Below are positions 1-64,000 of a DNA stretch of 64,000 nucleotides, piece after piece. The notes beneath the pieces were generated by a model that ran no database searches, was not told the DNA's origin, and saw only the letters and a list, made by a program, of their open reading frames with translations. The number at the start of each line of letters is the position of its first letter. Position 1 is the first letter of the stretch. The translations under genes and the position numbers were made by a program. This DNA is from Mesonia sp. HuA40 (GTDB lineage: Bacteria > Bacteroidota > Bacteroidia > Flavobacteriales > Flavobacteriaceae): positions 156,218 through 220,217 of the forward strand of contig NZ_VRLT01000026.1 of NCBI RefSeq assembly GCF_008017835.1, written 5' to 3'.

Positions 1-1
1 A

Positions 2-667
2 ATGTTTGATACCATCTCTGATAATTACGATGGGCTCAATCGTGTTATCTCATTTGGTATTGATACTTCTTGGCGCAAAAAGGTAATTCAAATGGTTATG
101 AACACCCAGCCCAAAAATGCTTTAGATATAGCAACAGGAACGGGAGACTTGGCTATTAGTCTAGCAGAAGCTGGAGTACCAGATGTAATTGGACTAGATT
201 TATCTGAGGGTATGCTTAGCGTAGGACGCAAAAAAATAGAAAGTAAAGGCTTAGACAATAAAATTAAGATGACCCAAGGAGATTCTGAGGCTTTACCTTT
301 TAAAGAAGATACTTTTGATGCTATTACCGTGGCTTTTGGCGTTAGAAATTTTGAAAACCTAGAAAAAGGATTAGCCGAAATTTTCCGCGTGCTAAAACCC
401 GGAGGCATTTTTATTGTTTTAGAAACATCTGTACCTACCAAAGCTCCTTTTAAACAAGGATATAAATTTTACACTAAATATATGTTGCCTGGTATTGGAA
501 AACTATTCTCAAAAGACAAGGTGGCTTACAAATATTTAAGCGATAGTGCCGCGGTTTTCCCTTTTGGTGAAAAATTCAACAATATTTTAAAGAAAATTGG
601 GTTTAATAAAGTGAATCATCATCCGCAAACTATGGGTGTAGCAACAATTTATTCTGCTTCAAAGTAA
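2..667 (+). CDS. ubiE: Demethylmenaquinone/ubiquinone C-methyltransferase, 5' end cut by window
   Basis: SAM-dependent C-methyltransferase of the UbiE/MenG family, which makes the last carbon methylation of menaquinone, the main respiratory quinone of this phylum. Seen: the family signature FDTISDNYDGLNR at visible residues 2-14, the SAM-binding motif LDIATGTGDL at 41-50, the acidic ribose-binding segment GLDLSEGM, AFGVRNFEN, and the late motif RVLKPGG. Family members normally carry some 12-20 residues before the FDTIS segment, so the first visible ATG is probably internal and the true start lies before base 1. The stop lies 4 bp before porT, so the two are probably co-transcribed. Confidence 0.93.
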   Translation: MFDTISDNYDGLNRVISFGIDTSWRKKVIQMVMNTQPKNALDIATGTGDLAISLAEAGVPDVIGLDLSEGMLSVGRKKIESKGLDNKIKMTQGDSEALPFKEDTFDAITVAFGVRNFENLEKGLAEIFRVLKPGGIFIVLETSVPTKAPFKQGYKFYTKYMLPGIGKLFSKDKVAYKYLSDSAAVFPFGEKFNNILKKIGFNKVNHHPQTMGVATIYSASK

Positions 668-671
668 TTTT

Positions 672-1364
672 ATGAGATATTTATTGATGTGTACGGTGGT
701 TTTTTTAAGCCTCACGAGCAGCTATGGACAAGGATTTTTTAACACCGAAAAGATTCGCAACAAAGATAATATGGACAAGCAGCGTTGGTCTTGGGGTTAT
801 TTTTTAGGCTTTAACTCTTACGGATTCGACTTGCAATACAATAAGCCCGCAACCGACATTGTGGTGAAAAACGATATCGGTTTTAATGTAGGGCTTTTGG
901 GAAATCTAAGAATCAATGATTATATTGATCTAAGGTTAGAGCCTGGAGTTGTCTTTGCCAATCGCACCTTTACTTATACCGAAATTCCCGAAGACAATTT
1001 TAGAGATATCAAATCTACTTACATCCATGTGCCTTTGTTGGTCAAGTTTTCAACCAAAAGACTCAACAACTTTAAACCCTTTGTAGTGGGTGGGGTTTCA
1101 CGCTCTATCAACCTATCTAGTAATGAAACTAATCCAGATGACAATAGAGCGGGCGAATTTAGAATGATTAATGATGCTAATTATTTTGAGCTAGGATTTG
1201 GCATTGATTTTTACCTGCCTTATTTCAAATTCACCCCCTCTATACGCGGTGTATTTGGCATGACCGATGAACTTAAGCGAGATAAAGACCCAAACAGTCC
1301 TTACACAGGGCAAATTGAATCTATGAAATCACGCGGCATCTTTATTAATTTTACTTTTCAATAA
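672..1364 (+). CDS. porT: PorT, type IX secretion outer-membrane protein
   Basis: Predicted eight-strand-type outer-membrane beta-barrel of 230 residues with a signal peptide ending near residue 19 (SSYGQ). The PorT family is required for type IX secretion and gliding in Bacteroidota. Alternating amphipathic strands fill the protein and it ends in a terminal aromatic strand (FINFTFQ). Its position directly after ubiE is a common arrangement in Flavobacteriaceae. The three T9SS sorting-domain proteins later in the window fit a working T9SS. The identification rests on length, barrel character and synteny; a generic porin-family barrel is the alternative. Confidence 0.78.
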   Translation: MRYLLMCTVVFLSLTSSYGQGFFNTEKIRNKDNMDKQRWSWGYFLGFNSYGFDLQYNKPATDIVVKNDIGFNVGLLGNLRINDYIDLRLEPGVVFANRTFTYTEIPEDNFRDIKSTYIHVPLLVKFSTKRLNNFKPFVVGGVSRSINLSSNETNPDDNRAGEFRMINDANYFELGFGIDFYLPYFKFTPSIRGVFGMTDELKRDKDPNSPYTGQIESMKSRGIFINFTFQ

Positions 1365-1477
1365 CTATGCTTCGGTTTTTGGTTATTGATTAACTCCAAA
1401 ACAATAAGGAGAACTTAAACAATTTCCCCTTAGCCGTAAAATTTTAACACGCAAAGTATTTAGATAACTAAATAAAC

Positions 1478-1493
1478 GCCATTTTCAAATGGC
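1478..1493 (-). terminator. Short hairpin after the SpoU methyltransferase gene
   Basis: GCCATTT and AAATGGC form a 7-bp stem with a 2-base loop, 10 bp beyond the minus-strand stop. No clear T-run follows, so termination is uncertain. Confidence 0.3.
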
Positions 1494-1502
1494 ACTAATC
1501 TA

Positions 1503-2228
1503 TTAACCTCTTCTCCATTCACTTAATAAAATTGCTGTGGCAGTAGCTACATTTAAACTTTCGGTAGACTGGTTTTCGCCAAATTGTGGAATACTTATTT
1601 TTTGACTTGCTAAACTTGCGATGGAGGAAGAAATGCCGTTAGCTTCGTTGCCTAATATTAAAATTCCGCTTGACGGTAATTGGGTTTTATATACATTTTC
1701 ACCATCCATAAAAGTTCCTAGTAGGGGTAAATCGGTGTTTTTTAAAGTTTCGTATAAATCCGCATAAGCGATGTGTACTCTAGCAAGAGACCCCATAGTT
1801 GCTTGCACTACTTTTTCATTATAACAATCTACAGTATCATTAGAACACAGAATTTGCTTCACACCAAACCAGTCACAAAGTCTTATAATTGTACCTAAAT
1901 TGCCTGGGTCGCGCACTCCGTCTAAGGCTACCGCAAAATCAACCGTTTTCATAGTATCATTTTTTTCGGGTATTTTAAAAAGCGCTAATGCGACTTGCGG
2001 GGTGGCCAGCTTGCTAATCTTTTTCAAATCGGCTTCGGTGATAAGTTGTAATTTCTCTGTTGGAACATAAAATACATCTGTAGTGCTATATAACAACTCC
2101 AATTCATAATTTGAGTTTAAAAGCTCTTTTATAACTTTAATTCCTTCGGCTACAAAAAGATTATATTTGTTCCTATATTTTTTTTGCGAAAGACTGTTTA
2201 TTAACTTTATTTGATTTTTGCTGAGCAT
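1503..2228 (-). CDS. TrmH/SpoU-family RNA 2'-O-methyltransferase
   Basis: SPOUT-class 2'-O-ribose methyltransferase of 241 residues. An N-terminal substrate-binding domain is followed by the knotted catalytic domain with its three motifs: DGVRDPGNLGTIIR near residue 102 (motif 1, catalytic Arg), ILGNEANGIS (motif 2) and SLNVATATAILL (motif 3). The target may be 23S rRNA or a tRNA; the sequence does not decide, so no symbol is given. It is divergent from tamL with only about 30 bp between the starts, and the tamL promoter reaches into its 5' end. Confidence 0.88.
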   Translation of the reverse strand: MLSKNQIKLINSLSQKKYRNKYNLFVAEGIKVIKELLNSNYELELLYSTTDVFYVPTEKLQLITEADLKKISKLATPQVALALFKIPEKNDTMKTVDFAVALDGVRDPGNLGTIIRLCDWFGVKQILCSNDTVDCYNEKVVQATMGSLARVHIAYADLYETLKNTDLPLLGTFMDGENVYKTQLPSSGILILGNEANGISSSIASLASQKISIPQFGENQSTESLNVATATAILLSEWRRG

Positions 2229-2245
2229 AAATTGATGTATTTTTG
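2217..2245 (+). promoter_or_regulatory. Promoter of tamL
   Basis: TTTG at 2217-2220, a 17-bp spacer, and the -7 box TATTTTTG at 2238-2245, matching the Bacteroidota consensus. The predicted start of transcription near 2252 leaves a leader of only about 8 nt before the tamL ATG at 2260. Confidence 0.6.
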
Positions 2246-2259
2246 AACCTAATTTTTAG

Positions 2260-4830
2260 ATGATTTTGAGAGCCGTTACCGCAAAAATAATATTATTCTG
2301 CTTAGTCTTAAATTTTGTAAGCTGTAATCCTACAAAAAGAGTTAAAGAGGATGAGCGACTACTCACAGAAAATACTATTCTTGTAAACAACGAAAAGTCA
2401 AAAGACAATGAGCTATACAACCAGCTTTACCAAAAACCCAATAGCAAATTGCCGGTTTTGGGTATTCCGCTTAAGCTGCACATTTATAACCTAGCAAAAC
2501 CAAACCCCGATTCGAGTTATACCGCTTGGTTAAACAGAAAGCCAAACCGCAAAAAACGACTCGCTTCGATTTATTCACAAAAACAAGTTGACCGCATTAA
2601 AAGAGGCTATTTATCTTTTCATAATACTTTAAAAGAATCGGGAGAACCTCCCAGTGTTTATGATGAAAACAAAAGTGTAAAAAGCAAAAATCGGTTAGAA
2701 GCTTATTTCTGGAACCGTGGTTGGTTTAATGCTGAAGCGGATTTTAAATCGGTAAACCATAAAAAAGACAGAACGCGTGTTAAATATTGGGTAACCACCA
2801 ATAAAGCTTATGTTCTTGACAGTATACAAAAGCAAATAAAGTCGCCGGTGGCAGATAGTTTGTATATGCTAAGCAAAAAAGAAAGTATTTTAAAAGCAGG
2901 ACAACAGTTTAACACCGATAATTTTGAGGCAGAACGCGATAGAATCACTTTCTTCTTCAGAAATCGAGGCTTGTACCACTTTGAAAAAGAATTCATCAGT
3001 TTTGAAGCCGACACTTTAGATACCAACCATAAGGTAAAAACCGATATTATAATTTCTAACCGAGAAGTTACGCGCGAAGACAGCACCAAAACGGTACCTT
3101 ATAAAATTCACCGCATTAGTCAGGTTAACATATTTCCCGATTATTCTTTTAAATCTGGCAATTTTGCACAAGACTCGGCACAATACAAAGGCTATACTAT
3201 TTACTCTTTTGGCAAGTTAAAATACAAGCCAAAAACTTTAGCCAATGCGGTTTTCATAAGGAAAGGAGATGTTTACAAAGACCTCGACCGCTCTTTAACC
3301 TACAGAAGGTTAAATGAGTTGGGGCAATTTAGATACCCCGACATCAAGTATCAACCCGACCCAAGAGACAGCACCGGCACGCAACTTATTGCCAATGTTT
3401 TTTTAACCCCAAGACCTAAACTAGGAGTAGATTTTAACGTAGATGCCTCACGCAGTAACATTCAAGATTTTGGTATTGGTTTTGGTGGCTCCTTACTGAT
3501 TAGAAATGTATTTGGTGGCGCAGAAAATCTAGAAATTGCAGCAAGAGGTAGTGTGGGTTCTTCAAAAGAAGCGGCTGATGCCAATGATCGATTTTTTAAT
3601 ATTTCAGAAATTGGTAGCGATGCCAGCCTCACTTTTCCTAGTATTGCGTTTCCTTTAAATACCGAAAAAATAATTCCGAAAAAAATGTCACCGTTCACCA
3701 CCTTACGCGTTGGGTTAAGCACACAAAAAAATATAGGACTAGACAAACAAAACGTTACAGGAAGTTTTTTCTACCGTTGGTATCCCAATGAAACGCTGAG
3801 CCATAAGCTTAGTTTAATCGATTTACAATATGTTAAAAATTTAAACACCAGTAATTACTTTAACGTATACACCAACTCTTTCTCTCGGCTTAATGAAATT
3901 GCCCAAGACAATATTTCGCAAATCAATCCCGCTTATTTCAATAACAATTCATCTGGTTCTGGCTTACCCAATCTTATTATACCCGAAGGTGCTAATGGGT
4001 TTATTCGCGACCTAAGAAACAATCAAATTAATTTAACACGCGAACAAGAACAAATAGCCCGTGATATTATTGAAAGAAGGCAAAGATTAACCGAGGACAA
4101 CTTGATTTTGGCCACCAATTTCTCGTACAATAAAAACACAAGAGAGGGTATTTACGATTGGGACTTTAGTCAGTTTCGCTTTAAACTAGAGACCGCAGGA
4201 AATTCGCTTGCATTACTAGGAAAAATGCTCAATTTAAAAAAAGACAGTCAGGGTAACTATGATTTATTTGGCGTACAATTTTCGCAATATATAAAACTAG
4301 AAACAGATTTTATCAAGCATTGGGATCTAGGCAAAGACAATATTATTGCGGCACGCATTATGGGTGGTATTGCCTTACCCTATGGCAACGCCAGCAGTAT
4401 ACCTTTTGCAAGAAGTTTTTTTGCGGGAGGAACCAATGATAACCGCGGTTGGCAAGCCTACAGTTTAGGACCGGGTAGCTCTGGCGGAATTAACGAGTTT
4501 AATGAAGCCAATATGAAAATTGCTTTTAATTTAGAATACCGTTTTAATTTATTTGGCGATTTGCATAGTGCCGTTTTCACGGATATCGGTAATATTTGGA
4601 ATGTAGAAGATAATGTAAAAGATGAAGCTTCCCGCTTTACAAAGCTAAAAGACCTTACAGAACTCGCCGTGAGTACTGGGTTTGGTCTGCGGTATGATTT
4701 AGACTTTTTTGTCATCAGGCTTGACCTTGGTTTTAAAACCTACAATCCTGCCCAAACGAAACAAAAATGGTTTCAAGAATATAATTTTGCCAATGTGGTT
4801 TACAATGTTGGTATTAATTATCCTTTCTAA
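2260..4830 (+). CDS. tamL: TamL-like lipoprotein of the Omp85/BamA superfamily
   Basis: Large outer-membrane assembly protein of 856 residues. A lipoprotein signal peptide ends in FVSC (Cys22), so unlike BamA this protein is acylated, the hallmark of Bacteroidota TamL. Residues about 25-400 are periplasmic and POTRA-like. The C-terminal third is an Omp85 barrel with a glycine-rich segment, FFAGGTNDNRGW, corresponding to the conserved L6 motif, and a terminal beta strand ending in F. TamL works with an inner-membrane TamB partner in moving proteins or lipids to the outer membrane; tamB is not in this window. A dedicated promoter lies at 2217-2245. Confidence 0.85.
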   Translation: MILRAVTAKIILFCLVLNFVSCNPTKRVKEDERLLTENTILVNNEKSKDNELYNQLYQKPNSKLPVLGIPLKLHIYNLAKPNPDSSYTAWLNRKPNRKKRLASIYSQKQVDRIKRGYLSFHNTLKESGEPPSVYDENKSVKSKNRLEAYFWNRGWFNAEADFKSVNHKKDRTRVKYWVTTNKAYVLDSIQKQIKSPVADSLYMLSKKESILKAGQQFNTDNFEAERDRITFFFRNRGLYHFEKEFISFEADTLDTNHKVKTDIIISNREVTREDSTKTVPYKIHRISQVNIFPDYSFKSGNFAQDSAQYKGYTIYSFGKLKYKPKTLANAVFIRKGDVYKDLDRSLTYRRLNELGQFRYPDIKYQPDPRDSTGTQLIANVFLTPRPKLGVDFNVDASRSNIQDFGIGFGGSLLIRNVFGGAENLEIAARGSVGSSKEAADANDRFFNISEIGSDASLTFPSIAFPLNTEKIIPKKMSPFTTLRVGLSTQKNIGLDKQNVTGSFFYRWYPNETLSHKLSLIDLQYVKNLNTSNYFNVYTNSFSRLNEIAQDNISQINPAYFNNNSSGSGLPNLIIPEGANGFIRDLRNNQINLTREQEQIARDIIERRQRLTEDNLILATNFSYNKNTREGIYDWDFSQFRFKLETAGNSLALLGKMLNLKKDSQGNYDLFGVQFSQYIKLETDFIKHWDLGKDNIIAARIMGGIALPYGNASSIPFARSFFAGGTNDNRGWQAYSLGPGSSGGINEFNEANMKIAFNLEYRFNLFGDLHSAVFTDIGNIWNVEDNVKDEASRFTKLKDLTELAVSTGFGLRYDLDFFVIRLDLGFKTYNPAQTKQKWFQEYNFANVVYNVGINYPF

Positions 4831-4845
4831 GCCATTTTATTTTAT

Positions 4846-4853
4846 TAATTTTG
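4846..4853 (+). promoter_or_regulatory. -7 box before fbaA
   Basis: TAATTTTG 27 bp before the fbaA ATG, matching TAnnTTTG. The -33 element is weak. Confidence 0.4.
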
Positions 4854-4879
4854 TCTCTTAAATTTATAAGATCAACTAT

Positions 4880-5953
4880 ATGAGTCATCAAATTAAACCC
4901 GGAGTTGCTACAGGTAAAGAGGTGCAAGCTATATTTAACCACGCAAAGAAACATGCCTATGCCCTACCGGCCGTGAATGTTGTAGGGTCAAACACCCTAA
5001 ATACGGTTATGGAAACGGCTGCAGAGCTTAACGCGCCCGTTATCATACAGTTTTCAAATGGCGGAGCTTCTTTTAATGCAGGTAAAGGTCTTTCTAATGA
5101 AAACCAAAAAGCCGCAATTTTAGGAGGCGTAGCTGGTGCCAAACACGTTCACCAGTTGGCCGAAGCTTATGGCGCTACGGTTATCCTACATACCGATCAT
5201 TGTGCTAAAAAATTACTACCCTGGATAGACGGTTTGCTAGACGAGGGTGAAAAATTTTATAAAGAAACAGGCAAACCTCTTTATAGTTCTCATATGATTG
5301 ACCTGAGTGAAGAACCTCTTGAAGAAAACATTGCCATTTGCAAAGAATATTTGGCTCGCATGAGCAAGATGGGGATGACTTTAGAAATTGAGCTGGGTAT
5401 TACTGGTGGCGAAGAAGATGGCGTTGATAATACAGATGTAGATGTATCTAAATTATACACACAGCCCAAAGAAGTAGCCTATGCTTTTGAAGAGCTTAGT
5501 AAAGTAAGCGATCAATTTACCATTGCTGCCGCATTTGGAAATGTGCACGGAGTTTATAAACCCGGTAACGTAAAGCTCACCCCTACCATCTTAAAAGATT
5601 CTCAAGAGTACATCAGCAAACATTATAATGTGCCCAACAACCATATTGATTTTGTATTTCACGGAGGCAGTGGCTCTAGCCTAGCCGAAATAAGAGAAGC
5701 TATAGGTTATGGGGTAATTAAGATGAATATAGACACCGATTTGCAATATGCCTTTACGGAAGGAGTAAGAGATTACATGAAAAATAATGAAGCCTATGTA
5801 GCTTCGCAAATTGGAAATCCTGAAGGAGAAGATTTACCAAATAAAAAATATTACGACCCAAGAAAATGGTTAAGAGAAGGTGAAAGCACTTTTAAAACAA
5901 GATTAAAACAAGCTTTTGAAGACCTTAATAATATCAACACATTAAGCAAATAA
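4880..5953 (+). CDS. fbaA: Class II fructose-bisphosphate aldolase
   Basis: Zinc-dependent aldolase interconverting fructose-1,6-bisphosphate with dihydroxyacetone phosphate and glyceraldehyde-3-phosphate in glycolysis and gluconeogenesis. Length 357 residues matches the class IIA (E. coli FbaA) type. Seen: ILHTDHCAKK with the catalytic Asp and first zinc His, the HGVYKPGNVKL segment with a second metal His, FVFHGGSGSS with the third His and the phosphate-binding glycines, and the NIDTDLQYAF segment. Translation starts 27 bp after a -7 box. The gene is followed by accD after 27 bp and may be co-transcribed with it. Confidence 0.96.
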   Translation: MSHQIKPGVATGKEVQAIFNHAKKHAYALPAVNVVGSNTLNTVMETAAELNAPVIIQFSNGGASFNAGKGLSNENQKAAILGGVAGAKHVHQLAEAYGATVILHTDHCAKKLLPWIDGLLDEGEKFYKETGKPLYSSHMIDLSEEPLEENIAICKEYLARMSKMGMTLEIELGITGGEEDGVDNTDVDVSKLYTQPKEVAYAFEELSKVSDQFTIAAAFGNVHGVYKPGNVKLTPTILKDSQEYISKHYNVPNNHIDFVFHGGSGSSLAEIREAIGYGVIKMNIDTDLQYAFTEGVRDYMKNNEAYVASQIGNPEGEDLPNKKYYDPRKWLREGESTFKTRLKQAFEDLNNINTLSK

Positions 5954-5980
5954 AATTTGCCCAATTAATAAGTAAAAATT

Positions 5981-6838
5981 ATGGCTTGGTTTAAAAGAAC
6001 AAAAAAGGGAATACAAACCGCTACCGAAGATAAAAAAGATGTACCCAAAGGCTTGTGGTACAAATCTCCAACTGGTAAAATTGTAGATGCCGAAGAGTTG
6101 GCTAGAAATTTTTACGTAAGCCCAGAAGATGGTTACCACGTAAGAATAGGAAGTAAAGAGTATTTTGAGATATTATTTGATGACAATAAATTCAAAGAAT
6201 TAGACGCAAATCTTACTTCTAAAGATCCATTAAAATTTGAGGATAAGAAAAAATACCCCGACAGAATTCAGGAAGCCCAGAAAAAAACCGGACTAAAAGA
6301 TGCTATTCGAGTTGGAGTAGGTAAATCTAAAGGAAAAGATCTAGTAGTAGCTTGTATGGATTTTAGCTTTGTAGGCGGTTCTATGGGTAGCGTTGTAGGA
6401 GAAAAAATAGCTCGAGCAGCAAAATATTCTCTAGATAACAGAATCCCATTAATGATTATATCAAAATCTGGAGGTGCGCGTATGCAAGAAGCCGTACTAT
6501 CTTTAATGCAATTGGCAAAAACCTCTGTAATGATCGCTCAACTCGCAGAAGAAAAGATACCCTATATCTCTCTGTGTACAGACCCTACAACGGGTGGTAC
6601 TACTGCCTCTTATGCGATGCTTGGCGATATTAATATTTCTGAACCCGGAGCGCTTATTGGATTTGCTGGACCTAGAGTGGTGAAAGATACCACTGGAAAA
6701 GATCTGCCAGATGATTTTCAAACCGCAGAATTTTTAAAAGAACATGGTTTCTTAGATTTTATTACTCACCGTAGAGATTTAAAAGATAAAGTAAATTTAT
6801 ACTTAGATTTAATTCAGAACCACCAAGTTCGCGCATAA
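5981..6838 (+). CDS. accD: Acetyl-CoA carboxylase carboxyltransferase subunit beta
   Basis: Beta subunit of the carboxyltransferase that moves CO2 from biotin carboxyl carrier to acetyl-CoA, the first step of fatty acid synthesis. The crotonase-fold core is intact: [38 protein letters not shown] and [14 protein letters not shown]. The N-terminal segment before the core (residues 1-100) contains no cysteine, so the C4 zinc ribbon of E. coli AccD is absent although the surrounding segment ([10 protein letters not shown]) is still present. At 285 residues it is close to the normal length. A strong terminator follows directly. Confidence 0.95.
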
Positions 6839-6865
6839 AGAAGTTTAAAACACTTCAATCTATAA

Positions 6866-6900
6866 AAAACAGGCTGGCTTACAAGCTAGCTTGTTTTATT
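6866..6900 (+). terminator. Rho-independent terminator after accD
   Basis: A 14-bp stem with a few G-T pairs (6867-6880 with 6883-6896) and a T-rich tail, 28 bp after the accD stop. Confidence 0.8.
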
Positions 6901-7046
6901 TTGAATCTAAATCAAGCTGAAGCTGAGCTTAAAAAATAAATTAAGTCTGCCAAAATAGATTTTACATAATTTTAAATGCCTATAGATAAAGTAGGCAAAG
7001 AGTATTACGTGAATGATGAATCCAAAAAGGTTTGACAACTATTACA

Positions 7047-7406
7047 TTATTTTGTTCTAAGCTGCATTATTTCTTCCCTTAAAAAAGCAATTTCTTTGTC
7101 TTTATCTTCAATTATTTTTTCATAAAGCACTTTAGTTGTAAAAAAATCTTCCATTACCTCCAAATTGAGATCCTCTTTTTCATCAATTAGTGCAGCGGAT
7201 TTTTGAGGAGGTTCTACTAGCAATCTGTGCATACTAACTTCTAAAACCGCAGCAATAGCTTTTAGGCGCTGGGTTGAGATGTTGATTAATTCTTTTTCTA
7301 TTTTAGCATAATTACTTTGCGACATATGTAATTTAATGGCCATATATTCCTGAGAATAGCCTTTTATTTGTCTGAGTGCTCTAATGCATTTCCCAATACC
7401 AGTCAT
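7047..7406 (-). CDS. XRE-family helix-turn-helix transcriptional regulator
   Basis: Small regulator of 119 residues. Residues about 5-62 form a Cro/C1-type HTH (IRALRQIKGYSQEYMAIKL, then SQSNYAKIEKE, then a third helix), and the C-terminal 30 residues are a charged coiled coil (KIIEDKDKEIAFLREEI) likely to mediate dimerisation. This HTH plus coiled-coil form is common in Bacteroidota. It is divergent from the outer-membrane protein gene at 7502, and a perfect inverted repeat begins 8 bp before its start codon, so it probably represses itself. Its target genes cannot be deduced beyond that. Confidence 0.85.
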   Translation of the reverse strand: MTGIGKCIRALRQIKGYSQEYMAIKLHMSQSNYAKIEKELINISTQRLKAIAAVLEVSMHRLLVEPPQKSAALIDEKEDLNLEVMEDFFTTKVLYEKIIEDKDKEIAFLREEIMQLRTK

Positions 7407-7413
7407 TTTACAA

Positions 7414-7448
7414 CTATTTTAGTCTAAAATAGAATAATTTAGATTAAA
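7414..7448. promoter_or_regulatory. Two operator-like palindromes between the XRE gene and its divergent neighbour
   Basis: CTATTTTAG-T-CTAAAATAG (7414-7432) is a perfect 9-bp inverted repeat with a 1-bp centre. A related half-matching site, TTTAGATTAAA, lies at 7438-7448, 20 bp from TTTAGTCTAAA at 7418-7428. Site size, symmetry and position fit XRE dimer binding sites for autoregulation. Confidence 0.6.
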
Positions 7449-7501
7449 GTAAAAAGAATTTTAAGAATATCTTTACATCATTATTCAATTAAAATTTTAA
7501 G

Positions 7502-8113
7502 ATGAAAAAAGCATACTTATTGTTCCTATTAACGATTTTTGTCACTTTCTCTTATGCTCAAGAAAAATCTTCAAACGATAAAAAAACAATTACAGAAATT
7601 ATTTTTAATGAAGGTAATTTTTTAGAGGGAAACTATGAATACCTCAGTGTAAAAACAAGAAAAAACAATACCTTTAGTGGTTCAGGATTTCAGATTGCAT
7701 ACTCCAGAAAAGTATACAAAAGATTTCACTTAGGAGTATCTTGGGGTAAAATTTATGCCAAAACAGATGACAATTATGAGGATTTGTTTTGGCTAGATAG
7801 CGAAACCGAAATTAAGAAATGGGAAATAGGTGTTGCCTATTTAATTATTAATCAAAAGAGATTTAAAGTTTTTGGTGAAGTAAATTATTTAGGTATGTTT
7901 TATGACGGTTTGATAGAAAGTATAACAGATCTAGAAGGGAACGCTGATTATATAGTTACCGGCAAATCGTCAGATGAGACTTTTCAACTGCAGGTACAAG
8001 GAAATATTGCTTTGTATAAAGATTTGTTTCTTACGGCAAAAATAGGGTACGGGTTTGGTTATAACCAATACAAAAGTATTTCTTTAAAAACAGGCTTAGG
8101 GTATCAGTTTTAA
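7502..8113 (+). CDS. Putative outer-membrane beta-barrel protein
   Basis: 203 residues with a clear signal peptide (cleavage near TFSYAQ, residue 20), then alternating hydrophobic/aromatic strands and a final strand ending in GLGYQF, the usual form of a small outer-membrane barrel. I do not recognise a specific family. It is divergent from an XRE regulator with shared upstream palindromes, so it is a candidate target of that regulator (inference). A bidirectional terminator follows. Confidence 0.7.
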   Translation: MKKAYLLFLLTIFVTFSYAQEKSSNDKKTITEIIFNEGNFLEGNYEYLSVKTRKNNTFSGSGFQIAYSRKVYKRFHLGVSWGKIYAKTDDNYEDLFWLDSETEIKKWEIGVAYLIINQKRFKVFGEVNYLGMFYDGLIESITDLEGNADYIVTGKSSDETFQLQVQGNIALYKDLFLTAKIGYGFGYNQYKSISLKTGLGYQF

Positions 8114-8148
8114 GTCCAATCCTGGCAAAATAATTTATTAATCCTTTT

Positions 8149-8186
8149 AAAAAAGCCTCTAAGATTTAAATCTCAGAGGCTTTAAA
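8149..8186. terminator. Bidirectional terminator between convergent genes
   Basis: AAAGCCTCT (8152-8160) pairs with AGAGGCTTT (8175-8183), with a further AGATTTAAATCT dyad in the loop. A-run and T-run flank both sides, serving the barrel gene (+) and the HMA gene (-). Confidence 0.8.
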
Positions 8187-8204
8187 TTTTAAATAAAGTT
8201 GTAC

Positions 8205-8570
8205 TTATTGATCTTTTTCCTTTTTATGATCGTCTTTAACAGCCTCATCGCGGTATCGGCAACAAGCGTGTACGCTATTATACGCCTCGTCGCTCGCTTT
8301 TAAATCGTTTACATCATGACCCACGGCCAAAATATTTTGTTTCACCTCACCTAAATCTGCTTTCTTAGCATTATAAATCAGTTTTAACTCGTGGGTTTCA
8401 ACATTCCAAATGGCGCTTTTAACCCCCTTAGTTTTGATACTTGCCTTTTCAATACGTTCTTTACACATACCGCAAACGCCATCTACAACAAGGCTTGTTC
8501 TGGCGTTTTTACTTTGGGCAAAGGCCATACTTACGGCAAAAAATAAAAGTAAACTTACTATTTTTTTCAT
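8205..8570 (-). CDS. Secreted heavy-metal-associated (HMA) domain protein
   Basis: 121 residues: signal peptide (cleavage near AFAQ, residue 19), then an HMA-like fold with the metal-binding motif GVCGMC (CxxC at residues 33-36). A second cysteine pair, HACCRYRDE, lies near the end, followed by a basic, Lys-rich tail. CopZ-type HMA proteins are normally cytoplasmic; the signal peptide here points to the periplasm. It lies 20 bp downstream of a TonB-dependent receptor gene on the same strand, so the pair probably binds and takes up the same metal, perhaps copper (inference). Confidence 0.83.
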   Translation of the reverse strand: MKKIVSLLLFFAVSMAFAQSKNARTSLVVDGVCGMCKERIEKASIKTKGVKSAIWNVETHELKLIYNAKKADLGEVKQNILAVGHDVNDLKASDEAYNSVHACCRYRDEAVKDDHKKEKDQ

Positions 8571-8590
8571 TTTAATTTTAGTTTTAATTA

Positions 8591-10828
8591 TTAGTTCAAT
8601 TTATAACGAAGTCCCATATAATACATACTACCAAAGATAGGACCATATACAAAAGTAGTATCAAAATTAGAGCCAAACGGGTTATCGGCTGCTAAAATAG
8701 GTCGGTTTTGCCTAACGTTAGTTATGTTTTCTCCTCCTAAATATACTTCAAACTTTGGCGAAAACACCCTCGTTACTTGGGCATTTACCGTATTTACTTC
8801 TGGCGAAAATTCGGGTAATTGATAGGCTTGCGGATTAGAATCGGTTTGAGGAAAGCGTTGTTTCCCTAACCAATTATAAGTAACATCAAACTTCCAAGTA
8901 CTATTATTTTTAATAGGCGTTTCGTAAGATAGATTAGCAAAAAACCTATGTTGTGCCGTAAGAGGCTTCAATTTCTCACCACTTAAATACTTGGTTTTTA
9001 TATCATAATATTTATAAGCCAAACGCGTATGTAAACCTTTTGCAATATTATAATTAGCTTCTACTTGAAAGCTGTTGGCATAGCTTTCATTCTTTAAATT
9101 ATAAAACTGAATCTGCGTAGGCGATTCCCAATCGGCAACCAACTGATTTTCAAAATCTGTACGGTAAAAATCTACGATAATATCTGCCTTATTGCCCCAT
9201 AAATTAAATCCTTGTAAAAAAGAAACTCCATAATTCCAAGCAATCTCAGCATCTAAGCCGTAAGCCCCTTCTGAATTGGAAGGATAGATTTTTATACTTC
9301 TAGCGGTAGCGAACAAATTTTGATTTTCTGCAAAAATATTGGCCAAACGCTTTCCTCTACCTATTGATGCTCTAAAAGCCGATTTACCCCAAGGGGAATA
9401 ACGTATATGCAATCTAGGAGTCAAGAAAAAGCCCATACGGTTATGCTGATCTGCCCGTAAGCCTAAAGTTAAATTTAGCTTTTCTAGGTTGTCAAAATTA
9501 TACTCAAAGAAAGCGCCTACCGCATTATCTGTTCGCGTATAACTTTTGTTTTCTACAAATTCTTCGTAATCATCATAAGTAAAACTAACACCCGTTTTTA
9601 TTTTGTGCCTAGAATCACTAATTATACTATTATACATAAAATTAGTAAATATGCTATTCTGCGTTATATCATACCTACGCAATCCAAAATACGACTCTTG
9701 GTTATGGTGACTAACCGAAAATTGCGCCCCCATATTCTGCCAAGGTAAATCTGGGTTAACATACCCGAATTTACTTGAGAAATCATAACGTTGCGTTTTT
9801 ATTTCGCTTCCCCAAACTTGGTTGCCTAGTTTATGTTGCTCTGGATCAAAATTTACTTGTCCCGCCTGTTTTTCATCGGTTAGTGCCCTAATATTAAAAA
9901 AGCCAACCAAGCCTTTTTCTGTGTCGGTATACTGCCAACGGTTCATCACATTAACTTGATGATATAAGGGCATATCTAAAAAACCGTCATGATTTACATC
10001 GTGTTTTTCTTGGTGTATATTTCCGTGCACGTAAAGGCCGGTACTCCATTTTTTGCTTACCGGAGTGTTGAAATGAGAATTCAACTCAAATCGTTGATTA
10101 GTGGCTCCATAAAGATTTAAGAAAAACCGATCATCTTTGGTGGGTTTCTGTAACTCAACATTTATTTGCCCTGCCATACTTTCATAACCATTAACTACAC
10201 TTCCTGCACCTTTAGTAATTTGAATACTCTCTACCCAAGTTCCAGGAGTAAAAGTGAGTCCATAGGCTTGTGAAGCCCCGCGCACCGTAGGTATATTTTC
10301 TGTAGCAATAAGTATGTATGGGCTGGTTAATCCCAGCATTTTAATTTGGCGAGTACCCGAGATAGCATCGGCAAAATTGACATCTATAGAGGGATTTGTC
10401 TCAAAACTCTCAGACAAATTACAGCAAGCAGCCTTCAATAATTCATCGCTGCTTACATTAATTACATTTTGAGCATCTAAAAACGATCTAGAAGTTGCTT
10501 GTTTTTTAGAAACAATCTTAATTTCATCTAAATTGCTTTTAGGTGCAAGCTCTATTTTTAAAGGAATTTTAGCATCCCTAACCGCAACGGTATCGGTTGT
10601 AAAACCAATATAACTCACCACCAATTGTTGAGATTCACTTTTATAAGGTAAGTCAAATTTTCCGTCAAAGTCTGTAACGGTTCCTACTTGGGTGCCTAGC
10701 CAATACACATTAGCGCCGGGCAAAGGCATATTTTTTTCTCCGCGCTCATAAACAACGCCGCTTATTTTTTCTTGTGCACCCGCACAAATACCTAAAAATA
10801 GCATAAAAAGGCAGAATATTCTTTTCAT
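8591..10828 (-). CDS. TonB-dependent receptor with carboxypeptidase-regulatory-like N-terminal domain
   Basis: Outer-membrane active transporter of 745 residues. Signal peptide, a CarboxypepD_reg-like domain (residues about 22-105: ISGVVYERGEKNMPLPGANV...), a plug domain, and a 22-strand-type barrel ending in GLRYKLN. The plug begins with an unusual cysteine pair in LLKAACCNLSESFE. It is followed closely by the HMA protein gene, and an HYC_CC_PP-like gene is upstream. This combination suggests a metal or metal-chelate substrate rather than a sugar, and no SusD partner is present. The substrate is inference. Confidence 0.88.
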   Translation of the reverse strand: MKRIFCLFMLFLGICAGAQEKISGVVYERGEKNMPLPGANVYWLGTQVGTVTDFDGKFDLPYKSESQQLVVSYIGFTTDTVAVRDAKIPLKIELAPKSNLDEIKIVSKKQATSRSFLDAQNVINVSSDELLKAACCNLSESFETNPSIDVNFADAISGTRQIKMLGLTSPYILIATENIPTVRGASQAYGLTFTPGTWVESIQITKGAGSVVNGYESMAGQINVELQKPTKDDRFFLNLYGATNQRFELNSHFNTPVSKKWSTGLYVHGNIHQEKHDVNHDGFLDMPLYHQVNVMNRWQYTDTEKGLVGFFNIRALTDEKQAGQVNFDPEQHKLGNQVWGSEIKTQRYDFSSKFGYVNPDLPWQNMGAQFSVSHHNQESYFGLRRYDITQNSIFTNFMYNSIISDSRHKIKTGVSFTYDDYEEFVENKSYTRTDNAVGAFFEYNFDNLEKLNLTLGLRADQHNRMGFFLTPRLHIRYSPWGKSAFRASIGRGKRLANIFAENQNLFATARSIKIYPSNSEGAYGLDAEIAWNYGVSFLQGFNLWGNKADIIVDFYRTDFENQLVADWESPTQIQFYNLKNESYANSFQVEANYNIAKGLHTRLAYKYYDIKTKYLSGEKLKPLTAQHRFFANLSYETPIKNNSTWKFDVTYNWLGKQRFPQTDSNPQAYQLPEFSPEVNTVNAQVTRVFSPKFEVYLGGENITNVRQNRPILAADNPFGSNFDTTFVYGPIFGSMYYMGLRYKLN

Positions 10829-10871
10829 TGTAATTACTTTTAATTTTTAATTGATGTTCGGTAAAAAACAT

Positions 10872-10905
10872 AAAAACTGCCTACTATAAAATTTACTAGG
10901 GCAGT
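10872..10905 (-). terminator. Terminator or attenuator between the HYC_CC_PP-like gene and the receptor gene
   Basis: On the minus strand, ACTGCC...GGCAGT forms a stem and is followed by a run of T. It separates the upstream small gene from the receptor gene, so the receptor may have its own start or depend on read-through. Confidence 0.65.
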
Positions 10906-10924
10906 CTAATTAAAAAATAAAAGT

Positions 10925-11338
10925 CTAAATGAGCCATTGCTCATTACGCAAATAAAGCGGAGTATTACAGAATGGAGGTGCCTTGCTCCAAATTAATAAA
11001 TGGAGTCTTTTCTCCTGTATTAAGCTTAAAGCGGAATTGATAGAAGTAAAAGATAAAATAGATGCTTTTGGCACTTGAATATCCCAATCTGATTGATCTT
11101 GCTTAAGTTGCTTTTGACCAGAAAAAACTTCGATAGAATCTTGGCAACAAGAATTTTCAAAATTAATTTGCTCTTCTGGGTCTGGCTCTGGACAGCAAGA
11201 TTGAGTATCTAATCTAAAACTAAAATCAACTAATATCTCTGCACAAAATTGCTTTTCTACTGCAAAAGAAGTGGTAGACAGCAGTAGTACAAAAGCTATA
11301 AAAAAAGCTTGAAATTTTATGACAGCATTTTTAAACAT
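10925..11338 (-). CDS. HYC_CC_PP-like small cysteine-rich protein
   Basis: 137 residues with an N-terminal signal or membrane segment (residues about 8-26), then KQFCAEILVD, two CC pairs (QSCCPEP, NSCCQDS) and a C-terminal APPFCNTPLYLRN. The order of a C motif, CC pairs and a PP segment matches the HYC_CC_PP family of Bacteroidota, here with QFC in place of HYC. Members are often found beside TonB-dependent receptors and HMA proteins, as here. Function is unknown; metal binding is a reasonable inference. A -7-like box (TAGCTTTG, minus strand 11350-11343) ends only 4 nt before the ATG, which would make the mRNA leaderless. Confidence 0.7.
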   Translation of the reverse strand: MFKNAVIKFQAFFIAFVLLLSTTSFAVEKQFCAEILVDFSFRLDTQSCCPEPDPEEQINFENSCCQDSIEVFSGQKQLKQDQSDWDIQVPKASILSFTSINSALSLIQEKRLHLLIWSKAPPFCNTPLYLRNEQWLI

Positions 11339-11537
11339 ACCACAAAGCTATAAAAAATAAGTAACTTGCACTAATATGAATTTAACCGAACTAAAAGACA
11401 AAGTCAACCACTTTATAATTTAATGAATAACGGATTTATAAAGTTAGACTACTTTCTCAATATCATCCTTTACAATAATCCGCTTAAAGCGGAAGTAAAT
11501 AATTGCATTAACTAGAATAAATTAAAAAATTATGTTT

Positions 11538-11566
11538 TATATTTGCCGCTTGATAGAAAATCTATC
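11538..11566 (+). promoter_or_regulatory. rpsO promoter -7 box and leader hairpin
   Basis: TATATTTG at 11538-11545, then a leader with the hairpin GATAGA-AAA-TCTATC at 11552-11566 before the rpsO ATG at 11598. S15 represses its own leader in several bacteria, so this hairpin is a candidate; that part is inference. Confidence 0.5.
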
Positions 11567-11597
11567 TATGCATAATAATCATTGAAATAATATTGGA

Positions 11598-11867
11598 ATG
11601 TATTTAAGTAAAGAAGCAAAACAAGAATTATTTGAGAAGTACGGTAACGGTAAGAACGATACCGGATCTGCCGAAGGACAAATCGCATTATTCACTAAGC
11701 GAATTGCACACATCTCAAAACATTTAAAAGGAAACCAAAAAGATTTTAACTCTGAGCGCGCTCTTGTGTCTCTAGTAGGTAAAAGAAGACGTCTTTTAGA
11801 CTACCTAATGAAGAAAGACATTATGAGGTATCGTGAAATCGTAAAAGATTTAGGACTTAGAAAATAA
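11598..11867 (+). CDS. rpsO: 30S ribosomal protein S15
   Basis: 89 residues, the standard S15 length. It binds 16S rRNA early in assembly of the small subunit platform. Recognised by GSAEGQIALFTKRIAHIS, HLKGNQKDFNSERALV (family: H..H..D..S/R.L pattern), KRRRLLDYL and the terminal RYREIVKDLGLRK. It is followed by its own terminator and then pnp, the common rpsO-pnp order. Confidence 0.98.
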   Translation: MYLSKEAKQELFEKYGNGKNDTGSAEGQIALFTKRIAHISKHLKGNQKDFNSERALVSLVGKRRRLLDYLMKKDIMRYREIVKDLGLRK

Positions 11868-11872
11868 TTTTA

Positions 11873-11898
11873 AGGGGGCGTTTTGCCCCTTTTTTTTT
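11873..11898 (+). terminator. Terminator after rpsO
   Basis: AGGGGGC and GCCCCT around a short loop, followed by nine T. It may partly separate rpsO from pnp transcription. Confidence 0.85.
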
Positions 11899-11978
11899 AC
11901 CTTAGTGTAAAAAAATAAAGAAAAAGCTACAGTAATAGTTTTTCATTGGTCATTACAACTACACACAACACACACAAC

Positions 11979-12010
11979 CCAGGCCGTCCTGGATCCCGAC
12001 GGAGACCATT
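11979..12010 (+). promoter_or_regulatory. GC-rich structured leader of pnp with alternative hairpins
   Basis: In an otherwise AT-rich leader, CCAGG (11979-11983) can pair with CCTGG (11988-11992), or CCGTC (11984-11988) can pair with GACGG (11998-12002). The two stems share bases and exclude each other. It ends about 20 nt before the pnp ATG. In E. coli, PNPase autoregulates through its leader, so a similar role is plausible but not shown. Confidence 0.45.
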
Positions 12011-12031
12011 GTTAACTTAGAAATAAAAAGT

Positions 12032-14179
12032 ATGATTCCAAAAACATTTAAAGAGGTTATCGATTTAGGAGATGGAAGAGAAATCTCTATCGAGACCGGA
12101 AAATTAGCAAAACAGGCCCACGGTTCTGTTGTTGTGAAATCAGGAAATTCTATGCTGCTGTGTACCGTAGTTTCTAACTACAAACAAAGCGACGTTGATT
12201 TTTTACCTTTAACGGTAGATTATAGAGAGAAATTTGCGGCTGCCGGAAGATATCCTGGCGGTTTCTTTAAAAGAGAAGCAAGACCAAGTGATGGCGAAGT
12301 GCTTACTATGCGTATTGTAGATCGCGTTTTAAGGCCACTTTTCCCTAAAGATTACCACGCAGAAACGCAGGTTATGATTCAACTTATGTCTCATGACGAT
12401 GATGTGATGCCAGATGCTATGGCTGGTTTGGCTGCCTCGGCGGCTATTCAGTTATCAGACATACCGTTTGAGTGTGCCATTTCTGAAGTTCGTGTAGGTC
12501 GTGTAGATGGTGAGTTTATCATCAACCCCACGCGTAGCCAATTAGCCGAGTCGGATATCGATATGATGATTGGTGCTTCTGCCGATTCTGTTATGATGGT
12601 TGAAGGAGAAATGAAAGAAATTTCTGAAGAAGAAATGACCGAGGCCATCAAATTTGCTCACGAAGCAATTAAAAAGCAATGTGAGGCGCAAATAAAATTG
12701 GCCGAAGCTTTTGGTAAAAAAGAAACCAGAACTTATGACGGAGAAAGAGAAGATGAAGCCTTAGCTAAACAAATTCACGATTTGGCTTATGATAAGGTTT
12801 ACGAAGTAGCCAAAGCAGGTTCTTCTAAAGCAGAACGCAGTGCAGCTTTCGCGGAAATTAAAGAAGAAATTACCGCTAGTTTTTCTGAAGAAGAGCAGGA
12901 GGAGTATGGCGATTTAATAAGCAAGTACTACAGCAAAGCCGAAAAAGCAGCAGTAAGAGATTTAACTTTAAATGAAGGTTTACGTTTAGACGGACGTAAA
13001 ACAGATGAGATTAGACCAATATGGTGTGAAGTTGATTACTTACCTTCTGTTCACGGTTCTTCAATTTTTACTCGAGGTGAAACCCAAGCGCTTGCAACTG
13101 TAACCCTTGGTACTTCGCGCGAAGCAAACCAAATAGATATGCCTAGTTTTGAGGGTGAAGAAACTTTTTACTTACATTACAACTTTCCTCCATTCTCAAC
13201 TGGTGAGGCAAGACCTATTCGAGGTACTTCTCGTAGAGAAATAGGACATGGTAATTTAGCTCAGCGCGCCCTAAAAGGAATGATTCCAGATAATTGCCCT
13301 TACACCGTTCGTGTAGTTTCAGAAATATTAGAATCTAACGGTTCTTCTTCTATGGCGACCGTTTGTGCAGGAACTATGGCAATTATGGATGCTGGGGTTC
13401 AGCTTATAAAGCCGGTTTCAGGTATTGCAATGGGACTTATTAGCGATGCCGATAGTGGTAAATATGCAGTGCTATCAGATATTTTAGGTGACGAAGATCA
13501 TTTAGGTGATATGGACTTTAAAGTAACTGGTACAGCAGAGGGTATAACCGCTTGCCAAATGGATATAAAAGTAAAAGGTTTAAGTTATGAAATCTTAATT
13601 AAAGCGCTTCAACAAGCCAGAGCAGGTCGATTACATATCTTAGAAAAAATTACAGACACTATAGACCAGCCAAACGAAACGGTTAAAGCACATGCTCCTA
13701 AAATGATTACCCGTAGAATTCCTAATGAATATATCGGTAGTCTTATTGGTCCGGGTGGTAAAGTAATTCAAGAATTACAAAAAGAAACCAACACTACTAT
13801 TGTAATTAATGAAGATCCTGTTACCGAAGAAGGTATTGTAGAAATACTGGGTACAGACCAAGAAGGAATCGATAAAGTTTTAGCTAAAATAGATGCTATT
13901 ACTTTTAAGCCTGAGAAAGGAAGTGTTTATGAAGTAAAAGTAATTAAACTTTTAGATTTTGGAGCTGTGGTAGAATATACAGAAGCACCAGGAAATGAGG
14001 TTTTATTGCATATCTCTGAATTGGCTTGGGAAAGAACAAACAATGTTACCGATGTGGTAAATCTTGGCGATGTGATAGACGTAAAATATTTTGGTTTTGA
14101 TCCTAAAACCAGAAAAGAAAAAGTATCTCGTAAGGCACTTCTTCCTCGACCACCAAGAGAGCAGAAAAACAAAGAATAA
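12032..14179 (+). CDS. pnp: Polyribonucleotide nucleotidyltransferase (PNPase)
   Basis: 3'-to-5' phosphorolytic exoribonuclease of RNA turnover, working as a homotrimer. 715 residues, full length. Two RNase PH domains (residues about 1-230 and 315-550) are joined by a helical domain. They are followed by a KH domain with the GxxG loop [14 protein letters not shown] and an S1 domain ([20 protein letters not shown]). Seen: [14 protein letters not shown] in domain 1 and [16 protein letters not shown] and [11 protein letters not shown] in domain 2. A structured leader precedes it and a terminator follows. Confidence 0.98.
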
Positions 14180-14201
14180 AAAATTATTATTTTAGAATTT
14201 T

Positions 14202-14230
14202 AAGCCTTCCCCATACAGGAAGGCTTTTTT
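14202..14230 (+). terminator. Terminator after pnp
   Basis: AAGCCTTCC (14202-14210) pairs with GGAAGGCTT (14218-14226), followed by a T-run. Confidence 0.88.
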
Positions 14231-14401
14231 ATATACTGCCAAATTATCACCTCTCGGCAAATGTGTCAGTCTCTTTATTTTAAATAAACCGATTAACTAA
14301 CCTCAATTCGTTAAAATTATACGTAATTCTTAAACAATACTTAAATATTTGTTTTTAAGTTAAAAAAAGTTATTATTTAAGAAGTTTTATTGCTAATTCC
14401 G

Positions 14402-14417
14402 ACTATCGCATGGTAGT
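14402..14417 (+). promoter_or_regulatory. Hairpin in the proC leader
   Basis: ACTATC-GCAT-GGTAGT, a 6-bp stem, 46 nt before the proC ATG. A second dyad, ACTTAAA...TTTAAGT, lies at about 14339-14360. No known riboswitch was recognised. Confidence 0.25.
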
Positions 14418-14462
14418 TGTAGCTATTAAGACAACAATAAATTATTAACTTAAAAATAAGGA

Positions 14463-15275
14463 ATGAAATTATTAGTAATTGGTGGCGGTAACATGGGTTT
14501 AACCTATTCTGAAGGTATGGCTAAGTCTGCTTTAATGAATGGAAAAAAAGTTAGAATTTTTGATACCGATCCAAAAAAAATTACGAAATTAAAAGAAGAA
14601 AATTTATTTGCTGTTTATGACAATTTAGAGGAGGTGCTCCCCAGCGCCGACTTGGTTTTTATCGCGGTTAAGCCCTACCACTGCGAGGAACTTTTTGAGC
14701 AAATGAAACCTCTTATCAATCCGCAACAAATTTTTGTATCATTGATGGCCGGGATTACCATCGAAACCATAATGCAAGGTTTAAATACGCAAAAAGTTGT
14801 ACGCACTATGCCTAATCTCCCTGCTCAAGTGGGTAAAGGAGTTACCTCTTACACAGAAAGCGATGCGGTTACACGCGTTGAATTGCTAACCGTTCGTAAC
14901 TTATTAGATACAACCGGCGCATCTATTCACGTTGATACCGAAAATTTTATAGACGCTTCAACGGGTATATCAGGTAGCGGTCCTGCTTATGTATTTTATT
15001 TTATGGAATCAATGCTCGAAGCAGCAAAAAAAATGGGCTTTTCAGATTACGACTCCAAGGTTCTTGTTAGTAACACCTTCGAAGGAGCGGTAGAATTATT
15101 CAATCAGTCTGACTTATCACCAAAATCATGGATGGATCGTGTAGCCTCAAAAGGAGGAACCACAAGAGCCGCCCTTGACTCTATGGAAGATAACAATGTA
15201 AATGAACTCATTAAAGAAGCGGCTTATGCAGCTTTTAATCGTGCTGTTGAATTAGGAGAAAAGAAGAACAAGTAA
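14463..15275 (+). CDS. proC: Pyrroline-5-carboxylate reductase
   Basis: NAD(P)H-dependent reduction of pyrroline-5-carboxylate to proline, the last step of proline synthesis. 270 residues: Rossmann motif VIGGGNMGLTYSEG at the N-terminus, IAVKPYHCEEL, a MPNLPAQVGKG segment, and the family signature STGISGSGPAYVFYFMES. First gene of a proC-proB-proA operon; its stop overlaps the proB start by one base (TAATG). Confidence 0.96.
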   Translation: MKLLVIGGGNMGLTYSEGMAKSALMNGKKVRIFDTDPKKITKLKEENLFAVYDNLEEVLPSADLVFIAVKPYHCEELFEQMKPLINPQQIFVSLMAGITIETIMQGLNTQKVVRTMPNLPAQVGKGVTSYTESDAVTRVELLTVRNLLDTTGASIHVDTENFIDASTGISGSGPAYVFYFMESMLEAAKKMGFSDYDSKVLVSNTFEGAVELFNQSDLSPKSWMDRVASKGGTTRAALDSMEDNNVNELIKEAAYAAFNRAVELGEKKNK

Positions 15276-16063
15276 TGACAGAAACAAAAGACATAAAACG
15301 AGTAGTTGTTAAAGTAGGAACTAATGTAATGACCAATAAAGATAATCGCATCTTAGGCCCAGTTTTAAAAGAAATCGTTCGGCAAATTGCGGTACTTTAT
15401 GAGCGCGATGTCATGGTTATATTAGTATCATCTGGATCGGCTATAGCCGGAAAAGAAGTACTTAGTCAATGCAATATAGAAGATGCTTCTACCAGAAGAC
15501 AAGTTTATTCGGCTGTCGGGCAACCGCGTATGATGCGACACTATTATAGCTTATTTCATGATTACGGGATGCGCTGCGCACAAGTTTTAGCTACTAAACG
15601 CGATTTCGCACCAGGAAGACATAGAGAAAACATGATCAATTGCTATGAAGGTTTACTATCACAAGGGGTTATTCCTATTGCCAATGAAGATGATGCGGTT
15701 TCTCTTACCATGTCTATGTTTTCAGATAATGACGAGCTGGCCAGCCTAGTGGCCGAATTGGTTAACGCCGACCGTTTGATTATTTTAACCGATACAGACG
15801 GACTTTATACTGGGCATCCAGACGACGATGACTCTGAAAGACTTAAACAAGTGACCCCAGACCAGGATGTTGAAAAATATGTTCAAGCCTCAGAAAAAGG
15901 GGAAGGTGAAGGCCGAGGAGGAATGGAAAGTAAATTAAAAATAGCTAAGCAAACCGCACTTAAAGATATACCTACCTATATCGCAAAAGGTAAAATACCT
16001 AATGTGATTGTAGATATAGTAGAAGGTAAAAATGTAGGTACAGAGTTTATTGTTAATGACTAA
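15275..16063 (+). CDS. proB: Glutamate 5-kinase, short form without PUA domain
   Basis: ATP-dependent phosphorylation of glutamate, first step of proline synthesis. Amino-acid kinase fold: VVVKVGTNVM at the N-terminus, ILVSSGSAIAGKE, IANEDDAV, ILTDTDGLY, and GRGGMESKLKIA. At 262 residues it lacks the C-terminal PUA domain of E. coli ProB (367 residues); the reading frame simply ends. It overlaps proA by 8 bp. Feedback control by proline may differ from the PUA-containing form. Confidence 0.94.
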   Translation: MTETKDIKRVVVKVGTNVMTNKDNRILGPVLKEIVRQIAVLYERDVMVILVSSGSAIAGKEVLSQCNIEDASTRRQVYSAVGQPRMMRHYYSLFHDYGMRCAQVLATKRDFAPGRHRENMINCYEGLLSQGVIPIANEDDAVSLTMSMFSDNDELASLVAELVNADRLIILTDTDGLYTGHPDDDDSERLKQVTPDQDVEKYVQASEKGEGEGRGGMESKLKIAKQTALKDIPTYIAKGKIPNVIVDIVEGKNVGTEFIVND

Positions 16064-17297
16064 AAGATTAAATGAAGTAAGAATTAAAACAAAGCTTATG
16101 CAATTATTAGAAACAGATAAAAAAAATAATGTATTAGATTCAATGATGCGAATCATTGACCAACGAAGAAAAGAAATTATAGCAGCCAATCAAAAAGATC
16201 TTGATGCTTTTTCTAAAGATGATCAAGCGCTTTACGACCGATTAGTGGTAGATGAAGCAAAGGTTGACGATATGATTAGAGCTATAAAAGAAGTAAAAGT
16301 ACAGGATGATCCTGTTGGGAATAATATTGCCGAAAAAAAATTAGATAGCGGCTTAGAAATCATAAATAAAACTGCTCCATTTGGAACCATTATGATTATT
16401 TATGAATCTAGACCCGATGTTACCATTGAAGCAGCCGTATTAGCTTTTAAAGCCAATAATAAAATTTTACTTAAGGGAGGTAAAGAAGCTAAACACTCTA
16501 ATTTAGTTTTAGAATCTTGCTGGCATGAGGCTTTAGCCGAAAATAATTTAAGTAAAGATTGGATACGTCTGATGCAAATGGATAGACACGAAACAAGAGA
16601 ATTCTTGAAAAACCCAACTGAACCATTAGACTTGATTGTACCGAGAGGTGGAGAGCGTTTGATTAATTTTGTAAAAGAAAATGCCACTTGCGCCGTACTG
16701 ATTAGTGGTAGAGGTAATAATTTTCTATACGTATCCCCAAAAGCTGATTGGGACAAAGCCAAAAAAGTTATCATCAATGCCAAAACCAATAAAATTTCGG
16801 GTTGCAATGCTTTAGATAAGGTGCTATTAGATAAAAATATTGAGAACTACGAAGAAAAGGTAGCTGATTTATATAGCAGTTTAAAAGAAGTAAATGTAGC
16901 GGTCTGGGCCGATGAATCAATCCACGCTTTATGCCCAGAAACGAAATTACTAACCGATAAAGAGGCTTGGTACGAAGAGTTCTTAGCGATGAAAATTTTG
17001 GTAGCTGAAGTTTCAAGTATGTCAGAAGCTATTCAGAAGATAAATAAATATTCAGGTGGTCATTCTACCGCCATCATTACCGAGGATAAAACCGAAGCTC
17101 TAGCTTTTATGGAGCAAATTGACAGTGCTGCGGTTTATCACAATGCCTCTACTCGATTTACAGATGGAGGTCAAATGGGAGTTGGTGCAGAACTAGCCAT
17201 TAGCACAGACAAACTACATCATCGTGGCCCACTAGGTCTTAAGCAATTGGTCACCAATAAATATTATGTATTTGGCGATGGCCACATAAGGGTATAA
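16056..17297 (+). CDS. proA: Gamma-glutamyl phosphate reductase
   Basis: NADPH-dependent reduction of glutamyl-5-phosphate to glutamate-5-semialdehyde, second step of proline synthesis. Aldehyde-dehydrogenase fold with FGTIMIIYESRPDVT, LKGGKEAKHSN, VPRGGERLI and the catalytic-cysteine segment NKISGCNALDKVL. The ATG at 16056 is preferred over an in-frame TTG at 16050; both lie inside the end of proB, giving translational coupling. 413 residues, normal length. Confidence 0.95.
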   Translation: MTKRLNEVRIKTKLMQLLETDKKNNVLDSMMRIIDQRRKEIIAANQKDLDAFSKDDQALYDRLVVDEAKVDDMIRAIKEVKVQDDPVGNNIAEKKLDSGLEIINKTAPFGTIMIIYESRPDVTIEAAVLAFKANNKILLKGGKEAKHSNLVLESCWHEALAENNLSKDWIRLMQMDRHETREFLKNPTEPLDLIVPRGGERLINFVKENATCAVLISGRGNNFLYVSPKADWDKAKKVIINAKTNKISGCNALDKVLLDKNIENYEEKVADLYSSLKEVNVAVWADESIHALCPETKLLTDKEAWYEEFLAMKILVAEVSSMSEAIQKINKYSGGHSTAIITEDKTEALAFMEQIDSAAVYHNASTRFTDGGQMGVGAELAISTDKLHHRGPLGLKQLVTNKYYVFGDGHIRV

Positions 17298-17314
17298 TTA
17301 AAAAAAGCCAGAAC

Positions 17315-17357
17315 AAAAAAGCCTTAAAATCAATTAAATGAGTTTAAGGCTTTTTTT
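17315..17357 (+). terminator. Terminator after proA
   Basis: A 14-bp stem (17315-17328 with 17343-17356) flanked by A and T runs, just after the proline operon. Confidence 0.88.
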
Positions 17358-17382
17358 ATGTGCACTCAAAATAAAAATGTAT

Positions 17383-17390
17383 TACTTTTG
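17383..17390 (+). promoter_or_regulatory. -7 box of rpoD
   Basis: TACTTTTG matching TAnnTTTG, 64 bp before the rpoD start. Confidence 0.5.
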
Positions 17391-17454
17391 TAACCTTTTT
17401 CAAAAAGGCACGTATAACCTAATACAAGCATTAATTTAACTGGGAGCATTTTAA

Positions 17455-18318
17455 ATGAGACAACTTAAAATTACAAAGCAAGTAACCAATAGAGAAACCG
17501 CATCTTTAGACAAATACTTGCAAGAAATTGGTAAGGTAGATTTGATTACCGCAGAAGAAGAAGTAGAGTTAGCACAACGTATTAAAGCAGGTGATGACCG
17601 AGCTTTAGAGAAATTAACCAACGCTAACCTTCGTTTTGTGGTATCGGTAGCTAAACAATACCAAAACCAAGGACTTACCCTTCCCGATTTAATCAACGAA
17701 GGAAATTTAGGATTAATTAAAGCCGCAAAACGATTTGACGAAACGCGTGGTTTTAAATTTATCTCTTATGCCGTTTGGTGGATCAGACAATCTATACTTC
17801 AAGCTTTGGCTGAGCAGTCTAGAATTGTACGTTTACCCTTAAACAAAATTGGCTCAATTAATAAGATTAATAAAACATTTGCCTTTTTAGAGCAAGCCAA
17901 TGAACGCCCACCAAGTGCCGAAGAAATTGCCAAGGAATTAGATATGACCGTAAACGACGTTAAAGAGTCATTGAAAAATTCAGGTAGACACGTTAGCATG
18001 GATGCACCTTTGATAGATGGTGAAGATTCTAATTTATATGATGTATTGAAATTTGGTGAGTCTCCAAATCCTGATAAAGATTTAATGCACGACTCTCTAA
18101 GAACTGAAATTGAGCGAGCGCTTGAAACTTTGACTCCGAGAGAAGCCGATGTTTTAAGACTATACTTTGGCTTAGGCGACCAGCAACCTATGACTCTAGA
18201 AGAAATAGGAGAAACTTTTGATTTGACCCGTGAACGTGTGCGTCAAATAAAAGAAAAAGCTATCCGCCGACTTAAACATACCTCAAAAAGTAAAATATTA
18301 AAGACCTATTTAGGTTAA
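17455..18318 (+). CDS. rpoD: Primary RNA polymerase sigma factor (sigma-70 family)
   Basis: Housekeeping sigma factor of the Bacteroidota type that recognises TTG and TAnnTTTG promoters. 287 residues with no region 1.1. Seen: region 1.2 ([20 protein letters not shown]), region 2 ([20 protein letters not shown]), region 3 ([16 protein letters not shown]) and region 4 with its HTH ([20 protein letters not shown]). The short length is normal for this phylum. Its promoter matches its own consensus. Confidence 0.96.
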
Positions 18319-18320
18319 AT

Positions 18321-18350
18321 AAAAAAACCGCCAATTGGCGGTTTTTTTTA
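18321..18350. terminator. Bidirectional terminator between rpoD and lplA
   Basis: AAAAAAACCGCC-AATT-GGCGGTTTTTTT, perfect dyad. It overlaps the lplA stop codon, so lplA terminates at its own last codon. Confidence 0.92.
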
Positions 18351-19361
18351 TTCAGTTGACTCTTCATCTTCTCCATAGAGCAGCTCTATAAAATCTTCCT
18401 TGGCCAAATCGCCAAAATAGTTTTTAAGGTTTACACCAGCTAAAGCCTCTTTTATATCGGGCAATGTATAACGAACACCTAAAAGCTTATGCTCTAATTC
18501 ATCTACCGGATCTTTACTAAAAAAGTCTCCATATATCTTAATAGCCGCTATATGACCTTTTTCTACAAAAATGCGGAGATCAATTATACCAACCGGAAAT
18601 TTTTTCTCACGTCGAATATTAAATTTAGGCGACTTACCATAATTCCAGTCCCATTGATCATATTTTTCCTTTTTTAGTTGGTATACTCCAGCCCACTCTT
18701 CATCGGTGAGCTTATAAATACTAAAGTCTTCTTTCTCTTTAAACAGGCCGTCTATAATTTTTTGCTTAAAATCTTCAATACGCATAGGTTCTGGTAAAAA
18801 CTCTGTAATGTTGGCCACTCTACTACGCACTGACTTATGTCCTTTAGACTGAATTTTACTCATTTTAACCTGAAGTGCTTTGGCTACTTCACTTAAATTG
18901 GTGTCATATAATAAAGTACCGTGACTAAACATCCGCTTGACGCTAGAAAACTGAGCATTACCCGATATCTTTTTCCCTTTGGCCAACAAGTCGTTTCTAC
19001 CCTCCATTTTTGCAGGAACCCCCATCTCATTCAATATGTTTACAATAGGTTGTGTGAAATTCTTAAAGTTGTTTAATCTTTTCACATCATAATCGGTAAT
19101 AAAGCTAAAGTTCAGATTCCCATGGTCGTGATAAACCGCTCCCCCACCAGATATTCTTCTTACCACATGTATGCCTTTTTCTTCAATATAATTCGTATTA
19201 ATTTCTTCTAAGGTATTTTGATTTCGCCCAATAATTATTGATGGCTCATTGATATAAAATAAAATAAAATCTTCACCCTGTTTAGAATTTCGAAGCATAT
19301 ATTCTTCTAAAGCAAGATTAAGATAAGGGTTTGTATTTCCTAAATTGTCTATTAAAATCAT
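18348..19361 (-). CDS. lplA: Lipoate-protein ligase A
   Basis: ATP-dependent attachment of scavenged lipoate to E2 subunits and GcvH. 337 residues. Seen: IIGRNQNTLEEIN, the conserved RRISGGGAVYHDHGNLNFSF motif, GRNDLLAKGKKISGNAQ and HGTLLYDTNL in the N-terminal catalytic domain, plus a C-terminal accessory domain (residues about 245-330), as in two-domain LplA. Monocistronic, convergent with rpoD. Confidence 0.93.
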   Translation of the reverse strand: MILIDNLGNTNPYLNLALEEYMLRNSKQGEDFILFYINEPSIIIGRNQNTLEEINTNYIEEKGIHVVRRISGGGAVYHDHGNLNFSFITDYDVKRLNNFKNFTQPIVNILNEMGVPAKMEGRNDLLAKGKKISGNAQFSSVKRMFSHGTLLYDTNLSEVAKALQVKMSKIQSKGHKSVRSRVANITEFLPEPMRIEDFKQKIIDGLFKEKEDFSIYKLTDEEWAGVYQLKKEKYDQWDWNYGKSPKFNIRREKKFPVGIIDLRIFVEKGHIAAIKIYGDFFSKDPVDELEHKLLGVRYTLPDIKEALAGVNLKNYFGDLAKEDFIELLYGEDEESTE

Positions 19362-19456
19362 TTTGATGTGGTATTTTCAAACACTAAAAATAATAATAAA
19401 AGCGCGGTATGAAAAGAATAAGCACTTATTTTAAACCAATTCTAGCCGTTAATGCT

Positions 19457-19464
19457 TATTTTTG
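19457..19464 (+). promoter_or_regulatory. -7 box of rpe
   Basis: TATTTTTG, followed by GC. The predicted transcript starts near 19471, downstream of the more upstream possible start at 19409, which supports the ATG at 19490. Confidence 0.55.
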
Positions 19465-19489
19465 CAAAAAATCAACAACACAACAAAAA

Positions 19490-20152
19490 ATGAATGCGAC
19501 AAAAATTGCTCCCTCAATTTTAGCAGCCGATTTTGCCAATTTACAGCGCGATATCGAAATGGTAAATAAAAGTCAGGCCGACTGGTTTCATATTGACATT
19601 ATGGACGGCGTATTTGTACCCAATATCAGTTTTGGCATGCCTGTTTTAAAAGCCATAAGTAAACACGCTAAAAAAACTATAGATGTGCATTTGATGATTG
19701 TAGAGCCAGACCGTTACATTCAAACCTTTGCCGATTTAGGTGCAGATAATTTAACGGTACACTTTGAAGCCTGTACCCACCTACACCGCACTTTGCAAGC
19801 CATTAAAGCTGCAGGGATGAAAGCTGGGGTAGCCTTAAATCCGCACACGAATATACAACTGCTTGAGGATGTAATTCAAGATATTGATTTAGTATGTGTG
19901 ATGAGTGTAAATCCGGGGTTTGGCGGTCAAGCATTTATCGAAAATACTTATACAAAAGTGAGGGCATTAAAAGAGCTTATTATTTCGAAAAAAGCCAATA
20001 CCTTAATTGAAATTGACGGTGGGGTTACAGACAAAAATGCCAAAGCACTAGTTGAAGCTGGTGCTGATGTATTGGTTGCTGGTAGCTTTGTATTTAAAAG
20101 CAAGCAGCCAATTGAAACCATAGCTAACTTAAAAGAAATTACCCAAAAATAA
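19490..20152 (+). CDS. rpe: Ribulose-phosphate 3-epimerase
   Basis: Interconverts ribulose-5-phosphate and xylulose-5-phosphate in the pentose phosphate pathway. TIM barrel of 220 residues: KIAPSILAADFANL, the metal-binding WFHIDIMDGVFVPN, VHLMIVEPDRY, VMSVNPGFGGQAF and EIDGGVTDKNA. A longer frame starts at 19409, but family alignment and the -7 box at 19457 favour the ATG at 19490. The stop overlaps the ypdA start by one base. Confidence 0.95.
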   Translation: MNATKIAPSILAADFANLQRDIEMVNKSQADWFHIDIMDGVFVPNISFGMPVLKAISKHAKKTIDVHLMIVEPDRYIQTFADLGADNLTVHFEACTHLHRTLQAIKAAGMKAGVALNPHTNIQLLEDVIQDIDLVCVMSVNPGFGGQAFIENTYTKVRALKELIISKKANTLIEIDGGVTDKNAKALVEAGADVLVAGSFVFKSKQPIETIANLKEITQK

Positions 20153-21132
20153 TGATTTTAGATTGTCTGATAATTGGTGCAGGCCCTATCGGGTTGGCTT
20201 GCGGCCTTGAAGCCCAAAAGAACAATTTATCCTATATTATTCTAGACAAGGGTGCTTTGGTAAACTCCCTTTACCATTACCCCACCAATATGACTTTTTT
20301 CTCGACATCAGAAAAATTAGAAATAGGCGGCATTCCTTTCATAAGCAATAATCCTAAACCTACTAAGCAAGAAGCATTAGAGTATTACCGCAGAATTACT
20401 ACTGCTAACAATTTGGCGGTAAACCTTTTTGAAGCTGTATTAGAGGTAAAACAATCTAATGAATCTAATCTTCCTACTGCCTACGAAATAAAGACTAACA
20501 AAGCTACGTATAAAGCCAAAAATATAATTGTAGCCACTGGCTTTTATGATATACCGAATAAATTAAATGTACCAGGTGAAGATTTACCAAAAGTAAATCA
20601 CTATTACAACGACCCCCATTATTACGCACAACAGCATGTTGCAATAATAGGAGCGAGTAACTCTGCAGTAGATGCCGCACTCGAGATTTATCGAAAAGGC
20701 GGAAAAGTAAGCATGATTATCCGTGGTGAAAAAATTGGAGAACGAGTAAAATATTGGGTGAGACCAGATATTGAGAACCGCATAAAAGAAGGTAGTATTA
20801 AAGCCTACTTTAATGCAGAGGTTACTCGTATTCTCAAAGACGAAATAGAATTGCGTACACCAACCTCAACTATAATCCTTCCAAACGACTTTATACTAGC
20901 GCTTACCGGTTACCAACCTAATTTTAATTTCCTCAAAGACTTAGGAATTGATTGGGCCAACAAAACAAAAAAAATACCCTTTTACGATGAACGTACGATG
21001 GAAACCAATCAAAAAGGAATTTATTTGGCCGGCGTTATTTGTGGCGGTTTAGAAACGCATAAGTGGTTCATTGAAAACTCCAGGATACACGCCACCCTAA
21101 TTACTCAGGATATTGTAAAAAAACAAGATTAA
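20152..21132 (+). CDS. ypdA: YpdA-family FAD/NAD-dependent disulfide reductase
   Basis: 326-residue flavoprotein of the thioredoxin-reductase-like fold. Seen: FAD-binding GAGPIGLACGLEAQ at the N-terminus, FFSTSEKLEIGGIP, the NAD(P)-binding IGASNSAVDAALE in the middle, and the late FAD segment GIYLAGVICGG. No CxxC redox pair is present, which is normal for YpdA. Members are proposed bacillithiol disulfide reductases; whether this organism makes bacillithiol cannot be told here. Overlaps rpe, so the two are coupled. Confidence 0.85.
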   Translation: MILDCLIIGAGPIGLACGLEAQKNNLSYIILDKGALVNSLYHYPTNMTFFSTSEKLEIGGIPFISNNPKPTKQEALEYYRRITTANNLAVNLFEAVLEVKQSNESNLPTAYEIKTNKATYKAKNIIVATGFYDIPNKLNVPGEDLPKVNHYYNDPHYYAQQHVAIIGASNSAVDAALEIYRKGGKVSMIIRGEKIGERVKYWVRPDIENRIKEGSIKAYFNAEVTRILKDEIELRTPTSTIILPNDFILALTGYQPNFNFLKDLGIDWANKTKKIPFYDERTMETNQKGIYLAGVICGGLETHKWFIENSRIHATLITQDIVKKQD

Positions 21133-21139
21133 CTACAAG

Positions 21140-21161
21140 GTTGATTAACAGTTGATTAACA
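21140..21161 (+). repeat. 11-bp tandem repeat upstream of a lipoprotein gene
   Basis: GTTGATTAACA occurs twice without interruption (21140-21150, 21151-21161). Each unit contains the dyad GTT-n4-AAC, and the units are one helical turn apart. It lies about 57 bp before the lipoprotein ATG, ahead of a TATCTTTA -7-like box near 21184, so it may be an activator or repressor site. Confidence 0.5.
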
Positions 21162-21217
21162 CAACAAACGATTTAGGTTTAATATCTTTACAAGACTAAC
21201 AACCAAATCAACCTATT

Positions 21218-21964
21218 ATGAAACCTTTTAACACCGCAGCGTGCAAAATGCTGGGCATGTTCTTAGCATGCAGCATTTGCCTCCCCTTCTTGTATTCCTG
21301 CTCAGACGACGACAGCATCACCCCCAATAGTATGGGAAAATTAGAAGTACAACTTACTTCAGATGTTAACAATTTTAGCAACAAAACATCAAATCCTAAT
21401 GATATTGAAATAGATCAGTTCTGGGTAAATTTATCGGATATTGAAATAAAACTAGCCGATTATGATGACATCAAAGAGAATGACGGTTATTACAATGCCA
21501 GTATGAACCCTAAACTTCAAGGTCCGTTTTTAGCTAACTTAATCAATCCTAGACCTGTAAATTTAGTTGATATTGCTATACCTAATGGGTTATACGAAGA
21601 AATAGTGTTTTCTTTTGATTCACATCAAAACCCCGAAAATGAAATGTATCAAAAAAGCATTCAATTAACAGGAAAAATAAAGGGTAAGCCCTTCATTTTC
21701 TGGCATGACTGTAGCAATGATATTCGTCTTAAATATGGTGCAAACAAAGAATTTATAACCGTGGAAGAAAATAAAGTAAAGCTTCTAATTAACTTTGATA
21801 GCTACCTCGCCTTTAATTCAAATTTCATAGATTTTGATGATATTAAAGATGCCGATGGCGATGGTATATTTTCTATTTCACCATTAGATAATGATGGTAA
21901 TAATTTGATTGCCGAGCGAATTAAACTGATTCTTTTACAACATGTAAGTTTAAAGTTAGATTAG
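21218..21964 (+). CDS. Predicted lipoprotein of unknown function
   Basis: 248 residues. A long N-terminal signal ends in the lipobox LYSC (Cys28), followed by the acidic SDDDSITPN expected for surface export in Bacteroidota. The rest is beta-rich (KLEVQLTSDVNNF...). Near the end comes a D-rich segment, DADGDGIF, of the kind that can bind calcium. The overall form resembles DUF4382-type lipoproteins, but I am not certain. A long structured inverted repeat starts 14 bp after the stop. Confidence 0.6.
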   Translation: MKPFNTAACKMLGMFLACSICLPFLYSCSDDDSITPNSMGKLEVQLTSDVNNFSNKTSNPNDIEIDQFWVNLSDIEIKLADYDDIKENDGYYNASMNPKLQGPFLANLINPRPVNLVDIAIPNGLYEEIVFSFDSHQNPENEMYQKSIQLTGKIKGKPFIFWHDCSNDIRLKYGANKEFITVEENKVKLLINFDSYLAFNSNFIDFDDIKDADGDGIFSISPLDNDGNNLIAERIKLILLQHVSLKLD

Positions 21965-21978
21965 TTTTTTTCAACGAA

Positions 21979-22079
21979 AGGCGGCAAAATTCTGTATACT
22001 TAATAATTTTTTATACAAAGCTCATACTAACTAACCCATAAGCGCTCTGTATCAATTGTTATAACTTTTTTGCCGCTTT
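21979..22079. repeat. Long-loop inverted repeat between convergent genes
   Basis: AAAGGCGGCAAAA (21979-21991) pairs with TTTTGCCGCTTT (ends near 22079), separated by about 75 nt that hold a smaller TGTATA...TATACA hairpin. The distal arm ends at the mtfA-like stop codon (22081). It could act as a terminator for the lipoprotein gene, but the loop is unusually long. Confidence 0.45.
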
Positions 22080-22080
22080 T

Positions 22081-22917
22081 TTAACGAATCATTCGGTAAT
22101 TAAGCATTTCCCCGGTTTTTATATATAAATCGGGGAATTCTTGTTTTAAACGCTGCGGCGATTCAATAAAATGCTCAACCAAAACCGCAATAAACTCAAA
22201 TTCATTAGTAAAAGCATAATTTCTAAAAAACTTAGAGTGCAATACATAATTTCTATAGGAGTCTGTCTTAAGCTTGTTTATAATCTCTTTACTAGCATCT
22301 ATAAAAATATCTCCACTAATACTAGACTCTTTATAACTATTAATTTGGATGACATGAATAAATTCATGAATCCCCAGATTAACATTATCGCTGCGATGTT
22401 CAAAACCAAGAAGAAAATCTTTCCAACTTAATACCATGGTTTTCAAAAGCGGGTTAAACTCTCCTTTGTGATCTTGTTTCGTGATAGTTGAGCGATAAAT
22501 TTCTGGATAAATCAAAATTTTTTGCAAGACAGGTAACTTATAGCGACGCATTCCAAAAGTAAGCATGATAGCAGTGGCCGCCACATACAACTCTACTTCT
22601 GGAGTGATCACAAACCCTGAACGACCTTCAAAAGTTTTATGCTTTAAAAAACCACTTACCCTGTGATCAAAAAAAAGTTGCTTTCGCCGATTTAATTGAC
22701 GATAAAACGAAAAACGTTTGCTGATAAATTGCTTTTGGTCTGGAGTAAGTTTACGCAAAGGCCAATAAAAATGGATAAATAAGGGTTTATTGCTGCGCGT
22801 GGCATAAATATATTCTATCGTTGAAAAGATCTTACCCAATAAAAATAGAACAAAGAATATAAAGAGGGCCCCTAAAACTATGACTAAAAAGTAAATATTT
22901 ATTTTTTCTTCTTCCAA
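22081..22917 (-). CDS. MtfA-like zinc-dependent peptidase (M90 type), membrane-anchored
   Basis: 278 residues. One N-terminal transmembrane segment (residues about 8-30), then a cytoplasmic or periplasmic domain with GFVITPEVELYVAATAIMLT and the metal-binding motif GIHEFIHVIQ (HExxH near residue 185), followed by FTNEFEFIAVLVEHFIE, which supplies the downstream glutamate expected of the MtfA family. The membrane anchor distinguishes it from soluble enterobacterial MtfA. The only in-frame initiator near the expected start is TTG at 22917; no ATG occurs upstream in frame. The substrate is unknown. Confidence 0.75.
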   Translation of the reverse strand: MEEEKINIYFLVIVLGALFIFFVLFLLGKIFSTIEYIYATRSNKPLFIHFYWPLRKLTPDQKQFISKRFSFYRQLNRRKQLFFDHRVSGFLKHKTFEGRSGFVITPEVELYVAATAIMLTFGMRRYKLPVLQKILIYPEIYRSTITKQDHKGEFNPLLKTMVLSWKDFLLGFEHRSDNVNLGIHEFIHVIQINSYKESSISGDIFIDASKEIINKLKTDSYRNYVLHSKFFRNYAFTNEFEFIAVLVEHFIESPQRLKQEFPDLYIKTGEMLNYRMIR

Positions 22918-23019
22918 ACTAATTTTTTTTCGAATATATAATATTTTTTAACCTCTATTCCATTTCATAATTTGGTTTTTTTAAATTTTTACGTTATCAT
23001 GGGCAAATACCTATAAGCT

Positions 23020-24063
23020 ATGAAAGACTTTATTATTGTAGGCGCTGCTCAGGCAGGTCTAGCAATGGCGTATTACCTACAACAAAACAATCAATCTTTT
23101 TTAATGGTTGATAAGGAAAGTGAAATAGGAGCATCTTGGTTAAATAGATGGGATTCATTAAAGCTTTTTACACCAACGGAGTTCAATCATTTACCCGGCT
23201 TAGATTTTCCTGCCCCAAAGGGCCATTATCCTAATAAATATGAAGTTGCCGAGTATTTTAAAACCTACGCCAATCATTTTAACTTCCCTATTGAGTTAAA
23301 CACCTTAATTCAAAAAATTTATAAAAAAGACGAGATTTTTCATCTAAAGCATAATAACGGGATTTACCAAGCCAAAAATGTAATCATTGCCACAGGACCT
23401 TTCCATATTCCATACACCCCACCTTGCGCAAAAAAAATTTCTAATGAAATTTGCCAAATGCACAGCAATTATTATCAAAATACGCAACAGTTAAAAGAAG
23501 GCGATGCTTTAGTTGTGGGTGATGGCGACAGCGGTTTTCAAATTCTTGATGAAGTCTCTAAACAAAACCAACATACTGTTTATTTTTCAGGAGAAACCAA
23601 TATTAAAAGTTTACCCCAAGAAATTTTAGGTAAAACACTTTGGTGGTGGTTTACAAAGACAGGTTTTTTATCATTTAGCAAAAATAGTTTTATTGGAAAA
23701 AGAATAAGTAATAACCGCCAGCCTGTTATTGGCACCAACGTAAAAGAGATACTAAATAGAGAAAATGTTATACCCGTAGGTAGAACAACCGATGCAGACG
23801 GTAAACGCATCGAAACTGAATTAACGATCCTAGAAGATGTTAAAAATATTGTTTGGGCAACCGGTTATCGACCAAATTTTGAATGGATTGAAGGCTTAGA
23901 GCTTACTCACGAAGGTTATCCCAAACATCACAGAGGAGTGAGCACAATGAGAGGCTTATACTTTATAGGCCTTCCGTGGCTGCATACCCGCGGTTCTGCA
24001 ACTTTAGGTGGCATAAAAAAGGATGCAGCTTACCTCGTAAAAAAAATACAAAAAGAGCAATAG
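23020..24063 (+). CDS. Flavin-dependent monooxygenase-like oxidoreductase
   Basis: 347 residues. FAD-binding IIVGAAQAGLAMAYYLQ at the N-terminus (GxAxAG variant of GxGxxG), ASWLNRWDSLKLFTP as in YUCCA/CzcO-type monooxygenases, a central NADPH site VVGDGDSGFQILDE, and NIVWATGYRPNFEWI with the ATG-like motif near the C-terminus. These features place it with flavin-containing monooxygenase-like proteins. The substrate cannot be deduced from its neighbours. A strong bidirectional terminator follows. Confidence 0.82.
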   Translation: MKDFIIVGAAQAGLAMAYYLQQNNQSFLMVDKESEIGASWLNRWDSLKLFTPTEFNHLPGLDFPAPKGHYPNKYEVAEYFKTYANHFNFPIELNTLIQKIYKKDEIFHLKHNNGIYQAKNVIIATGPFHIPYTPPCAKKISNEICQMHSNYYQNTQQLKEGDALVVGDGDSGFQILDEVSKQNQHTVYFSGETNIKSLPQEILGKTLWWWFTKTGFLSFSKNSFIGKRISNNRQPVIGTNVKEILNRENVIPVGRTTDADGKRIETELTILEDVKNIVWATGYRPNFEWIEGLELTHEGYPKHHRGVSTMRGLYFIGLPWLHTRGSATLGGIKKDAAYLVKKIQKEQ

Positions 24064-24073
24064 TTGGTTTAAT

Positions 24074-24109
24074 AAAAAAAGGTGGGTGCAATTGCACCCA
24101 CCTTTTTTT
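24074..24109. terminator. Perfect bidirectional terminator
   Basis: GGTGGGTGCAA/TTGCACCCACC palindrome (24081-24102) flanked by A7 and T8, between convergent genes. Confidence 0.95.
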
Positions 24110-24123
24110 TAGAAAGCCTTAGC

Positions 24124-24552
24124 CTAATTATTTAAAATTTCTTTAGCACGGCTAATGCTTCTTAAAACATGATCCCGCATGGCTTCCACAGCCGGCTTTT
24201 CGCTTATTAAGCTATCCGTACGTTGCTTTAATTCTTTTGCATCAAGATTTTCGATTTGGTTAACATCTGGAAATTTAGAAGAAAAATCCTGCATCCAAGT
24301 CATCATATGTTTATGTGCCGCTTGCAATTCTTTTTGAGCTTTTATATAATTTCCTGATTCTGATGTACTATCAATTTTTTCTTCTAATTGCTTAAGCAGG
24401 GTGTTTATTTCTCCCATCTTAGGCATGGCTACATCGTGAGCATTAAATACTTCTTGTAGCACCTCATCGTGTTTTTCTTTAAGCGCCTTACGCTCATTGC
24501 TACAGCCAATAACAAAAATAGCTATAAGTAGTAAAATAAGTAATTTTTTCAT
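24124..24552 (-). CDS. Small helical lipoprotein of unknown function
   Basis: 142 residues. Lipoprotein signal ending in VIGC (Cys17), then an almost wholly helical, charged protein (LKEKHDEVLQEVFNAHD, MGEINTLLKQLEEKIDS) likely to form a coiled-coil bundle. HDVAMPKMGEI and HMMTWMQDF segments are reminiscent of small viral-A-like or DUF-type Bacteroidota lipoproteins, but I do not recognise the family. It lies 23 bp downstream of the alpha/beta hydrolase gene and is probably co-transcribed with it. Confidence 0.72.
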   Translation of the reverse strand: MKKLLILLLIAIFVIGCSNERKALKEKHDEVLQEVFNAHDVAMPKMGEINTLLKQLEEKIDSTSESGNYIKAQKELQAAHKHMMTWMQDFSSKFPDVNQIENLDAKELKQRTDSLISEKPAVEAMRDHVLRSISRAKEILNN

Positions 24553-24575
24553 GTTGAAATTTTATTCAAATATAC

Positions 24576-25931
24576 TTATTCTCTCTTAATATTATATTGA
24601 ATAAAATCTAGAATATCTTGCAAAACTATAGGAGCAATGGTCTGCTCAATCTGCCCATATTCTGCCGGCAATCCCGTTTTAGCTTCCTGAAATAAATGAT
24701 TTAAATGAGGATAATTCTTCACGACAACATTTGCTGAACCTCCTCTGCTGTTTGCGTTTTTTATGGCTTGCAAATTGTCTTTAGCGTTGACCTGCAAATC
24801 TAGCGCACCATTTAAAGCTAATATAGGTACTTCTATTTTACTCCAATAAAGAGCCGGATTAGTTTTAATTAAACTTCGAATACCCGGACTCAAAAACTGC
24901 TGTTTTAATTCATTTCGCTTTTGAGCGGAATTTATTTCTTGCTCATTAAAAAAATCATTTACAGCCTGATTTAAAGCTTCTTCATCGCTTATGCTCTTTA
25001 TTAAATCAAACATTTTCTGATTGAATTCTAATCTTGGTTGTACTTGTTCCTCTGTAAAACCAAGCGCCAGACTTAATTCTTTATTTTGGGCAATAAGCAG
25101 TTCATCTAAAGGTACTCCAGGCCCCGCCAAACTAACGATAAAGTCAACATTCGAATTGCCACTAGCAAGCATAGCAGCAACCAATCCGCCTTCACTATGA
25201 CCAATTAAACCGATCTCTTTTACCTGATCATAGTTTTTTAAAAATGAAAGTGCCGAAGCCGCATCACTTACCAAATCGTTTAAACTGGCTTGACTAAAAT
25301 CTCCTGTAGATTCTCCCACCCCTCTATCATCGTAGCGCAAAACAGCAATACCGTTTCTAGTTAAGAAATCGGCTAGTACTAAAAATGGCTTATGCCCCAT
25401 TAAACTTTCATTACGATCTTGGGGACCACTACCACTTAATAAGATAACTGCAGGAAAATCATCGGTAGAATTAGGCAAAGTTAAACTACCAGCCAACCGA
25501 ATTCCTGCTTGTTGATTTTCAAAACTTACTTCTTCTACTGTATAAGGAAAAGGATCACGTGGTTCTTGAGGCCGCAACTGAGCAGGTTTTGTTCTAGTTA
25601 AGTTTAAGGGCGTACTAAATCCGCCTTGAGCGAAGGTACCAAAAAGAGTATCCTTTCTAATTTCTGCATTATAGCGCAACGCAAGTTGTGGTGCTTCTAA
25701 GTGTAGTTTATACCCTTCAACTCGGGTAACTTTAACTGGTATTCCCTTTGCGTTTTGGTCAGGACTATCCATTGTAGTGGTAAAGCCTTGTGCAGTTTTA
25801 TTGATATGAAAACTTAGGTTTAAACGTTGACCTCCCGCCTGCAACACTCCATACCAGGAGCCTTCAAACTCTTGTGCAATCATAGCCGTTGTAGATGCAA
25901 TCAACAAGATTAGGGTAAAATAATATTTCAT
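24576..25931 (-). CDS. Secreted alpha/beta hydrolase with N-terminal beta domain
   Basis: 451 residues with a signal peptide (cleavage near AMIAQ, residue 19). Residues about 20-125 form a beta-rich domain; the alpha/beta hydrolase fold follows. Seen: oxyanion region LLSGSGPQDRNE, RYDDRGVGESTG, nucleophile GHSEGG, acid in the LALNGALDLQVN segment, and catalytic His in YPHLNHLFQ. The layout matches exported serine hydrolases of the S9/dienelactone-hydrolase type; peptidase or esterase activity cannot be told apart by reading. Confidence 0.85.
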   Translation of the reverse strand: MKYYFTLILLIASTTAMIAQEFEGSWYGVLQAGGQRLNLSFHINKTAQGFTTTMDSPDQNAKGIPVKVTRVEGYKLHLEAPQLALRYNAEIRKDTLFGTFAQGGFSTPLNLTRTKPAQLRPQEPRDPFPYTVEEVSFENQQAGIRLAGSLTLPNSTDDFPAVILLSGSGPQDRNESLMGHKPFLVLADFLTRNGIAVLRYDDRGVGESTGDFSQASLNDLVSDAASALSFLKNYDQVKEIGLIGHSEGGLVAAMLASGNSNVDFIVSLAGPGVPLDELLIAQNKELSLALGFTEEQVQPRLEFNQKMFDLIKSISDEEALNQAVNDFFNEQEINSAQKRNELKQQFLSPGIRSLIKTNPALYWSKIEVPILALNGALDLQVNAKDNLQAIKNANSRGGSANVVVKNYPHLNHLFQEAKTGLPAEYGQIEQTIAPIVLQDILDFIQYNIKRE

Positions 25932-26081
25932 TAATATGATTTTTAAATAAAATGTTTTATAAAAATAATATTACTTAGGCAAACAAATGCCACTCATAGA
26001 GGTTTATTTATATATACCTTTTACTGGGTATTTTTAATAAAAATAAATTCAATATTTTTAAGATACTAATTAACCAATTAT

Positions 26082-26162
26082 AACCGCCGTAATAGTTGTT
26101 TAATTTTTATTAAACCAGTTTAAAATTAGGGTAACTACTAAATTTTCGAGTTTGCGGCGGTT
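26082..26162. repeat. Structured inverted repeat beside a lipoprotein gene 3' end
   Basis: AACCGCCG (26082-26089) pairs with CGGCGGTT (26155-26162). Inside are a perfect hairpin GTTTAAT-TTTT-ATTAAAC (26098-26115) and TAGTT/AACTA pairs. It begins 8 bp past the minus-strand stop at 26170. There is no T-run, so it is not a standard terminator. Confidence 0.5.
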
Positions 26163-26169
26163 TCAATTA

Positions 26170-26604
26170 TTACTGGACTCTATCTATAATAACACAAAAT
26201 TCGGCTTCTAAACCATTTGCAGTCAAATCAAATCGCATTTCATTTCCTACCGTGTTACCAGTTCGCTGGCAAATTACATTTACATTATATACATTCCCAT
26301 TTAAACTAAGCGTACCAGTTCCTGTTGCATTTAACCCCACAGTAGTGGTTAAAAAGTAAAAACTACCAGGTTGAGCGGTTTTATAAATTTCAACTTCTGG
26401 TTCGTTTGATGAGGAGATAAAAAAATCGGTATATAAATCGGTTTCTGGAATAAAGATACTTGTGTTGTCATTTGTGTCCAAATAAGAAAAACCTTGGTAA
26501 GCACATTGATTTTGGTTTGGTGCATTACCGTCGTCATTATCACAGGCTACCGAAGAAACGCCTAACATAAAGCAAAATCCTAAGCAAAATAATTTATTAA
26601 GCAC
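26170..26604 (-). CDS. Small predicted lipoprotein of unknown function
   Basis: 144 residues. A signal peptide with lipobox SVAC (Cys21) is followed by the acidic DNDDGNAP spacer, which in Bacteroidota favours surface display, and a small beta-rich domain with three cysteines (QCAYQGF, VICQRTG, EFCVIIDR) that could form disulfides. No ATG fits; translation starts at GTG 26604, or possibly at a still less usual codon. Function unknown. Confidence 0.62.
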   Translation of the reverse strand: MLNKLFCLGFCFMLGVSSVACDNDDGNAPNQNQCAYQGFSYLDTNDNTSIFIPETDLYTDFFISSSNEPEVEIYKTAQPGSFYFLTTTVGLNATGTGTLSLNGNVYNVNVICQRTGNTVGNEMRFDLTANGLEAEFCVIIDRVQ

Positions 26605-27035
26605 CTTTATACGTTCTAATATTTAACTTAAAATTAAAAAATAAAAACAAAGAATATGTGAATATTTACACAATTCAATACTTCAGATTAGCGGATTTTA
26701 AATTAAATGGATCTAATAATTGTATTTTCTCAAGAAATCATAGTTTAACTAAAGATGTTAATTGATTTCATCTAGAATTTATGTACTTAAAAGGTTAATC
26801 TAATCTGGTTGTTTTTACACTTTAGGAATATAATTGATGAGAAAAAATGTTTATAACCTCTAAAAAAGGGCTCTTTATAAGTTAAATCAAATGCTTAGAT
26901 AAACTTGATCTCAATAAGTAACAGAAATTCTGTATGAGCCTTATGAGGAAGTTTAAGAACATTTAAATGGGCGACACAACGGGCGACACAATAAAAAAAT
27001 AACCCCTTAAAAAAAAGAAGTTACAGACTAAAAAA
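26605..27035. other. Gene-free AT-rich stretch
   Basis: No open frame with coding character was found on either strand. The only notable feature is a small direct repeat, GGGCGACACAA at about 26969-26978 and 26981-26990. Its position next to a tRNA gene with duplicated 3'-end sequence makes it a possible scar of a lost mobile element, but no integrase can be recognised. Confidence 0.4.
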
Positions 27036-27264
27036 GTGACCCCGGCAGATTGGCTACGCCTTCCTGACAAAGCTCCGCTTTGAAAATAAAAAAAACCTCA
27101 ATTTCAGTTTCAAGCAAGCTTGGCAGAAAGTGAGGTTTTTTTATTTATTCGTGACCCCGGCAGATTGGCTACGCCTTCCTGAAAAAGCTCCGCTTTGAAA
27201 ATAAAAAAACCTCAATTTCAGTTTCAAGCAAGCTTGGCAGAAAGTGAGGTTTTTTTATTTATTC
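27036..27264. repeat. Tandem duplication of the tRNA-Arg 3' flank with its terminator
   Basis: Two near-identical units of 115 bp (27036-27150) and 114 bp (27151-27264), differing by one substitution and one base in an A-run. Each begins with GTGACCCCGGCAG, the same 13 bases that form the 3' end of tRNA-Arg at 27265-27277, and each carries a hairpin of ACCTCA/TGAGGT with A and T runs, acting as a terminator for the tRNA on the minus strand. Confidence 0.9.
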
Positions 27265-27265
27265 G

Positions 27266-27339
27266 TGACCCCGGCAGGATTCAAACCTGCAACCCTCAGA
27301 GCCGAAATCTGATGCGCTATTCAGTTGCGCCACGGGGCC
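27266..27339 (-). tRNA. tRNA-Arg, anticodon TCG
   Basis: 74 nt on the minus strand. It starts GGCCCCG and ends CGGGGTC plus discriminator A; acceptor pairs fully apart from one G-T. D-stem GCGC/GCGC, anticodon stem TCAGA/TCTGA with loop TTTCGGC giving anticodon TCG, T-arm GCAGG-TTTGAAT-CCTGC. CCA is not encoded. The terminator follows in the repeat unit at 27151-27264. Confidence 0.95.
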
Positions 27340-27382
27340 TAATAGCTATTTTAGCAGCGCAAAAATACCTAATATAGTATAC

Positions 27383-27829
27383 TTATGCTAATTTTTTTCT
27401 AACAATTGCCGAAATGGTTTTACCATCGGCTTTTCCCATCATTTTTTGGCTAGCTATACCCATTACTTTACCCATATCTTGCATTCCAGACGCTCCTACT
27501 TCTGCAATTATAGCTTGCACTTCGGCTTCAATCTCCGATTCAGTAAGCTGCTTAGGTAAAAATTGCGCAATAACCTCAGCTTCGGCTAATTCTGGCTCTG
27601 CCAAATCTTCACGTTGTTGACTTTGGTAAATTTCTGCGCTATCTCTACGTTGCTTCACTAATTTTTGTACTATCTGGATTTCTTGCTCTTCAGTCAAATC
27701 CGTTGCATTAGCCTCTGTCTTAGCTAAAATCAATGCATTTTTTATAGCACGCAATGCTCCTAAGGCCATTTGATCTTTAGATTTCATGGCCTCTTTCATT
27801 TTTATCATTACTTGTTTTTCTAAACTCAT
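27383..27829 (-). CDS. yqeY: GatB/YqeY domain protein
   Basis: 148 residues, a stand-alone helical YqeY domain like the tail of GatB/GatE, thought to bind tRNA-like structures. Seen: MSLEKQVMIKMKEAMKSKD, ALGALRAIKNALI, EEQEIQIVQKLVKQRRDSAE, EVIAQFLPKQLTE and MGKVMGIASQKMMGKADG. It lies 12 bp downstream of ftsZ as the last gene of the dcw cluster, a common Flavobacteriaceae order. Confidence 0.92.
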   Translation of the reverse strand: MSLEKQVMIKMKEAMKSKDQMALGALRAIKNALILAKTEANATDLTEEQEIQIVQKLVKQRRDSAEIYQSQQREDLAEPELAEAEVIAQFLPKQLTESEIEAEVQAIIAEVGASGMQDMGKVMGIASQKMMGKADGKTISAIVRKKLA

Positions 27830-27840
27830 AATTTTTGTTT

Positions 27841-29826
27841 TTAATCTACATTATCGTGTAAAAACGAGTTGTTCGTTCTAAAATTCAAATTATCCCTTGA
27901 GGAACCGTTTACACTGGTTCGAGATAGTTTTGTGTCACCTGTGGTTTCTCCTTCTTCTAAATCGAGACCGGCTCGCTTATATGCTGGCATTCGTTCAATT
28001 TCTTCTATAGATGAATTATTCCTAAACTTATAGTTGAACTCTTTCATGCGCTTGCGTCTCTCTGCCGCTCGTGCAATAAGATCTTGCGATATCGGGTTTT
28101 CTAAAGGATCGATTTCTTCTGTATTTTTTGACTCTTCTACCAGATTATTTTTATTCTCAAAAGAAGCGGCCTCAACCTTACTTATAGGTTCAGAAACAGG
28201 CTGTTTAACTTCAATTTGAGTCTGTTGCCTATAATCTTCCTCTGGAGCTTTATTTTCTTGGAACTGTTTTTCCTCCTCCATATAGTCATCTAAACTATAG
28301 CGTTTTACTCCTCCAGTTACATTAGGTTTTGGCGCAGATGGTGTTTGCTTTTCGTTCGGCTCTTCCTCAAGCCTGTGAATAATTTTAGATGACGTAGGTT
28401 CTGCCTCCGTAGTTGTTTTTGCAGTCTCCTCCGAAATAGATGAAGAAGCAGGTTTTGAAGCTATAGGATTAATAGGAAAATCAAATGTAAAATTTACCTG
28501 TTCTTTCTCCTTATCTTCTTCAACTTGTCTTTTCTCTTCTACTGGCTCTTGTTCTTTGGTTGTATTCTTAGTTGCATCAACAAAAACAAAATCATCTGTA
28601 TTCGCTTCCGCGGAAGCTTGCACTTCTTGTTCTTGCGCATTAGTAGACTCTTGTGGTTCTTCAAGCTGCTCTTGCTCAAATAGCGTGTGCACTACTCTTT
28701 CTTCCCGCTCTTCTTTAGGCAAAGGCTCGTCTACCGCAGAAGAACGTAATTGGAAGCGCTTCTCGCTTAAATCATGAACTACTTTCTGCTCATCTTCTAA
28801 GGTGTGAATAATCTTCTTAGCCTCTGTATTCACAATTACATTTTGTTGCTCTACATCAAAACCCGTCGCAATTATGGTTACCGATATAGACTCATCAAGG
28901 TTAGAATCTTCTCCTACACCCATTATGATGTTTGCACTATGCCCAGCCTCATTTTGAATATGATCATTGATTTCTCCAATTTCATCGATAGTAATTTCTT
29001 GGGAGCCTGAAACAATAAGCAGCAACACGTTTTTAGCGCCCGTAATTTTATTATCGTTTAATAAAGGTGAATCTAATGCTTTAATGATGGCTTCTTGAGC
29101 TCTATTGCTACCTGAGGCGGTTGAAGACCCCATAATGGCCGTACCGCTATTACTCAATACCGTTTTAGCATCACGTAAATCTATATTTTGTTGGTAATGA
29201 TGTGTAATTACTTCTGCAATTCCTCGTGAGGCAGTAGCTAAAACTTCATCGGCCTTAGAGAATCCGGCTTTAAAGCCTAAATTACCATAAACCTCACGAA
29301 GTTTATTATTATTAATAACAATAAGCGAGTCTACTTGTTTTCTTAATTTTTCTACCCCTTGTTGAGCTTGATCATTTCTTGTTTTACCTTCAAACTGAAA
29401 TGGAATGGTTACAATACCTACGGTAAGAATACCCATCTCTTTAGCCTGTTGAGCAATAATTGGTGCGGCTCCAGTTCCGGTACCTCCACCCATACCTGCG
29501 GTAATGAATACCATTTTTGTATTGGTGTTAAGCATGCTCTTAAGGTCTTCAAAACTCTCTAAAGCGGCCTGCTCTCCAATCTCTGGATTAGCACCTGCTC
29601 CTAACCCCTCGGTTAGGTTTACTCCTAATTGTAACTTAATAGGAACCGGACTATTATCTAGGGCCTGTGCATCGGTGTTGCACACTACAAAATCTACTCC
29701 TTTTATTCCTTGTTCAAACATATGATTAATGGCGTTTGAACCGCCGCCACCAACGCCAATCACTTTGATCACGTTAGATTGATTTTTGGGTAAATCAAAT
29801 GAAATGTCGAATTCTGTGCTGCTCAT
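27841..29826 (-). CDS. ftsZ: Cell division protein FtsZ with a very long C-terminal linker
   Basis: Tubulin-like GTPase that forms the division ring. Seen: IKVIGVGGGGSNAINHM, the GTP-binding signature GGGTGTGAAPIIA, and the conserved core to about residue 325. The remaining some 330 residues are a low-complexity linker rich in E, Q, K and S, with a conserved terminal stretch (RTNNSFLHDNVD) likely to bind FtsA. E. coli FtsZ has 383 residues against 661 here; long linkers are usual in Bacteroidota. It is 38 bp downstream of ftsA. Confidence 0.97.
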   Translation of the reverse strand: MSSTEFDISFDLPKNQSNVIKVIGVGGGGSNAINHMFEQGIKGVDFVVCNTDAQALDNSPVPIKLQLGVNLTEGLGAGANPEIGEQAALESFEDLKSMLNTNTKMVFITAGMGGGTGTGAAPIIAQQAKEMGILTVGIVTIPFQFEGKTRNDQAQQGVEKLRKQVDSLIVINNNKLREVYGNLGFKAGFSKADEVLATASRGIAEVITHHYQQNIDLRDAKTVLSNSGTAIMGSSTASGSNRAQEAIIKALDSPLLNDNKITGAKNVLLLIVSGSQEITIDEIGEINDHIQNEAGHSANIIMGVGEDSNLDESISVTIIATGFDVEQQNVIVNTEAKKIIHTLEDEQKVVHDLSEKRFQLRSSAVDEPLPKEEREERVVHTLFEQEQLEEPQESTNAQEQEVQASAEANTDDFVFVDATKNTTKEQEPVEEKRQVEEDKEKEQVNFTFDFPINPIASKPASSSISEETAKTTTEAEPTSSKIIHRLEEEPNEKQTPSAPKPNVTGGVKRYSLDDYMEEEKQFQENKAPEEDYRQQTQIEVKQPVSEPISKVEAASFENKNNLVEESKNTEEIDPLENPISQDLIARAAERRKRMKEFNYKFRNNSSIEEIERMPAYKRAGLDLEEGETTGDTKLSRTSVNGSSRDNLNFRTNNSFLHDNVD

Positions 29827-29864
29827 AATTCTATATTTTGGGTGTTATGCTTCGCTTATTTACT

Positions 29865-31286
29865 TTATTCTACTTTATCTAAAAAATCTTTTAAGGTGTC
29901 AAACCATTTCTCGAAAATGCTCTTGCGGGCTATATTACTGGCTTTCACCTCTCGCTCTTGTTCTTCTTGATGGGTTTGCTCTAGTTGTTCGCCTTCAATT
30001 TGCTCTTCCTTTACTGAATCATTCATAATATTACCAGTGTCTTCACTTTTAACACCTTGATGATTCTCGGCGTGTTTACGGCGAAGTTCGGCTTCTAATC
30101 GCTCTTGTTTTTCTTGCTGTTTACGCTCTAGGCTGTTTAAAACTAAACCTACAGCCGTGGCGTACATAGGACTGGTGGTTTCTTTATTGCTATCTCCTGC
30201 AAGATGTTCATTGGGGTACCCTATACGGGTATCCATACCGGTTACATATTCAACCAATTGCTTTAAGTGCTTTAATTGTGCGCCACCACCGGTAATAACT
30301 ATACCTGCAATTAGTTTTTTCTTTTGTTCCTCGTGACCGTAATTTTTTATCTCTAAATAAATCTGCTCAATAATTTCAACCGCTCGGTAATGAATAATTT
30401 TTGATAAATTTTTTAAAGATATTTCTTTGGGTTCTCTTCCGCGTAAGCCAGGAATAGATACAATTTCATTTTCTTTATTTTCTCCAGGCCAAGCCGAACC
30501 GAATTTCACCTTTAGGAGCTCTGCTTGCTTTTCAATAATACTGCAACCCTCTTTAATATCTTCGGTAATTACATTTCCTCCAAATGGGATAACTGCCGTG
30601 TGGCGTATGATACCATCTTTAAAAATAGCCAAGTCAGAAGTTCCTCCTCCTATATCAACCAATGCTACACCGGCTTCTTTCTCTTCTTGACTTAATACTG
30701 CTTTGGCGGATGCTAATGGCTCTAAGGTTACTCCTTCTAGTTCTAATCCAGAGCTTTTTATACAACGACCTATGTTTCTGATAGATGAGATCTGGCCTAC
30801 TACCACATGAAAATTGGCCTCCAATCTACCGCCGTACATACCGATTGGCTCAGTTATTTCGCCCTGACCGTCTATTTTATACTCCTGGGGCAAAACATGA
30901 ATAATCTCCTCGCCTGGTAACATAACTAATTTATGTACCTGGTTACACAAGGTTTCTATATCTTGAGCACCAATTACTTCTTCGGCATTCTCACGAGTAA
31001 TATAATCGCTATGTTGTAAACTTCTGATGTGTTGACCAGCAATACCCACCACCACGTCTTTCACTTCAATTCCGGCATCGGCAACTGCCTGTTCTACGGC
31101 ATGTTGTATAGATTGTATGGTTTGGGTTATATTATTTACTACGCCACGATGCACTCCTAAGCTTTTAGATTTACCAACACCTAAAACTTCGGTTTTACCG
31201 TATTCATTATACCGACCAATCATAGCTACAATTTTGGTTGTACCTATGTCTAGCCCTACTGCGATTTCTTGATCATTTACTTCCAT
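29865..31286 (-). CDS. ftsA: Cell division protein FtsA
   Basis: Actin-like ATPase that anchors FtsZ to the membrane. 473 residues: IAVGLDIGTTKIVAMIGR (phosphate 1), the SHS2 insertion domain, ALVDIGGGTSDLAIF (phosphate 2) and AGIVITGGGAQLKHL (adenosine). A Q/E-rich stretch follows, then a C-terminal amphipathic helix (KSIFEKWFDTLKDFLDK) as the membrane-targeting sequence. Between ftsQ and ftsZ in the dcw operon. Confidence 0.96.
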   Translation of the reverse strand: MEVNDQEIAVGLDIGTTKIVAMIGRYNEYGKTEVLGVGKSKSLGVHRGVVNNITQTIQSIQHAVEQAVADAGIEVKDVVVGIAGQHIRSLQHSDYITRENAEEVIGAQDIETLCNQVHKLVMLPGEEIIHVLPQEYKIDGQGEITEPIGMYGGRLEANFHVVVGQISSIRNIGRCIKSSGLELEGVTLEPLASAKAVLSQEEKEAGVALVDIGGGTSDLAIFKDGIIRHTAVIPFGGNVITEDIKEGCSIIEKQAELLKVKFGSAWPGENKENEIVSIPGLRGREPKEISLKNLSKIIHYRAVEIIEQIYLEIKNYGHEEQKKKLIAGIVITGGGAQLKHLKQLVEYVTGMDTRIGYPNEHLAGDSNKETTSPMYATAVGLVLNSLERKQQEKQERLEAELRRKHAENHQGVKSEDTGNIMNDSVKEEQIEGEQLEQTHQEEQEREVKASNIARKSIFEKWFDTLKDFLDKVE

Positions 31287-31295
31287 AACCAGTTT

Positions 31296-32015
31296 CTATA
31301 CCTTTTTGGTAGCAACTACTTGCTGTTTGTAATTTAATTTTATACTCTCGTACTGCTCCAACTTTTTATCTATAAATGCGGTTTTATAAAACGCCTTAAA
31401 TTTTCTTAGTTTCTCTGCTAGCGCTGTACTATCTCCTAAGATAGTTTCAAAATCATAACCACGCACATAAAATCGAATCTCTTTTTTTTTATCTACCTCT
31501 ATAGAAACAACCTGATGTTTTAAAAAACTATCTTGATTAATTTCTTTCAACAAACCCCGCACATAACCTAAATCTTGTTGCCCAGAATACTTTACCATGG
31601 GCACTCGAGCCGTATGGTTTTTTGATAATGGCATCTTATTAGCATCTTCATCGATATAAAATGATGCATTAGCATACACTCTAGCCAATGGTTTTTTTTG
31701 CTGCACCTCAACGATAACATCCCCATTTACAGTTAAATACACCTCTGCGTTTTTAACCAACGGATGTTCGTCTATATGTTTTTCTAAAACTTTCAAATCT
31801 AAACTATCTTTAGGTATTTTTTCAATAGATTTTTCATTTTGTAAAACAATTTTTTCTATCTCTTTGGCGCTGATAAACTTTTCGCTATCCTTAACAAAAA
31901 CTACCTGCAATTGATCGAATTTTCTAGCTTGGTTACGCTGCTGTGTGAATCCGTACAGAAACACAATCAAGCTCAATAATGCAAAGCCTTTTATGTAATT
32001 CCAATTAATTTTCAC
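31296..32015 (-). CDS. ftsQ: Cell division protein FtsQ
   Basis: Bitopic divisome protein of 239 residues: a short cytoplasmic tail, one membrane segment (residues about 8-24, GFALLSLIVFLYGF), then a POTRA-like domain and a beta domain (VYLTVNGDVIVEVQQKKPLARVY). Identified by form and by its place between murC, which it overlaps by 11 bp, and ftsA. Confidence 0.88.
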   Translation of the reverse strand: MKINWNYIKGFALLSLIVFLYGFTQQRNQARKFDQLQVVFVKDSEKFISAKEIEKIVLQNEKSIEKIPKDSLDLKVLEKHIDEHPLVKNAEVYLTVNGDVIVEVQQKKPLARVYANASFYIDEDANKMPLSKNHTARVPMVKYSGQQDLGYVRGLLKEINQDSFLKHQVVSIEVDKKKEIRFYVRGYDFETILGDSTALAEKLRKFKAFYKTAFIDKKLEQYESIKLNYKQQVVATKKV

Positions 32016-33357
32016 GTTTTAACGCTTTTTTAATTTTTTCGGCCTCTAGCCCTATATCTCCTGCTCCTAATAATATAACCACCTCGGCATCCGAATGAAA
32101 CACTTCCGAAACTAAATCGGTTTTTTGAATGCATTTTTTTTGCGCATTTTTTATACCCGAAAGTAGCATCTCACTGTTTACCCCTGGGATGGCTTGCTCG
32201 CGTGCAGGGTAAATTGGCAATAACAATACTTCATCAAAAGCTGCCAAACTTTGCTGAAATTCTGTGGCAAAGTCTTGTGTTCTAGAATATAAATGCGGCT
32301 GAAAAATAGCCAAACATCGCTTATTTGGGTACATCTCACTCACCGCCTGATGCATCGCTTTAATTTCTTCAGGATGATGCGCGTAATCCTCTATTAATAC
32401 ACGGGGTTTATGGCAATGAATACTAAATCTTCTTTTGATTCCTTTAAAGCTTCTTAGTGCTGATGCCATATGCTTAGGTGCTACCCCAAAATGCAGAGCC
32501 ATGGCCATTGCTAGTGCTGCATTTAATAAATTATGCCTACCTGGCAAAGCAAATTCAAGATCCCGTAAAACCCCATTGGGTGTTTTAAAATCAAAAATAT
32601 ACTTGCCCTCACGCACGGTATACTGAAGTATTTGATAAACACAAGTAGCCGAATACCCTACCGGCTGCCCTGGTATTGCTAATTCTTCTATTTTAAAACA
32701 ATTTTCAGGCTGCTTTATCTTTGAGATAAATGCACGGTAGCTAACTTCTAAAGACTCTTTATTTTTATAAATATCGAGATGATCGGCATCTAAACTTGTA
32801 ATGCCAGCGATACTCGGACTTAGATGCATGAACGAACGATCAAATTCATCGGCTTCAACCACAATTGCCTCGTTACCATCGTTTAAATAGTTGGTATTGT
32901 AATTTTCGGTAATACCGCCTAAAAAGGCCGTCAAACGTACCTCTGCTACTTTAAGAATATGTGCTAAAATACTAGTAGTAGTGGTTTTACCATGTGTACC
33001 AGCAACAGCCAACGTAGGGTGATTTTTTGTAATCTCCCCTAAGAGTTGGGCTCGTTTTAGTATGGGAAATTGGTTGGTCTGGGCATAAGACAATATTATA
33101 TTAGTTTTAGCCACGGCTGGGGTAAACACCACTAATGTATTGGCTTTACTTAAACCTTGCAACAGACCTAAGCCAGCCTCTTCGTGATAAACTACTTGAG
33201 CACCTTCATGCTCTAACGCTTGAGTAAGTTGGGTACGAGTACTATCATAACCATAAACTTGATATTTACCACCGGTATAATAACGTGCCAGGGCGCTCAT
33301 CCCTATACCGCCAATACCTAAAAAATAAAGGTTTTCTATGTTACGAAAGTTCACCAT
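32005..33357 (-). CDS. murC: UDP-N-acetylmuramate--L-alanine ligase
   Basis: Adds L-alanine to UDP-MurNAc in the cytoplasm, starting the peptide stem of peptidoglycan. 450 residues: N-terminal YFLGIGGIGMSALA, ATP-binding AGTHGKTTTTSILAHI, EADEFDRSF, DYAHHPEEI and the C-terminal domain with FQPHLYSRT. Overlaps murG by 17 bp and ftsQ by 11 bp, so expression is coupled. Confidence 0.97.
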   Translation of the reverse strand: MVNFRNIENLYFLGIGGIGMSALARYYTGGKYQVYGYDSTRTQLTQALEHEGAQVVYHEEAGLGLLQGLSKANTLVVFTPAVAKTNIILSYAQTNQFPILKRAQLLGEITKNHPTLAVAGTHGKTTTTSILAHILKVAEVRLTAFLGGITENYNTNYLNDGNEAIVVEADEFDRSFMHLSPSIAGITSLDADHLDIYKNKESLEVSYRAFISKIKQPENCFKIEELAIPGQPVGYSATCVYQILQYTVREGKYIFDFKTPNGVLRDLEFALPGRHNLLNAALAMAMALHFGVAPKHMASALRSFKGIKRRFSIHCHKPRVLIEDYAHHPEEIKAMHQAVSEMYPNKRCLAIFQPHLYSRTQDFATEFQQSLAAFDEVLLLPIYPAREQAIPGVNSEMLLSGIKNAQKKCIQKTDLVSEVFHSDAEVVILLGAGDIGLEAEKIKKALKREN

Positions 33358-34450
33358 ACTTTTCTTGTATTAATTGTTCAATTTCATCTACTATTTGTGC
33401 GGCGGCATGAGGTTTTGCCAACTGCTTAAAATTAAAACTCAATTCGCGTTGTTTGTGTTCATCTTGCACCAATTCAGAAAGAACTTCTTGAAACTTAGTC
33501 TCTAAATCTTTCTCTTTGATATATAATGCAGCTTTTTGTTGTGCTACAGCTTCGGCATTTTTGGTTTGATGATTTTCTGCTACATTAGGAGAAGGTATAA
33601 ATAGCGTTGGTTTTCCTACCACACTTAATTCACTAACAGCACCTGCACCTGCGCGAGAAACAATAAAATCTGCTGCAGCATAAGCCATACTCATTTCTTC
33701 TATAAAAGGCACTACCCGCACGCTTTGGCTAGTTAAATGCTTATATTGCTCAAAATATAATTTACCGGTTTGCCAAACTACCTGTAAACCTAATTGTGCA
33801 AACCATTCTACATTTTTAGCGATTTCTTGGTTGATACGTTTTGAGCCTAAACTACCACCCAATACAAGAAGTACTGGCTGTTGTTGATTTAAACCCAGTT
33901 TACCTAAAGCTTCAGATTTTGAAGCACTTCCATTAGTAATCTCTTTACGGATTGGGTTTCCTGTATAAATTATCTTTGATGAGGGAAAATACCGCTGCAT
34001 ATCAGGGTAAGCCACACAAATTTTATCTACAGATTTTCCTAACCACTTATTGGTAATACCAGCGTAAGAGTTTTGTTCTTGTATCAAACTAGGTATTTGC
34101 ATCATACTGGCCATTTTTAATAAAGGTCCGCTTGCAAATCCTCCTGTACCAACGGCAACGTGCGGCTTAAAGGTTTTTATAATTTTTCTAGAAGCCGATA
34201 AACTACTTAATAATTTAAATGGAAAACTTAGGTTGTCTAAACTCAGCTTACGCTGGATACCGCTAATCCATAATCCTTTAATTGCGTAACCTGCTTGTGG
34301 CACTTTTTGCATTTCCATTTTATCCTTGGCACCTACAAATAAGAATTCGGCTTCTGGATAACGACCCTGAAGCTCATTCGCTATGGCAATAGCGGGATAA
34401 ATATGCCCGCCTGTTCCTCCTCCTGACAATATGATTCGTAACGGCTTCAT
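33341..34450 (-). CDS. murG: Lipid II synthase MurG (GlcNAc transferase)
   Basis: Transfers GlcNAc to lipid I at the inner face of the membrane, giving lipid II. GT-B fold of 369 residues: SGGGTGGHIYPAIAIA, GTGGFASGPLL, QEQNSYAGITNKWL, LVLGGSLGSKRIN, and SRAGAGAVSELSVVGKP in the C-domain for UDP-GlcNAc binding. Its start overlaps the ftsW stop by 4 bp. Confidence 0.97.
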   Translation of the reverse strand: MKPLRIILSGGGTGGHIYPAIAIANELQGRYPEAEFLFVGAKDKMEMQKVPQAGYAIKGLWISGIQRKLSLDNLSFPFKLLSSLSASRKIIKTFKPHVAVGTGGFASGPLLKMASMMQIPSLIQEQNSYAGITNKWLGKSVDKICVAYPDMQRYFPSSKIIYTGNPIRKEITNGSASKSEALGKLGLNQQQPVLLVLGGSLGSKRINQEIAKNVEWFAQLGLQVVWQTGKLYFEQYKHLTSQSVRVVPFIEEMSMAYAAADFIVSRAGAGAVSELSVVGKPTLFIPSPNVAENHQTKNAEAVAQQKAALYIKEKDLETKFQEVLSELVQDEHKQRELSFNFKQLAKPHAAAQIVDEIEQLIQEKYGELS

Positions 34451-35703
34451 AGGGTTTCGCTTAGTATTTCTAATGGGTTCTCTTCTTGATTATATCCCGA
34501 TTTTGCATCGTCTTGTTGACCTTGTAAATCGGTTTTATTTCTTAACGATTCGCGTTTTGCACATACACTTTGCACCATTCCTAAGGCCACACAAGTCATC
34601 CATATAGAAGACCCCCCACTACTAACTAAAGGTAGGGTTTGCCCCGTTACCGGAAATAACTCGGTAGCCACTCCCATATTAATCAGAGCTTGAAAAACAA
34701 TAGGTAATCCAACGCCAATTATCAATAGTTTACCAAATATACTGGGGGCTTTTATAGCTACAACCACCAGTCTAAATAATATGAGTAAATATGCAAATAG
34801 CACTAGAAATCCGCCTACGAGCCCCATTTCTTCAACAACTATCGCATAAATAAAGTCTGATGAAGACTGCGGCAAGAAATTACGCTGTACACTTTTACCT
34901 ACACCTACCCCAAAAACTCCTCCTCTAGCGATGGCTATTTTAGCCTTTTCAACTTGATAAATTTCTTTGTCATCTGCACTGGCAAAATTTTCAACCCTAC
35001 TAATCCAAGTATCTACCCGGTTAGGAAACAAACCTGGAAAGGCTTTTGCCGATAACATAAAAACACTTAAAACAATTATGCCGGCTAATAATATAATTCC
35101 TACGTATTTCAACGGATATCCTCCAACCACAACCAGCATGAGTATCATCGCAAATAAAATTGCAGTTGTACTAAAATTGGCTGGTAAAATAAGTACCAAA
35201 ACAGCTCCTACTGGTAGCCATAAATGAATCATACTCGATTTAAAAGTGATCTCTTTGTCGGCTATTTTAGATAAATAACGCGCTACAAATACCATTAATA
35301 TTACTGCAGCAGCTGTAGATGTTTGAAAGGTTTTATTGATTAAAGGAATTTTGATCCATCTACTAGCATTTGCTCCATCAATAGTGGTTCCTTGAAAGAG
35401 CGTATAAACCAATAAAATAATAACCAAAGGCAGAGCCAGTACACACAAGCCTTTAAAGTAATTGTATGGTATTTTACTCACCGCAAATATCAAGAAAAAA
35501 CCAATAAGTAAGTGCGCAAGATGATTTAATAAAAAGCTTAAGGTGTTACCATTGCCATAAATATAGGCCAAATTACTACTTGCACTATATACGGGAATAA
35601 AAGAAAACAACCCCAATAACACTACAACAGCCCATATAAGCTTATCTCCTTTTAAAAGGTGAAAGAAATGAAATTGCTTTATGTTATTCTTTTTAGCGCT
35701 CAC
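34447..35703 (-). CDS. ftsW: FtsW, SEDS-family septal peptidoglycan polymerase
   Basis: Polytopic (about ten membrane segments) SEDS glycosyltransferase of septal wall synthesis, partner of the FtsI-type PBP. 418 residues with the family segments GVGVGKSVQRNFLPQSSSDF and TLPLVSSGGSSIWMT and an E in VVEEMGLVGG. Located between murD and murG as is typical. Confidence 0.95.
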   Translation of the reverse strand: MSAKKNNIKQFHFFHLLKGDKLIWAVVVLLGLFSFIPVYSASSNLAYIYGNGNTLSFLLNHLAHLLIGFFLIFAVSKIPYNYFKGLCVLALPLVIILLVYTLFQGTTIDGANASRWIKIPLINKTFQTSTAAAVILMVFVARYLSKIADKEITFKSSMIHLWLPVGAVLVLILPANFSTTAILFAMILMLVVVGGYPLKYVGIILLAGIIVLSVFMLSAKAFPGLFPNRVDTWISRVENFASADDKEIYQVEKAKIAIARGGVFGVGVGKSVQRNFLPQSSSDFIYAIVVEEMGLVGGFLVLFAYLLILFRLVVVAIKAPSIFGKLLIIGVGLPIVFQALINMGVATELFPVTGQTLPLVSSGGSSIWMTCVALGMVQSVCAKRESLRNKTDLQGQQDDAKSGYNQEENPLEILSETL

Positions 35704-35711
35704 TATTACTA

Positions 35712-37052
35712 TTATTTTAACTTTAACACTGCTTCTTTAAACTGATTCCCTCGATCTTCATAATTTTTAAAAAGATCAAAACTAGCACAAGCGGGCGATA
35801 ACAAAACTGTATCGCCAGGTTTGGCTAAATCATGGGCAAGGCTTACAGCTTCTTGCATTTTTTGAGTTTCAACTATGGTATCTACACAATTGTTAAACGA
35901 GTTTATTAACTTTTGGTTATCTACCCCCAAACAAATAATTGCTTTTACCTTTTCATTAACTAGTGCTAGCAATTCTGTATAATCGTTACCTTTATCTACG
36001 CCTCCTACTATCCATATCGTATCGGCTTTAACGCTGTCTAATGCATAATAGGTGGCATTGATGTTAGTTGCCTTAGAATCGTTGATATAACTTACTTTGT
36101 TTTTATTAAGCACTCGTTCTAACCTATGTTCTACTCCATGAAAACGCTGTAAACTTTCTTTAATCGTTTGTTTTCTAATTTTTAATAGTTGTGCAACTGC
36201 AGAGGCAGCCATCGCATTTTTTGTATTGTGAATTCCTTTTAATGCAATATCTTCTTGAGCCATAGTAAAATGTGATTCGTTTATTTTTATATGGAGCTCA
36301 TCGTCTTTTAAAAAAGCACCATTACCCGATAATTCTTTAGAACTTAAGGGAATTTTTATAGATTTGATTTCGTGTTGAGATAACCAATTATTAATCACTG
36401 GGTCATCGGCATCATAAATAAAATAATCCTGTTGGGTTTGATTTTTTACAATGCGAAACTTAGCTGCGATATAAGATTCAAATTGATTGTGATAGCGGTC
36501 GAGATGATCGGGAGTTATATTGGTTAAAACGGCTATATGTGGCTTAAAGGTCTCTATTCCGTCAAGCTGAAAGCTACTCAATTCTAACACATAACAATTA
36601 TTACTTTTACGGGCTACATTCTTGGCAAAACTATCGCCAATATTCCCAGCAAGAACAGCATCTATCCCAGCATTTTGTAAAATATAATGAATCCAAGAAG
36701 TAACCGTGGTTTTACCGTTGCTTCCGGTTATACCAATGAGCATAGCGTGTGTATGCAAACTAGCAAACTCAATTTCTGAAATAATTTTAATTCTAGCTTC
36801 TCTTAGTTGTACCACCACTGGAGCATCCTCAGGAATTCCTGGACTTTTCATCACCAGATCGGCTTTAAGCAAGCGTTCTAAACTGTGCTGATCTTCTTCG
36901 AATGCAATATCTTCTTGTTGTAAAACTTGTTTATAGCGCATTTCAATAATCTGCAAACTAGATACAAAAACTTCATACCCCTCTTTTTTCCCTAAAAGAG
37001 CAGCTCCCATCCCGCTTTCTCCAGCACCCAATATAACGAGTCTCCTTTGCAT
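35712..37052 (-). CDS. murD: UDP-N-acetylmuramoylalanine--D-glutamate ligase
   Basis: Adds D-glutamate to the stem peptide in the cytoplasm. 446 residues: VILGAGESGMGAA (N-domain), GITGSNGKTTVTSWIHYI (ATP site), LELSSFQLDGIETF, NITPDHLDRY and NDSKATNINATYYALD. Shares one base with the mraY stop (37052). Nine bases separate it from ftsW. Confidence 0.97.
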   Translation of the reverse strand: MQRRLVILGAGESGMGAALLGKKEGYEVFVSSLQIIEMRYKQVLQQEDIAFEEDQHSLERLLKADLVMKSPGIPEDAPVVVQLREARIKIISEIEFASLHTHAMLIGITGSNGKTTVTSWIHYILQNAGIDAVLAGNIGDSFAKNVARKSNNCYVLELSSFQLDGIETFKPHIAVLTNITPDHLDRYHNQFESYIAAKFRIVKNQTQQDYFIYDADDPVINNWLSQHEIKSIKIPLSSKELSGNGAFLKDDELHIKINESHFTMAQEDIALKGIHNTKNAMAASAVAQLLKIRKQTIKESLQRFHGVEHRLERVLNKNKVSYINDSKATNINATYYALDSVKADTIWIVGGVDKGNDYTELLALVNEKVKAIICLGVDNQKLINSFNNCVDTIVETQKMQEAVSLAHDLAKPGDTVLLSPACASFDLFKNYEDRGNQFKEAVLKLK

Positions 37053-38284
37053 TATCTTATCTTTAAGGTTACAATAGTTAAAATGGCTAAAAATATACCT
37101 ACCACCCAGAAACGAACTACAATTTTACTTTCGTGGATTCCTTTCTTTTGATAGTGGTGATGCAGGGGTGACATTAAGAAAATTCGTCTCCCCACTCCTG
37201 TTTTCTTCTTGGTGTATTTAAACCAAGCTACTTGTAATACTACCGAGAGATTTTCAATAAGAAAAATACCACATAAAAGAGGTATTAATAGTTCTTTACG
37301 CGTGGCGATAGCCAAAACGGCTATAACGCCTCCAATGGTTAAACTGCCGGTATCACCCATAAAAACCTGAGCGGGATAAGTATTGTACCATAAAAAGCCA
37401 ACCAATGCTCCTGCAAAAGCAGTTATAAAAATGGTCATTTCACCCGATCTAGGAATATTCATAACATCCAGATATTCTGAGAAAATAACGTTACCCGATA
37501 CCCAAGCAAAAATCCCCAATGTAAGAACAATAATGGCCGAAGAACCTGCTGCTAGTCCGTCTATTCCATCAGTCAAATTGGCTCCGTTAGAAACAGCGGT
37601 CACAATAAAAATCACAATAGGAATAAAAATCAGCCATGCATATTTTTTGTAACTCGGATTAATCCAACTAATCAAGCTCGAGTAGTCAAACTCATTATCT
37701 TTTACAAACGGAATGGTTGTAGTAGTGCTTTTCACCTCTTCTATTTGAGGTTGACCCTCCTGGGCTAGAGTGGTTTGCTCAGATTTTGTTTCTGATAAAA
37801 CACTAGACCTAACCGTTATATCGGGATGTAGGTACATGGTAGCCCCAATTATAATACCTAAACCAACTTGCCCAATCACCTTAAACTTGCCCTGCAAGCC
37901 TTCTTTATTTTGTTTAAATGTTTTGATATAATCATCTAGAAAACCTATTGCTCCCATCCAAAGGGTGGCCACAATCAAAAGGACTACATAAATGTTGTCT
38001 AATTTTGCAAATAAAAGCACCGGAATAAGAGTAGCTAAGATAATAATGAGTCCTCCCATAGTAGGAGTTCCTGCTTTTTCGGCCTGACCCTCAAGTCCTA
38101 ATTCACGTACTCTTTCACCCACTTGTTTTCTTAATAAGTACTTGATAATCCTCTTACCGAAGATAGTTGAAATCAATAAAGAAAATAAAATAGCCAAGCT
38201 AGCCCTAAACGAAAGGAATTGATAAAGTTGTTCGCCAGGGAAGTCGAAATGCTGTTCTAGATATGCAAATAAATAATATAGCAT
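37052..38284 (-). CDS. mraY: Phospho-N-acetylmuramoyl-pentapeptide-transferase, with an inserted loop
   Basis: Ten-span membrane enzyme that makes lipid I from UDP-MurNAc-pentapeptide and undecaprenyl phosphate. 410 residues against 360 in E. coli; the extra length lies in a hydrophilic insertion at about residues 165-215 (rich in T, E, Q), before the NPSYKKYAW segment. Core motifs are present: [44 protein letters not shown] and [10 protein letters not shown]. Extended MraY is usual for Bacteroidota. Confidence 0.96.
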
Positions 38285-38286
38285 AG

Positions 38287-39753
38287 TTATTTCTTTAGTT
38301 GTATTAAAAATTCTTGTACGACTTTTAAATCGTCAAAATCGGTTCTTACGCCATTTATTTCTTGATAAGTTTCATGACCCTTTCCGGCAATTAAAATAAT
38401 GTCTCCATCTTGAGCCAACGCACAAGCAGTTTTAATCGCTTCTTTTCTTTGAGTAATGGCTAAACATTTGCTTATATGTTGCGGCTCTACTCCAGCCTGC
38501 ATTTCTTCAATTATTATATCGGGGTCTTCGGTTCTGGGGTTGTCACTCGTAAAAATAACCCGATTGCTACTAGCCGTAGCGACTTGAGCCATTACGGGAC
38601 GTTTGGTTTTGTCGCGATCTCCGCCACAACCGACTACAGTTATTAAGTTTTCATTCTTACTGCGTATAGAATTAATGGTTTGCAGCACATTTTTAAGCGC
38701 ATCGGGGGTGTGGGCATAATCTACTATAGCCGTAACTTTTTGCTTTGGTGAAACCACATATTGAAACCTCCCGTTAACAGCCTTTAGTTTACTGATTTGT
38801 TTTAGATTCTCAAGAACAGGTAAGTCTAATAAATCTGCTGCAGCAAAAATGGCCGCTATATTATACGCGTTGAAAGCCCCAATTAAGGTGGTCCATACTT
38901 CTTGATTATTCAATTTAAGCAATAAACCAGTAAATTCATTTTCTAATATTTGAACCTTATAATCGGCAAGTGTTTTAAGGGCATAGGTATATTTTTTTGC
39001 TGGCGTATTTTGCAACATAAATAAGCCATTCTTATCGTCTATATTAGTAATAGCGAAGGCACTTTTATCTAATTCATCAAAGAATCGTTTCTTTACATCT
39101 CTATACTCAGCAAAAGTCTTGTGATAGTCTAAATGGTCGTGTGATAAATTGGTAAATATACCTCCTGCAAAATGCAGACCTGCCGTACGGTGTTGAGCTA
39201 TTCCGTGTGAGCTTACCTCCATAAAACAATAGTCCACACCAGCATCAACCATAGCGGCCAAATGCTTATTTATGGTAATAGAATCTGGGGTAGTCAACTT
39301 TGTGGAATACTCCTCTTCATCAACCATAATTTTGATGGTTGAGATAAGTCCTACAGCATAACCGGCATTTTTAAACATTTGGTACAACAAACTGGATACT
39401 GTTGTTTTACCATTGGTACCCGTTACCCCAACTAGCTTCAATTTCTTTGAAGGCGAATCATAAAAATTATTAGCTATTATGGCTAATGCTTTTTTGGTAT
39501 CGGCTACTTGAATATAGGTAACTCCTCCTTGAATCTGTTCGGGAAAAACCTCACAAACCACTGCAATTGCGCCTTGATTAACCGCTTTTTCGATAAACTT
39601 ATGCCCGTCGACTGCGGTGCCCTTTATGGCCACGAAAACATCATTAAGCTCTACCTTACGGCTATCAAAGTGCAAGTTAGTAATAGCTATTTGGGTATTG
39701 CCTTTTGTGCCCTCAATGGGCACACCATATAATATGTCTCTTAGGGTAATCAA
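38287..39753 (-). CDS. murE: UDP-MurNAc-tripeptide synthetase (meso-diaminopimelate type)
   Basis: Adds the third amino acid of the peptidoglycan stem. 488 residues: [17 protein letters not shown] (ATP site), [48 protein letters not shown] and [11 protein letters not shown]. The DNPR motif marks meso-diaminopimelate, not lysine, as the substrate. The start overlaps the PBP stop by 4 bp. Confidence 0.96.
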
Positions 39754-41717
39754 CTTGTTAATAAATAAATGGTTTGATTGGGTTTAACATCGGTATAAGC
39801 CTCTAACGACTGTTTTTTCACTTCACCAGTACCTTTCAAAACTACACGAAGTCCTAAATTTTCTAATAAAGCCACAGCATCCATGGCTGGCATACCAATA
39901 ACTTTAGGCACTTTGGTTTTAAACTTTTGTGCCGTAGCATAATAGTTCTCGAACGCTTGTTTCACTTTCTTGTTTTCTACTTCAAGCGATTCAAATTCTT
40001 TAGTGATAGGCGTATCGGTATGAATCGCATGTGCGATTTCTTTGAAAACAGGAGCCGCAACGGTACTTCCATAATAGCCTAATTTTCTATTGGGTTTTGT
40101 AATAACAACAATGCACGAGTACTTAGGTTGTTCTGCGGGGAAATACCCTACAAAAGAAGCGATATATTCTTTGTCTTTTTGTTTTGAACCATAATTCGTT
40201 AAGCAAGTTCCGGTTTTACCCGCCATTGAGAACTCCTTGCTATAAATATTGGTTGCGGTACCCTTTTTCACCGTATTCTCCATTAACTTTTTCACTTTAG
40301 CAGCGGTCTCTTTTGAGCAAATAGTATTTCTCACCTCAGGTTGTTGGTAATGCGCTACTAACCGGTCTTTATCTTTTACTTGCTTAATCAAACGTGGTTT
40401 CACCATTAAACCATCGTTGGCAATGGCATTATAAAAGCTAAGTGTTTGCAAGGGGGTTATAGTTACACCGTAACCAAAAGACATCCAGGGGAGTGTAGTA
40501 CCGTACCAATTTGTGTCATCTGGATGCGGTATATGAGGTTTTCCTTCTCCCTTAATATCAAGACCAATACGATCATTCAAGCCCATATAGCTTAAACGAT
40601 TAACCAATTTTTCTGGGTTATGCTGATAGCCTTGAGTTATAAACTTTGAAAAAACAGTGTTAGAAGAAACCTCAAAAGCTCGGGCCACCGAAATCTTTCC
40701 GTAACCTCCAAAACGAGAATCCCTCACCGCACGATCATAGTATAAAACCTTTCCGCCATCGGTGTCAAACACGTCACTGGTATCTACCACCTTATCTTCA
40801 AGCGCAGCCACTAAAGTCATTAGTTTATATGTAGAGCCAGGTTCCTGCGCTTCCCATACGGCATAATTACGTTTTTCATAATATGTCCCCAAACTGGTTC
40901 GTGCTAAATTAGCCATGGCTTTAATCTCCCCTGTTTTGGTCTCCATAACCACCACTGTTCCGTGGTGCGCTTCATACTTTTCTAATTGCCTCAACAGAGC
41001 GTGATGCGCCACATCTTGCATATTGATATCTATGGTAGAGTACACATCTAGACCATCTTGTGGTTCTAGTTCGTTTGCATCTCCAATAGGTTTCCATTGC
41101 CCTTTGGCTATCTTCTGTTTTAAACGTCTTCCGTTTTTCCCTTGCAAATACTCATTGTAAGCTCCCTCTAATCCGGCCTGACCTCTTCCTACGGTACGTT
41201 CACCTATTTTACCTAACGGCAGCTCTCTAACCGTTCGCTGTTCGGCAATAAATCCGCCTTTAAAGGCCCCCAAATTAAACATAGGAAATTCCCGTAATTG
41301 AACATACTGGGTATAACTCACCCCGCGAGCTACTAAATAGTACCTGTTTTTAGTATTCCGAGCTTCTTTTAATTTATTGATATAATGGCTGGCAGGCCGA
41401 TTGAATAATTTACCCAGAGCTTTGGCTAGCGGACGTAAATTTTTATTGAAATTTTCTTCGGATACCGTGACGGCATCAAATCGGATATCATATTCGGGCA
41501 CAGAAGTGGCCAGAAGGTGACCGTTACTGTCATAAAGATTACCTCGATTTGCTGGAATTTCAAAATTCTTGAAAATGCGTTTTTCAGACAGGTCTCTGTA
41601 TTTTTCTCCTTCTACTACCTGTATTTCAAAAAGCTTATACCCTACCCCTATAGCAAAAATAAGCATAAAGCTTGCTACAACTATAATTCGATTGGTTATT
41701 TGCTTTTCGTTAGTCAT
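39750..41717 (-). CDS. ftsI: FtsI-type penicillin-binding protein with PASTA domain
   Basis: Class B transpeptidase of septal wall synthesis. 655 residues: one N-terminal membrane segment (residues about 10-28), a dimerisation domain, catalytic EPGSTYKLMT (SxxK serine), EVSSNTVFS (SxN) and MAGKTGTCLT (KTG). A C-terminal PASTA-like domain (KVPKVIGMPAMDAVALLE) is present, a feature of Bacteroidota FtsI and Gram-positive PBPs, absent from E. coli FtsI. Follows ftsL with an 8-bp overlap. Confidence 0.95.
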   Translation of the reverse strand: MTNEKQITNRIIVVASFMLIFAIGVGYKLFEIQVVEGEKYRDLSEKRIFKNFEIPANRGNLYDSNGHLLATSVPEYDIRFDAVTVSEENFNKNLRPLAKALGKLFNRPASHYINKLKEARNTKNRYYLVARGVSYTQYVQLREFPMFNLGAFKGGFIAEQRTVRELPLGKIGERTVGRGQAGLEGAYNEYLQGKNGRRLKQKIAKGQWKPIGDANELEPQDGLDVYSTIDINMQDVAHHALLRQLEKYEAHHGTVVVMETKTGEIKAMANLARTSLGTYYEKRNYAVWEAQEPGSTYKLMTLVAALEDKVVDTSDVFDTDGGKVLYYDRAVRDSRFGGYGKISVARAFEVSSNTVFSKFITQGYQHNPEKLVNRLSYMGLNDRIGLDIKGEGKPHIPHPDDTNWYGTTLPWMSFGYGVTITPLQTLSFYNAIANDGLMVKPRLIKQVKDKDRLVAHYQQPEVRNTICSKETAAKVKKLMENTVKKGTATNIYSKEFSMAGKTGTCLTNYGSKQKDKEYIASFVGYFPAEQPKYSCIVVITKPNRKLGYYGSTVAAPVFKEIAHAIHTDTPITKEFESLEVENKKVKQAFENYYATAQKFKTKVPKVIGMPAMDAVALLENLGLRVVLKGTGEVKKQSLEAYTDVKPNQTIYLLTS

Positions 41718-42030
41718 TCAGATAAACGATTATTTTTTTGGGCGGATTTTTTGCTGGACCCACCCCTGTATTTTTTAATTTCTCTTCTAAAGTAGACTTC
41801 ATTTTTAAAGTCATTAAATTTTTTTTAGCCGCTATAGACTCACTCCTCAATTCGCGCACTTCATTATTCATTTTTGCAATTAGGTGCACTTTTCGTTCTG
41901 CACTATGTGAAGAAGCAATCATTATTAAAGCCAATAGCGTACAAAAAATAATAAACCACCAGTGTTTACTTGCCTCTTCACTTAAGAGAAACTTGCCTCG
42001 CAAAAAATCATACACCCGCTCTCTACTCAT
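41710..42030 (-). CDS. ftsL: FtsL-like divisome protein
   Basis: 106 residues: short basic N-terminus, one membrane segment (residues about 24-43, HWWFIIFCTLLALIMIASS), then a coiled coil (KMNNEVRELRSESIAAKKN). Sequence identity in FtsL is always weak; the call rests on topology, coiled coil and its place between rsmH and ftsI. Confidence 0.85.
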   Translation of the reverse strand: MSRERVYDFLRGKFLLSEEASKHWWFIIFCTLLALIMIASSHSAERKVHLIAKMNNEVRELRSESIAAKKNLMTLKMKSTLEEKLKNTGVGPAKNPPKKIIVYLND

Positions 42031-42047
42031 ACCTCCTGCTATTTAAC

Positions 42048-42953
42048 TTATAAACGCACGCCTATTCTAAGTTTTGCACTTCTTGCCCGATTGTTTTCTT
42101 GCACCTCTTGTGGGGTAGGCACTATTAATTTTCCTACCTTTTTAAACGGCACCTCAACACGCCCAAACATATCTTTCTCAGGCTCACCTTGAAACAAGCC
42201 ATTTCTTACAAAGCGTTTTACCAAACGATCTTCTAACGAATGATAAGAGATCAAACTAATACGACCGCCTGGGTTTAACAATTCTGGCGTTTGCGATAAA
42301 AATTCTTTTAAAGATTCGATTTCCTGATTCACCTCGATTCTTATAGCTTGATAAATTTGCGCTAAAATTTTAAACTCCTTTCCCTTAAACAATAATGGGG
42401 TCAACAAATCATTTAATTGTTGCGAAGTAACTATAGGCGCTTCTGCCCTAGCCGCAACGATTGTTCTTGCAAGTTTAGGAGCATTTTTTAAATCGGCGTA
42501 AGCGTAAAACATATCTCTAAGCTGCGCTTCATCATACGTATTAATCACTTGGTAAGCCGACAAACTATCATTCTGATTCATGCGCATATCTAATCGCCCA
42601 TTAAAACGCGTAGAAAATCCGCGTTCAGCCTCATTAAATTGATGAGATGAAACGCCAAAATCACCAAGAATACCATCTACTTTTTTAACTCCATAAAAAC
42701 GTAAAAAACGCTTGATATACCTAAAATTCTCTGGTATTAAGGTAAAGCGACTATCTTCTATTGCATTGGCTTGCGCGTCTGCATCCTGATCAAAAGCAAA
42801 GAGCCTCCCTTGGTCGTTTAGCCGATTCAAAATTTCTCTTGAATGACCACCACCCCCAAAGGTTACATCTACATATGTACCGCTAGGGTTTATTGCCAAA
42901 CCATCTACAGTTTGATGCAACAATACGGGTTTATGATATTCATAATTGCTCAT
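42048..42953 (-). CDS. rsmH: 16S rRNA m4C1402 methyltransferase
   Basis: N4-methylation of C1402 in 16S rRNA, near the P site. 301 residues: YHKPVLLHQTVDGL, SAM motif VDVTFGGGGHSREIL, DGILGDFGVSSHQFNEAERG, and ISYHSLEDRLVKRF. Second gene of the dcw cluster; its start overlaps the mraZ stop by 14 bp. Confidence 0.97.
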   Translation of the reverse strand: MSNYEYHKPVLLHQTVDGLAINPSGTYVDVTFGGGGHSREILNRLNDQGRLFAFDQDADAQANAIEDSRFTLIPENFRYIKRFLRFYGVKKVDGILGDFGVSSHQFNEAERGFSTRFNGRLDMRMNQNDSLSAYQVINTYDEAQLRDMFYAYADLKNAPKLARTIVAARAEAPIVTSQQLNDLLTPLLFKGKEFKILAQIYQAIRIEVNQEIESLKEFLSQTPELLNPGGRISLISYHSLEDRLVKRFVRNGLFQGEPEKDMFGRVEVPFKKVGKLIVPTPQEVQENNRARSAKLRIGVRL

Positions 42954-43401
42954 CTCGATCTCCCATTACTTCTTCGGCTAGACTTGCAAAATCATCTGCA
43001 GAATTGTCAATAACCTGTTCATACTTTTTCTTATCCCACAATTCAAGGATAGTCATCTGCGATGAAAGCACTACTTCTTTTTGCAATTCTGCAAAATTAA
43101 ATAAGTCTTTTGGCACCAATAAACGACCAGCAGCATCTACCTCTATAATCTTCACACCTGCTGTAAATCGTCTTATAAAATCGTTGTTCTTTTTCTTAAA
43201 CCGATTCAGCTTATTAATCTTCAACATCATTTCTTTCCACTCACTCATCGGGTAAAGTTCTAAGCATTGATCAAATACAGAACGCTTTAAAACAAAGCCA
43301 TCTTCTATTTCGGGCAACAACTGCTTTTTTAGCGCAGCAGGCAGCATCAACCTACCCTTGGCGTCTATTTTACACTCGTATGTTCCGGTTAAATGAAGCA
43401 T
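42940..43401 (-). CDS. mraZ: Transcriptional regulator MraZ
   Basis: AbrB-fold DNA-binding protein that represses the dcw operon. 153 residues with the two repeated motifs: GTYECKIDAKGRLMLPAALK and IEVDAAGRLLVPKDL. The ATG at 43401 is chosen: an in-frame GTG at 43443 would add 14 residues not seen in the family and lies upstream of the -7 box at 43427-43420. Three direct repeats of GTGG at 10-bp spacing lie in its promoter and match known MraZ targets. Confidence 0.95.
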   Translation of the reverse strand: MLHLTGTYECKIDAKGRLMLPAALKKQLLPEIEDGFVLKRSVFDQCLELYPMSEWKEMMLKINKLNRFKKKNNDFIRRFTAGVKIIEVDAAGRLLVPKDLFNFAELQKEVVLSSQMTILELWDKKKYEQVIDNSADDFASLAEEVMGDRDEQL

Positions 43402-43419
43402 TAAATCGATTTGAATAGT

Positions 43420-43463
43420 CAAATATATTGATTTTTTATCCACTTTTTACCACATTTCTCCAC
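43420..43463 (-). promoter_or_regulatory. mraZ promoter with MraZ-box repeats
   Basis: On the minus strand, GTGG occurs at 43463-43460, 43453-43450 and 43443-43440, exactly 10 bp apart within A-rich context (CAATGTGGAG, AAATGTGGTA, AAAAGTGGAT). The -7 box TATATTTG follows at 43427-43420. Known MraZ sites in E. coli (TGGGN repeats) and Mycoplasma (AAAGTG repeats) have the same 10-bp period. Binding here would cover the -33 region and so repress the operon. Confidence 0.75.
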
Positions 43464-43522
43464 ATTGTTAATAAGTTTTTGAAAATTAAAGCCTTAAGCT
43501 ACAATTCACGGCATTTAAACGA

Positions 43523-43536
43523 GTGGGAAATTGTGG
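43523..43536 (+). promoter_or_regulatory. Second pair of GTGG repeats, opposite orientation
   Basis: GTGG at 43523-43526 and 43533-43536, 10 bp apart, on the plus strand, about 60 bp from the minus-strand MraZ boxes. Could be a second MraZ site, or chance. Confidence 0.3.
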
Positions 43537-43633
43537 AACATAAAACCAAATTTTAAGGCTTATTTTAGATTTTGGATTTTAAATTTGCCACAATTAACAG
43601 TACCTTTAGCCTTAGGTTTCTTTTAAAAGTAGA

Positions 43634-43661
43634 TTGTTTTTAACAATAATACCTATATTTG
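43634..43661 (+). promoter_or_regulatory. Promoter of the alpha/beta hydrolase
   Basis: TTG (43634-43636), a 17-bp spacer, then TATATTTG (43654-43661). Matches the Bacteroidota consensus at the same spacing as the tamL promoter. Confidence 0.65.
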
Positions 43662-43686
43662 CTAACGCTAACAGCAAGACTAGTGC

Positions 43687-44451
43687 ATGGAACAAGACAT
43701 CAAAACCGAAGGCAAGTTTAAGTATATAGAATTAGGGGAAGGAACTCCCATCGTGATTTTACACGGCCTCATGGGCGGATTAAGTAATTTTGACGGAGTA
43801 GCCAACTATTTCCCAAAACAGGGTTATAAAGTAGTAATTCCAGAACTACCACTTTACACTTTATCATTGCTTAAAACCAATATTAACTCATTTGCGAAAT
43901 ACTTAAAAGATTTTATAGATCACAAAGGTTGGTCTGAAGTTATTCTGCTTGGAAACTCCCTTGGAGGCCACATTGGTTTATTAGCCACTAAAAAATTTCC
44001 CGAAAGGGTTAAAGCCCTGGTAATCACAGGAAGTTCAGGTTTATACGAGAGCGCTATGGGAGAAAGTTACCCCAGAAGAGGTGATTATGAGTTTATAAAG
44101 AAAAAAGCTGAGAATGTTTTTTATGATCCTAAGGTTGCCACAAAAGAAATTGTAGACGATGTTTTCAATACCGTAAACGATAAAAATAAATTAATACGCA
44201 CCTTAGCCATTGCAAAATCGGCTATACGTCACAATATGGCTAAAGATTTGCCTAAAATGAAAACTCCCACTTGCATCATTTGGGGAAAACAAGATAATGT
44301 TACTCCGCCCGAAGTAGCGGTTGAGTTTAATGAATTACTACCCAATTCTGATTTATTTTGGATAGACAAGTGCGGGCATGCGGCAATGATGGAGCACCCC
44401 GATACCTTCAATACCATTTTACACGACTGGTTAAAAGCAAAATCCATATAA
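43687..44451 (+). CDS. Alpha/beta hydrolase
   Basis: 254 residues, no signal peptide. VILHGLMGGLSNF (oxyanion), nucleophile elbow GNSLGGHIGL, acid in IIWGKQDNVTPP and catalytic His in CGHAAMMEHP complete the triad. It resembles soluble meta-cleavage-product hydrolases and esterases. In Flavobacteriaceae such a gene commonly sits between mraZ and engB. The substrate is unknown. Confidence 0.88.
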   Translation: MEQDIKTEGKFKYIELGEGTPIVILHGLMGGLSNFDGVANYFPKQGYKVVIPELPLYTLSLLKTNINSFAKYLKDFIDHKGWSEVILLGNSLGGHIGLLATKKFPERVKALVITGSSGLYESAMGESYPRRGDYEFIKKKAENVFYDPKVATKEIVDDVFNTVNDKNKLIRTLAIAKSAIRHNMAKDLPKMKTPTCIIWGKQDNVTPPEVAVEFNELLPNSDLFWIDKCGHAAMMEHPDTFNTILHDWLKAKSI

Positions 44452-44456
44452 TTTAT

Positions 44457-45059
44457 ATGAAGATTACCTCTGCAGAATTTGTAATGAGCAATAGCCAAGT
44501 AAAAAAATGCCCGGCTAGCCAATTACCTGAATATGCTTTTATTGGGCGCAGTAATGTAGGGAAATCTTCTCTCATCAATATGCTTACCCAGCGTAAAAAC
44601 TTGGCTAAAACATCGGGAAGACCTGGTAAAACGCAATTGATTAACCACTTTTTAATCAATAAAGCTTGGCATTTGGTAGATTTGCCTGGTTACGGATATG
44701 CTCGCGTTAGCAAAAAGGCCAAGAAAACCTTTCAAAAGTTTATTACCGATTATTTTAAAGAGCGTAAGCAATTGGTTTCTGCCTTTGTTTTGGTTGATGC
44801 CAGACACGAGCCGCAGAATATTGATCTAGATTTTATGATTTGGTTAGGCGAACATCAAATTCCTTTTAGTATTGTGTTTACGAAGCTTGACAAATTAAAG
44901 CCCAATGCAATAGAAAAAAACATTGGGCACTATAAATCTGTTTTACTGCAATACTGGGAAGAAATACCTCCTTATTTTCTCACTTCTTCATCAAAGAGAA
45001 TGGGTGATGAAGAACTGCTAAATTACATAGATGAGATTAATCAAAGTTTGACTGACTAA
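44457..45059 (+). CDS. engB: Ribosome biogenesis GTPase EngB (YsxC/YihA)
   Basis: GTPase needed for 50S subunit assembly. 200 residues: AFIGRSNVGKSSLINML (G1), KTSGRPGKTQLIN (G2), VDLPGYGYARVS (G3), FTKLDKL (G4) and SSSKR (G5). The longer frame from 44358 runs through the hydrolase gene in another frame; the ATG at 44457, 5 bp after the hydrolase stop, is the right start. Confidence 0.96.
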   Translation: MKITSAEFVMSNSQVKKCPASQLPEYAFIGRSNVGKSSLINMLTQRKNLAKTSGRPGKTQLINHFLINKAWHLVDLPGYGYARVSKKAKKTFQKFITDYFKERKQLVSAFVLVDARHEPQNIDLDFMIWLGEHQIPFSIVFTKLDKLKPNAIEKNIGHYKSVLLQYWEEIPPYFLTSSSKRMGDEELLNYIDEINQSLTD

Positions 45060-45064
45060 GTTAC

Positions 45065-45400
45065 TTATTCCTTTTTAAGTTCAAGTTTTTCAGCAAAATA
45101 ATCACAAAAATCTTTCATGGTTTCCATCATCTTTTCGTCATCTGTGGCGCGATAAAAAGTATCGCTCATAGCGACTAGCGTTTGATGAAAAAACACCTTC
45201 ATTTCGTCTACCGGCATATCTTTAGTCCAAAGATCTATTCGTAAGGTTTCCTGCTTTTGACTGTCCCACAAAGAAAGCATCATAGCTTTAGATTGGGCAT
45301 GACGCACGCCTCCATCTTCTGCGCTCCAGTGCAAAGATTCTGGTACATTGTTTTCATCTACCTCAACGTGTATTTTTATTTCAGACTGTTTGGTACTCAT
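45065..45400 (-). CDS. gldC: Gliding motility protein GldC
   Basis: 111 residues. Soluble protein that accompanies GldB in Flavobacterium. Recognised by KIHVEVDENNVPESLHWSA, KAMMLSLWDSQKQETLRIDLWTKDMPVDEMK (quoted only in part) and MKDFCDYFAEKLELKKE. The start overlaps the gldB stop, so gldB and gldC form an operon. GldC affects gliding efficiency but its mechanism is unknown. Confidence 0.92.
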   Translation of the reverse strand: MSTKQSEIKIHVEVDENNVPESLHWSAEDGGVRHAQSKAMMLSLWDSQKQETLRIDLWTKDMPVDEMKVFFHQTLVAMSDTFYRATDDEKMMETMKDFCDYFAEKLELKKE

Positions 45401-46371
45401 TATTCTGGTTTTCTAGGTTTATAATTTGATTCTTGAAATAATTTTTGAGCAGGCAATTGCAAAAGCTGCTTTAAGCTAATGTCTGGATGCTTTTCGGCAA
45501 ATTGCCGAACGATTTGCCAGCCGATATACTGCCCCAATTGAGGCGGACTTTCCTGATCGAGCTGCAAGTAAAATTTACTAAAGGGTGCTATGTTAATGAA
45601 TCGTTCACGCAACTGCACATCGGTATCGTAGAGCAACTCTTGTTGTAAGAAATATTTCCAGATTTGCGCTTCATTATTATGCGCCCACTGCATTTCGTCT
45701 AAAGTATATCCCATACGGTAAGCCTCCTCTGTATGTGGTATCACCAAATCTTTAAGATACAATTGTTTGCCATAATACAACATCTGCTCTAAGAAAGTTC
45801 TCCCCTTAGGCTTAGGTACCAATTGGCGAGCATAGCTACCAGCTATATCACTTAATAACATTTCTTTTTTAAAATTTTTCTTTAGAAAAACCTGCAAACC
45901 ATCATAAAAGAAATGATCTTCACCCAAATAAGTATCTAGGGCAATCAGCATTAAGCTATCGCTAACCACCACCTTGTTTTTATAATCAACTTCTGAAGTC
46001 ACACTTACTACCCGGGGTGCTCCAAAACCAGGAAAATAATATTTAAAATGCTTAAACAAATGAGCGATTTTTTCTGCTTCTTCCTGCATATCTGGAAAAG
46101 CTTTTTTAACCTCGGCATGCAGTTCTTGGTTAATGGTATCGCGCATCATATTTACCCAAATTGAATCATGAAAACGCTCTGGAAACAAAAAAGGATAATC
46201 TCTTTTTAAGCGCGGCAAATCTTCTGGGGTTGCCTTACCAAATGCCAAATCAAACCGATCGATTTGCACCGAAATATCTATTTCCTCAATCGCCTGTTCT
46301 ACGGCCGATTCTTGACTACAACTTACTAACAATAGTAGTAAAATCGGCAAAAGATACCTGAATTTAATCAT
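45400..46371 (-). CDS. gldB: Gliding motility lipoprotein GldB
   Basis: Lipoprotein required for gliding in Flavobacterium. From the ATG at 46371 the protein has 323 residues and begins with a lipoprotein signal ending in LVSC (Cys18); a longer frame starting at 46509 would bury this signal and overlap nadE, so it is rejected. Seen: IDISVQIDRFDLAFGK, RDYPFLFPERFHDSIW, and DTYLGEDHFFYDGL. Family members have a helical, DUF2268-like zinc-peptidase fold remnant. First gene of gldB-gldC. Confidence 0.92.
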   Translation of the reverse strand: MIKFRYLLPILLLLLVSCSQESAVEQAIEEIDISVQIDRFDLAFGKATPEDLPRLKRDYPFLFPERFHDSIWVNMMRDTINQELHAEVKKAFPDMQEEAEKIAHLFKHFKYYFPGFGAPRVVSVTSEVDYKNKVVVSDSLMLIALDTYLGEDHFFYDGLQVFLKKNFKKEMLLSDIAGSYARQLVPKPKGRTFLEQMLYYGKQLYLKDLVIPHTEEAYRMGYTLDEMQWAHNNEAQIWKYFLQQELLYDTDVQLRERFINIAPFSKFYLQLDQESPPQLGQYIGWQIVRQFAEKHPDISLKQLLQLPAQKLFQESNYKPRKPE

Positions 46372-46433
46372 ATGCAATAGGTTGATTTTTTTGCAATAAA
46401 AGCGATATAATTTTATTCCTAAATTTTTCGCCT

Positions 46434-46453
46434 TATTTTTGGGGCAAAGGTAG
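46434..46453. promoter_or_regulatory. Overlapping divergent promoters of nadE and gldB
   Basis: Plus-strand -7 box TATTTTTG at 46434-46441 points to nadE (leader about 33 nt). Minus-strand -7 box TACCTTTG at 46453-46446 points to gldB. The boxes lie 4 bp apart, so polymerases on the two promoters would exclude each other. Confidence 0.55.
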
Positions 46454-46480
46454 TTTAATTTCTCTAAAAACCCAGCGACT

Positions 46481-47266
46481 ATGCAAACAGATAAGGTAAG
46501 CGAACACATTGTAAATTGGCTTAAAAATTATAGCACACAAGCAAAAACCAATGGCTTTGTTGTAGGCATTAGCGGCGGTATTGATTCTGCCGTAACTTCA
46601 ACTTTATGTGCGCAAACAGGTTTGCGTACTTTATGTATTGAAATGCCAATACACCAAGCGGCTAGCCAAATGCAACGCGGGAAAGAACACATTCAAAACC
46701 TTAAAAGAGAATTTAGTAACGTTAGTTCGCTCGAAGTCGATTTAACCCCAAGTTTCGAAAGCCTTAAAAATAGTTTTCCTAGCACACCCGACACCGACCA
46801 ACTCGCTTTAACGCTTGCCAACACTAGAGCTCGTTTGCGCATGACCACCTTATATTACTTCGCAGGTTTACACGGCTATCTTGTGGCGGGTACTGGAAAC
46901 AAAATTGAAGATTTTGGTGTAGGCTTTTTTACCAAATATGGCGATGGTGGTGTAGACCTTAGCCCTATTGCCGATTTACTTAAAAGTGAAGTTTATGCGC
47001 TGGGAGAATACCTTAACGTAGCACCGAGTATTCTAAAAGCAGCACCTACCGACGGACTTTTTGGAGACAGCCGCACCGATGAAGATCAGCTTGGTGCGAG
47101 TTATGACGAACTCGAATGGGCTATGGCATATACAACCAACCCAACAGATCATAAGTTAACCCCAAGACAAGAAACCGTATTAAATATTTATACTCGATTA
47201 AATCGGGCCAATTTACATAAAATTAATCCTATACCGGTTTGTAACATTCCCCCGCATTTAAAGTAA
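46481..47266 (+). CDS. nadE: Ammonia-dependent NAD+ synthetase
   Basis: Final step of NAD synthesis from nicotinate adenine dinucleotide. 261 residues, with no glutaminase domain, hence ammonia-dependent. PP-loop motif VVGISGGIDSAVTSTL, LANTRARLRMTTLYY, GTGNKIEDFGVGFFTKYGDG and LKAAPTDGLFGDSRTDEDQLG. Divergent from gldB. Confidence 0.95.
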   Translation: MQTDKVSEHIVNWLKNYSTQAKTNGFVVGISGGIDSAVTSTLCAQTGLRTLCIEMPIHQAASQMQRGKEHIQNLKREFSNVSSLEVDLTPSFESLKNSFPSTPDTDQLALTLANTRARLRMTTLYYFAGLHGYLVAGTGNKIEDFGVGFFTKYGDGGVDLSPIADLLKSEVYALGEYLNVAPSILKAAPTDGLFGDSRTDEDQLGASYDELEWAMAYTTNPTDHKLTPRQETVLNIYTRLNRANLHKINPIPVCNIPPHLK

Positions 47267-47283
47267 TTATAACCTATGCGTTT

Positions 47284-49251
47284 CTAAATTACCCGGTTTA
47301 ATTTATCGGCAATCATCTTTTTTAAAACGTTATAATCATTGATGTCTTCAAGGATATTGGCGTGATGGTTAGCCTTATTTTGCATCACTTCCTGCATTAA
47401 CTCTTGCACTTTTTTCTGCACCAATAAATTGCGCAAATGCAAAATGGTTTGCTCTACTTCTAAGGGCTCTAAATCTTGAATATCTCGTACAAAAATGTTT
47501 TGGTCTTCCCAACGGCTAAGCAAGTTTTTCTCCTGGCTCATAACCAATGAACTTACCAATTGAGCGTGCTCTGGCTCTAGCTCTCTAATAAAAGCAGAAA
47601 CATCTAGGCTTGTGGTTTGGTTGAGTGTATCGATTAACTTTTGATAGATCGCTTTAAATACGGGATGGGTAAACTCAATCTCATCTTCTTGCAGATCTAA
47701 ATAAATTTTCTCGTATACTTTGCGGGTCACCTGTTCAGTTTTTAAAAACTCCTCTCCGTCTTCATCTTCTTCTATATAGGTTTCTTTAAACTCACCTTCG
47801 GCTGCGCCATAATGCAGTAAAAGGTGAATAATATGCTTTTCTAATTCGTGTTGTCTATTTACCTTGGTTTGTTGGGTTTGCTCTTTAACTACCTGCATAC
47901 CACCCGATGGAGCCGGTGCCTGCTGAGACTTTTGTTTGGCTTTTCGGGTTTGACTAGCGGTTAATTGGGCTAACGAACTATACAAAACGTTCTCTGAAAT
48001 ATCCATGATGCGCGAACACTCTTGCAGGTATATCTCTTGCTGAATACGGTCGGGTATTTTTGCGATACTTTCAACCATATCGCGAATGGTAGCGGCTTTT
48101 TGAATAGGATCGTTAGCGCTCTCTTTCATCAATAAAGAGGCCTTAAAACTTATAAAATCTTGGGCATTATTATTTAAAAACGCCTTTATATCCTCGGCAG
48201 GATGCTTTCGGGCATAACTATCGGGGTCTTCTCCTTCTGGAAAAGTACATACTTTAACATTAAGTCCTTGCGCTAGAATAAGATCAATTCCGCGTAAAGC
48301 GGCTCGCATACCTGCTTCATCCCCGTCAAACAGAACGGTAATATTCTTTGTTAGTCGTAAAATCAATCGTATTTGCTGTTCGGTCAAAGCCGTACCCGAA
48401 GAAGACACCACATTTTCGATACCCGCTTGATGCATCTGGATGACATCGGTATAACCTTCTACCAAATAGCAGCGATCTTCTTTGGCCATGCTTTGCTTAG
48501 CGTAATGCAATCCGTAAAGGACTTGACTCTTATGATAAACCGGACTTTCGGGTGAATTGAGGTACTTTGCTGCTTTTTTATCGGTACGCAAAATACGTCC
48601 GCCAAACCCAAGTGTCCGCCCAGACATCGAATGAATAGGAAACATCACCCGACCCTTAAATCGATCAAACTGCTTGTTCTCCTTTACAATACTCAAACCG
48701 GTTTTCTCGAGCAATTCAAGTTTATAGCCTTTTTGAATGGCTTCTTGCGTGAAAGCATCCCAAACATCTGGCGAATACCCTAAATGAAATTTCTTGATGG
48801 TATCTTGAGTGAAACCGCGTTCTTTGAAATAAGATAAGCCTATACTTTTACCCAGTTGGGTTTCGTGCAGCATACGCTCAAAATAATCGCGGGCAAATTC
48901 ATTGATTAAGAACAGGCTTTCACGTTCGTCGGCTTGTGCCTTTTCTTCATCGGTTTGTTGGGTTTCTTCTATTTCAATCCCATATTTTTTTGCCAAGTAT
49001 TTTATCGCTTCAGGATAGTTAAAATGCTCATGCTCCATTAAAAAAGCCACTACATTTCCTCCTTTACCACTACTAAAGTCTTTCCAGATTTGTTTTACTG
49101 GCGAAACCATAAAACTCGGAGTTCGTTCATCTGTAAACGGACTCAAACCTTTGAAGTTACTACCCGATTTTTTTAATTGCACAAAATCGCCAATAACCTC
49201 TTCTACTCGAGCGGCATCAAAAACTTGATCGATGGTGGATTTTTTAATCAT
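47284..49251 (-). CDS. dnaG: DNA primase DnaG lacking zinc-ribbon ligands
   Basis: Synthesises RNA primers for replication. 655 residues: CHC2-like N-terminal domain (1-100), the TOPRIM core with EGYTDVIQMHQAG, SSGTALTEQQI and LFDGDEAGMRAALRG, then a C-terminal helicase-binding domain. In the CHC2 zone, normal primases have C-x2-H and C-x2-C ligands; here the sequence reads GLSPFTDERTPSF and IWKDFSSGKGGN, so Cys, His, Cys and Cys are replaced by Ser, Thr, Asp and Ser. The domain outline persists, so this looks like loss of zinc rather than deletion. Confidence 0.95.
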   Translation of the reverse strand: MIKKSTIDQVFDAARVEEVIGDFVQLKKSGSNFKGLSPFTDERTPSFMVSPVKQIWKDFSSGKGGNVVAFLMEHEHFNYPEAIKYLAKKYGIEIEETQQTDEEKAQADERESLFLINEFARDYFERMLHETQLGKSIGLSYFKERGFTQDTIKKFHLGYSPDVWDAFTQEAIQKGYKLELLEKTGLSIVKENKQFDRFKGRVMFPIHSMSGRTLGFGGRILRTDKKAAKYLNSPESPVYHKSQVLYGLHYAKQSMAKEDRCYLVEGYTDVIQMHQAGIENVVSSSGTALTEQQIRLILRLTKNITVLFDGDEAGMRAALRGIDLILAQGLNVKVCTFPEGEDPDSYARKHPAEDIKAFLNNNAQDFISFKASLLMKESANDPIQKAATIRDMVESIAKIPDRIQQEIYLQECSRIMDISENVLYSSLAQLTASQTRKAKQKSQQAPAPSGGMQVVKEQTQQTKVNRQHELEKHIIHLLLHYGAAEGEFKETYIEEDEDGEEFLKTEQVTRKVYEKIYLDLQEDEIEFTHPVFKAIYQKLIDTLNQTTSLDVSAFIRELEPEHAQLVSSLVMSQEKNLLSRWEDQNIFVRDIQDLEPLEVEQTILHLRNLLVQKKVQELMQEVMQNKANHHANILEDINDYNVLKKMIADKLNRVI

Positions 49252-49305
49252 AAGCGATTGGATGTTTAGAAGCCAAGCGGGACAAAATTAAACAATATGA
49301 AACAA

Positions 49306-49336
49306 AAAAAAAGGAAACCCAAGGCTTCCTTTTTTA
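49306..49336 (-). terminator. Terminator after the outer-membrane protein gene
   Basis: AAAAAGGAA (49308-49316) pairs with TTCCTTTTT (49326-49334), with an inner CC/GG pair. A and T runs on both sides. Confidence 0.8.
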
Positions 49337-49356
49337 CTTTACTTTTTCTGAAATAG

Positions 49357-50397
49357 TTAAAAACTAAAACGCAAACCTAATGCTACTGCATTTTGATCTA
49401 TGGCATTGTCTTTAAAAACCGTATTCAATTCATATTTAGCATATAAAGAAACAGAATCATAACCAATATAAGCACTTAATCCGTAAAGAAAGTTATTGGT
49501 ATTATAGCTTTGGTTACGCTTTTCTTTTCTGTTTTTACCATTCTCCTCAAACTTTAGTTTTTGGATGGTATTCAAATTCAAGCCTACAAAACCTCCTATA
49601 CCCATCTTAAATTTATCTGTGCTAGTGTAACAAGCAGTACCCTTGTCAAAATATTTATGGGCTTTCCCGAATTCTAAATGAATTGGAATAACCAAATTAT
49701 CCATACGTAGTTTAGCTTTGTCTAATTCTACCGGAAACTCTTCTAAAACGGTTTGATTACCGTCTTCGACAAAATATTGATTGTCTTCTGGTTTTAATCC
49801 GTTAAACTGAAGTGAAGCTCCGTAACGTAAACGCAACCAAGCGTTCTTATCTAATACGGTTTGCCACTCATAACCCATTTCAAAAAACCTACTCCCCGCA
49901 ATTTTATAAGGCGAGTCGTCTATTGAACCATCTATTAAAGCGTTGCTCAAACCAAAGGCCATGGTAAAACCAGAAGTAGTACGCTTGAGAATAGCGTCTT
50001 TTTCATCGTATTGTTTATTGTCTTCTTTATCGTTATTTAGACCGATGCCCAAGGTGAGTTCTGTCGCTTGATAATCGTCGCTATTCCTATTGATCAAAGC
50101 AATTTGCTCGTCGATGATAAGCATCTTACTTGCGATGTTCTGAGCCGATTTTTGTGCAGCTGCCTCTTTGCGTCTTTGCGCCTCGGCCGCTGTAATTTTA
50201 TTTTCGGCTTGCATTTGCTCAATGCGCTCAATTTCCTTTTTTAAATACGCCTTTTCTTCTTCTTGCACCCTGCTTTTTTGGGCGTTTAATTGCTCAAGTT
50301 TTTCCTTGGCTTCGGTTTTTATAATTACCTGAGCTTGGGTTAAGGTACCGCCCAACAAAGCGAATACGAGCATTAATACATGTAGTTGTTTTTTCAT
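49357..50397 (-). CDS. Coiled-coil outer-membrane beta-barrel protein
   Basis: 346 residues from ATG 50397. Signal peptide (cleavage near LTQAQ, about residue 23), a charged helical coiled coil (residues about 28-110; EKAYLKKEIERIEQMQAEN), then a beta-barrel of about 230 residues ending in AVALGLRFSF. A periplasmic coiled coil before a small barrel could span towards peptidoglycan. Directly downstream of a sigma/anti-sigma pair with 9 bp spacing, hence likely part of that operon. Family not recognised. Confidence 0.75.
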   Translation of the reverse strand: MKKQLHVLMLVFALLGGTLTQAQVIIKTEAKEKLEQLNAQKSRVQEEEKAYLKKEIERIEQMQAENKITAAEAQRRKEAAAQKSAQNIASKMLIIDEQIALINRNSDDYQATELTLGIGLNNDKEDNKQYDEKDAILKRTTSGFTMAFGLSNALIDGSIDDSPYKIAGSRFFEMGYEWQTVLDKNAWLRLRYGASLQFNGLKPEDNQYFVEDGNQTVLEEFPVELDKAKLRMDNLVIPIHLEFGKAHKYFDKGTACYTSTDKFKMGIGGFVGLNLNTIQKLKFEENGKNRKEKRNQSYNTNNFLYGLSAYIGYDSVSLYAKYELNTVFKDNAIDQNAVALGLRFSF

Positions 50398-50406
50398 AAG
50401 ATTCAA

Positions 50407-51123
50407 TTAAAGTTTAACAATTGCATTTTTAATATTTTCTATTCTCTTTTCCAGCGCATAATATATCTTTTCTCTAAACTGCACATCTAATTCACGTTCA
50501 ACCTCCTGCAGCAGTGCATTAGCATCTACGCTATAGATTTTTGATTCTTTTTGCTGCTCCATTTGCACTAATGCTTTTTGCAATGCGGCTTCGATTTGCG
50601 CCTCATCCCAATGAGCAGTAGTAAGCTGTACTTTTTCTTGAGGTAAAAGCGGTAGCATGTGATCGGGTTGAATTTCATTCGCTATTTTTTCTTCAGCTTG
50701 AGCGATTACAGGAAGAGATTTGTTTAATTTTTCTTTACGGATTAAAGGCCGCTCTGCATTAAAATCTGATTTATTTTGTTTTTGCTCAGTGGTCTCGCTT
50801 AAGCCTTGCTGAGGAAAGAGCTGTTTCAATTCATCGGCAGATTTGAACTGCGGCTTACCCTCTATTAACTTTTTTATGGTATTTTCTTCGGGTTGCTGCT
50901 TAGGCTGCACCACATCTGTTACAGGGACATCTTGTGACCGATTGAACAAGCCCGTTAGCACAACTCCCAATAAAAAGCTTGCCGCCACAGCATAGAAAAA
51001 AAGTCTTTTACGCTTTCGCTTAGCTTTGCCATTGAGTTGATGTTCAATCTCAAACCATGCATTATTTGAGGGGGTAATCTCTCTATTTTTTAGCTTTTCA
51101 AGCTCCTTATCCCATACTTCCAT
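50407..51123 (-). CDS. Likely anti-sigma factor, single-pass membrane protein
   Basis: 238 residues from ATG 51123. An N-terminal cytoplasmic segment of about 45 residues (MEVWDKELEKLKNREITP, then NAWFEIEHQLNGKAKRKRKR), one membrane helix (FFYAVAASFLLGVVLTGLF), then a variable periplasmic part rich in Q, E and K. The gene overlaps the ECF sigma gene by 17 bp, the typical link of sigma and anti-sigma. No zinc motif (HxxxCxxC) is seen, so this is not a ZAS-type anti-sigma. The longer frame from 51270 lies within the sigma gene and is rejected. Confidence 0.72.
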   Translation of the reverse strand: MEVWDKELEKLKNREITPSNNAWFEIEHQLNGKAKRKRKRLFFYAVAASFLLGVVLTGLFNRSQDVPVTDVVQPKQQPEENTIKKLIEGKPQFKSADELKQLFPQQGLSETTEQKQNKSDFNAERPLIRKEKLNKSLPVIAQAEEKIANEIQPDHMLPLLPQEKVQLTTAHWDEAQIEAALQKALVQMEQQKESKIYSVDANALLQEVERELDVQFREKIYYALEKRIENIKNAIVKL

Positions 51124-51679
51124 CTTTCCAACTGTTTGAATTCTTAATAATATCTTGCAACATTTTTTTGGCCTTGGCCAACTGTGATTTAGAGGTACCC
51201 ACGCTAATATTACAGCACTCGGCAATTTGTTTATGCGAAAAATCTTCGACCTCAAACAAAACAAAAACACTGCGGTAGCCAGCTGGCAACAAATCTAAAG
51301 CCTGTTGCAAGTCATTGGCAATTTGTTGCCGATCAAGACTGGGTTGCTCACAAGATTGTTGCGACAGGTTCTCTAGCTTTTCCTCAAACATTAGGTTTTG
51401 TTTTTTACGTAAAAAATCTATCGCCTCTCGCACTACAATTCGGCGTATCCAGCCTTCTAAACTACCCTTCTCATCAAATTGGTTGATCTTGGAAAATACT
51501 TTTACAAATGCCCTAAGCATGCTATCTTCTGCAAATTGCAAATCTTTGATATACATACGTGCTACACTAAGCATCTTTGGAGCGTACCGCTCGTAGAGCC
51601 GTTTTTGCTCTCTTCGGTCTTGCCGCCTAAGTTTATTTAGGTTAAAGGATTCTTTTTTATGTAAACGTATAACTTTCAC
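51107..51679 (-). CDS. ECF-type RNA polymerase sigma factor
   Basis: 190 residues. Region 2 (LYERYAPKMLSVARMYIKD, AEDSMLRAFVKVFSKI, WIRRIVVREAIDFLRK) and region 4 with its HTH (LLPAGYRSVFVLFEVEDFSHKQIAECC...GTSKSQLAKAKKML, given in parts). First gene of a three-gene set with the anti-sigma candidate and an outer-membrane protein, so it may respond to envelope signals and drive its own operon. Confidence 0.9.
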   Translation of the reverse strand: MKVIRLHKKESFNLNKLRRQDRREQKRLYERYAPKMLSVARMYIKDLQFAEDSMLRAFVKVFSKINQFDEKGSLEGWIRRIVVREAIDFLRKKQNLMFEEKLENLSQQSCEQPSLDRQQIANDLQQALDLLPAGYRSVFVLFEVEDFSHKQIAECCNISVGTSKSQLAKAKKMLQDIIKNSNSWKDGSMG

Positions 51680-51746
51680 TCTCGTGTGGACTTCTATTTA
51701 TATAGACGAAAGTAAAAGCAAAAAGGTTGCCTGATGCACAAAAAAA

Positions 51747-52724
51747 TTATTTTTTTCTTTCAATAACATAGTTCACCATCAAAAGCAATGAGGTTTTATA
51801 GGGAGAATCGGGGTAATTTTCCAAGATTTTAAGTGCGCGCGAATGGTAAGATTTCATCACTTTTACCGCGTAATCCAATCCGCCTTGAGCTTTCACAAAA
51901 GCAATAACCTCTTTTACCCTTTTGCGGTCTTTATTATGATTTTTGATGGAGTTTATCAGCCAGTTTTTTTCTTTGGGCGAAGCTTGGTTAAGGGCATAAA
52001 TCAGCGGAAGTGTCATTTTTTGCTCCTTAATATCTATACCGGTGGGTTTACCTATTTTTTCTTGCCCATAATCAAACAGGTCATCTTTTATTTGAAAGGC
52101 CATTCCAATGAGTTCGCCAAATTCTCGCATAGCTTCAACGTGTGGTGAATCAGGTTTTACAGCGGCCGCCCCTATGCTACAGCAAGCTGCAATAAGCGTA
52201 GCAGTTTTTTGTCTTATAATTTCGTAGTAAACCTCCTCTGTAATATCAAGTTTGCGTGCTTTTTCAATTTGTAGCAATTCTCCTTCGCTCATCTCCCTCA
52301 CCGCTACCGAAATAATTTTAAGCAAATCAAAATCTTCATTATCTATAGACAATAGCAAACCTTTTGATAACAAAAAGTCGCCTACTAAGACAGCTATTTT
52401 ATTTTTCCATAATGCATTAAGTGAGAAAAAACCACGTCGCCGGTTAGAATCATCAACCACGTCATCGTGCACCAAGGTTGCGGTATGAATAAGCTCAATA
52501 ACCGATGCCCCTCGATAGGTGCGGTCGTTTACTTCGCCTTTTGCAACCATTTTAGCAACTAAAAAAACAAACATAGGGCGCATTTGCTTTCCTTTTCTGT
52601 TTACAACATAGTAGGTAATCTTATTAAGTAAAGCTACACGCGAAGACATAAACAGTCTAAACTTATCTTCAAACAAGCGCATTTCGTGCTCAATGGGCTG
52701 TTTTATCTGGGCTATAATCTTCAT
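51747..52724 (-). CDS. Trans-polyprenyl diphosphate synthase
   Basis: All-alpha isoprenyl chain-elongation enzyme, 325 residues, building the long chain for menaquinone or related lipids. First aspartate-rich motif LVHDDVVDDSNRRRG with GKQMRP upstream, second motif FQIKDDLFDYG, and KTATLIAACCSIGA. Start: the ATG at 52724 is preferred over a TTG at 52733. A -7 box TACCTTTG at 52738-52731 ends 6 nt before this ATG, suggesting a leaderless mRNA. Octaprenyl-type chain length is usual; the exact length is not decidable here. Confidence 0.92.
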   Translation of the reverse strand: MKIIAQIKQPIEHEMRLFEDKFRLFMSSRVALLNKITYYVVNRKGKQMRPMFVFLVAKMVAKGEVNDRTYRGASVIELIHTATLVHDDVVDDSNRRRGFFSLNALWKNKIAVLVGDFLLSKGLLLSIDNEDFDLLKIISVAVREMSEGELLQIEKARKLDITEEVYYEIIRQKTATLIAACCSIGAAAVKPDSPHVEAMREFGELIGMAFQIKDDLFDYGQEKIGKPTGIDIKEQKMTLPLIYALNQASPKEKNWLINSIKNHNKDRKRVKEVIAFVKAQGGLDYAVKVMKSYHSRALKILENYPDSPYKTSLLLMVNYVIERKK

Positions 52725-52730
52725 AGAAGA

Positions 52731-52738
52731 CAAAGGTA
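52731..52738 (-). promoter_or_regulatory. -7 box of the polyprenyl synthase gene
   Basis: TACCTTTG on the minus strand, ending 6 nt from the start codon. Confidence 0.5.
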
Positions 52739-52826
52739 CATATCTTACAAATTAAAAATGTGTTAATTTATAAGCAAAACGATAAAATTTTTATTACTTT
52801 AGAGCCTCAAATTAAAAACTATATTT

Positions 52827-53747
52827 ATGAAAAAAATTACTTTAACTTTTGCTGCCTTAGTTGCAGCATTCACAATGCAAGCGCAAGTGTTTAGTACATC
52901 TTTTGAAGCAAACGAAGGTTTCACTTTAGGAGACATTAATAATCAGAATGGCTGGATTTCTACTCCAATGAACGGTGGAGGAAATGTAACCAAACAAGAC
53001 ATTAGCGATGACTTCGCTTCTGATGGAACTTATGCTTTTAAAATTACTGATCTTGTAGCTGATGGAATACCAGCTCAAAGCGGAGCTATCATTGGTGGTT
53101 TTTATGATTTTACCACTCCAATAGATCATACCTCCTTCTCGTTTGAAGCCGATATTTATTTAGATAATTCTGCTTTTAATGCTGCTATTCAAATGATTAC
53201 CGGTCAAAATTACGGTATGATGGTTTTTTTCGAAGGAACAACTGGTAAAATTATAGCAGTTGATGATGATGGTGCTGGAGGCTTGACGACCATCGATACG
53301 GGGGTAACTTTCACCAACGGAACTTGGGGAACGATAAAAGTTGAGTTATCGGGGAGCAATGCTACTTTATATTGGAATGGGACTTCTATATACACAGGAA
53401 CAAACTGGTCTAGCGGTCAGTTTGATCAGATGCGTCTTGCTCACGACAACTCAGGTGTAGGAAGCATGTATTTTGATAACATGGTGATCTCTAATTCACT
53501 TTCAACAGAAACAATTGCTCAAGCAAACTTCAAGCATTTTGTTGATGCCAATGCGATACTAAACATCAATGCAGAAAATGCAATGAACAATGTAGCGGTA
53601 TTTAACCTTTTAGGTCAAGAGGTAATCAATCAAAACGTAGAGGCTAAAGATGCTCAAATCAACTTGAATAGCTTAAACGCTGGCGTATACTTAGTACAAG
53701 TAAACATCAACGGTCAAAAAGAAAGCTTTAAAGTGATTAAGAAGTAA
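52827..53747 (+). CDS. Secreted protein with T9SS type A sorting domain
   Basis: 306 residues. Signal peptide (cleavage near TMQAQ, residue 20); residues about 22-225 form a beta-sandwich resembling concanavalin/LamG-like domains (FSFEADIYLDNS, TLYWNGTSIYTGT); then a type A C-terminal sorting domain, NNVAVFNLLGQEVINQ...LNAGVYLVQVNINGQKESFKVIKK (given in parts). It would be exported across the inner membrane by Sec and the outer membrane by T9SS, then attached to the cell surface or released. No catalytic motif was recognised. Confidence 0.86.
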   Translation: MKKITLTFAALVAAFTMQAQVFSTSFEANEGFTLGDINNQNGWISTPMNGGGNVTKQDISDDFASDGTYAFKITDLVADGIPAQSGAIIGGFYDFTTPIDHTSFSFEADIYLDNSAFNAAIQMITGQNYGMMVFFEGTTGKIIAVDDDGAGGLTTIDTGVTFTNGTWGTIKVELSGSNATLYWNGTSIYTGTNWSSGQFDQMRLAHDNSGVGSMYFDNMVISNSLSTETIAQANFKHFVDANAILNINAENAMNNVAVFNLLGQEVINQNVEAKDAQINLNSLNAGVYLVQVNINGQKESFKVIKK

Positions 53748-53770
53748 TTTACGCTTAACACTAATAGTTT

Positions 53771-53799
53771 AAAGGCTGCCTTTTAGGTAGCCTTTTTTT
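53771..53799 (+). terminator. Terminator after the first T9SS cargo gene
   Basis: AAAGGCTGCC and GGTAGCCTTT around a short loop, with a T-run. Confidence 0.85.
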
Positions 53800-53979
53800 A
53801 TGCATTATAAAATGATTTTTATGGGTGTTTTTTTTTGAAAGCCCCACTTGTAGTCAGGTATTTGGATTAGATAAATTATATAGAACAACAACTCTATCTT
53901 ATTTTTAATTTACAAACAATTATTTTTTTTATGATAAGATTTAAGTATATTCACAAAACAATTGTTAAAACAAATTATC

Positions 53980-55386
53980 ATGAAAAAAATTACCTTACTA
54001 CTCATGCTTTTTACCGGTTGGCTGTATGCTCAGTCTGACTGTAACAATGCGCAAAGTATTACCTTAAATTTTAATGCTTCCCTTACCGTGAATGCAACAG
54101 GGGTTTCGGGAACCGCAACCACCACTACTTGTAACCCTGCTTATTACACCGCCTCCGATATTACCAGTAGCGGTTGGTATACCTTTACACCAACTCAAGA
54201 CCAAACCATTACTGTAACTTCACCTGCACCTGCTTCGGTGAGTAGCACAGATTATTTTCCTTCTTTTAGTGTATTTGATGGTACTTGTACCAGTTTAAAT
54301 TGTCTTGGGGGTAGTTTGGTAACCACCCCAGACGGTGGAGCTACCTTAAACGACCCTACCGTATCTTTCGTTGCTTATGCCAACACTACCTATTATATAG
54401 CATTTGATAACTATTATGCTAATGCTGGTTTAGGAAGCACCAACGCGTTTACTTTTGATGTGGTGAGTTCATCGACAGTAGCCACTTTACCCGACGCCGT
54501 TACTACACCCTCTCCAGCCGATGGCGCTACTCAAGTAGGCGTAAGTATGAATGCTCAAAATCAACCACAAGTAAGTTTCTCTTGGGTTGCTGCTACAACA
54601 GGAGGTACACCAGATGAATATGAATTTTACTTAAGTGACCCAACCGCTACAGATCCTACTCAGCTCAACTTGCTTGGTTCAACACCAAACACTTCGGTAA
54701 ATGTAACCGGTATTCAAGAAGGAGAAACCTATTATTGGCAAGTAGTGGCCAAGAATGCTGCAGGAACAGCGACTAACTCTGCTACCTGGTCTTTTACAAC
54801 GGGTGATAGTAGCATTGCACCAGACCCCGCTGCCAATCCAACGCCTGCAGATGGCGCCACAGGGGTAGTCTTATATACCGACAACCAAAACCAACTTAGT
54901 GTAGATTTAACATGGGAGGCAGCCGCAACAGGAGGCGCTCCAGCACAATATGAATTTTACTTAAGCGATCCTACCGCCACAGATCCTACTCAGCTAAATA
55001 TTTTGGGTAATGTAAATGGTACCAGCACCACCTTAAGCAACGTAACCTACGGAACAACTTATTACTGGCGCGTTATTCCTAAAAACGATGCTGGCGCTGC
55101 TGTAAATACGCCTACTTGGAGTTTCACTACAGAAGGGACTGCTGGTTTAGATCAAGCAGATGCATTGAGTCATACTTTCTATACGCAAAACAAGCAGCTA
55201 TTTATAAATACCACGCAATTATTAAAAGAAGTAAATCTTTATAACTTGCAAGGTAAGCAAATCAAAACCATTAAGGTAAATAAAGAATCGGCACAAATAG
55301 ATCTTAGTCAGTTAACACCTGGTGTTTATTTTGCTCGATTAAATATGAGTAACAAACAAGCAAGTTTTAAATTTATGGTCGAGTAG
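53980..55386 (+). CDS. Secreted fibronectin type III repeat protein with T9SS type A sorting domain
   Basis: 468 residues from ATG 53980 (an in-frame TTG at 53962 gives a poorer signal). Signal peptide (cleavage near WLYAQ, residue 18); N-terminal beta domain with cysteines (SDCNNAQSITL to SSSTV); two Fn3-like repeats that are similar to each other (PADGATQVGVS... and PADGATGVVLY..., each with YEFYLSDPTATDPTQLN); then a type A sorting domain (LYNLQGKQIKTIKVN, LTPGVYFARLNM). Likely an adhesin-like surface protein (inference). The two Fn3 units are clear internal duplicates. Confidence 0.86.
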   Translation: MKKITLLLMLFTGWLYAQSDCNNAQSITLNFNASLTVNATGVSGTATTTTCNPAYYTASDITSSGWYTFTPTQDQTITVTSPAPASVSSTDYFPSFSVFDGTCTSLNCLGGSLVTTPDGGATLNDPTVSFVAYANTTYYIAFDNYYANAGLGSTNAFTFDVVSSSTVATLPDAVTTPSPADGATQVGVSMNAQNQPQVSFSWVAATTGGTPDEYEFYLSDPTATDPTQLNLLGSTPNTSVNVTGIQEGETYYWQVVAKNAAGTATNSATWSFTTGDSSIAPDPAANPTPADGATGVVLYTDNQNQLSVDLTWEAAATGGAPAQYEFYLSDPTATDPTQLNILGNVNGTSTTLSNVTYGTTYYWRVIPKNDAGAAVNTPTWSFTTEGTAGLDQADALSHTFYTQNKQLFINTTQLLKEVNLYNLQGKQIKTIKVNKESAQIDLSQLTPGVYFARLNMSNKQASFKFMVE

Positions 55387-55408
55387 ATCTCGCCCACCAA
55401 CACCTAAA

Positions 55409-55441
55409 AAAGAGGCTGTCTAAAAAGGCAGCCTTTTTTAT
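55409..55441. terminator. Bidirectional terminator between the T9SS gene and rlmN
   Basis: AGGCTGTC and GGCAGCCT around TAAAAA, flanked by A and T runs; overlaps the rlmN stop codon. Confidence 0.85.
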
Positions 55442-56484
55442 TTAGAAGATTTATTAGCGAGTTGTCCACAGGCAGCATCAATGTCTTTACCTCGTGAACG
55501 CCTTACCGTTACCGTTATACCTGCCTGTTCTAAAGCACGCTGATAAGCCGAGGTAACCTGGGTATCGGCTTGTTGAAAAGCACCATCATCTATTGGGTTG
55601 TATTCTATGATATTCACCTTACAGGGGATAGCTTTACAAAAATCGACTAATGCAGCAATGTCTTTTGGTTTGTCATTGATGTCTTTCCAAATTAAATATT
55701 CATAGGTTACTCTCCTCTTTGTTTTCTGGTACCAATAAATTAAAGATTCTTTTAAATCTTTTAAAGGGAAACTAGCATTAAAAGGCATGATTTGCGTGCG
55801 CACTTCATCAATAGCTGAATGTAGGGAAACAGCCAAATTAAATTTTACCTCATCATCGGCTAATTTTTTTATCATCTTGGGCACACCCGAAGTAGAAACC
55901 GTAATGCGCTTTGGCGACATTCCAAGTCCTTCGGGAGAGGTTATTTTTTCTATAGAGGCCAATACATTTTTATAATTCATCAATGGCTCTCCCATACCCA
56001 TATAAACAATATTAGATAAGGGTATACCATTGTACAATCGGCTTTCTTGATCTATAGCGACTACTTGATCATAAATCTCATCGGCATTCAAATTACGCAT
56101 CCGCTTTAAGCGGGCTGTAGCGCAAAACTGACAATCTAGACTGCAACCCACTTGTGAAGAAACGCAGGCAGTTGTTCTAGAAAAGGTAGGAATCAATACA
56201 GACTCTACCGTTAGACCGTCGTGTAATTTTACGGCATTTTTAATGGTGCCATCGCTACTGCGCTGCATTTCATCTACCTGTATGTGGTTGATTACAAAGT
56301 GCTCTTCTAACAATTGCCTTACCTCTTTTGAGAGGTTGGTCATCGCATCAAAATCGTGCGCCGCTTTAGACCACAACCACTCATAGACTTGATTACCCCT
56401 AAAGGCTTTTTCACCAATAGAAACAAAAAAATCTCTCAATTGCTCTTTAGTGAGCGACCGTATATCTTTTTTCTCTTTTTTCAC
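55438..56484 (-). CDS. rlmN: Dual-specificity rRNA/tRNA m2A methyltransferase RlmN
   Basis: Radical SAM enzyme that methylates A2503 of 23S rRNA and A37 of some tRNAs. 348 residues: N-terminal helical domain (KAFRGNQVYEWLW), radical SAM cluster motif CSLDCQFCATA, MGMGEPLMNY, VSTSGVPKMI and the catalytic C-terminal segment CGQL. It starts with GTG at 56484. A -7 box TACCTTTG at 56496-56489 ends 4 nt before this codon, so the mRNA is probably leaderless. Confidence 0.95.
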   Translation of the reverse strand: MKKEKKDIRSLTKEQLRDFFVSIGEKAFRGNQVYEWLWSKAAHDFDAMTNLSKEVRQLLEEHFVINHIQVDEMQRSSDGTIKNAVKLHDGLTVESVLIPTFSRTTACVSSQVGCSLDCQFCATARLKRMRNLNADEIYDQVVAIDQESRLYNGIPLSNIVYMGMGEPLMNYKNVLASIEKITSPEGLGMSPKRITVSTSGVPKMIKKLADDEVKFNLAVSLHSAIDEVRTQIMPFNASFPLKDLKESLIYWYQKTKRRVTYEYLIWKDINDKPKDIAALVDFCKAIPCKVNIIEYNPIDDGAFQQADTQVTSAYQRALEQAGITVTVRRSRGKDIDAACGQLANKSSK

Positions 56485-56488
56485 GCTG

Positions 56489-56496
56489 CAAAGGTA
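56489..56496 (-). promoter_or_regulatory. -7 box of rlmN
   Basis: TACCTTTG on the minus strand, 4 nt before the GTG start codon. Confidence 0.5.
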
Positions 56497-56527
56497 GATT
56501 TTTATTTACGCTTACTAAAATTTAAAC

Positions 56528-56554
56528 AAAAAAACCACACCGAAGTGTGGTTTT
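56528..56554 (-). terminator. Terminator after queA
   Basis: AAAACCACAC-CGAA-GTGTGGTTTT (56531-56554), perfect 10-bp stem, between queA and rlmN. Confidence 0.9.
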
Positions 56555-56575
56555 ACTAGATTGTGTGCGTTGCAG

Positions 56576-57625
56576 TTATAAAATTAACATCGCATCGCCA
56601 TAACTATAAAACTTGTATTTTTCTTTAATGGCTTCTTTATAGGCTTTTTCCATTAATTCGTGCCCCATAAATGCCGAAATCATCATTAAAAGCGTTGACT
56701 TTGGCGTATGAAAATTAGTAATCATACAATTGGCAATACTAAAGTCATAAGGAGGAAAAATAAATTTATTGGTCCATCCCTTAAACTCGTTCAAGGTACC
56801 GTTTGATGAAACCGCACTTTCTAAAGAGCGCATAACGGTAGTACCTACCGCACAAACGCGACGCTTATCTTCTATACCCTTATTAACAATTTGAGTAGTT
56901 TCTTTGGCAATCTCTGCCTCTTCACTATCCATTTTATGTTTAGACAGATCTTCCACTTCAACAGGATTAAAAGTACCTAATCCTACGTGAAGCGTAACTT
57001 CGGCAAGATTTATCCCTTTAATTTCTAGACGTTTCAACAGATGTTTAGAAAAATGCAAGCCAGCGGTTGGGGCTGCTACTGCTCCTTCTTGCTTGGCATA
57101 TATGGTTTGATAACGTTCTGCATCTTCTGGCTCTACTTCCCTTTTGATGTATTTGGGTAGCGGTGTCTCTCCTAAATCATTTAATTTTTTTCTAAACTCT
57201 TCATAAGATCCGTCATATAAAAAGCGTAGGGTTCTTCCTCTAGAGGTAGTGTTATCGATAACCTCGGCCACTAAACTCTCATCTTCACCAAAATATAGTT
57301 TATTTCCTATTCTTATCTTCCTAGCAGGATCTACCAAAACATCCCATAATCGGGTTTCGGCGTTAAGCTCTCTTAATAAGAAAACCTCAATACGAGCCCC
57401 TGTTTTCTCTTTGTTTCCAAATAAACGGGCAGGAAACACTTTCGTGTTATTAAAAACCATTACATCATCGGTATCAAAATAATCGATTAGGTCTTTAAAC
57501 ATTTTATGCTCAATTTTTCCCGATTCTCTGTGTATTACCATCAAACGGGCTTCGTCGCGATGCTCAGAAGGGTATTCTGCTAATAACTCTTTAGGTAGTT
57601 CAAAATTGAACTGCGAAAGTTTCAT
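56576..57625 (-). CDS. queA: tRNA preQ1(34) S-adenosylmethionine ribosyltransferase-isomerase QueA
   Basis: Transfers and rearranges the ribosyl group of SAM to form epoxyqueuosine in tRNA anticodons. 349 residues: [23 protein letters not shown] at the N-terminus (given in part: [17 protein letters not shown]), [44 protein letters not shown] and [15 protein letters not shown]. The ATG at 57625 is chosen: an in-frame TTG at 57655 lies inside the -7 box TATATTTG (57660-57653). Confidence 0.95.
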
Positions 57626-57652
57626 TCCCATAGTATCATTTTTAAAAGAATG

Positions 57653-57660
57653 CAAATATA
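57653..57660 (-). promoter_or_regulatory. -7 box of queA
   Basis: TATATTTG on the minus strand, giving a leader of about 20 nt before the ATG at 57625. Confidence 0.55.
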
Positions 57661-57883
57661 CAACCTCAGACTAGGGGTTGTCAAGTAAAACGACATGTTT
57701 TTTACCTAAAATCTAGTGGGTTAGCTTTCGCGGATTCAAAGCTTGCTGTTATTTTAAATATAATGCCTCTATTACTGCTACTGATGCCAAAACTAATAAA
57801 GGTTTGAAATTGAAAAAATTGAATACAGGAAATAATAAAACAGTACATCTATAAGATTTTGAAAAAAGATAGGCTAGTACCTA
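57661..57883. other. Gene-free part of the queA-aroA interval
   Basis: No convincing gene. A plus-strand frame of some 40 codons without a start ends near 57852 and was rejected. The rest of the interval is occupied by the dyad array. Confidence 0.4.
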
Positions 57884-58015
57884 ACAAAAGTTGCTGTACT
57901 TTTTAAAATAACATAGGGAGCTTATTTACAAAAGTTGTACAACTCTTGAAAAAATATTGTACAATTTTTTTATAAATATTGTACAATTTTCGCTTAAATA
58001 TTGTACAATATTTTT
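57884..58015. repeat. Array of six dyads at exact 22-bp spacing
   Basis: Dyad centres lie at 57894.5, 57916.5, 57938.5, 57960.5, 57982.5 and 58004.5. The last four share the core TTGTACAA: GTTGTACAAC at 57934-57943, then ATTGTACAAT at 57956-57965, 57978-57987 and 58000-58009, flanked by A and T runs. The first two are different and weaker (AAAAGT-n6-ACTTTT; AAATAA-n10-TTATTT) but sit in exact phase. All dyads would lie on one face of the helix, as for cooperative binding of a dimeric protein. No regulator gene adjoins it. Confidence 0.7.
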
Positions 58016-58070
58016 TTATAAGTCGCAGAACAAATTATTACTTCTTAGGCAGCGTATTTATAAAAGTTGC

Positions 58071-59330
58071 TTATCTTTTATTTGATTTACCCATAAGTTT
58101 ATAAAAACCTGTTTTATAATTGATTAAAAAACCCATTTTCTCCCAATCTTTCCAAAAGCTTCGGTAAGATTTGGCTACCACTGCTTCATTCTCTATCATT
58201 AGGGGTACTTTTAAAGCTAATGGTGCAAAAGCCATAGCCATACGGTGATCTTGGTAGGTTTTTATAGTGGCGCTTTGCAGCGGATTTTGTTGGCGGCTCA
58301 AATGTAAACTTGAACCGGTAATACGCAAAGTTGCCCCTAAGCCTTGCATTTCATTTTTTAAAGCTTGTAGTCTATCGGTTTCTTTTATTTTTAAACTTTG
58401 CAAGCCAGACAAATCACAGCTCATACCTAAACCCAAGCAGGTAACTACTAAGGTTTGTGCCAGGTCTGGGTTGTTGACTAAGTCTAGGCTAAGATGGCTC
58501 GGAATTTCTTTCTCCACGCGTTTCAATTGTAATCCTTCGGATGTTTCTTGGGTTTCGACCCCCAATTTTTTGTACCAAGAGACTAAACGGGCATCTCCTT
58601 GTAAACTTTTTGTTTTAAATCCGTAAAGGAAACAAGTTGAACCTACAGGCGCTAAAGCCAAGGCGCTATAAAAATAAGAAGCCGAGCTCCAATCGGGTTC
58701 AACATTAATCTTTTGCGGCTTAAGCTGCTGGGGTTCAATTAATATTCGTTTTTCCTCTACTGCTACATGCACCCCCAATTGCGCCAACAGGTCAATAGTC
58801 ATTTGTACATAGGGTTTTGAAATGAGCCTGCCCTGTAAATGCAAGTCTAAACCCAAGGGTAGTTGATGCCCTACCAATAGTAAGGCCGTTATAAACTGAC
58901 TGCTAATACCTGCCTTAATATTTATTTGAGCAATTTGTTGAGAAAACCCATGAATTTTCACGGGTGGGTAGCCTTTGGTACCCAAGTAGGTAATTTTAGC
59001 TCCCAACTGCCGTAAGGCTTCCACCAAAGGTGCTACCGGTCGTTGCTGCATACGCTTGCTTCCGGTTATAATTTTTGTAACTTTTTGTTGCGTAGCAAAA
59101 TAAGCTAGTAAAAAACGCATAGCAGTACCGGCATGCCCCACATTAATATGTTCTTCTTGACTTTGCAGGGCTTTAATAAGCACTTGAGTATCCTCGCTAT
59201 CCGATAGGTTATCTAAAATCAAATCTGGACAAAATTGCTGAAGTATGAGCAAGCGGTTGCTAATGCTTTTGGAGCCGCTAATTTTAATCTTTGCCGCAAT
59301 AGGTGTTTTACTATGCTCTAGCCGTATCAT
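58071..59330 (-). CDS. aroA: 3-phosphoshikimate 1-carboxyvinyltransferase (EPSP synthase)
   Basis: Sixth step of the shikimate pathway, joining PEP to shikimate-3-phosphate. 419 residues: KISGSKSISNRLLILQQF, GHAGTAMRFLLAYF, SSQFITALLL, DWSSASYFYSALAL, LKIKETDRLQALKNEM, and the DHRMAMAFAPLAL motif. Last gene of the minus-strand operon beginning with DAHP synthase/chorismate mutase. The start overlaps the small membrane protein gene. Confidence 0.95.
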   Translation of the reverse strand: MIRLEHSKTPIAAKIKISGSKSISNRLLILQQFCPDLILDNLSDSEDTQVLIKALQSQEEHINVGHAGTAMRFLLAYFATQQKVTKIITGSKRMQQRPVAPLVEALRQLGAKITYLGTKGYPPVKIHGFSQQIAQINIKAGISSQFITALLLVGHQLPLGLDLHLQGRLISKPYVQMTIDLLAQLGVHVAVEEKRILIEPQQLKPQKINVEPDWSSASYFYSALALAPVGSTCFLYGFKTKSLQGDARLVSWYKKLGVETQETSEGLQLKRVEKEIPSHLSLDLVNNPDLAQTLVVTCLGLGMSCDLSGLQSLKIKETDRLQALKNEMQGLGATLRITGSSLHLSRQQNPLQSATIKTYQDHRMAMAFAPLALKVPLMIENEAVVAKSYRSFWKDWEKMGFLINYKTGFYKLMGKSNKR

Positions 59331-59593
59331 TTTTTGTGCTTATCTTGTAAGATTTGCTTGCGATAGCGTAAAAAACTAATGATAAATCCGTAAAGTGCCC
59401 CACCCAAAATGTTCGCGATGATAAAACGCCATTTTGTGCTTCCTTGCCACTTGGTCGCCAGAAATTGATCCCAATTCATCGAATAACCAAAAGCGTAATC
59501 AATTGCATTGTACAACAAAACAAAGGCTAGGCCAATAAAAAGCACCGATTTCCAAAAATTGGGTGCTTTTAGTATTTGTTTAAAAGAACTCAT
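59327..59593 (-). CDS. Small membrane protein of unknown function
   Basis: 88 residues from ATG 59593 (a second ATG at 59596 is directly before it). Two membrane helices (VLFIGLAFVLLYNAIDYAF and FIIANILGGALYGFIISFL) and a basic C-terminal tail. The gene overlaps its neighbours on both sides within the aromatic-amino-acid operon, so it is translated in step with them. Function unknown. Confidence 0.75.
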   Translation of the reverse strand: MSSFKQILKAPNFWKSVLFIGLAFVLLYNAIDYAFGYSMNWDQFLATKWQGSTKWRFIIANILGGALYGFIISFLRYRKQILQDKHKK

Positions 59594-59919
59594 CATTTAA
59601 GTTTTTGGTTCTGGTGGTGCCTATCGTGATCGCGTTTGGTTTTGAGCTCAAGCTTTTTATCGAAAGCTTCTTGCAGATTTACACCGGTTTGATTGGCCAA
59701 ACAGAGTACCACAAAAACCACATCGGCTAGTTCTTCGCCTAAGTCTTTGTTTTTATCGCTTTCTTTTTCGCTTTGCTCGCCATAACGGCGGGCGATAATA
59801 CGGGCCACCTCTCCTACCTCTTCGGTAAGCTGAGCCATATTGGTCAATTCATTAAAATACCGCACTCCGTGCGTTTTAATCCAATCGTCAACTGCTTTTT
59901 GTGCGTCTTGTATAATCAT
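59593..59919 (-). CDS. MazG-like nucleotide pyrophosphohydrolase
   Basis: 108 residues, all-alpha NTP pyrophosphohydrolase fold that binds magnesium by EExxE and ExxD: LTEEVGEVARIIARRYGEQS and LGEELADVVFVVLCLAN. Such small house-cleaning enzymes hydrolyse non-canonical NTPs. Directly follows dtd; the two starts and stops are adjacent. Confidence 0.9.
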   Translation of the reverse strand: MIIQDAQKAVDDWIKTHGVRYFNELTNMAQLTEEVGEVARIIARRYGEQSEKESDKNKDLGEELADVVFVVLCLANQTGVNLQEAFDKKLELKTKRDHDRHHQNQKLK

Positions 59920-60369
59920 TTATCTGTTTTTGGTATCTATATTTAGGGTAACTGGTCCGTCATTGATTAGGCTAACTTGCATATCGGCACCAAATATGCC
60001 GGTTGCCACCCGCTTATCGAGTTGTTTTTCTAATGCCTTTACAAATTCTTCGTAACGTGTTTTAGCCAGCTCAGGGCTAGCGGCGTCAACAAAACTGGGG
60101 CGATTGCCCTTCTTAGTATTGGCATAAAGGGTAAACTGACTTACCACCAGCGCATCACCATCAATATCGATTAGGGATCGATTCATGGGTTTATGTTCAT
60201 CACGGAAAATTCTCAGTTGGGCAATTTTCTTGCTTAACCAAGCAATGTCATCTTCGGTATCATCATCACAAACCCCCAATAAAATTAACAAACCTTCTTG
60301 AATAACCCCAGCGATATGGTTATCTACCTCTACGCTGGCTTGGCTCACCCGTTGTATAGTCGCTCGCAT
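59920..60369 (-). CDS. dtd: D-aminoacyl-tRNA deacylase
   Basis: Removes D-amino acids and glycine from mischarged tRNAs. 149 residues, normal length. [16 protein letters not shown] at the N-terminus, the catalytic [17 protein letters not shown] and the cross-subunit Gly-cisPro segment [10 protein letters not shown]. Three bases after rsgA in the same operon. Confidence 0.96.
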
Positions 60370-60372
60370 ATT

Positions 60373-61326
60373 TTAATTTTTATAAATATCTACTCTGTAA
60401 TTCTCGTCTTCACCTTGTATCAACTGCAAGTAAGATTTATACCTTGACCAGGCAATATCGCCTTCTTCTACAGCATCTTTAACCGCACATTTGGGCTCTT
60501 CGAGATGCAGGCAATTGTGAAATTTACAATCTTTTTTACGAGCAAAAAATTCAGGAAAGTAATGGTCTAGCTCTTCTTTTTCCATATCTACCACTCCAAA
60601 ACCTTTGATTCCTGGAGTATCGATTATTTGTCCGCCTTCAGGCAAATCAAACATCTCTGCAAAGGTAGTCGTATGTTGGCCTTGCAAATGTTGGTTAGAG
60701 ATTTGCGCCGTTTTTAAATCTAAGCTTGGCTCAATCGCATTGATTAAAGTAGATTTACCCACACCACTATGACCCGCTAAAAGGGTCGTTTTATCTTTAA
60801 GAAGTTCTTTTACTTTTTCAATATTTTTACCGCTAACCGCCGATGTACCTATACAAGTGTAGCCAATTTCACGATACAACAAAGCCAAATGCCGAATTTC
60901 ATCTTTTTCATCTTCTGTATAAGCATCTATTTTATTGAACAAGATGGTGGTTGGTATTTGATAAGCTTGTGCGGTTACTAAAAAACGATCGATAAAAGAA
61001 GTAAAGGTAGGCGGGTTATTAAGCGTAACCATTAAAAAGGCTTGGTCTAAATTGGAGGCTATGATATGCGTTTGTTTAGACAAATTAACCGATTTACGTA
61101 CGATATAATTTTCTCTAGGTTTTATATCTTGAATAACTCCTGTTTCTTCTTCTTTGTTTGCTTCTAATTGAAACAAAACAAGATCGCCTACAGCAACAGG
61201 GTTGGTACTTTTGATTCCTTTTATTCTAAATTTGCCTTTGATGCGGCACTTATAAAAATTCTCCTCTTCTTTTTCTTTGACAAGATACCAACTTCCGGTT
61301 GATTTATATACGATTCCTTCTTTCAT
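60373..61326 (-). CDS. rsgA: Ribosome small subunit maturation GTPase RsgA
   Basis: Circularly permuted GTPase of late 30S assembly. 317 residues: N-terminal OB fold (YKCRIKGKFRIKG), G4 LFNKID, G5 TSAVSGKN, G1 LAGHSGVGKSTLIN, G3 IIDTPGIKGF, and a C-terminal zinc site (CKFHNCLHLEEPKC), which, unlike those of DnaG and AccD here, keeps its ligands. Confidence 0.96.
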   Translation of the reverse strand: MKEGIVYKSTGSWYLVKEKEEENFYKCRIKGKFRIKGIKSTNPVAVGDLVLFQLEANKEEETGVIQDIKPRENYIVRKSVNLSKQTHIIASNLDQAFLMVTLNNPPTFTSFIDRFLVTAQAYQIPTTILFNKIDAYTEDEKDEIRHLALLYREIGYTCIGTSAVSGKNIEKVKELLKDKTTLLAGHSGVGKSTLINAIEPSLDLKTAQISNQHLQGQHTTTFAEMFDLPEGGQIIDTPGIKGFGVVDMEKEELDHYFPEFFARKKDCKFHNCLHLEEPKCAVKDAVEEGDIAWSRYKSYLQLIQGEDENYRVDIYKN

Positions 61327-61337
61327 AGGCTTTCCGC

Positions 61338-62459
61338 TTAATGGCTATTTGCTTGTTGCGAATTATTTGCGTGCAATATTTTTTGTTGGTGGGCTATAGA
61401 CTCTTGATGTATCGCTTGAAAGAGTCTGTACACAAATTCTTCGGCTAGACCTTTATCTACACCCAAATTTATCATTTTTTGTAATATGGCCTGCCAGCGT
61501 TCTGGTTGTAAAATAGCCACATTATGATTCTTTTTTACCGCTCCAATTTTATCGGCAATTTGCATACGATCGATAAGTATTTGAATCAGTTGTTCATCTA
61601 ACTTATCAATTTGAAGGCGCAACCGACTTAAAGAGGCTTCATAATCTTGATTTGATGAACTTTTCTTTCTCACCTTTAATTTGCGGGTATAGTCTGCTAG
61701 CGTTTCTGGCGTTATTTGCTGTTTAGCATCGCTCCAGGCTTGGTCTGGATTAGGATGGGTTTCAATCATCAATCCATTATAATTTAAATCTAAGGCGGTT
61801 TGGCATAAATCAAAAATCAACTTCCTATCGCCAGCGATGTGAGAAGGATCTAAAATTAAGGGTATATCGGGGAGTTCTTGCCTTAGGTCAATAGGTATTT
61901 GCCACTCGGGTATATTTCTATACAAACTATCTTTATAGCTAGAAAAACCACGGTGAATAGCACCCAATTGCTCTATACCGGTTTTATAAAAACGTTCTAA
62001 AGCTCCTAGCCATAAACTTAAGTCTGGATTAATAGGATTTTTAACCAGTACTATTTTGTTAGTCCCTTTAAGCGCTTCGGCAATTTCTTGAACGGCAAAA
62101 GGAGAAACACTGGTACGTGCCCCTATCCATAAAATATCAACTTCGTGCTTTAAAGCTAGATCTACGTGAATGGGGTTGGCCACCTCGGTAGTAGTAAGCA
62201 AACCGGTTTCTCTTTTAGCTTTTAAAAGCCATTTTAAACCCAGCGCACCCACGCCTTCAAAGTTGCCAGGTCTGGTACGGGGTTTCCAAATACCCGCACG
62301 CAATACATTGGTGTCTGTGTTTTGCAATGCTTTTGCTGTGGCCAGTACTTGCTCTTCGGTTTCGGCACTACAAGGACCAGCAATTAACAATGGTCGATTT
62401 AAATTAAAAGCTTTCAACCAATCGTTCATTGCAGTATTACCAGACATTTCCTTACCCAT
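61338..62459 (-). CDS. Bifunctional DAHP synthase / chorismate mutase
   Basis: Joins the entry and a branch step of aromatic amino-acid synthesis. 373 residues: N-terminal 3-deoxy-7-phosphoheptulonate synthase domain (LLIAGPCSAETEEQVL, RAGIWKPRTRPGNFEG, ILWIGARTSVSPFAVQEI, LILDPSHIAGDR) and a C-terminal AroQ-type chorismate mutase domain from about residue 275 (LRLQIDKLDEQLIQILIDRM). The DAHP-first order is typical of Bacteroidota. First gene of the operon leading to aroA; an alternative start lies at Met5. Confidence 0.93.
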   Translation of the reverse strand: MGKEMSGNTAMNDWLKAFNLNRPLLIAGPCSAETEEQVLATAKALQNTDTNVLRAGIWKPRTRPGNFEGVGALGLKWLLKAKRETGLLTTTEVANPIHVDLALKHEVDILWIGARTSVSPFAVQEIAEALKGTNKIVLVKNPINPDLSLWLGALERFYKTGIEQLGAIHRGFSSYKDSLYRNIPEWQIPIDLRQELPDIPLILDPSHIAGDRKLIFDLCQTALDLNYNGLMIETHPNPDQAWSDAKQQITPETLADYTRKLKVRKKSSSNQDYEASLSRLRLQIDKLDEQLIQILIDRMQIADKIGAVKKNHNVAILQPERWQAILQKMINLGVDKGLAEEFVYRLFQAIHQESIAHQQKILHANNSQQANSH

Positions 62460-62568
62460 ATTTCATCTTTTTTACGAAGATACTTTATTCTCTAGTATAA
62501 ATAAAAGTAGGCTTTCAATAAAATATGTAAATTTACAATCTTAAACCAATAACATAAACGAATTATTT

Positions 62569-63465
62569 ATGGGGATTCTGGTAAAAAATCTGAGTAAATT
62601 TTATGGTCAACAACAAGCCCTCCAAGAAATTTCTTTTGAAATTAAAAGCGGAGAGGTAATTGGTTTTTTAGGACCAAATGGCGCAGGAAAATCTACTATG
62701 ATGAAAATTCTTACCGGCTACCTTAAACCTAGTTCAGGATCCGCTTTTGTAGAAGGTATAGATGTACAAGCAAATCCTATAGAAGTACAAGCTTTGACCG
62801 GCTATCTACCCGAACACAACCCCTTATATGAAGATATGTATATACGGGAGTATTTATTGTTTCACGCTCGTATTCATAAATGTTCAAAACAACGTATTCA
62901 AGAAGTAATCGAACTCACGGGATTGCAACCCGAAATAGGTAAAAAAATTCAAGCGCTCTCAAAAGGTTATCGCCAACGTGTAGGAATTGCAACAGCCTTG
63001 TTGCACGATCCCAAAGTGCTGATTTTAGATGAACCCACTACGGGTTTAGATCCCAATCAATTGGTAGAAATAAGGAATCTTATCAAAAGTATTAGTACCG
63101 ATAAAACTATTTTTCTTTCCACCCATATTATGCAAGAGGTTGAAGCAATGTGCAGTCGGGTGTTGATTATGAACAAGGGCGAATTGATAATTGATAAGCC
63201 CTTATCGGATTTACAACAAGAAAAAAATCAAATCATTCAAGTGGTTTTTGACCAAGGCATAAGCGAAGAAAAGTTTGCTCACCTACCGCATTTAATCTCA
63301 AGCGAACCAATAGATGCTCGCTCCTACCGTTTAAAATTCGATACCGAAACGGATATGGGCGGCGAAATCTATGATTTGTCTCAAGCCAATAATTGCAAAA
63401 TACTTTCTTTAACCAAAGAACAAGAGAGCCTAGAAGACTATTTTAGAAAAATAACCTCCCACTAA
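62569..63465 (+). CDS. gldA: GldA, gliding motility ABC transporter ATP-binding protein
   Basis: 298-residue ATPase that with GldF and GldG forms an ABC transporter needed for gliding in Flavobacterium johnsoniae. Walker A FLGPNGAGKSTMM, Q-loop region LTGYLPEHNPLYEDM, signature LSKGYRQRVGIATAL, Walker B VLILDEPTTGLDPNQ and H-loop STHIMQEV, then a C-terminal domain of about 80 residues as in GldA. No gldFG partner lies beside it. A related ABC exporter ATPase is the alternative. Confidence 0.88.
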   Translation: MGILVKNLSKFYGQQQALQEISFEIKSGEVIGFLGPNGAGKSTMMKILTGYLKPSSGSAFVEGIDVQANPIEVQALTGYLPEHNPLYEDMYIREYLLFHARIHKCSKQRIQEVIELTGLQPEIGKKIQALSKGYRQRVGIATALLHDPKVLILDEPTTGLDPNQLVEIRNLIKSISTDKTIFLSTHIMQEVEAMCSRVLIMNKGELIIDKPLSDLQQEKNQIIQVVFDQGISEEKFAHLPHLISSEPIDARSYRLKFDTETDMGGEIYDLSQANNCKILSLTKEQESLEDYFRKITSH

Positions 63466-63763
63466 AATCTTGTACTATAGGTTTTTGAACCTCTATTACT
63501 AATTTTTCAAGTTCATAGGCTGGTTCTTTGCAACTGCTTGCCCCAGACAAATGTTTTGTCTAAGTATAGATTGCTTCAAAATAACAAAATGCTTTTCCTA
63601 TTGTAGTGCAAACAGCGGTTCATTTTACCAGCTCCGCAATGATTTTATTTAATTCAATAAACCCCTAAGTGAACTATTCCAATGTTTTGAATTCATAATT
63701 AAGCAGACTTTAAACTATTTAAGGCTATCCTTTTAAGCAATAAATACTATTAAAATGGCAAAA
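63466..63763. other. Intergenic stretch after gldA
   Basis: About 300 bp without a supported gene. It contains a small dyad, GACAAA-TGT-TTTGTC, at about 63547-63561. Nothing else was recognised. Confidence 0.4.
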
Positions 63764-63793
63764 AAAAGGCTGCTCTATTAGGAGCAGCCTTTT
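63764..63793 (-). terminator. Terminator after the T9SS type B cargo gene
   Basis: AAAAGGCTGCTC (63764-63775) pairs with GAGCAGCCTTTT (63782-63793), flanked by A and T runs. Confidence 0.9.
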
Positions 63794-63815
63794 CTTAATT
63801 TAAAGGGTAACTTGA

Positions 63816-64000
63816 TTATCTCTTCAAGGTAAAGTGACCTTTAAAGGTATCTATACGCTCTTCACCGGTTGGTAAAATTTGCTTGTATTCTACGCTAAAC
63901 CAGTAGTCATTTGATGGCATTGCCTTACCGTTAAAGGTACCGTCCCATCCTGGACCACTTGGGCTTAATTGCTTCAATAGCTTACCGTAACGGTCAAAGA
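63816..64000 (-). CDS. 3' end of a secreted protein with T9SS type B sorting domain
   Basis: Only the last 61 codons are in the window; the gene continues past base 64000. Reading the minus strand gives FDRYGKLLKQLSPSGPGWDG, FNGKAMPSNDYWFSVEYKQ and a final FKGHFTLKR before the stop. This is the gliding-motility-associated C-terminal domain (CHU_C type B sorting signal), with its YG, GWDGT-N-G, P-DYWF and F-GHFTLKR landmarks. The cargo's own function lies outside the window. Confidence 0.9.
   Translation of the reverse strand, partial: FDRYGKLLKQLSPSGPGWDGTFNGKAMPSNDYWFSVEYKQILPTGEERIDTFKGHFTLKR

What the first reader, a model, noticed from the sequence alone, without database searches (positions are those of the whole stretch)
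57884..58015. Six dyads phased at exactly 22 bp, without a neighbouring regulator
Palindrome centres fall at 57894.5, 57916.5, 57938.5, 57960.5, 57982.5 and 58004.5. The last four share TTGTACAA; the first two have different arms but sit in exact phase. Twenty-two bp is two helical turns, so the sites face one side. The array is some 275 bp upstream of the queA promoter box and behind aroA, with no HTH gene next to it. It could be a cooperative operator, a centromere-like or iteron site, or a nucleoid-protein site. I know of no described Flavobacteriaceae element of this form.
Basis: partly seen in the sequence, partly recalled or inferred. Interest (0 to 1): 0.7.

Follow-up and report, generated by a model that had tools for sequence, protein, structure and literature searches.

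The report
Phased docking array for HU-like protein
Between two genes lies a row of four identical palindromes spaced exactly 22 bases apart; it is likely a docking strip for a histone-like (HU-family) protein whose own gene, elsewhere in the same genome, has the same strip in front of it.

Summary
The array is real: four exact TTGTACAA palindromes at 22-bp spacing (57935-58008), with two weaker in-phase dyads to the left. The genome has four such arrays. One of the other three lies directly upstream of a gene for an HU-HIG (PF18291) DNA-binding protein. That family is the one that recurs widely beside these arrays (10 genomes; next clusters 3). In the genus the close homologue is in 6 of 6 array genomes and 0 of 10 others. 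Homologues in the Polaribacter group carry the same phase with TTGTACAA or with another core, TACTAGTA; 22-bp TACTAGTA pairs occur in 7 of 116 genomes, all encoding the homologue. The core changed at least twice on the protein tree, and residue 13 separates the two classes. Around more distant HU-HIG genes, 19 of 60 regions hold gene-specific palindrome arrays at 22 or 23 bp (shuffles 0 of 300). The window array is most likely a remote binding platform for a sequence-specific, self-targeting HU-HIG protein. Binding, autoregulation and the role at aroA-queA are untested, and for 13 of 18 other array genomes no partner was found beside a TTGTACAA array.

The parts
57928..58015 (.). Four 22-bp units, each centred on TTGTACAA (cores 57935-57942, 57957-57964, 57979-57986, 58001-58008)
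   Evidence: sister arrays in the own genome
57884..57927 (.). Two weaker dyads in the same 22-bp phase (probable edge units)
   Evidence: 6 and 7 of 11 positions complementary, P>=6 = 0.062 and P>=7 = 0.0165; in-phase edge units also at sister arrays
58071..59330 (-). aroA-like gene whose 3' end faces the array (context, not part of the array)
56576..57655 (-). queA-like gene, 5' end facing the array at about 270 bp (context)

Best explanation
The array is likely a remote binding platform for a sequence-specific HU-family (HU-HIG) protein encoded elsewhere in this genome, whose gene is preceded by the same 22-bp-phased TTGTACAA array. Shown by sequence: four arrays, gene-array adjacency, co-occurrence across genomes, and a joint change of protein residue 13 and palindrome core. 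Inferred: one protein dimer sits on each palindrome; 22 bp, two helical turns, puts neighbouring dimers on one face so that they bind cooperatively; the protein regulates its own gene through the upstream array; at remote sites such as aroA-queA the same complex bends or bridges DNA as a local nucleoid anchor rather than acting at a promoter.
For: Four arrays in the own genome. One protein family beside arrays in 10 genomes, array upstream of the start in all ten; it is PF18291 HU-HIG in all five tested. Genus: close homologue (over 215 bits) in 6 of 6 array genomes, 0 of 10 others, Fisher p 1.2e-4. Upstream of 24 homologues not found through arrays, 22 bp is the sole best lag in 16, joint best in 5, not best in 3; downstream it is never sole best. 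TACTAGTA pairs at 22 bp in 7 of 116 genomes, all among the 19 with the homologue, Fisher p 1.1e-6. Residue 13: 11 N and 1 T with TTGTACAA, 19 S with TACTAGTA, the only fully separating column; at least two changes of core on the tree. Cores change less than spacers between G000 and G001: 1 of 128 against 13 of 168, p 0.005. Distant HU-HIG genes: strong arrays at lag 22 or 23 in 19 of 60 regions, 0 of 300 shuffles. Predicted HU fold with an N-terminal beta hairpin whose tip holds residue 13.
Against: No binding data. Close homologues stand beside arrays in only 4 of the 18 array genomes reached through loci, plus a distant HU-HIG gene in G062; for the other 13, among them the richest (G061, G063), none was found beside a TTGTACAA array in what I examined, which was not every HU gene. 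In an even phylum sample none of the best HU-HIG genes has an array in the 330 bp upstream, though four of 12 have one at the 3' side. Related genomes are not independent, so the Fisher values overstate. Promoters could not be placed. The structure model is of moderate quality (pLDDT 73.9, pTM 0.53) and no fold match reaches E 0.001. The site itself is shared only with G001. The anchor role is inferred from position alone.
Confidence: 0.78

Rival explanations
1. The HU-HIG protein binds here, but as an ordinary transcriptional operator that controls queA or insulates or terminates aroA, with no structural role.
For: The array lies between two tandem genes, upstream of queA and just past aroA. 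Seven of the 13 remote arrays examined lie between tandem genes and 2 between divergent ones.
Against: The array is about 270 bp or more from the queA start and is absent from the 13 other aroA loci in the genus. Among 50 classifiable arrays 17 are between convergent genes and 6 between divergent ones, against 66 and 64 of 440 background pairs, by crude ORF calling.
Confidence: 0.13
2. A selfish or neutral dispersed repeat (REPIN/BIME, MITE or slipped minisatellite) with no bound host protein.
For: Dispersed intergenic copies, many in some genomes (94 exact pairs in G061) with shared end sequences there. Whole 22-bp units are lost in G012.
Against: Y1 transposase (PF01797) does not follow the arrays: absent from G000, G012, G060, G062, G063, G064 and G067, present in array-less G002, G011, G014 and G015. 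Cores are kept while spacers change. A neutral repeat does not explain the tie to one gene family and the joint change of core and residue.
Confidence: 0.04
3. The unit of function is a hairpin in RNA or extruded DNA, for instance a terminator.
For: Flanking units are often reverse complements of their neighbour, and in the C54 locus a 13-bp stem is unchanged between G000 and G001 while its loop differs. Convergent intervals are over-represented.
Against: No Rfam match near the gathering score (20.2 of 60 and 17.8 of 58 bits). A hairpin needs neither a fixed core nor a fixed 22-bp pitch nor an HU-HIG gene.
Confidence: 0.03
4. A centromere-like or iteron site for partition or replication.
For: Phased palindromes or repeats are typical of such sites (recall).
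Against: No partition or replication family appeared among the recurrent neighbours that I looked at; several dispersed copies per genome, in numbers that differ widely.
Confidence: 0.02

Closest known systems
HU/IHF (DNABII) family, HU-HIG branch (Pfam PF18291; NCBIfam TIGR01201 HU_rel)
   Same: The partner protein matches PF18291 in all five proteins tested and has a predicted HU fold. IHF is a sequence-specific relative (passages of PMC5683647), and E. coli HU is cited as implicated in autoregulation of hupA (passages of PMC3969353).
   Different: HU is described as binding without sequence specificity (PMC5683647). Here each gene appears to have its own palindrome repeated at a two-turn pitch, and the protein has an extra predicted N-terminal beta hairpin.
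BrickBuilt minisatellite-MITE of Porphyromonas gingivalis (PMC4596501)
   Same: Intergenic arrays of 23-nt units in a Bacteroidota genome, 19 copies; the paper's table lists a PF00216 DNA-binding gene (PGN_0872) beside BrickBuilt_14. Several HU-HIG genes here have 23-bp arrays.
   Different: Described as a species-specific MITE with terminal inverted repeats near IS5-family ends and with promoter activity; no binding protein is named in the abstract and passages I saw. A link to HU-HIG is a lead only.
REP/BIME/REPIN elements with nucleoid-protein sites
   Same: Dispersed intergenic palindromes near gene ends that can carry sites for nucleoid proteins (recall).
   Different: No correlation with Y1 transposase; fixed 22-bp phase of one palindrome with changing spacers.
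IHF-type or repressor operator arrays and iterons
   Same: Phased sites on one face of the helix (recall).
   Different: The same array recurs at several places in the genome and the partner is an HU-HIG protein, not an HTH or Rep protein.

Membership tests
HU-HIG / HU_rel (partner protein) | Match to PF18291 over the curated cut-off | tested here: met
   91.4 to 102.4 bits against 26.2 in 5 of 5 proteins
HU-HIG / HU_rel (partner protein) | Match to TIGR01201 over the curated cut-off | tested here: inconclusive
   Own 74.1, L098 72.1 and L164 75.1 over 68.6; L062 66.3 and L064 65.6 just under
HU/IHF fold | HU topology | tested here: met
   Model of the G001 homologue, pLDDT 73.9; Foldseek top hits HU, probability 1.00, best E 5.7e-3; profile hit to Thermus HU E 5.6e-7
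Sequence-specific DNABII protein (works like IHF) | Binds a defined sequence | not testable with these tools
   Only indirect: joint change of core and residue 13
REPIN/BIME | Y1 (RAYT) transposase in the genome | tested here: not met
   Absent from 7 array genomes of the 24 genomes searched, present in 4 array-less ones
Structured RNA family | Rfam match over the gathering score | tested here: not met
   Two matches, 20.2 of 60 and 17.8 of 58 bits, window 57300-58600
Centromere or iteron | Partition or replication gene recurring beside the arrays | tested here: inconclusive
   Only HU-HIG recurs in more than 3 genomes; clusters were read by eye in part and not scanned for Par or Rep domains
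BrickBuilt | 23-nt unit AGAYCATARTATCCTCTCRTRTG with leader, tail and terminal inverted repeats | not tested
   Unit is 22 nt with another core here; P. gingivalis genomes were not searched

The most novel reading that the evidence does not exclude
HU-HIG proteins form a Bacteroidota-wide family of self-addressed nucleoid proteins. Each paralogue recognises its own palindrome, repeated at a pitch of two helical turns (22 or 23 bp) beside its own gene and at remote sites, so that one genome runs several parallel, mutually insulated nucleoprotein systems. Specificity is set largely by the tip of an N-terminal beta hairpin, with residue 13 as a switch between TTGTACAA and TACTAGTA.
Probability: 0.5. 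Interest if true: 0.9.

Novelty: new variant of a known kind. Interest (0 to 1): 0.82.

Why it matters
HU proteins are the standard example of non-specific nucleoid proteins, and Bacteroidota can encode many HU-HIG paralogues (15 matches in G063) whose roles I found no account of in the papers searched. A readable address for each paralogue would make these genes testable: sites can be listed from sequence, specificity can be swapped by one residue and one core, and the remote sites say where in the chromosome each protein should act.

Tried and rejected
REP/RAYT mobilisation: the transposase does not follow the arrays. RNA family: none near threshold. Local regulation of queA-aroA judged by synteny: only G001 shares the site. 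Viral origin: one viral contig matched the three-core pattern. TTGTACAA pairs with any gap of 5-35 over the phylum: 32 of 296 genomes had a pair, but among the places listed only the own genome, G144 and G292 have one at 22 bp; the TTGTACAA version is rare. Smaller clusters of flanking genes (3 genomes each) were common enzymes, ABC or sigma-factor proteins, or genes of close relatives (names by recall). Promoter overlap of the upstream arrays: a TATATTTG box shares bases with the last unit in only L231, L234 and L240 of 32, so repression by occlusion is not shown.

Rows dropped before counts: from the residue test L220, L228 and L232 of 34 (no clear class, broken frame, misplaced start); L231 was kept as TACTAGTA though its two core scores tie. 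In one search the Nostoc locus L088 carried the label of the horse MAG by default. In one search the start was misplaced for L271, L289 and L291. The control windows lie upstream only for plus-strand genes; one search is the proper upstream control for the canonical HU loci.

Papers: PMC4596501 abstract, outline and passages; PMC5771137 passages; PMC3969353 abstract, outline and passages; PMC5683647 passages; all others as search listings. Searches for prior reports; none of the listings showed a phased array tied to an HU-HIG gene. Most subscription papers are not in that library. A 2017 paper that I recall as defining HU-HIG was not seen.

Full report
What is there. The four TTGTACAA palindromes at 57935, 57957, 57979 and 58001 are exact and exactly 22 bp apart. 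The two units to the left are weaker dyads in the same phase.

It is not alone. The own genome has four arrays of four units, on C3, C33 (the window), C54 and C59; those on C3 and C54 have one unit with one mismatch. There are ten exact pairs at 22 bp and none for the reversed pattern. G001, a close relative, has all four arrays. Between G000 and G001, 1 of 128 core positions differs against 13 of 168 spacer and 97 of 1596 flank positions. In G012 one array, and the flank of another, each lack exactly one 22-bp unit.

Distribution. The exact three-core pattern hits 87 stretches in a collection of one genome per species; of the 80 listed, 79 have titles that I place in Bacteroidota and one is Nostoc. 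In 23 genomes, all chosen because they have such pairs, a gap of 5 to 35 was allowed: of 256 pairs the output lists 75, 74 of them at 22 bp and one at 23; the reversed pattern has none. In an even sample of 296 phylum genomes, 32 have a pair but, apart from the own genome, only G144 and G292 have a listed one at 22 bp. The TTGTACAA array is thus scattered and rare.

The partner. ORFs within 3 kb of arrays in 89 loci from about 27 genomes were compared. One family recurs in 10 genomes; the next clusters have 3. It is a protein of about 130 residues, PF18291 HU-HIG in the five tested, and in all ten the array is upstream of its start. Its own-genome copy is at C3:30919-31305, minus strand. In the genus the close homologue (over 215 bits) is in G000, G001, G005, G006, G010 and G012, the same six that have arrays within three mismatches; the other ten have no match or at most 90.2 bits. 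In 249 genomes of the family it is found at E <= 1e-45 only in G000, G001 and G540.

A second core. In 116 genomes of the genus of Polaribacter glomeratus, 19 encode the homologue. The DNA upstream of 34 homologues was scanned for any of 256 palindromes at lags 12 to 44. Ten of the 34 had been found through arrays. Of the other 24, 22 bp is the sole best lag in 16, joint best in 5 and not best in 3 (L220, L228, L231); downstream it is joint best in 3 of 34 and never sole best. The core is TTGTACAA in some and TACTAGTA in most. A genome scan for TACTAGTA pairs then gave 25 pairs in 12 genomes: 20 at exactly 22 bp in seven genomes, all among the 19, and five at other spacings in five genomes. 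Twelve of the 20 pairs are not beside an HU-HIG homologue, so the plan of an upstream array plus remote arrays recurs with the second core. Twelve of the 19 genomes have no exact 22-bp TACTAGTA pair.

Residue and core change together. In 31 proteins with a classed array, column 13 alone separates the classes: 11 N and 1 T with TTGTACAA, 19 S with TACTAGTA. On the tree two TTGTACAA proteins of the Polaribacter group (L199, L221) lie inside the TACTAGTA group, and starred branches force at least two changes. The model, made for the G001 homologue from 14 sequences (pLDDT 73.9, pTM 0.53), is an HU fold with an extra N-terminal beta hairpin, strands 4-10 and 21-27, with residue 13 between them. 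Foldseek's best hits are HU proteins, none under E 0.001. That the tip reads the core is inference.

Beyond the close clade. In 60 regions around more distant HU-HIG genes of ten array genomes, 19 have a strong array (at least 21 of 24 letters over three units) at lag 22 (8) or 23 (11); every other lag has at most 2; none of 300 shuffles reaches it. Some of the 19 are near copies of each other. Cores differ from gene to gene: GCATATGC, TCTATAGA, ATACGTAT, GTAGCTAC, GTGTACAC, CTTATAAG, GTCTAGAC and others. Upstream of 17 loci that read as canonical HU none reaches 21 at any lag (two starts misplaced). In an even phylum sample, none of the 12 best HU-HIG loci has a strong 22-bp array in 330 bp upstream (one start misplaced), but four have one on the 3' side of the gene. 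In G062, a Bacteroidales MAG, a distant HU-HIG gene (84.9 bits) has a TTGTACAA array upstream (L316), which ties one Bacteroidales genome to the same rule.

What stays open. Of 18 array genomes reached through fetched loci, four have the close homologue beside an array (G065, G070, G071, G077) and G062 a distant one; for the other 13 I found none beside a TTGTACAA array, though not every HU gene was looked at. In G075 an HU-HIG gene lies about 1.1 kb from TTGTACAA units. Some of the 13 are MAGs. The hairpin-like flanks, in which adjacent 22-bp units are reverse complements, are not explained. No promoter could be placed. What the remote arrays do is a guess from position: of 13 examined 4 are between convergent, 7 between tandem and 2 between divergent genes.

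Verdict. The finding is real and larger than described: a remote member of a set of phased arrays whose partner is very likely a sequence-specific HU-HIG protein. I call it a new variant of HU-family nucleoprotein systems, since specific relatives such as IHF are known, while a self-addressed palindrome code at a two-turn pitch did not show in the paper searches.

Noticed in passing
L302, L306, L307, L309, L311, L313, L314 (G063), L319 (G062), L326, L328 (G076), L339 (G075): Palindrome arrays at 23 bp, not 22, upstream of distant HU-HIG genes, each with its own core.
   Followed up: partly
L271, L274, L275, L277: 22-bp arrays (ATGCGCAT or CTGCGCAG) on the 3' side of HU-HIG genes in an even phylum sample; a related core also lies upstream of an HU-HIG gene in L348.
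   Followed up: partly
L005, L006, L007, L009, L011, L012, L014 flanks of the arrays: Flanking 22-bp units are reverse complements of their neighbours, in phase with the array; in the C54 locus the 13-bp stem is unchanged between G000 and G001 while the loop differs.
   Followed up: partly
L022 and other loci of the horse-feces MAG (G061): 94 exact pairs in one genome, with two recurrent end sequences around three-unit arrays; no partner protein found.
   Followed up: partly
L264 and L266: Remote TACTAGTA arrays beside the 3' end of the same gene (TrkH-like by recall) in two Polaribacter-group genomes.
   Followed up: no
G329:C8:37069-37244 and G329:C32:170192-170451 (L146): TTGTACAA at 42-bp spacing in a tandem array.
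   Followed up: no
L088 (Nostoc) and L108 (viral contig): TTGTACAA arrays at 22 bp outside Bacteroidota records: 15 units in Nostoc and a short one in a viral contig.
   Followed up: no
window 27036-27277: A 114-bp tandem duplication, 98% matches, 2.1 copies.
   Followed up: no
L276 and L279 upstream of HU-HIG genes: A single long palindrome (GTCAGACCCGGGTCTGAC and a variant) near the gene start in place of an array.
   Followed up: no
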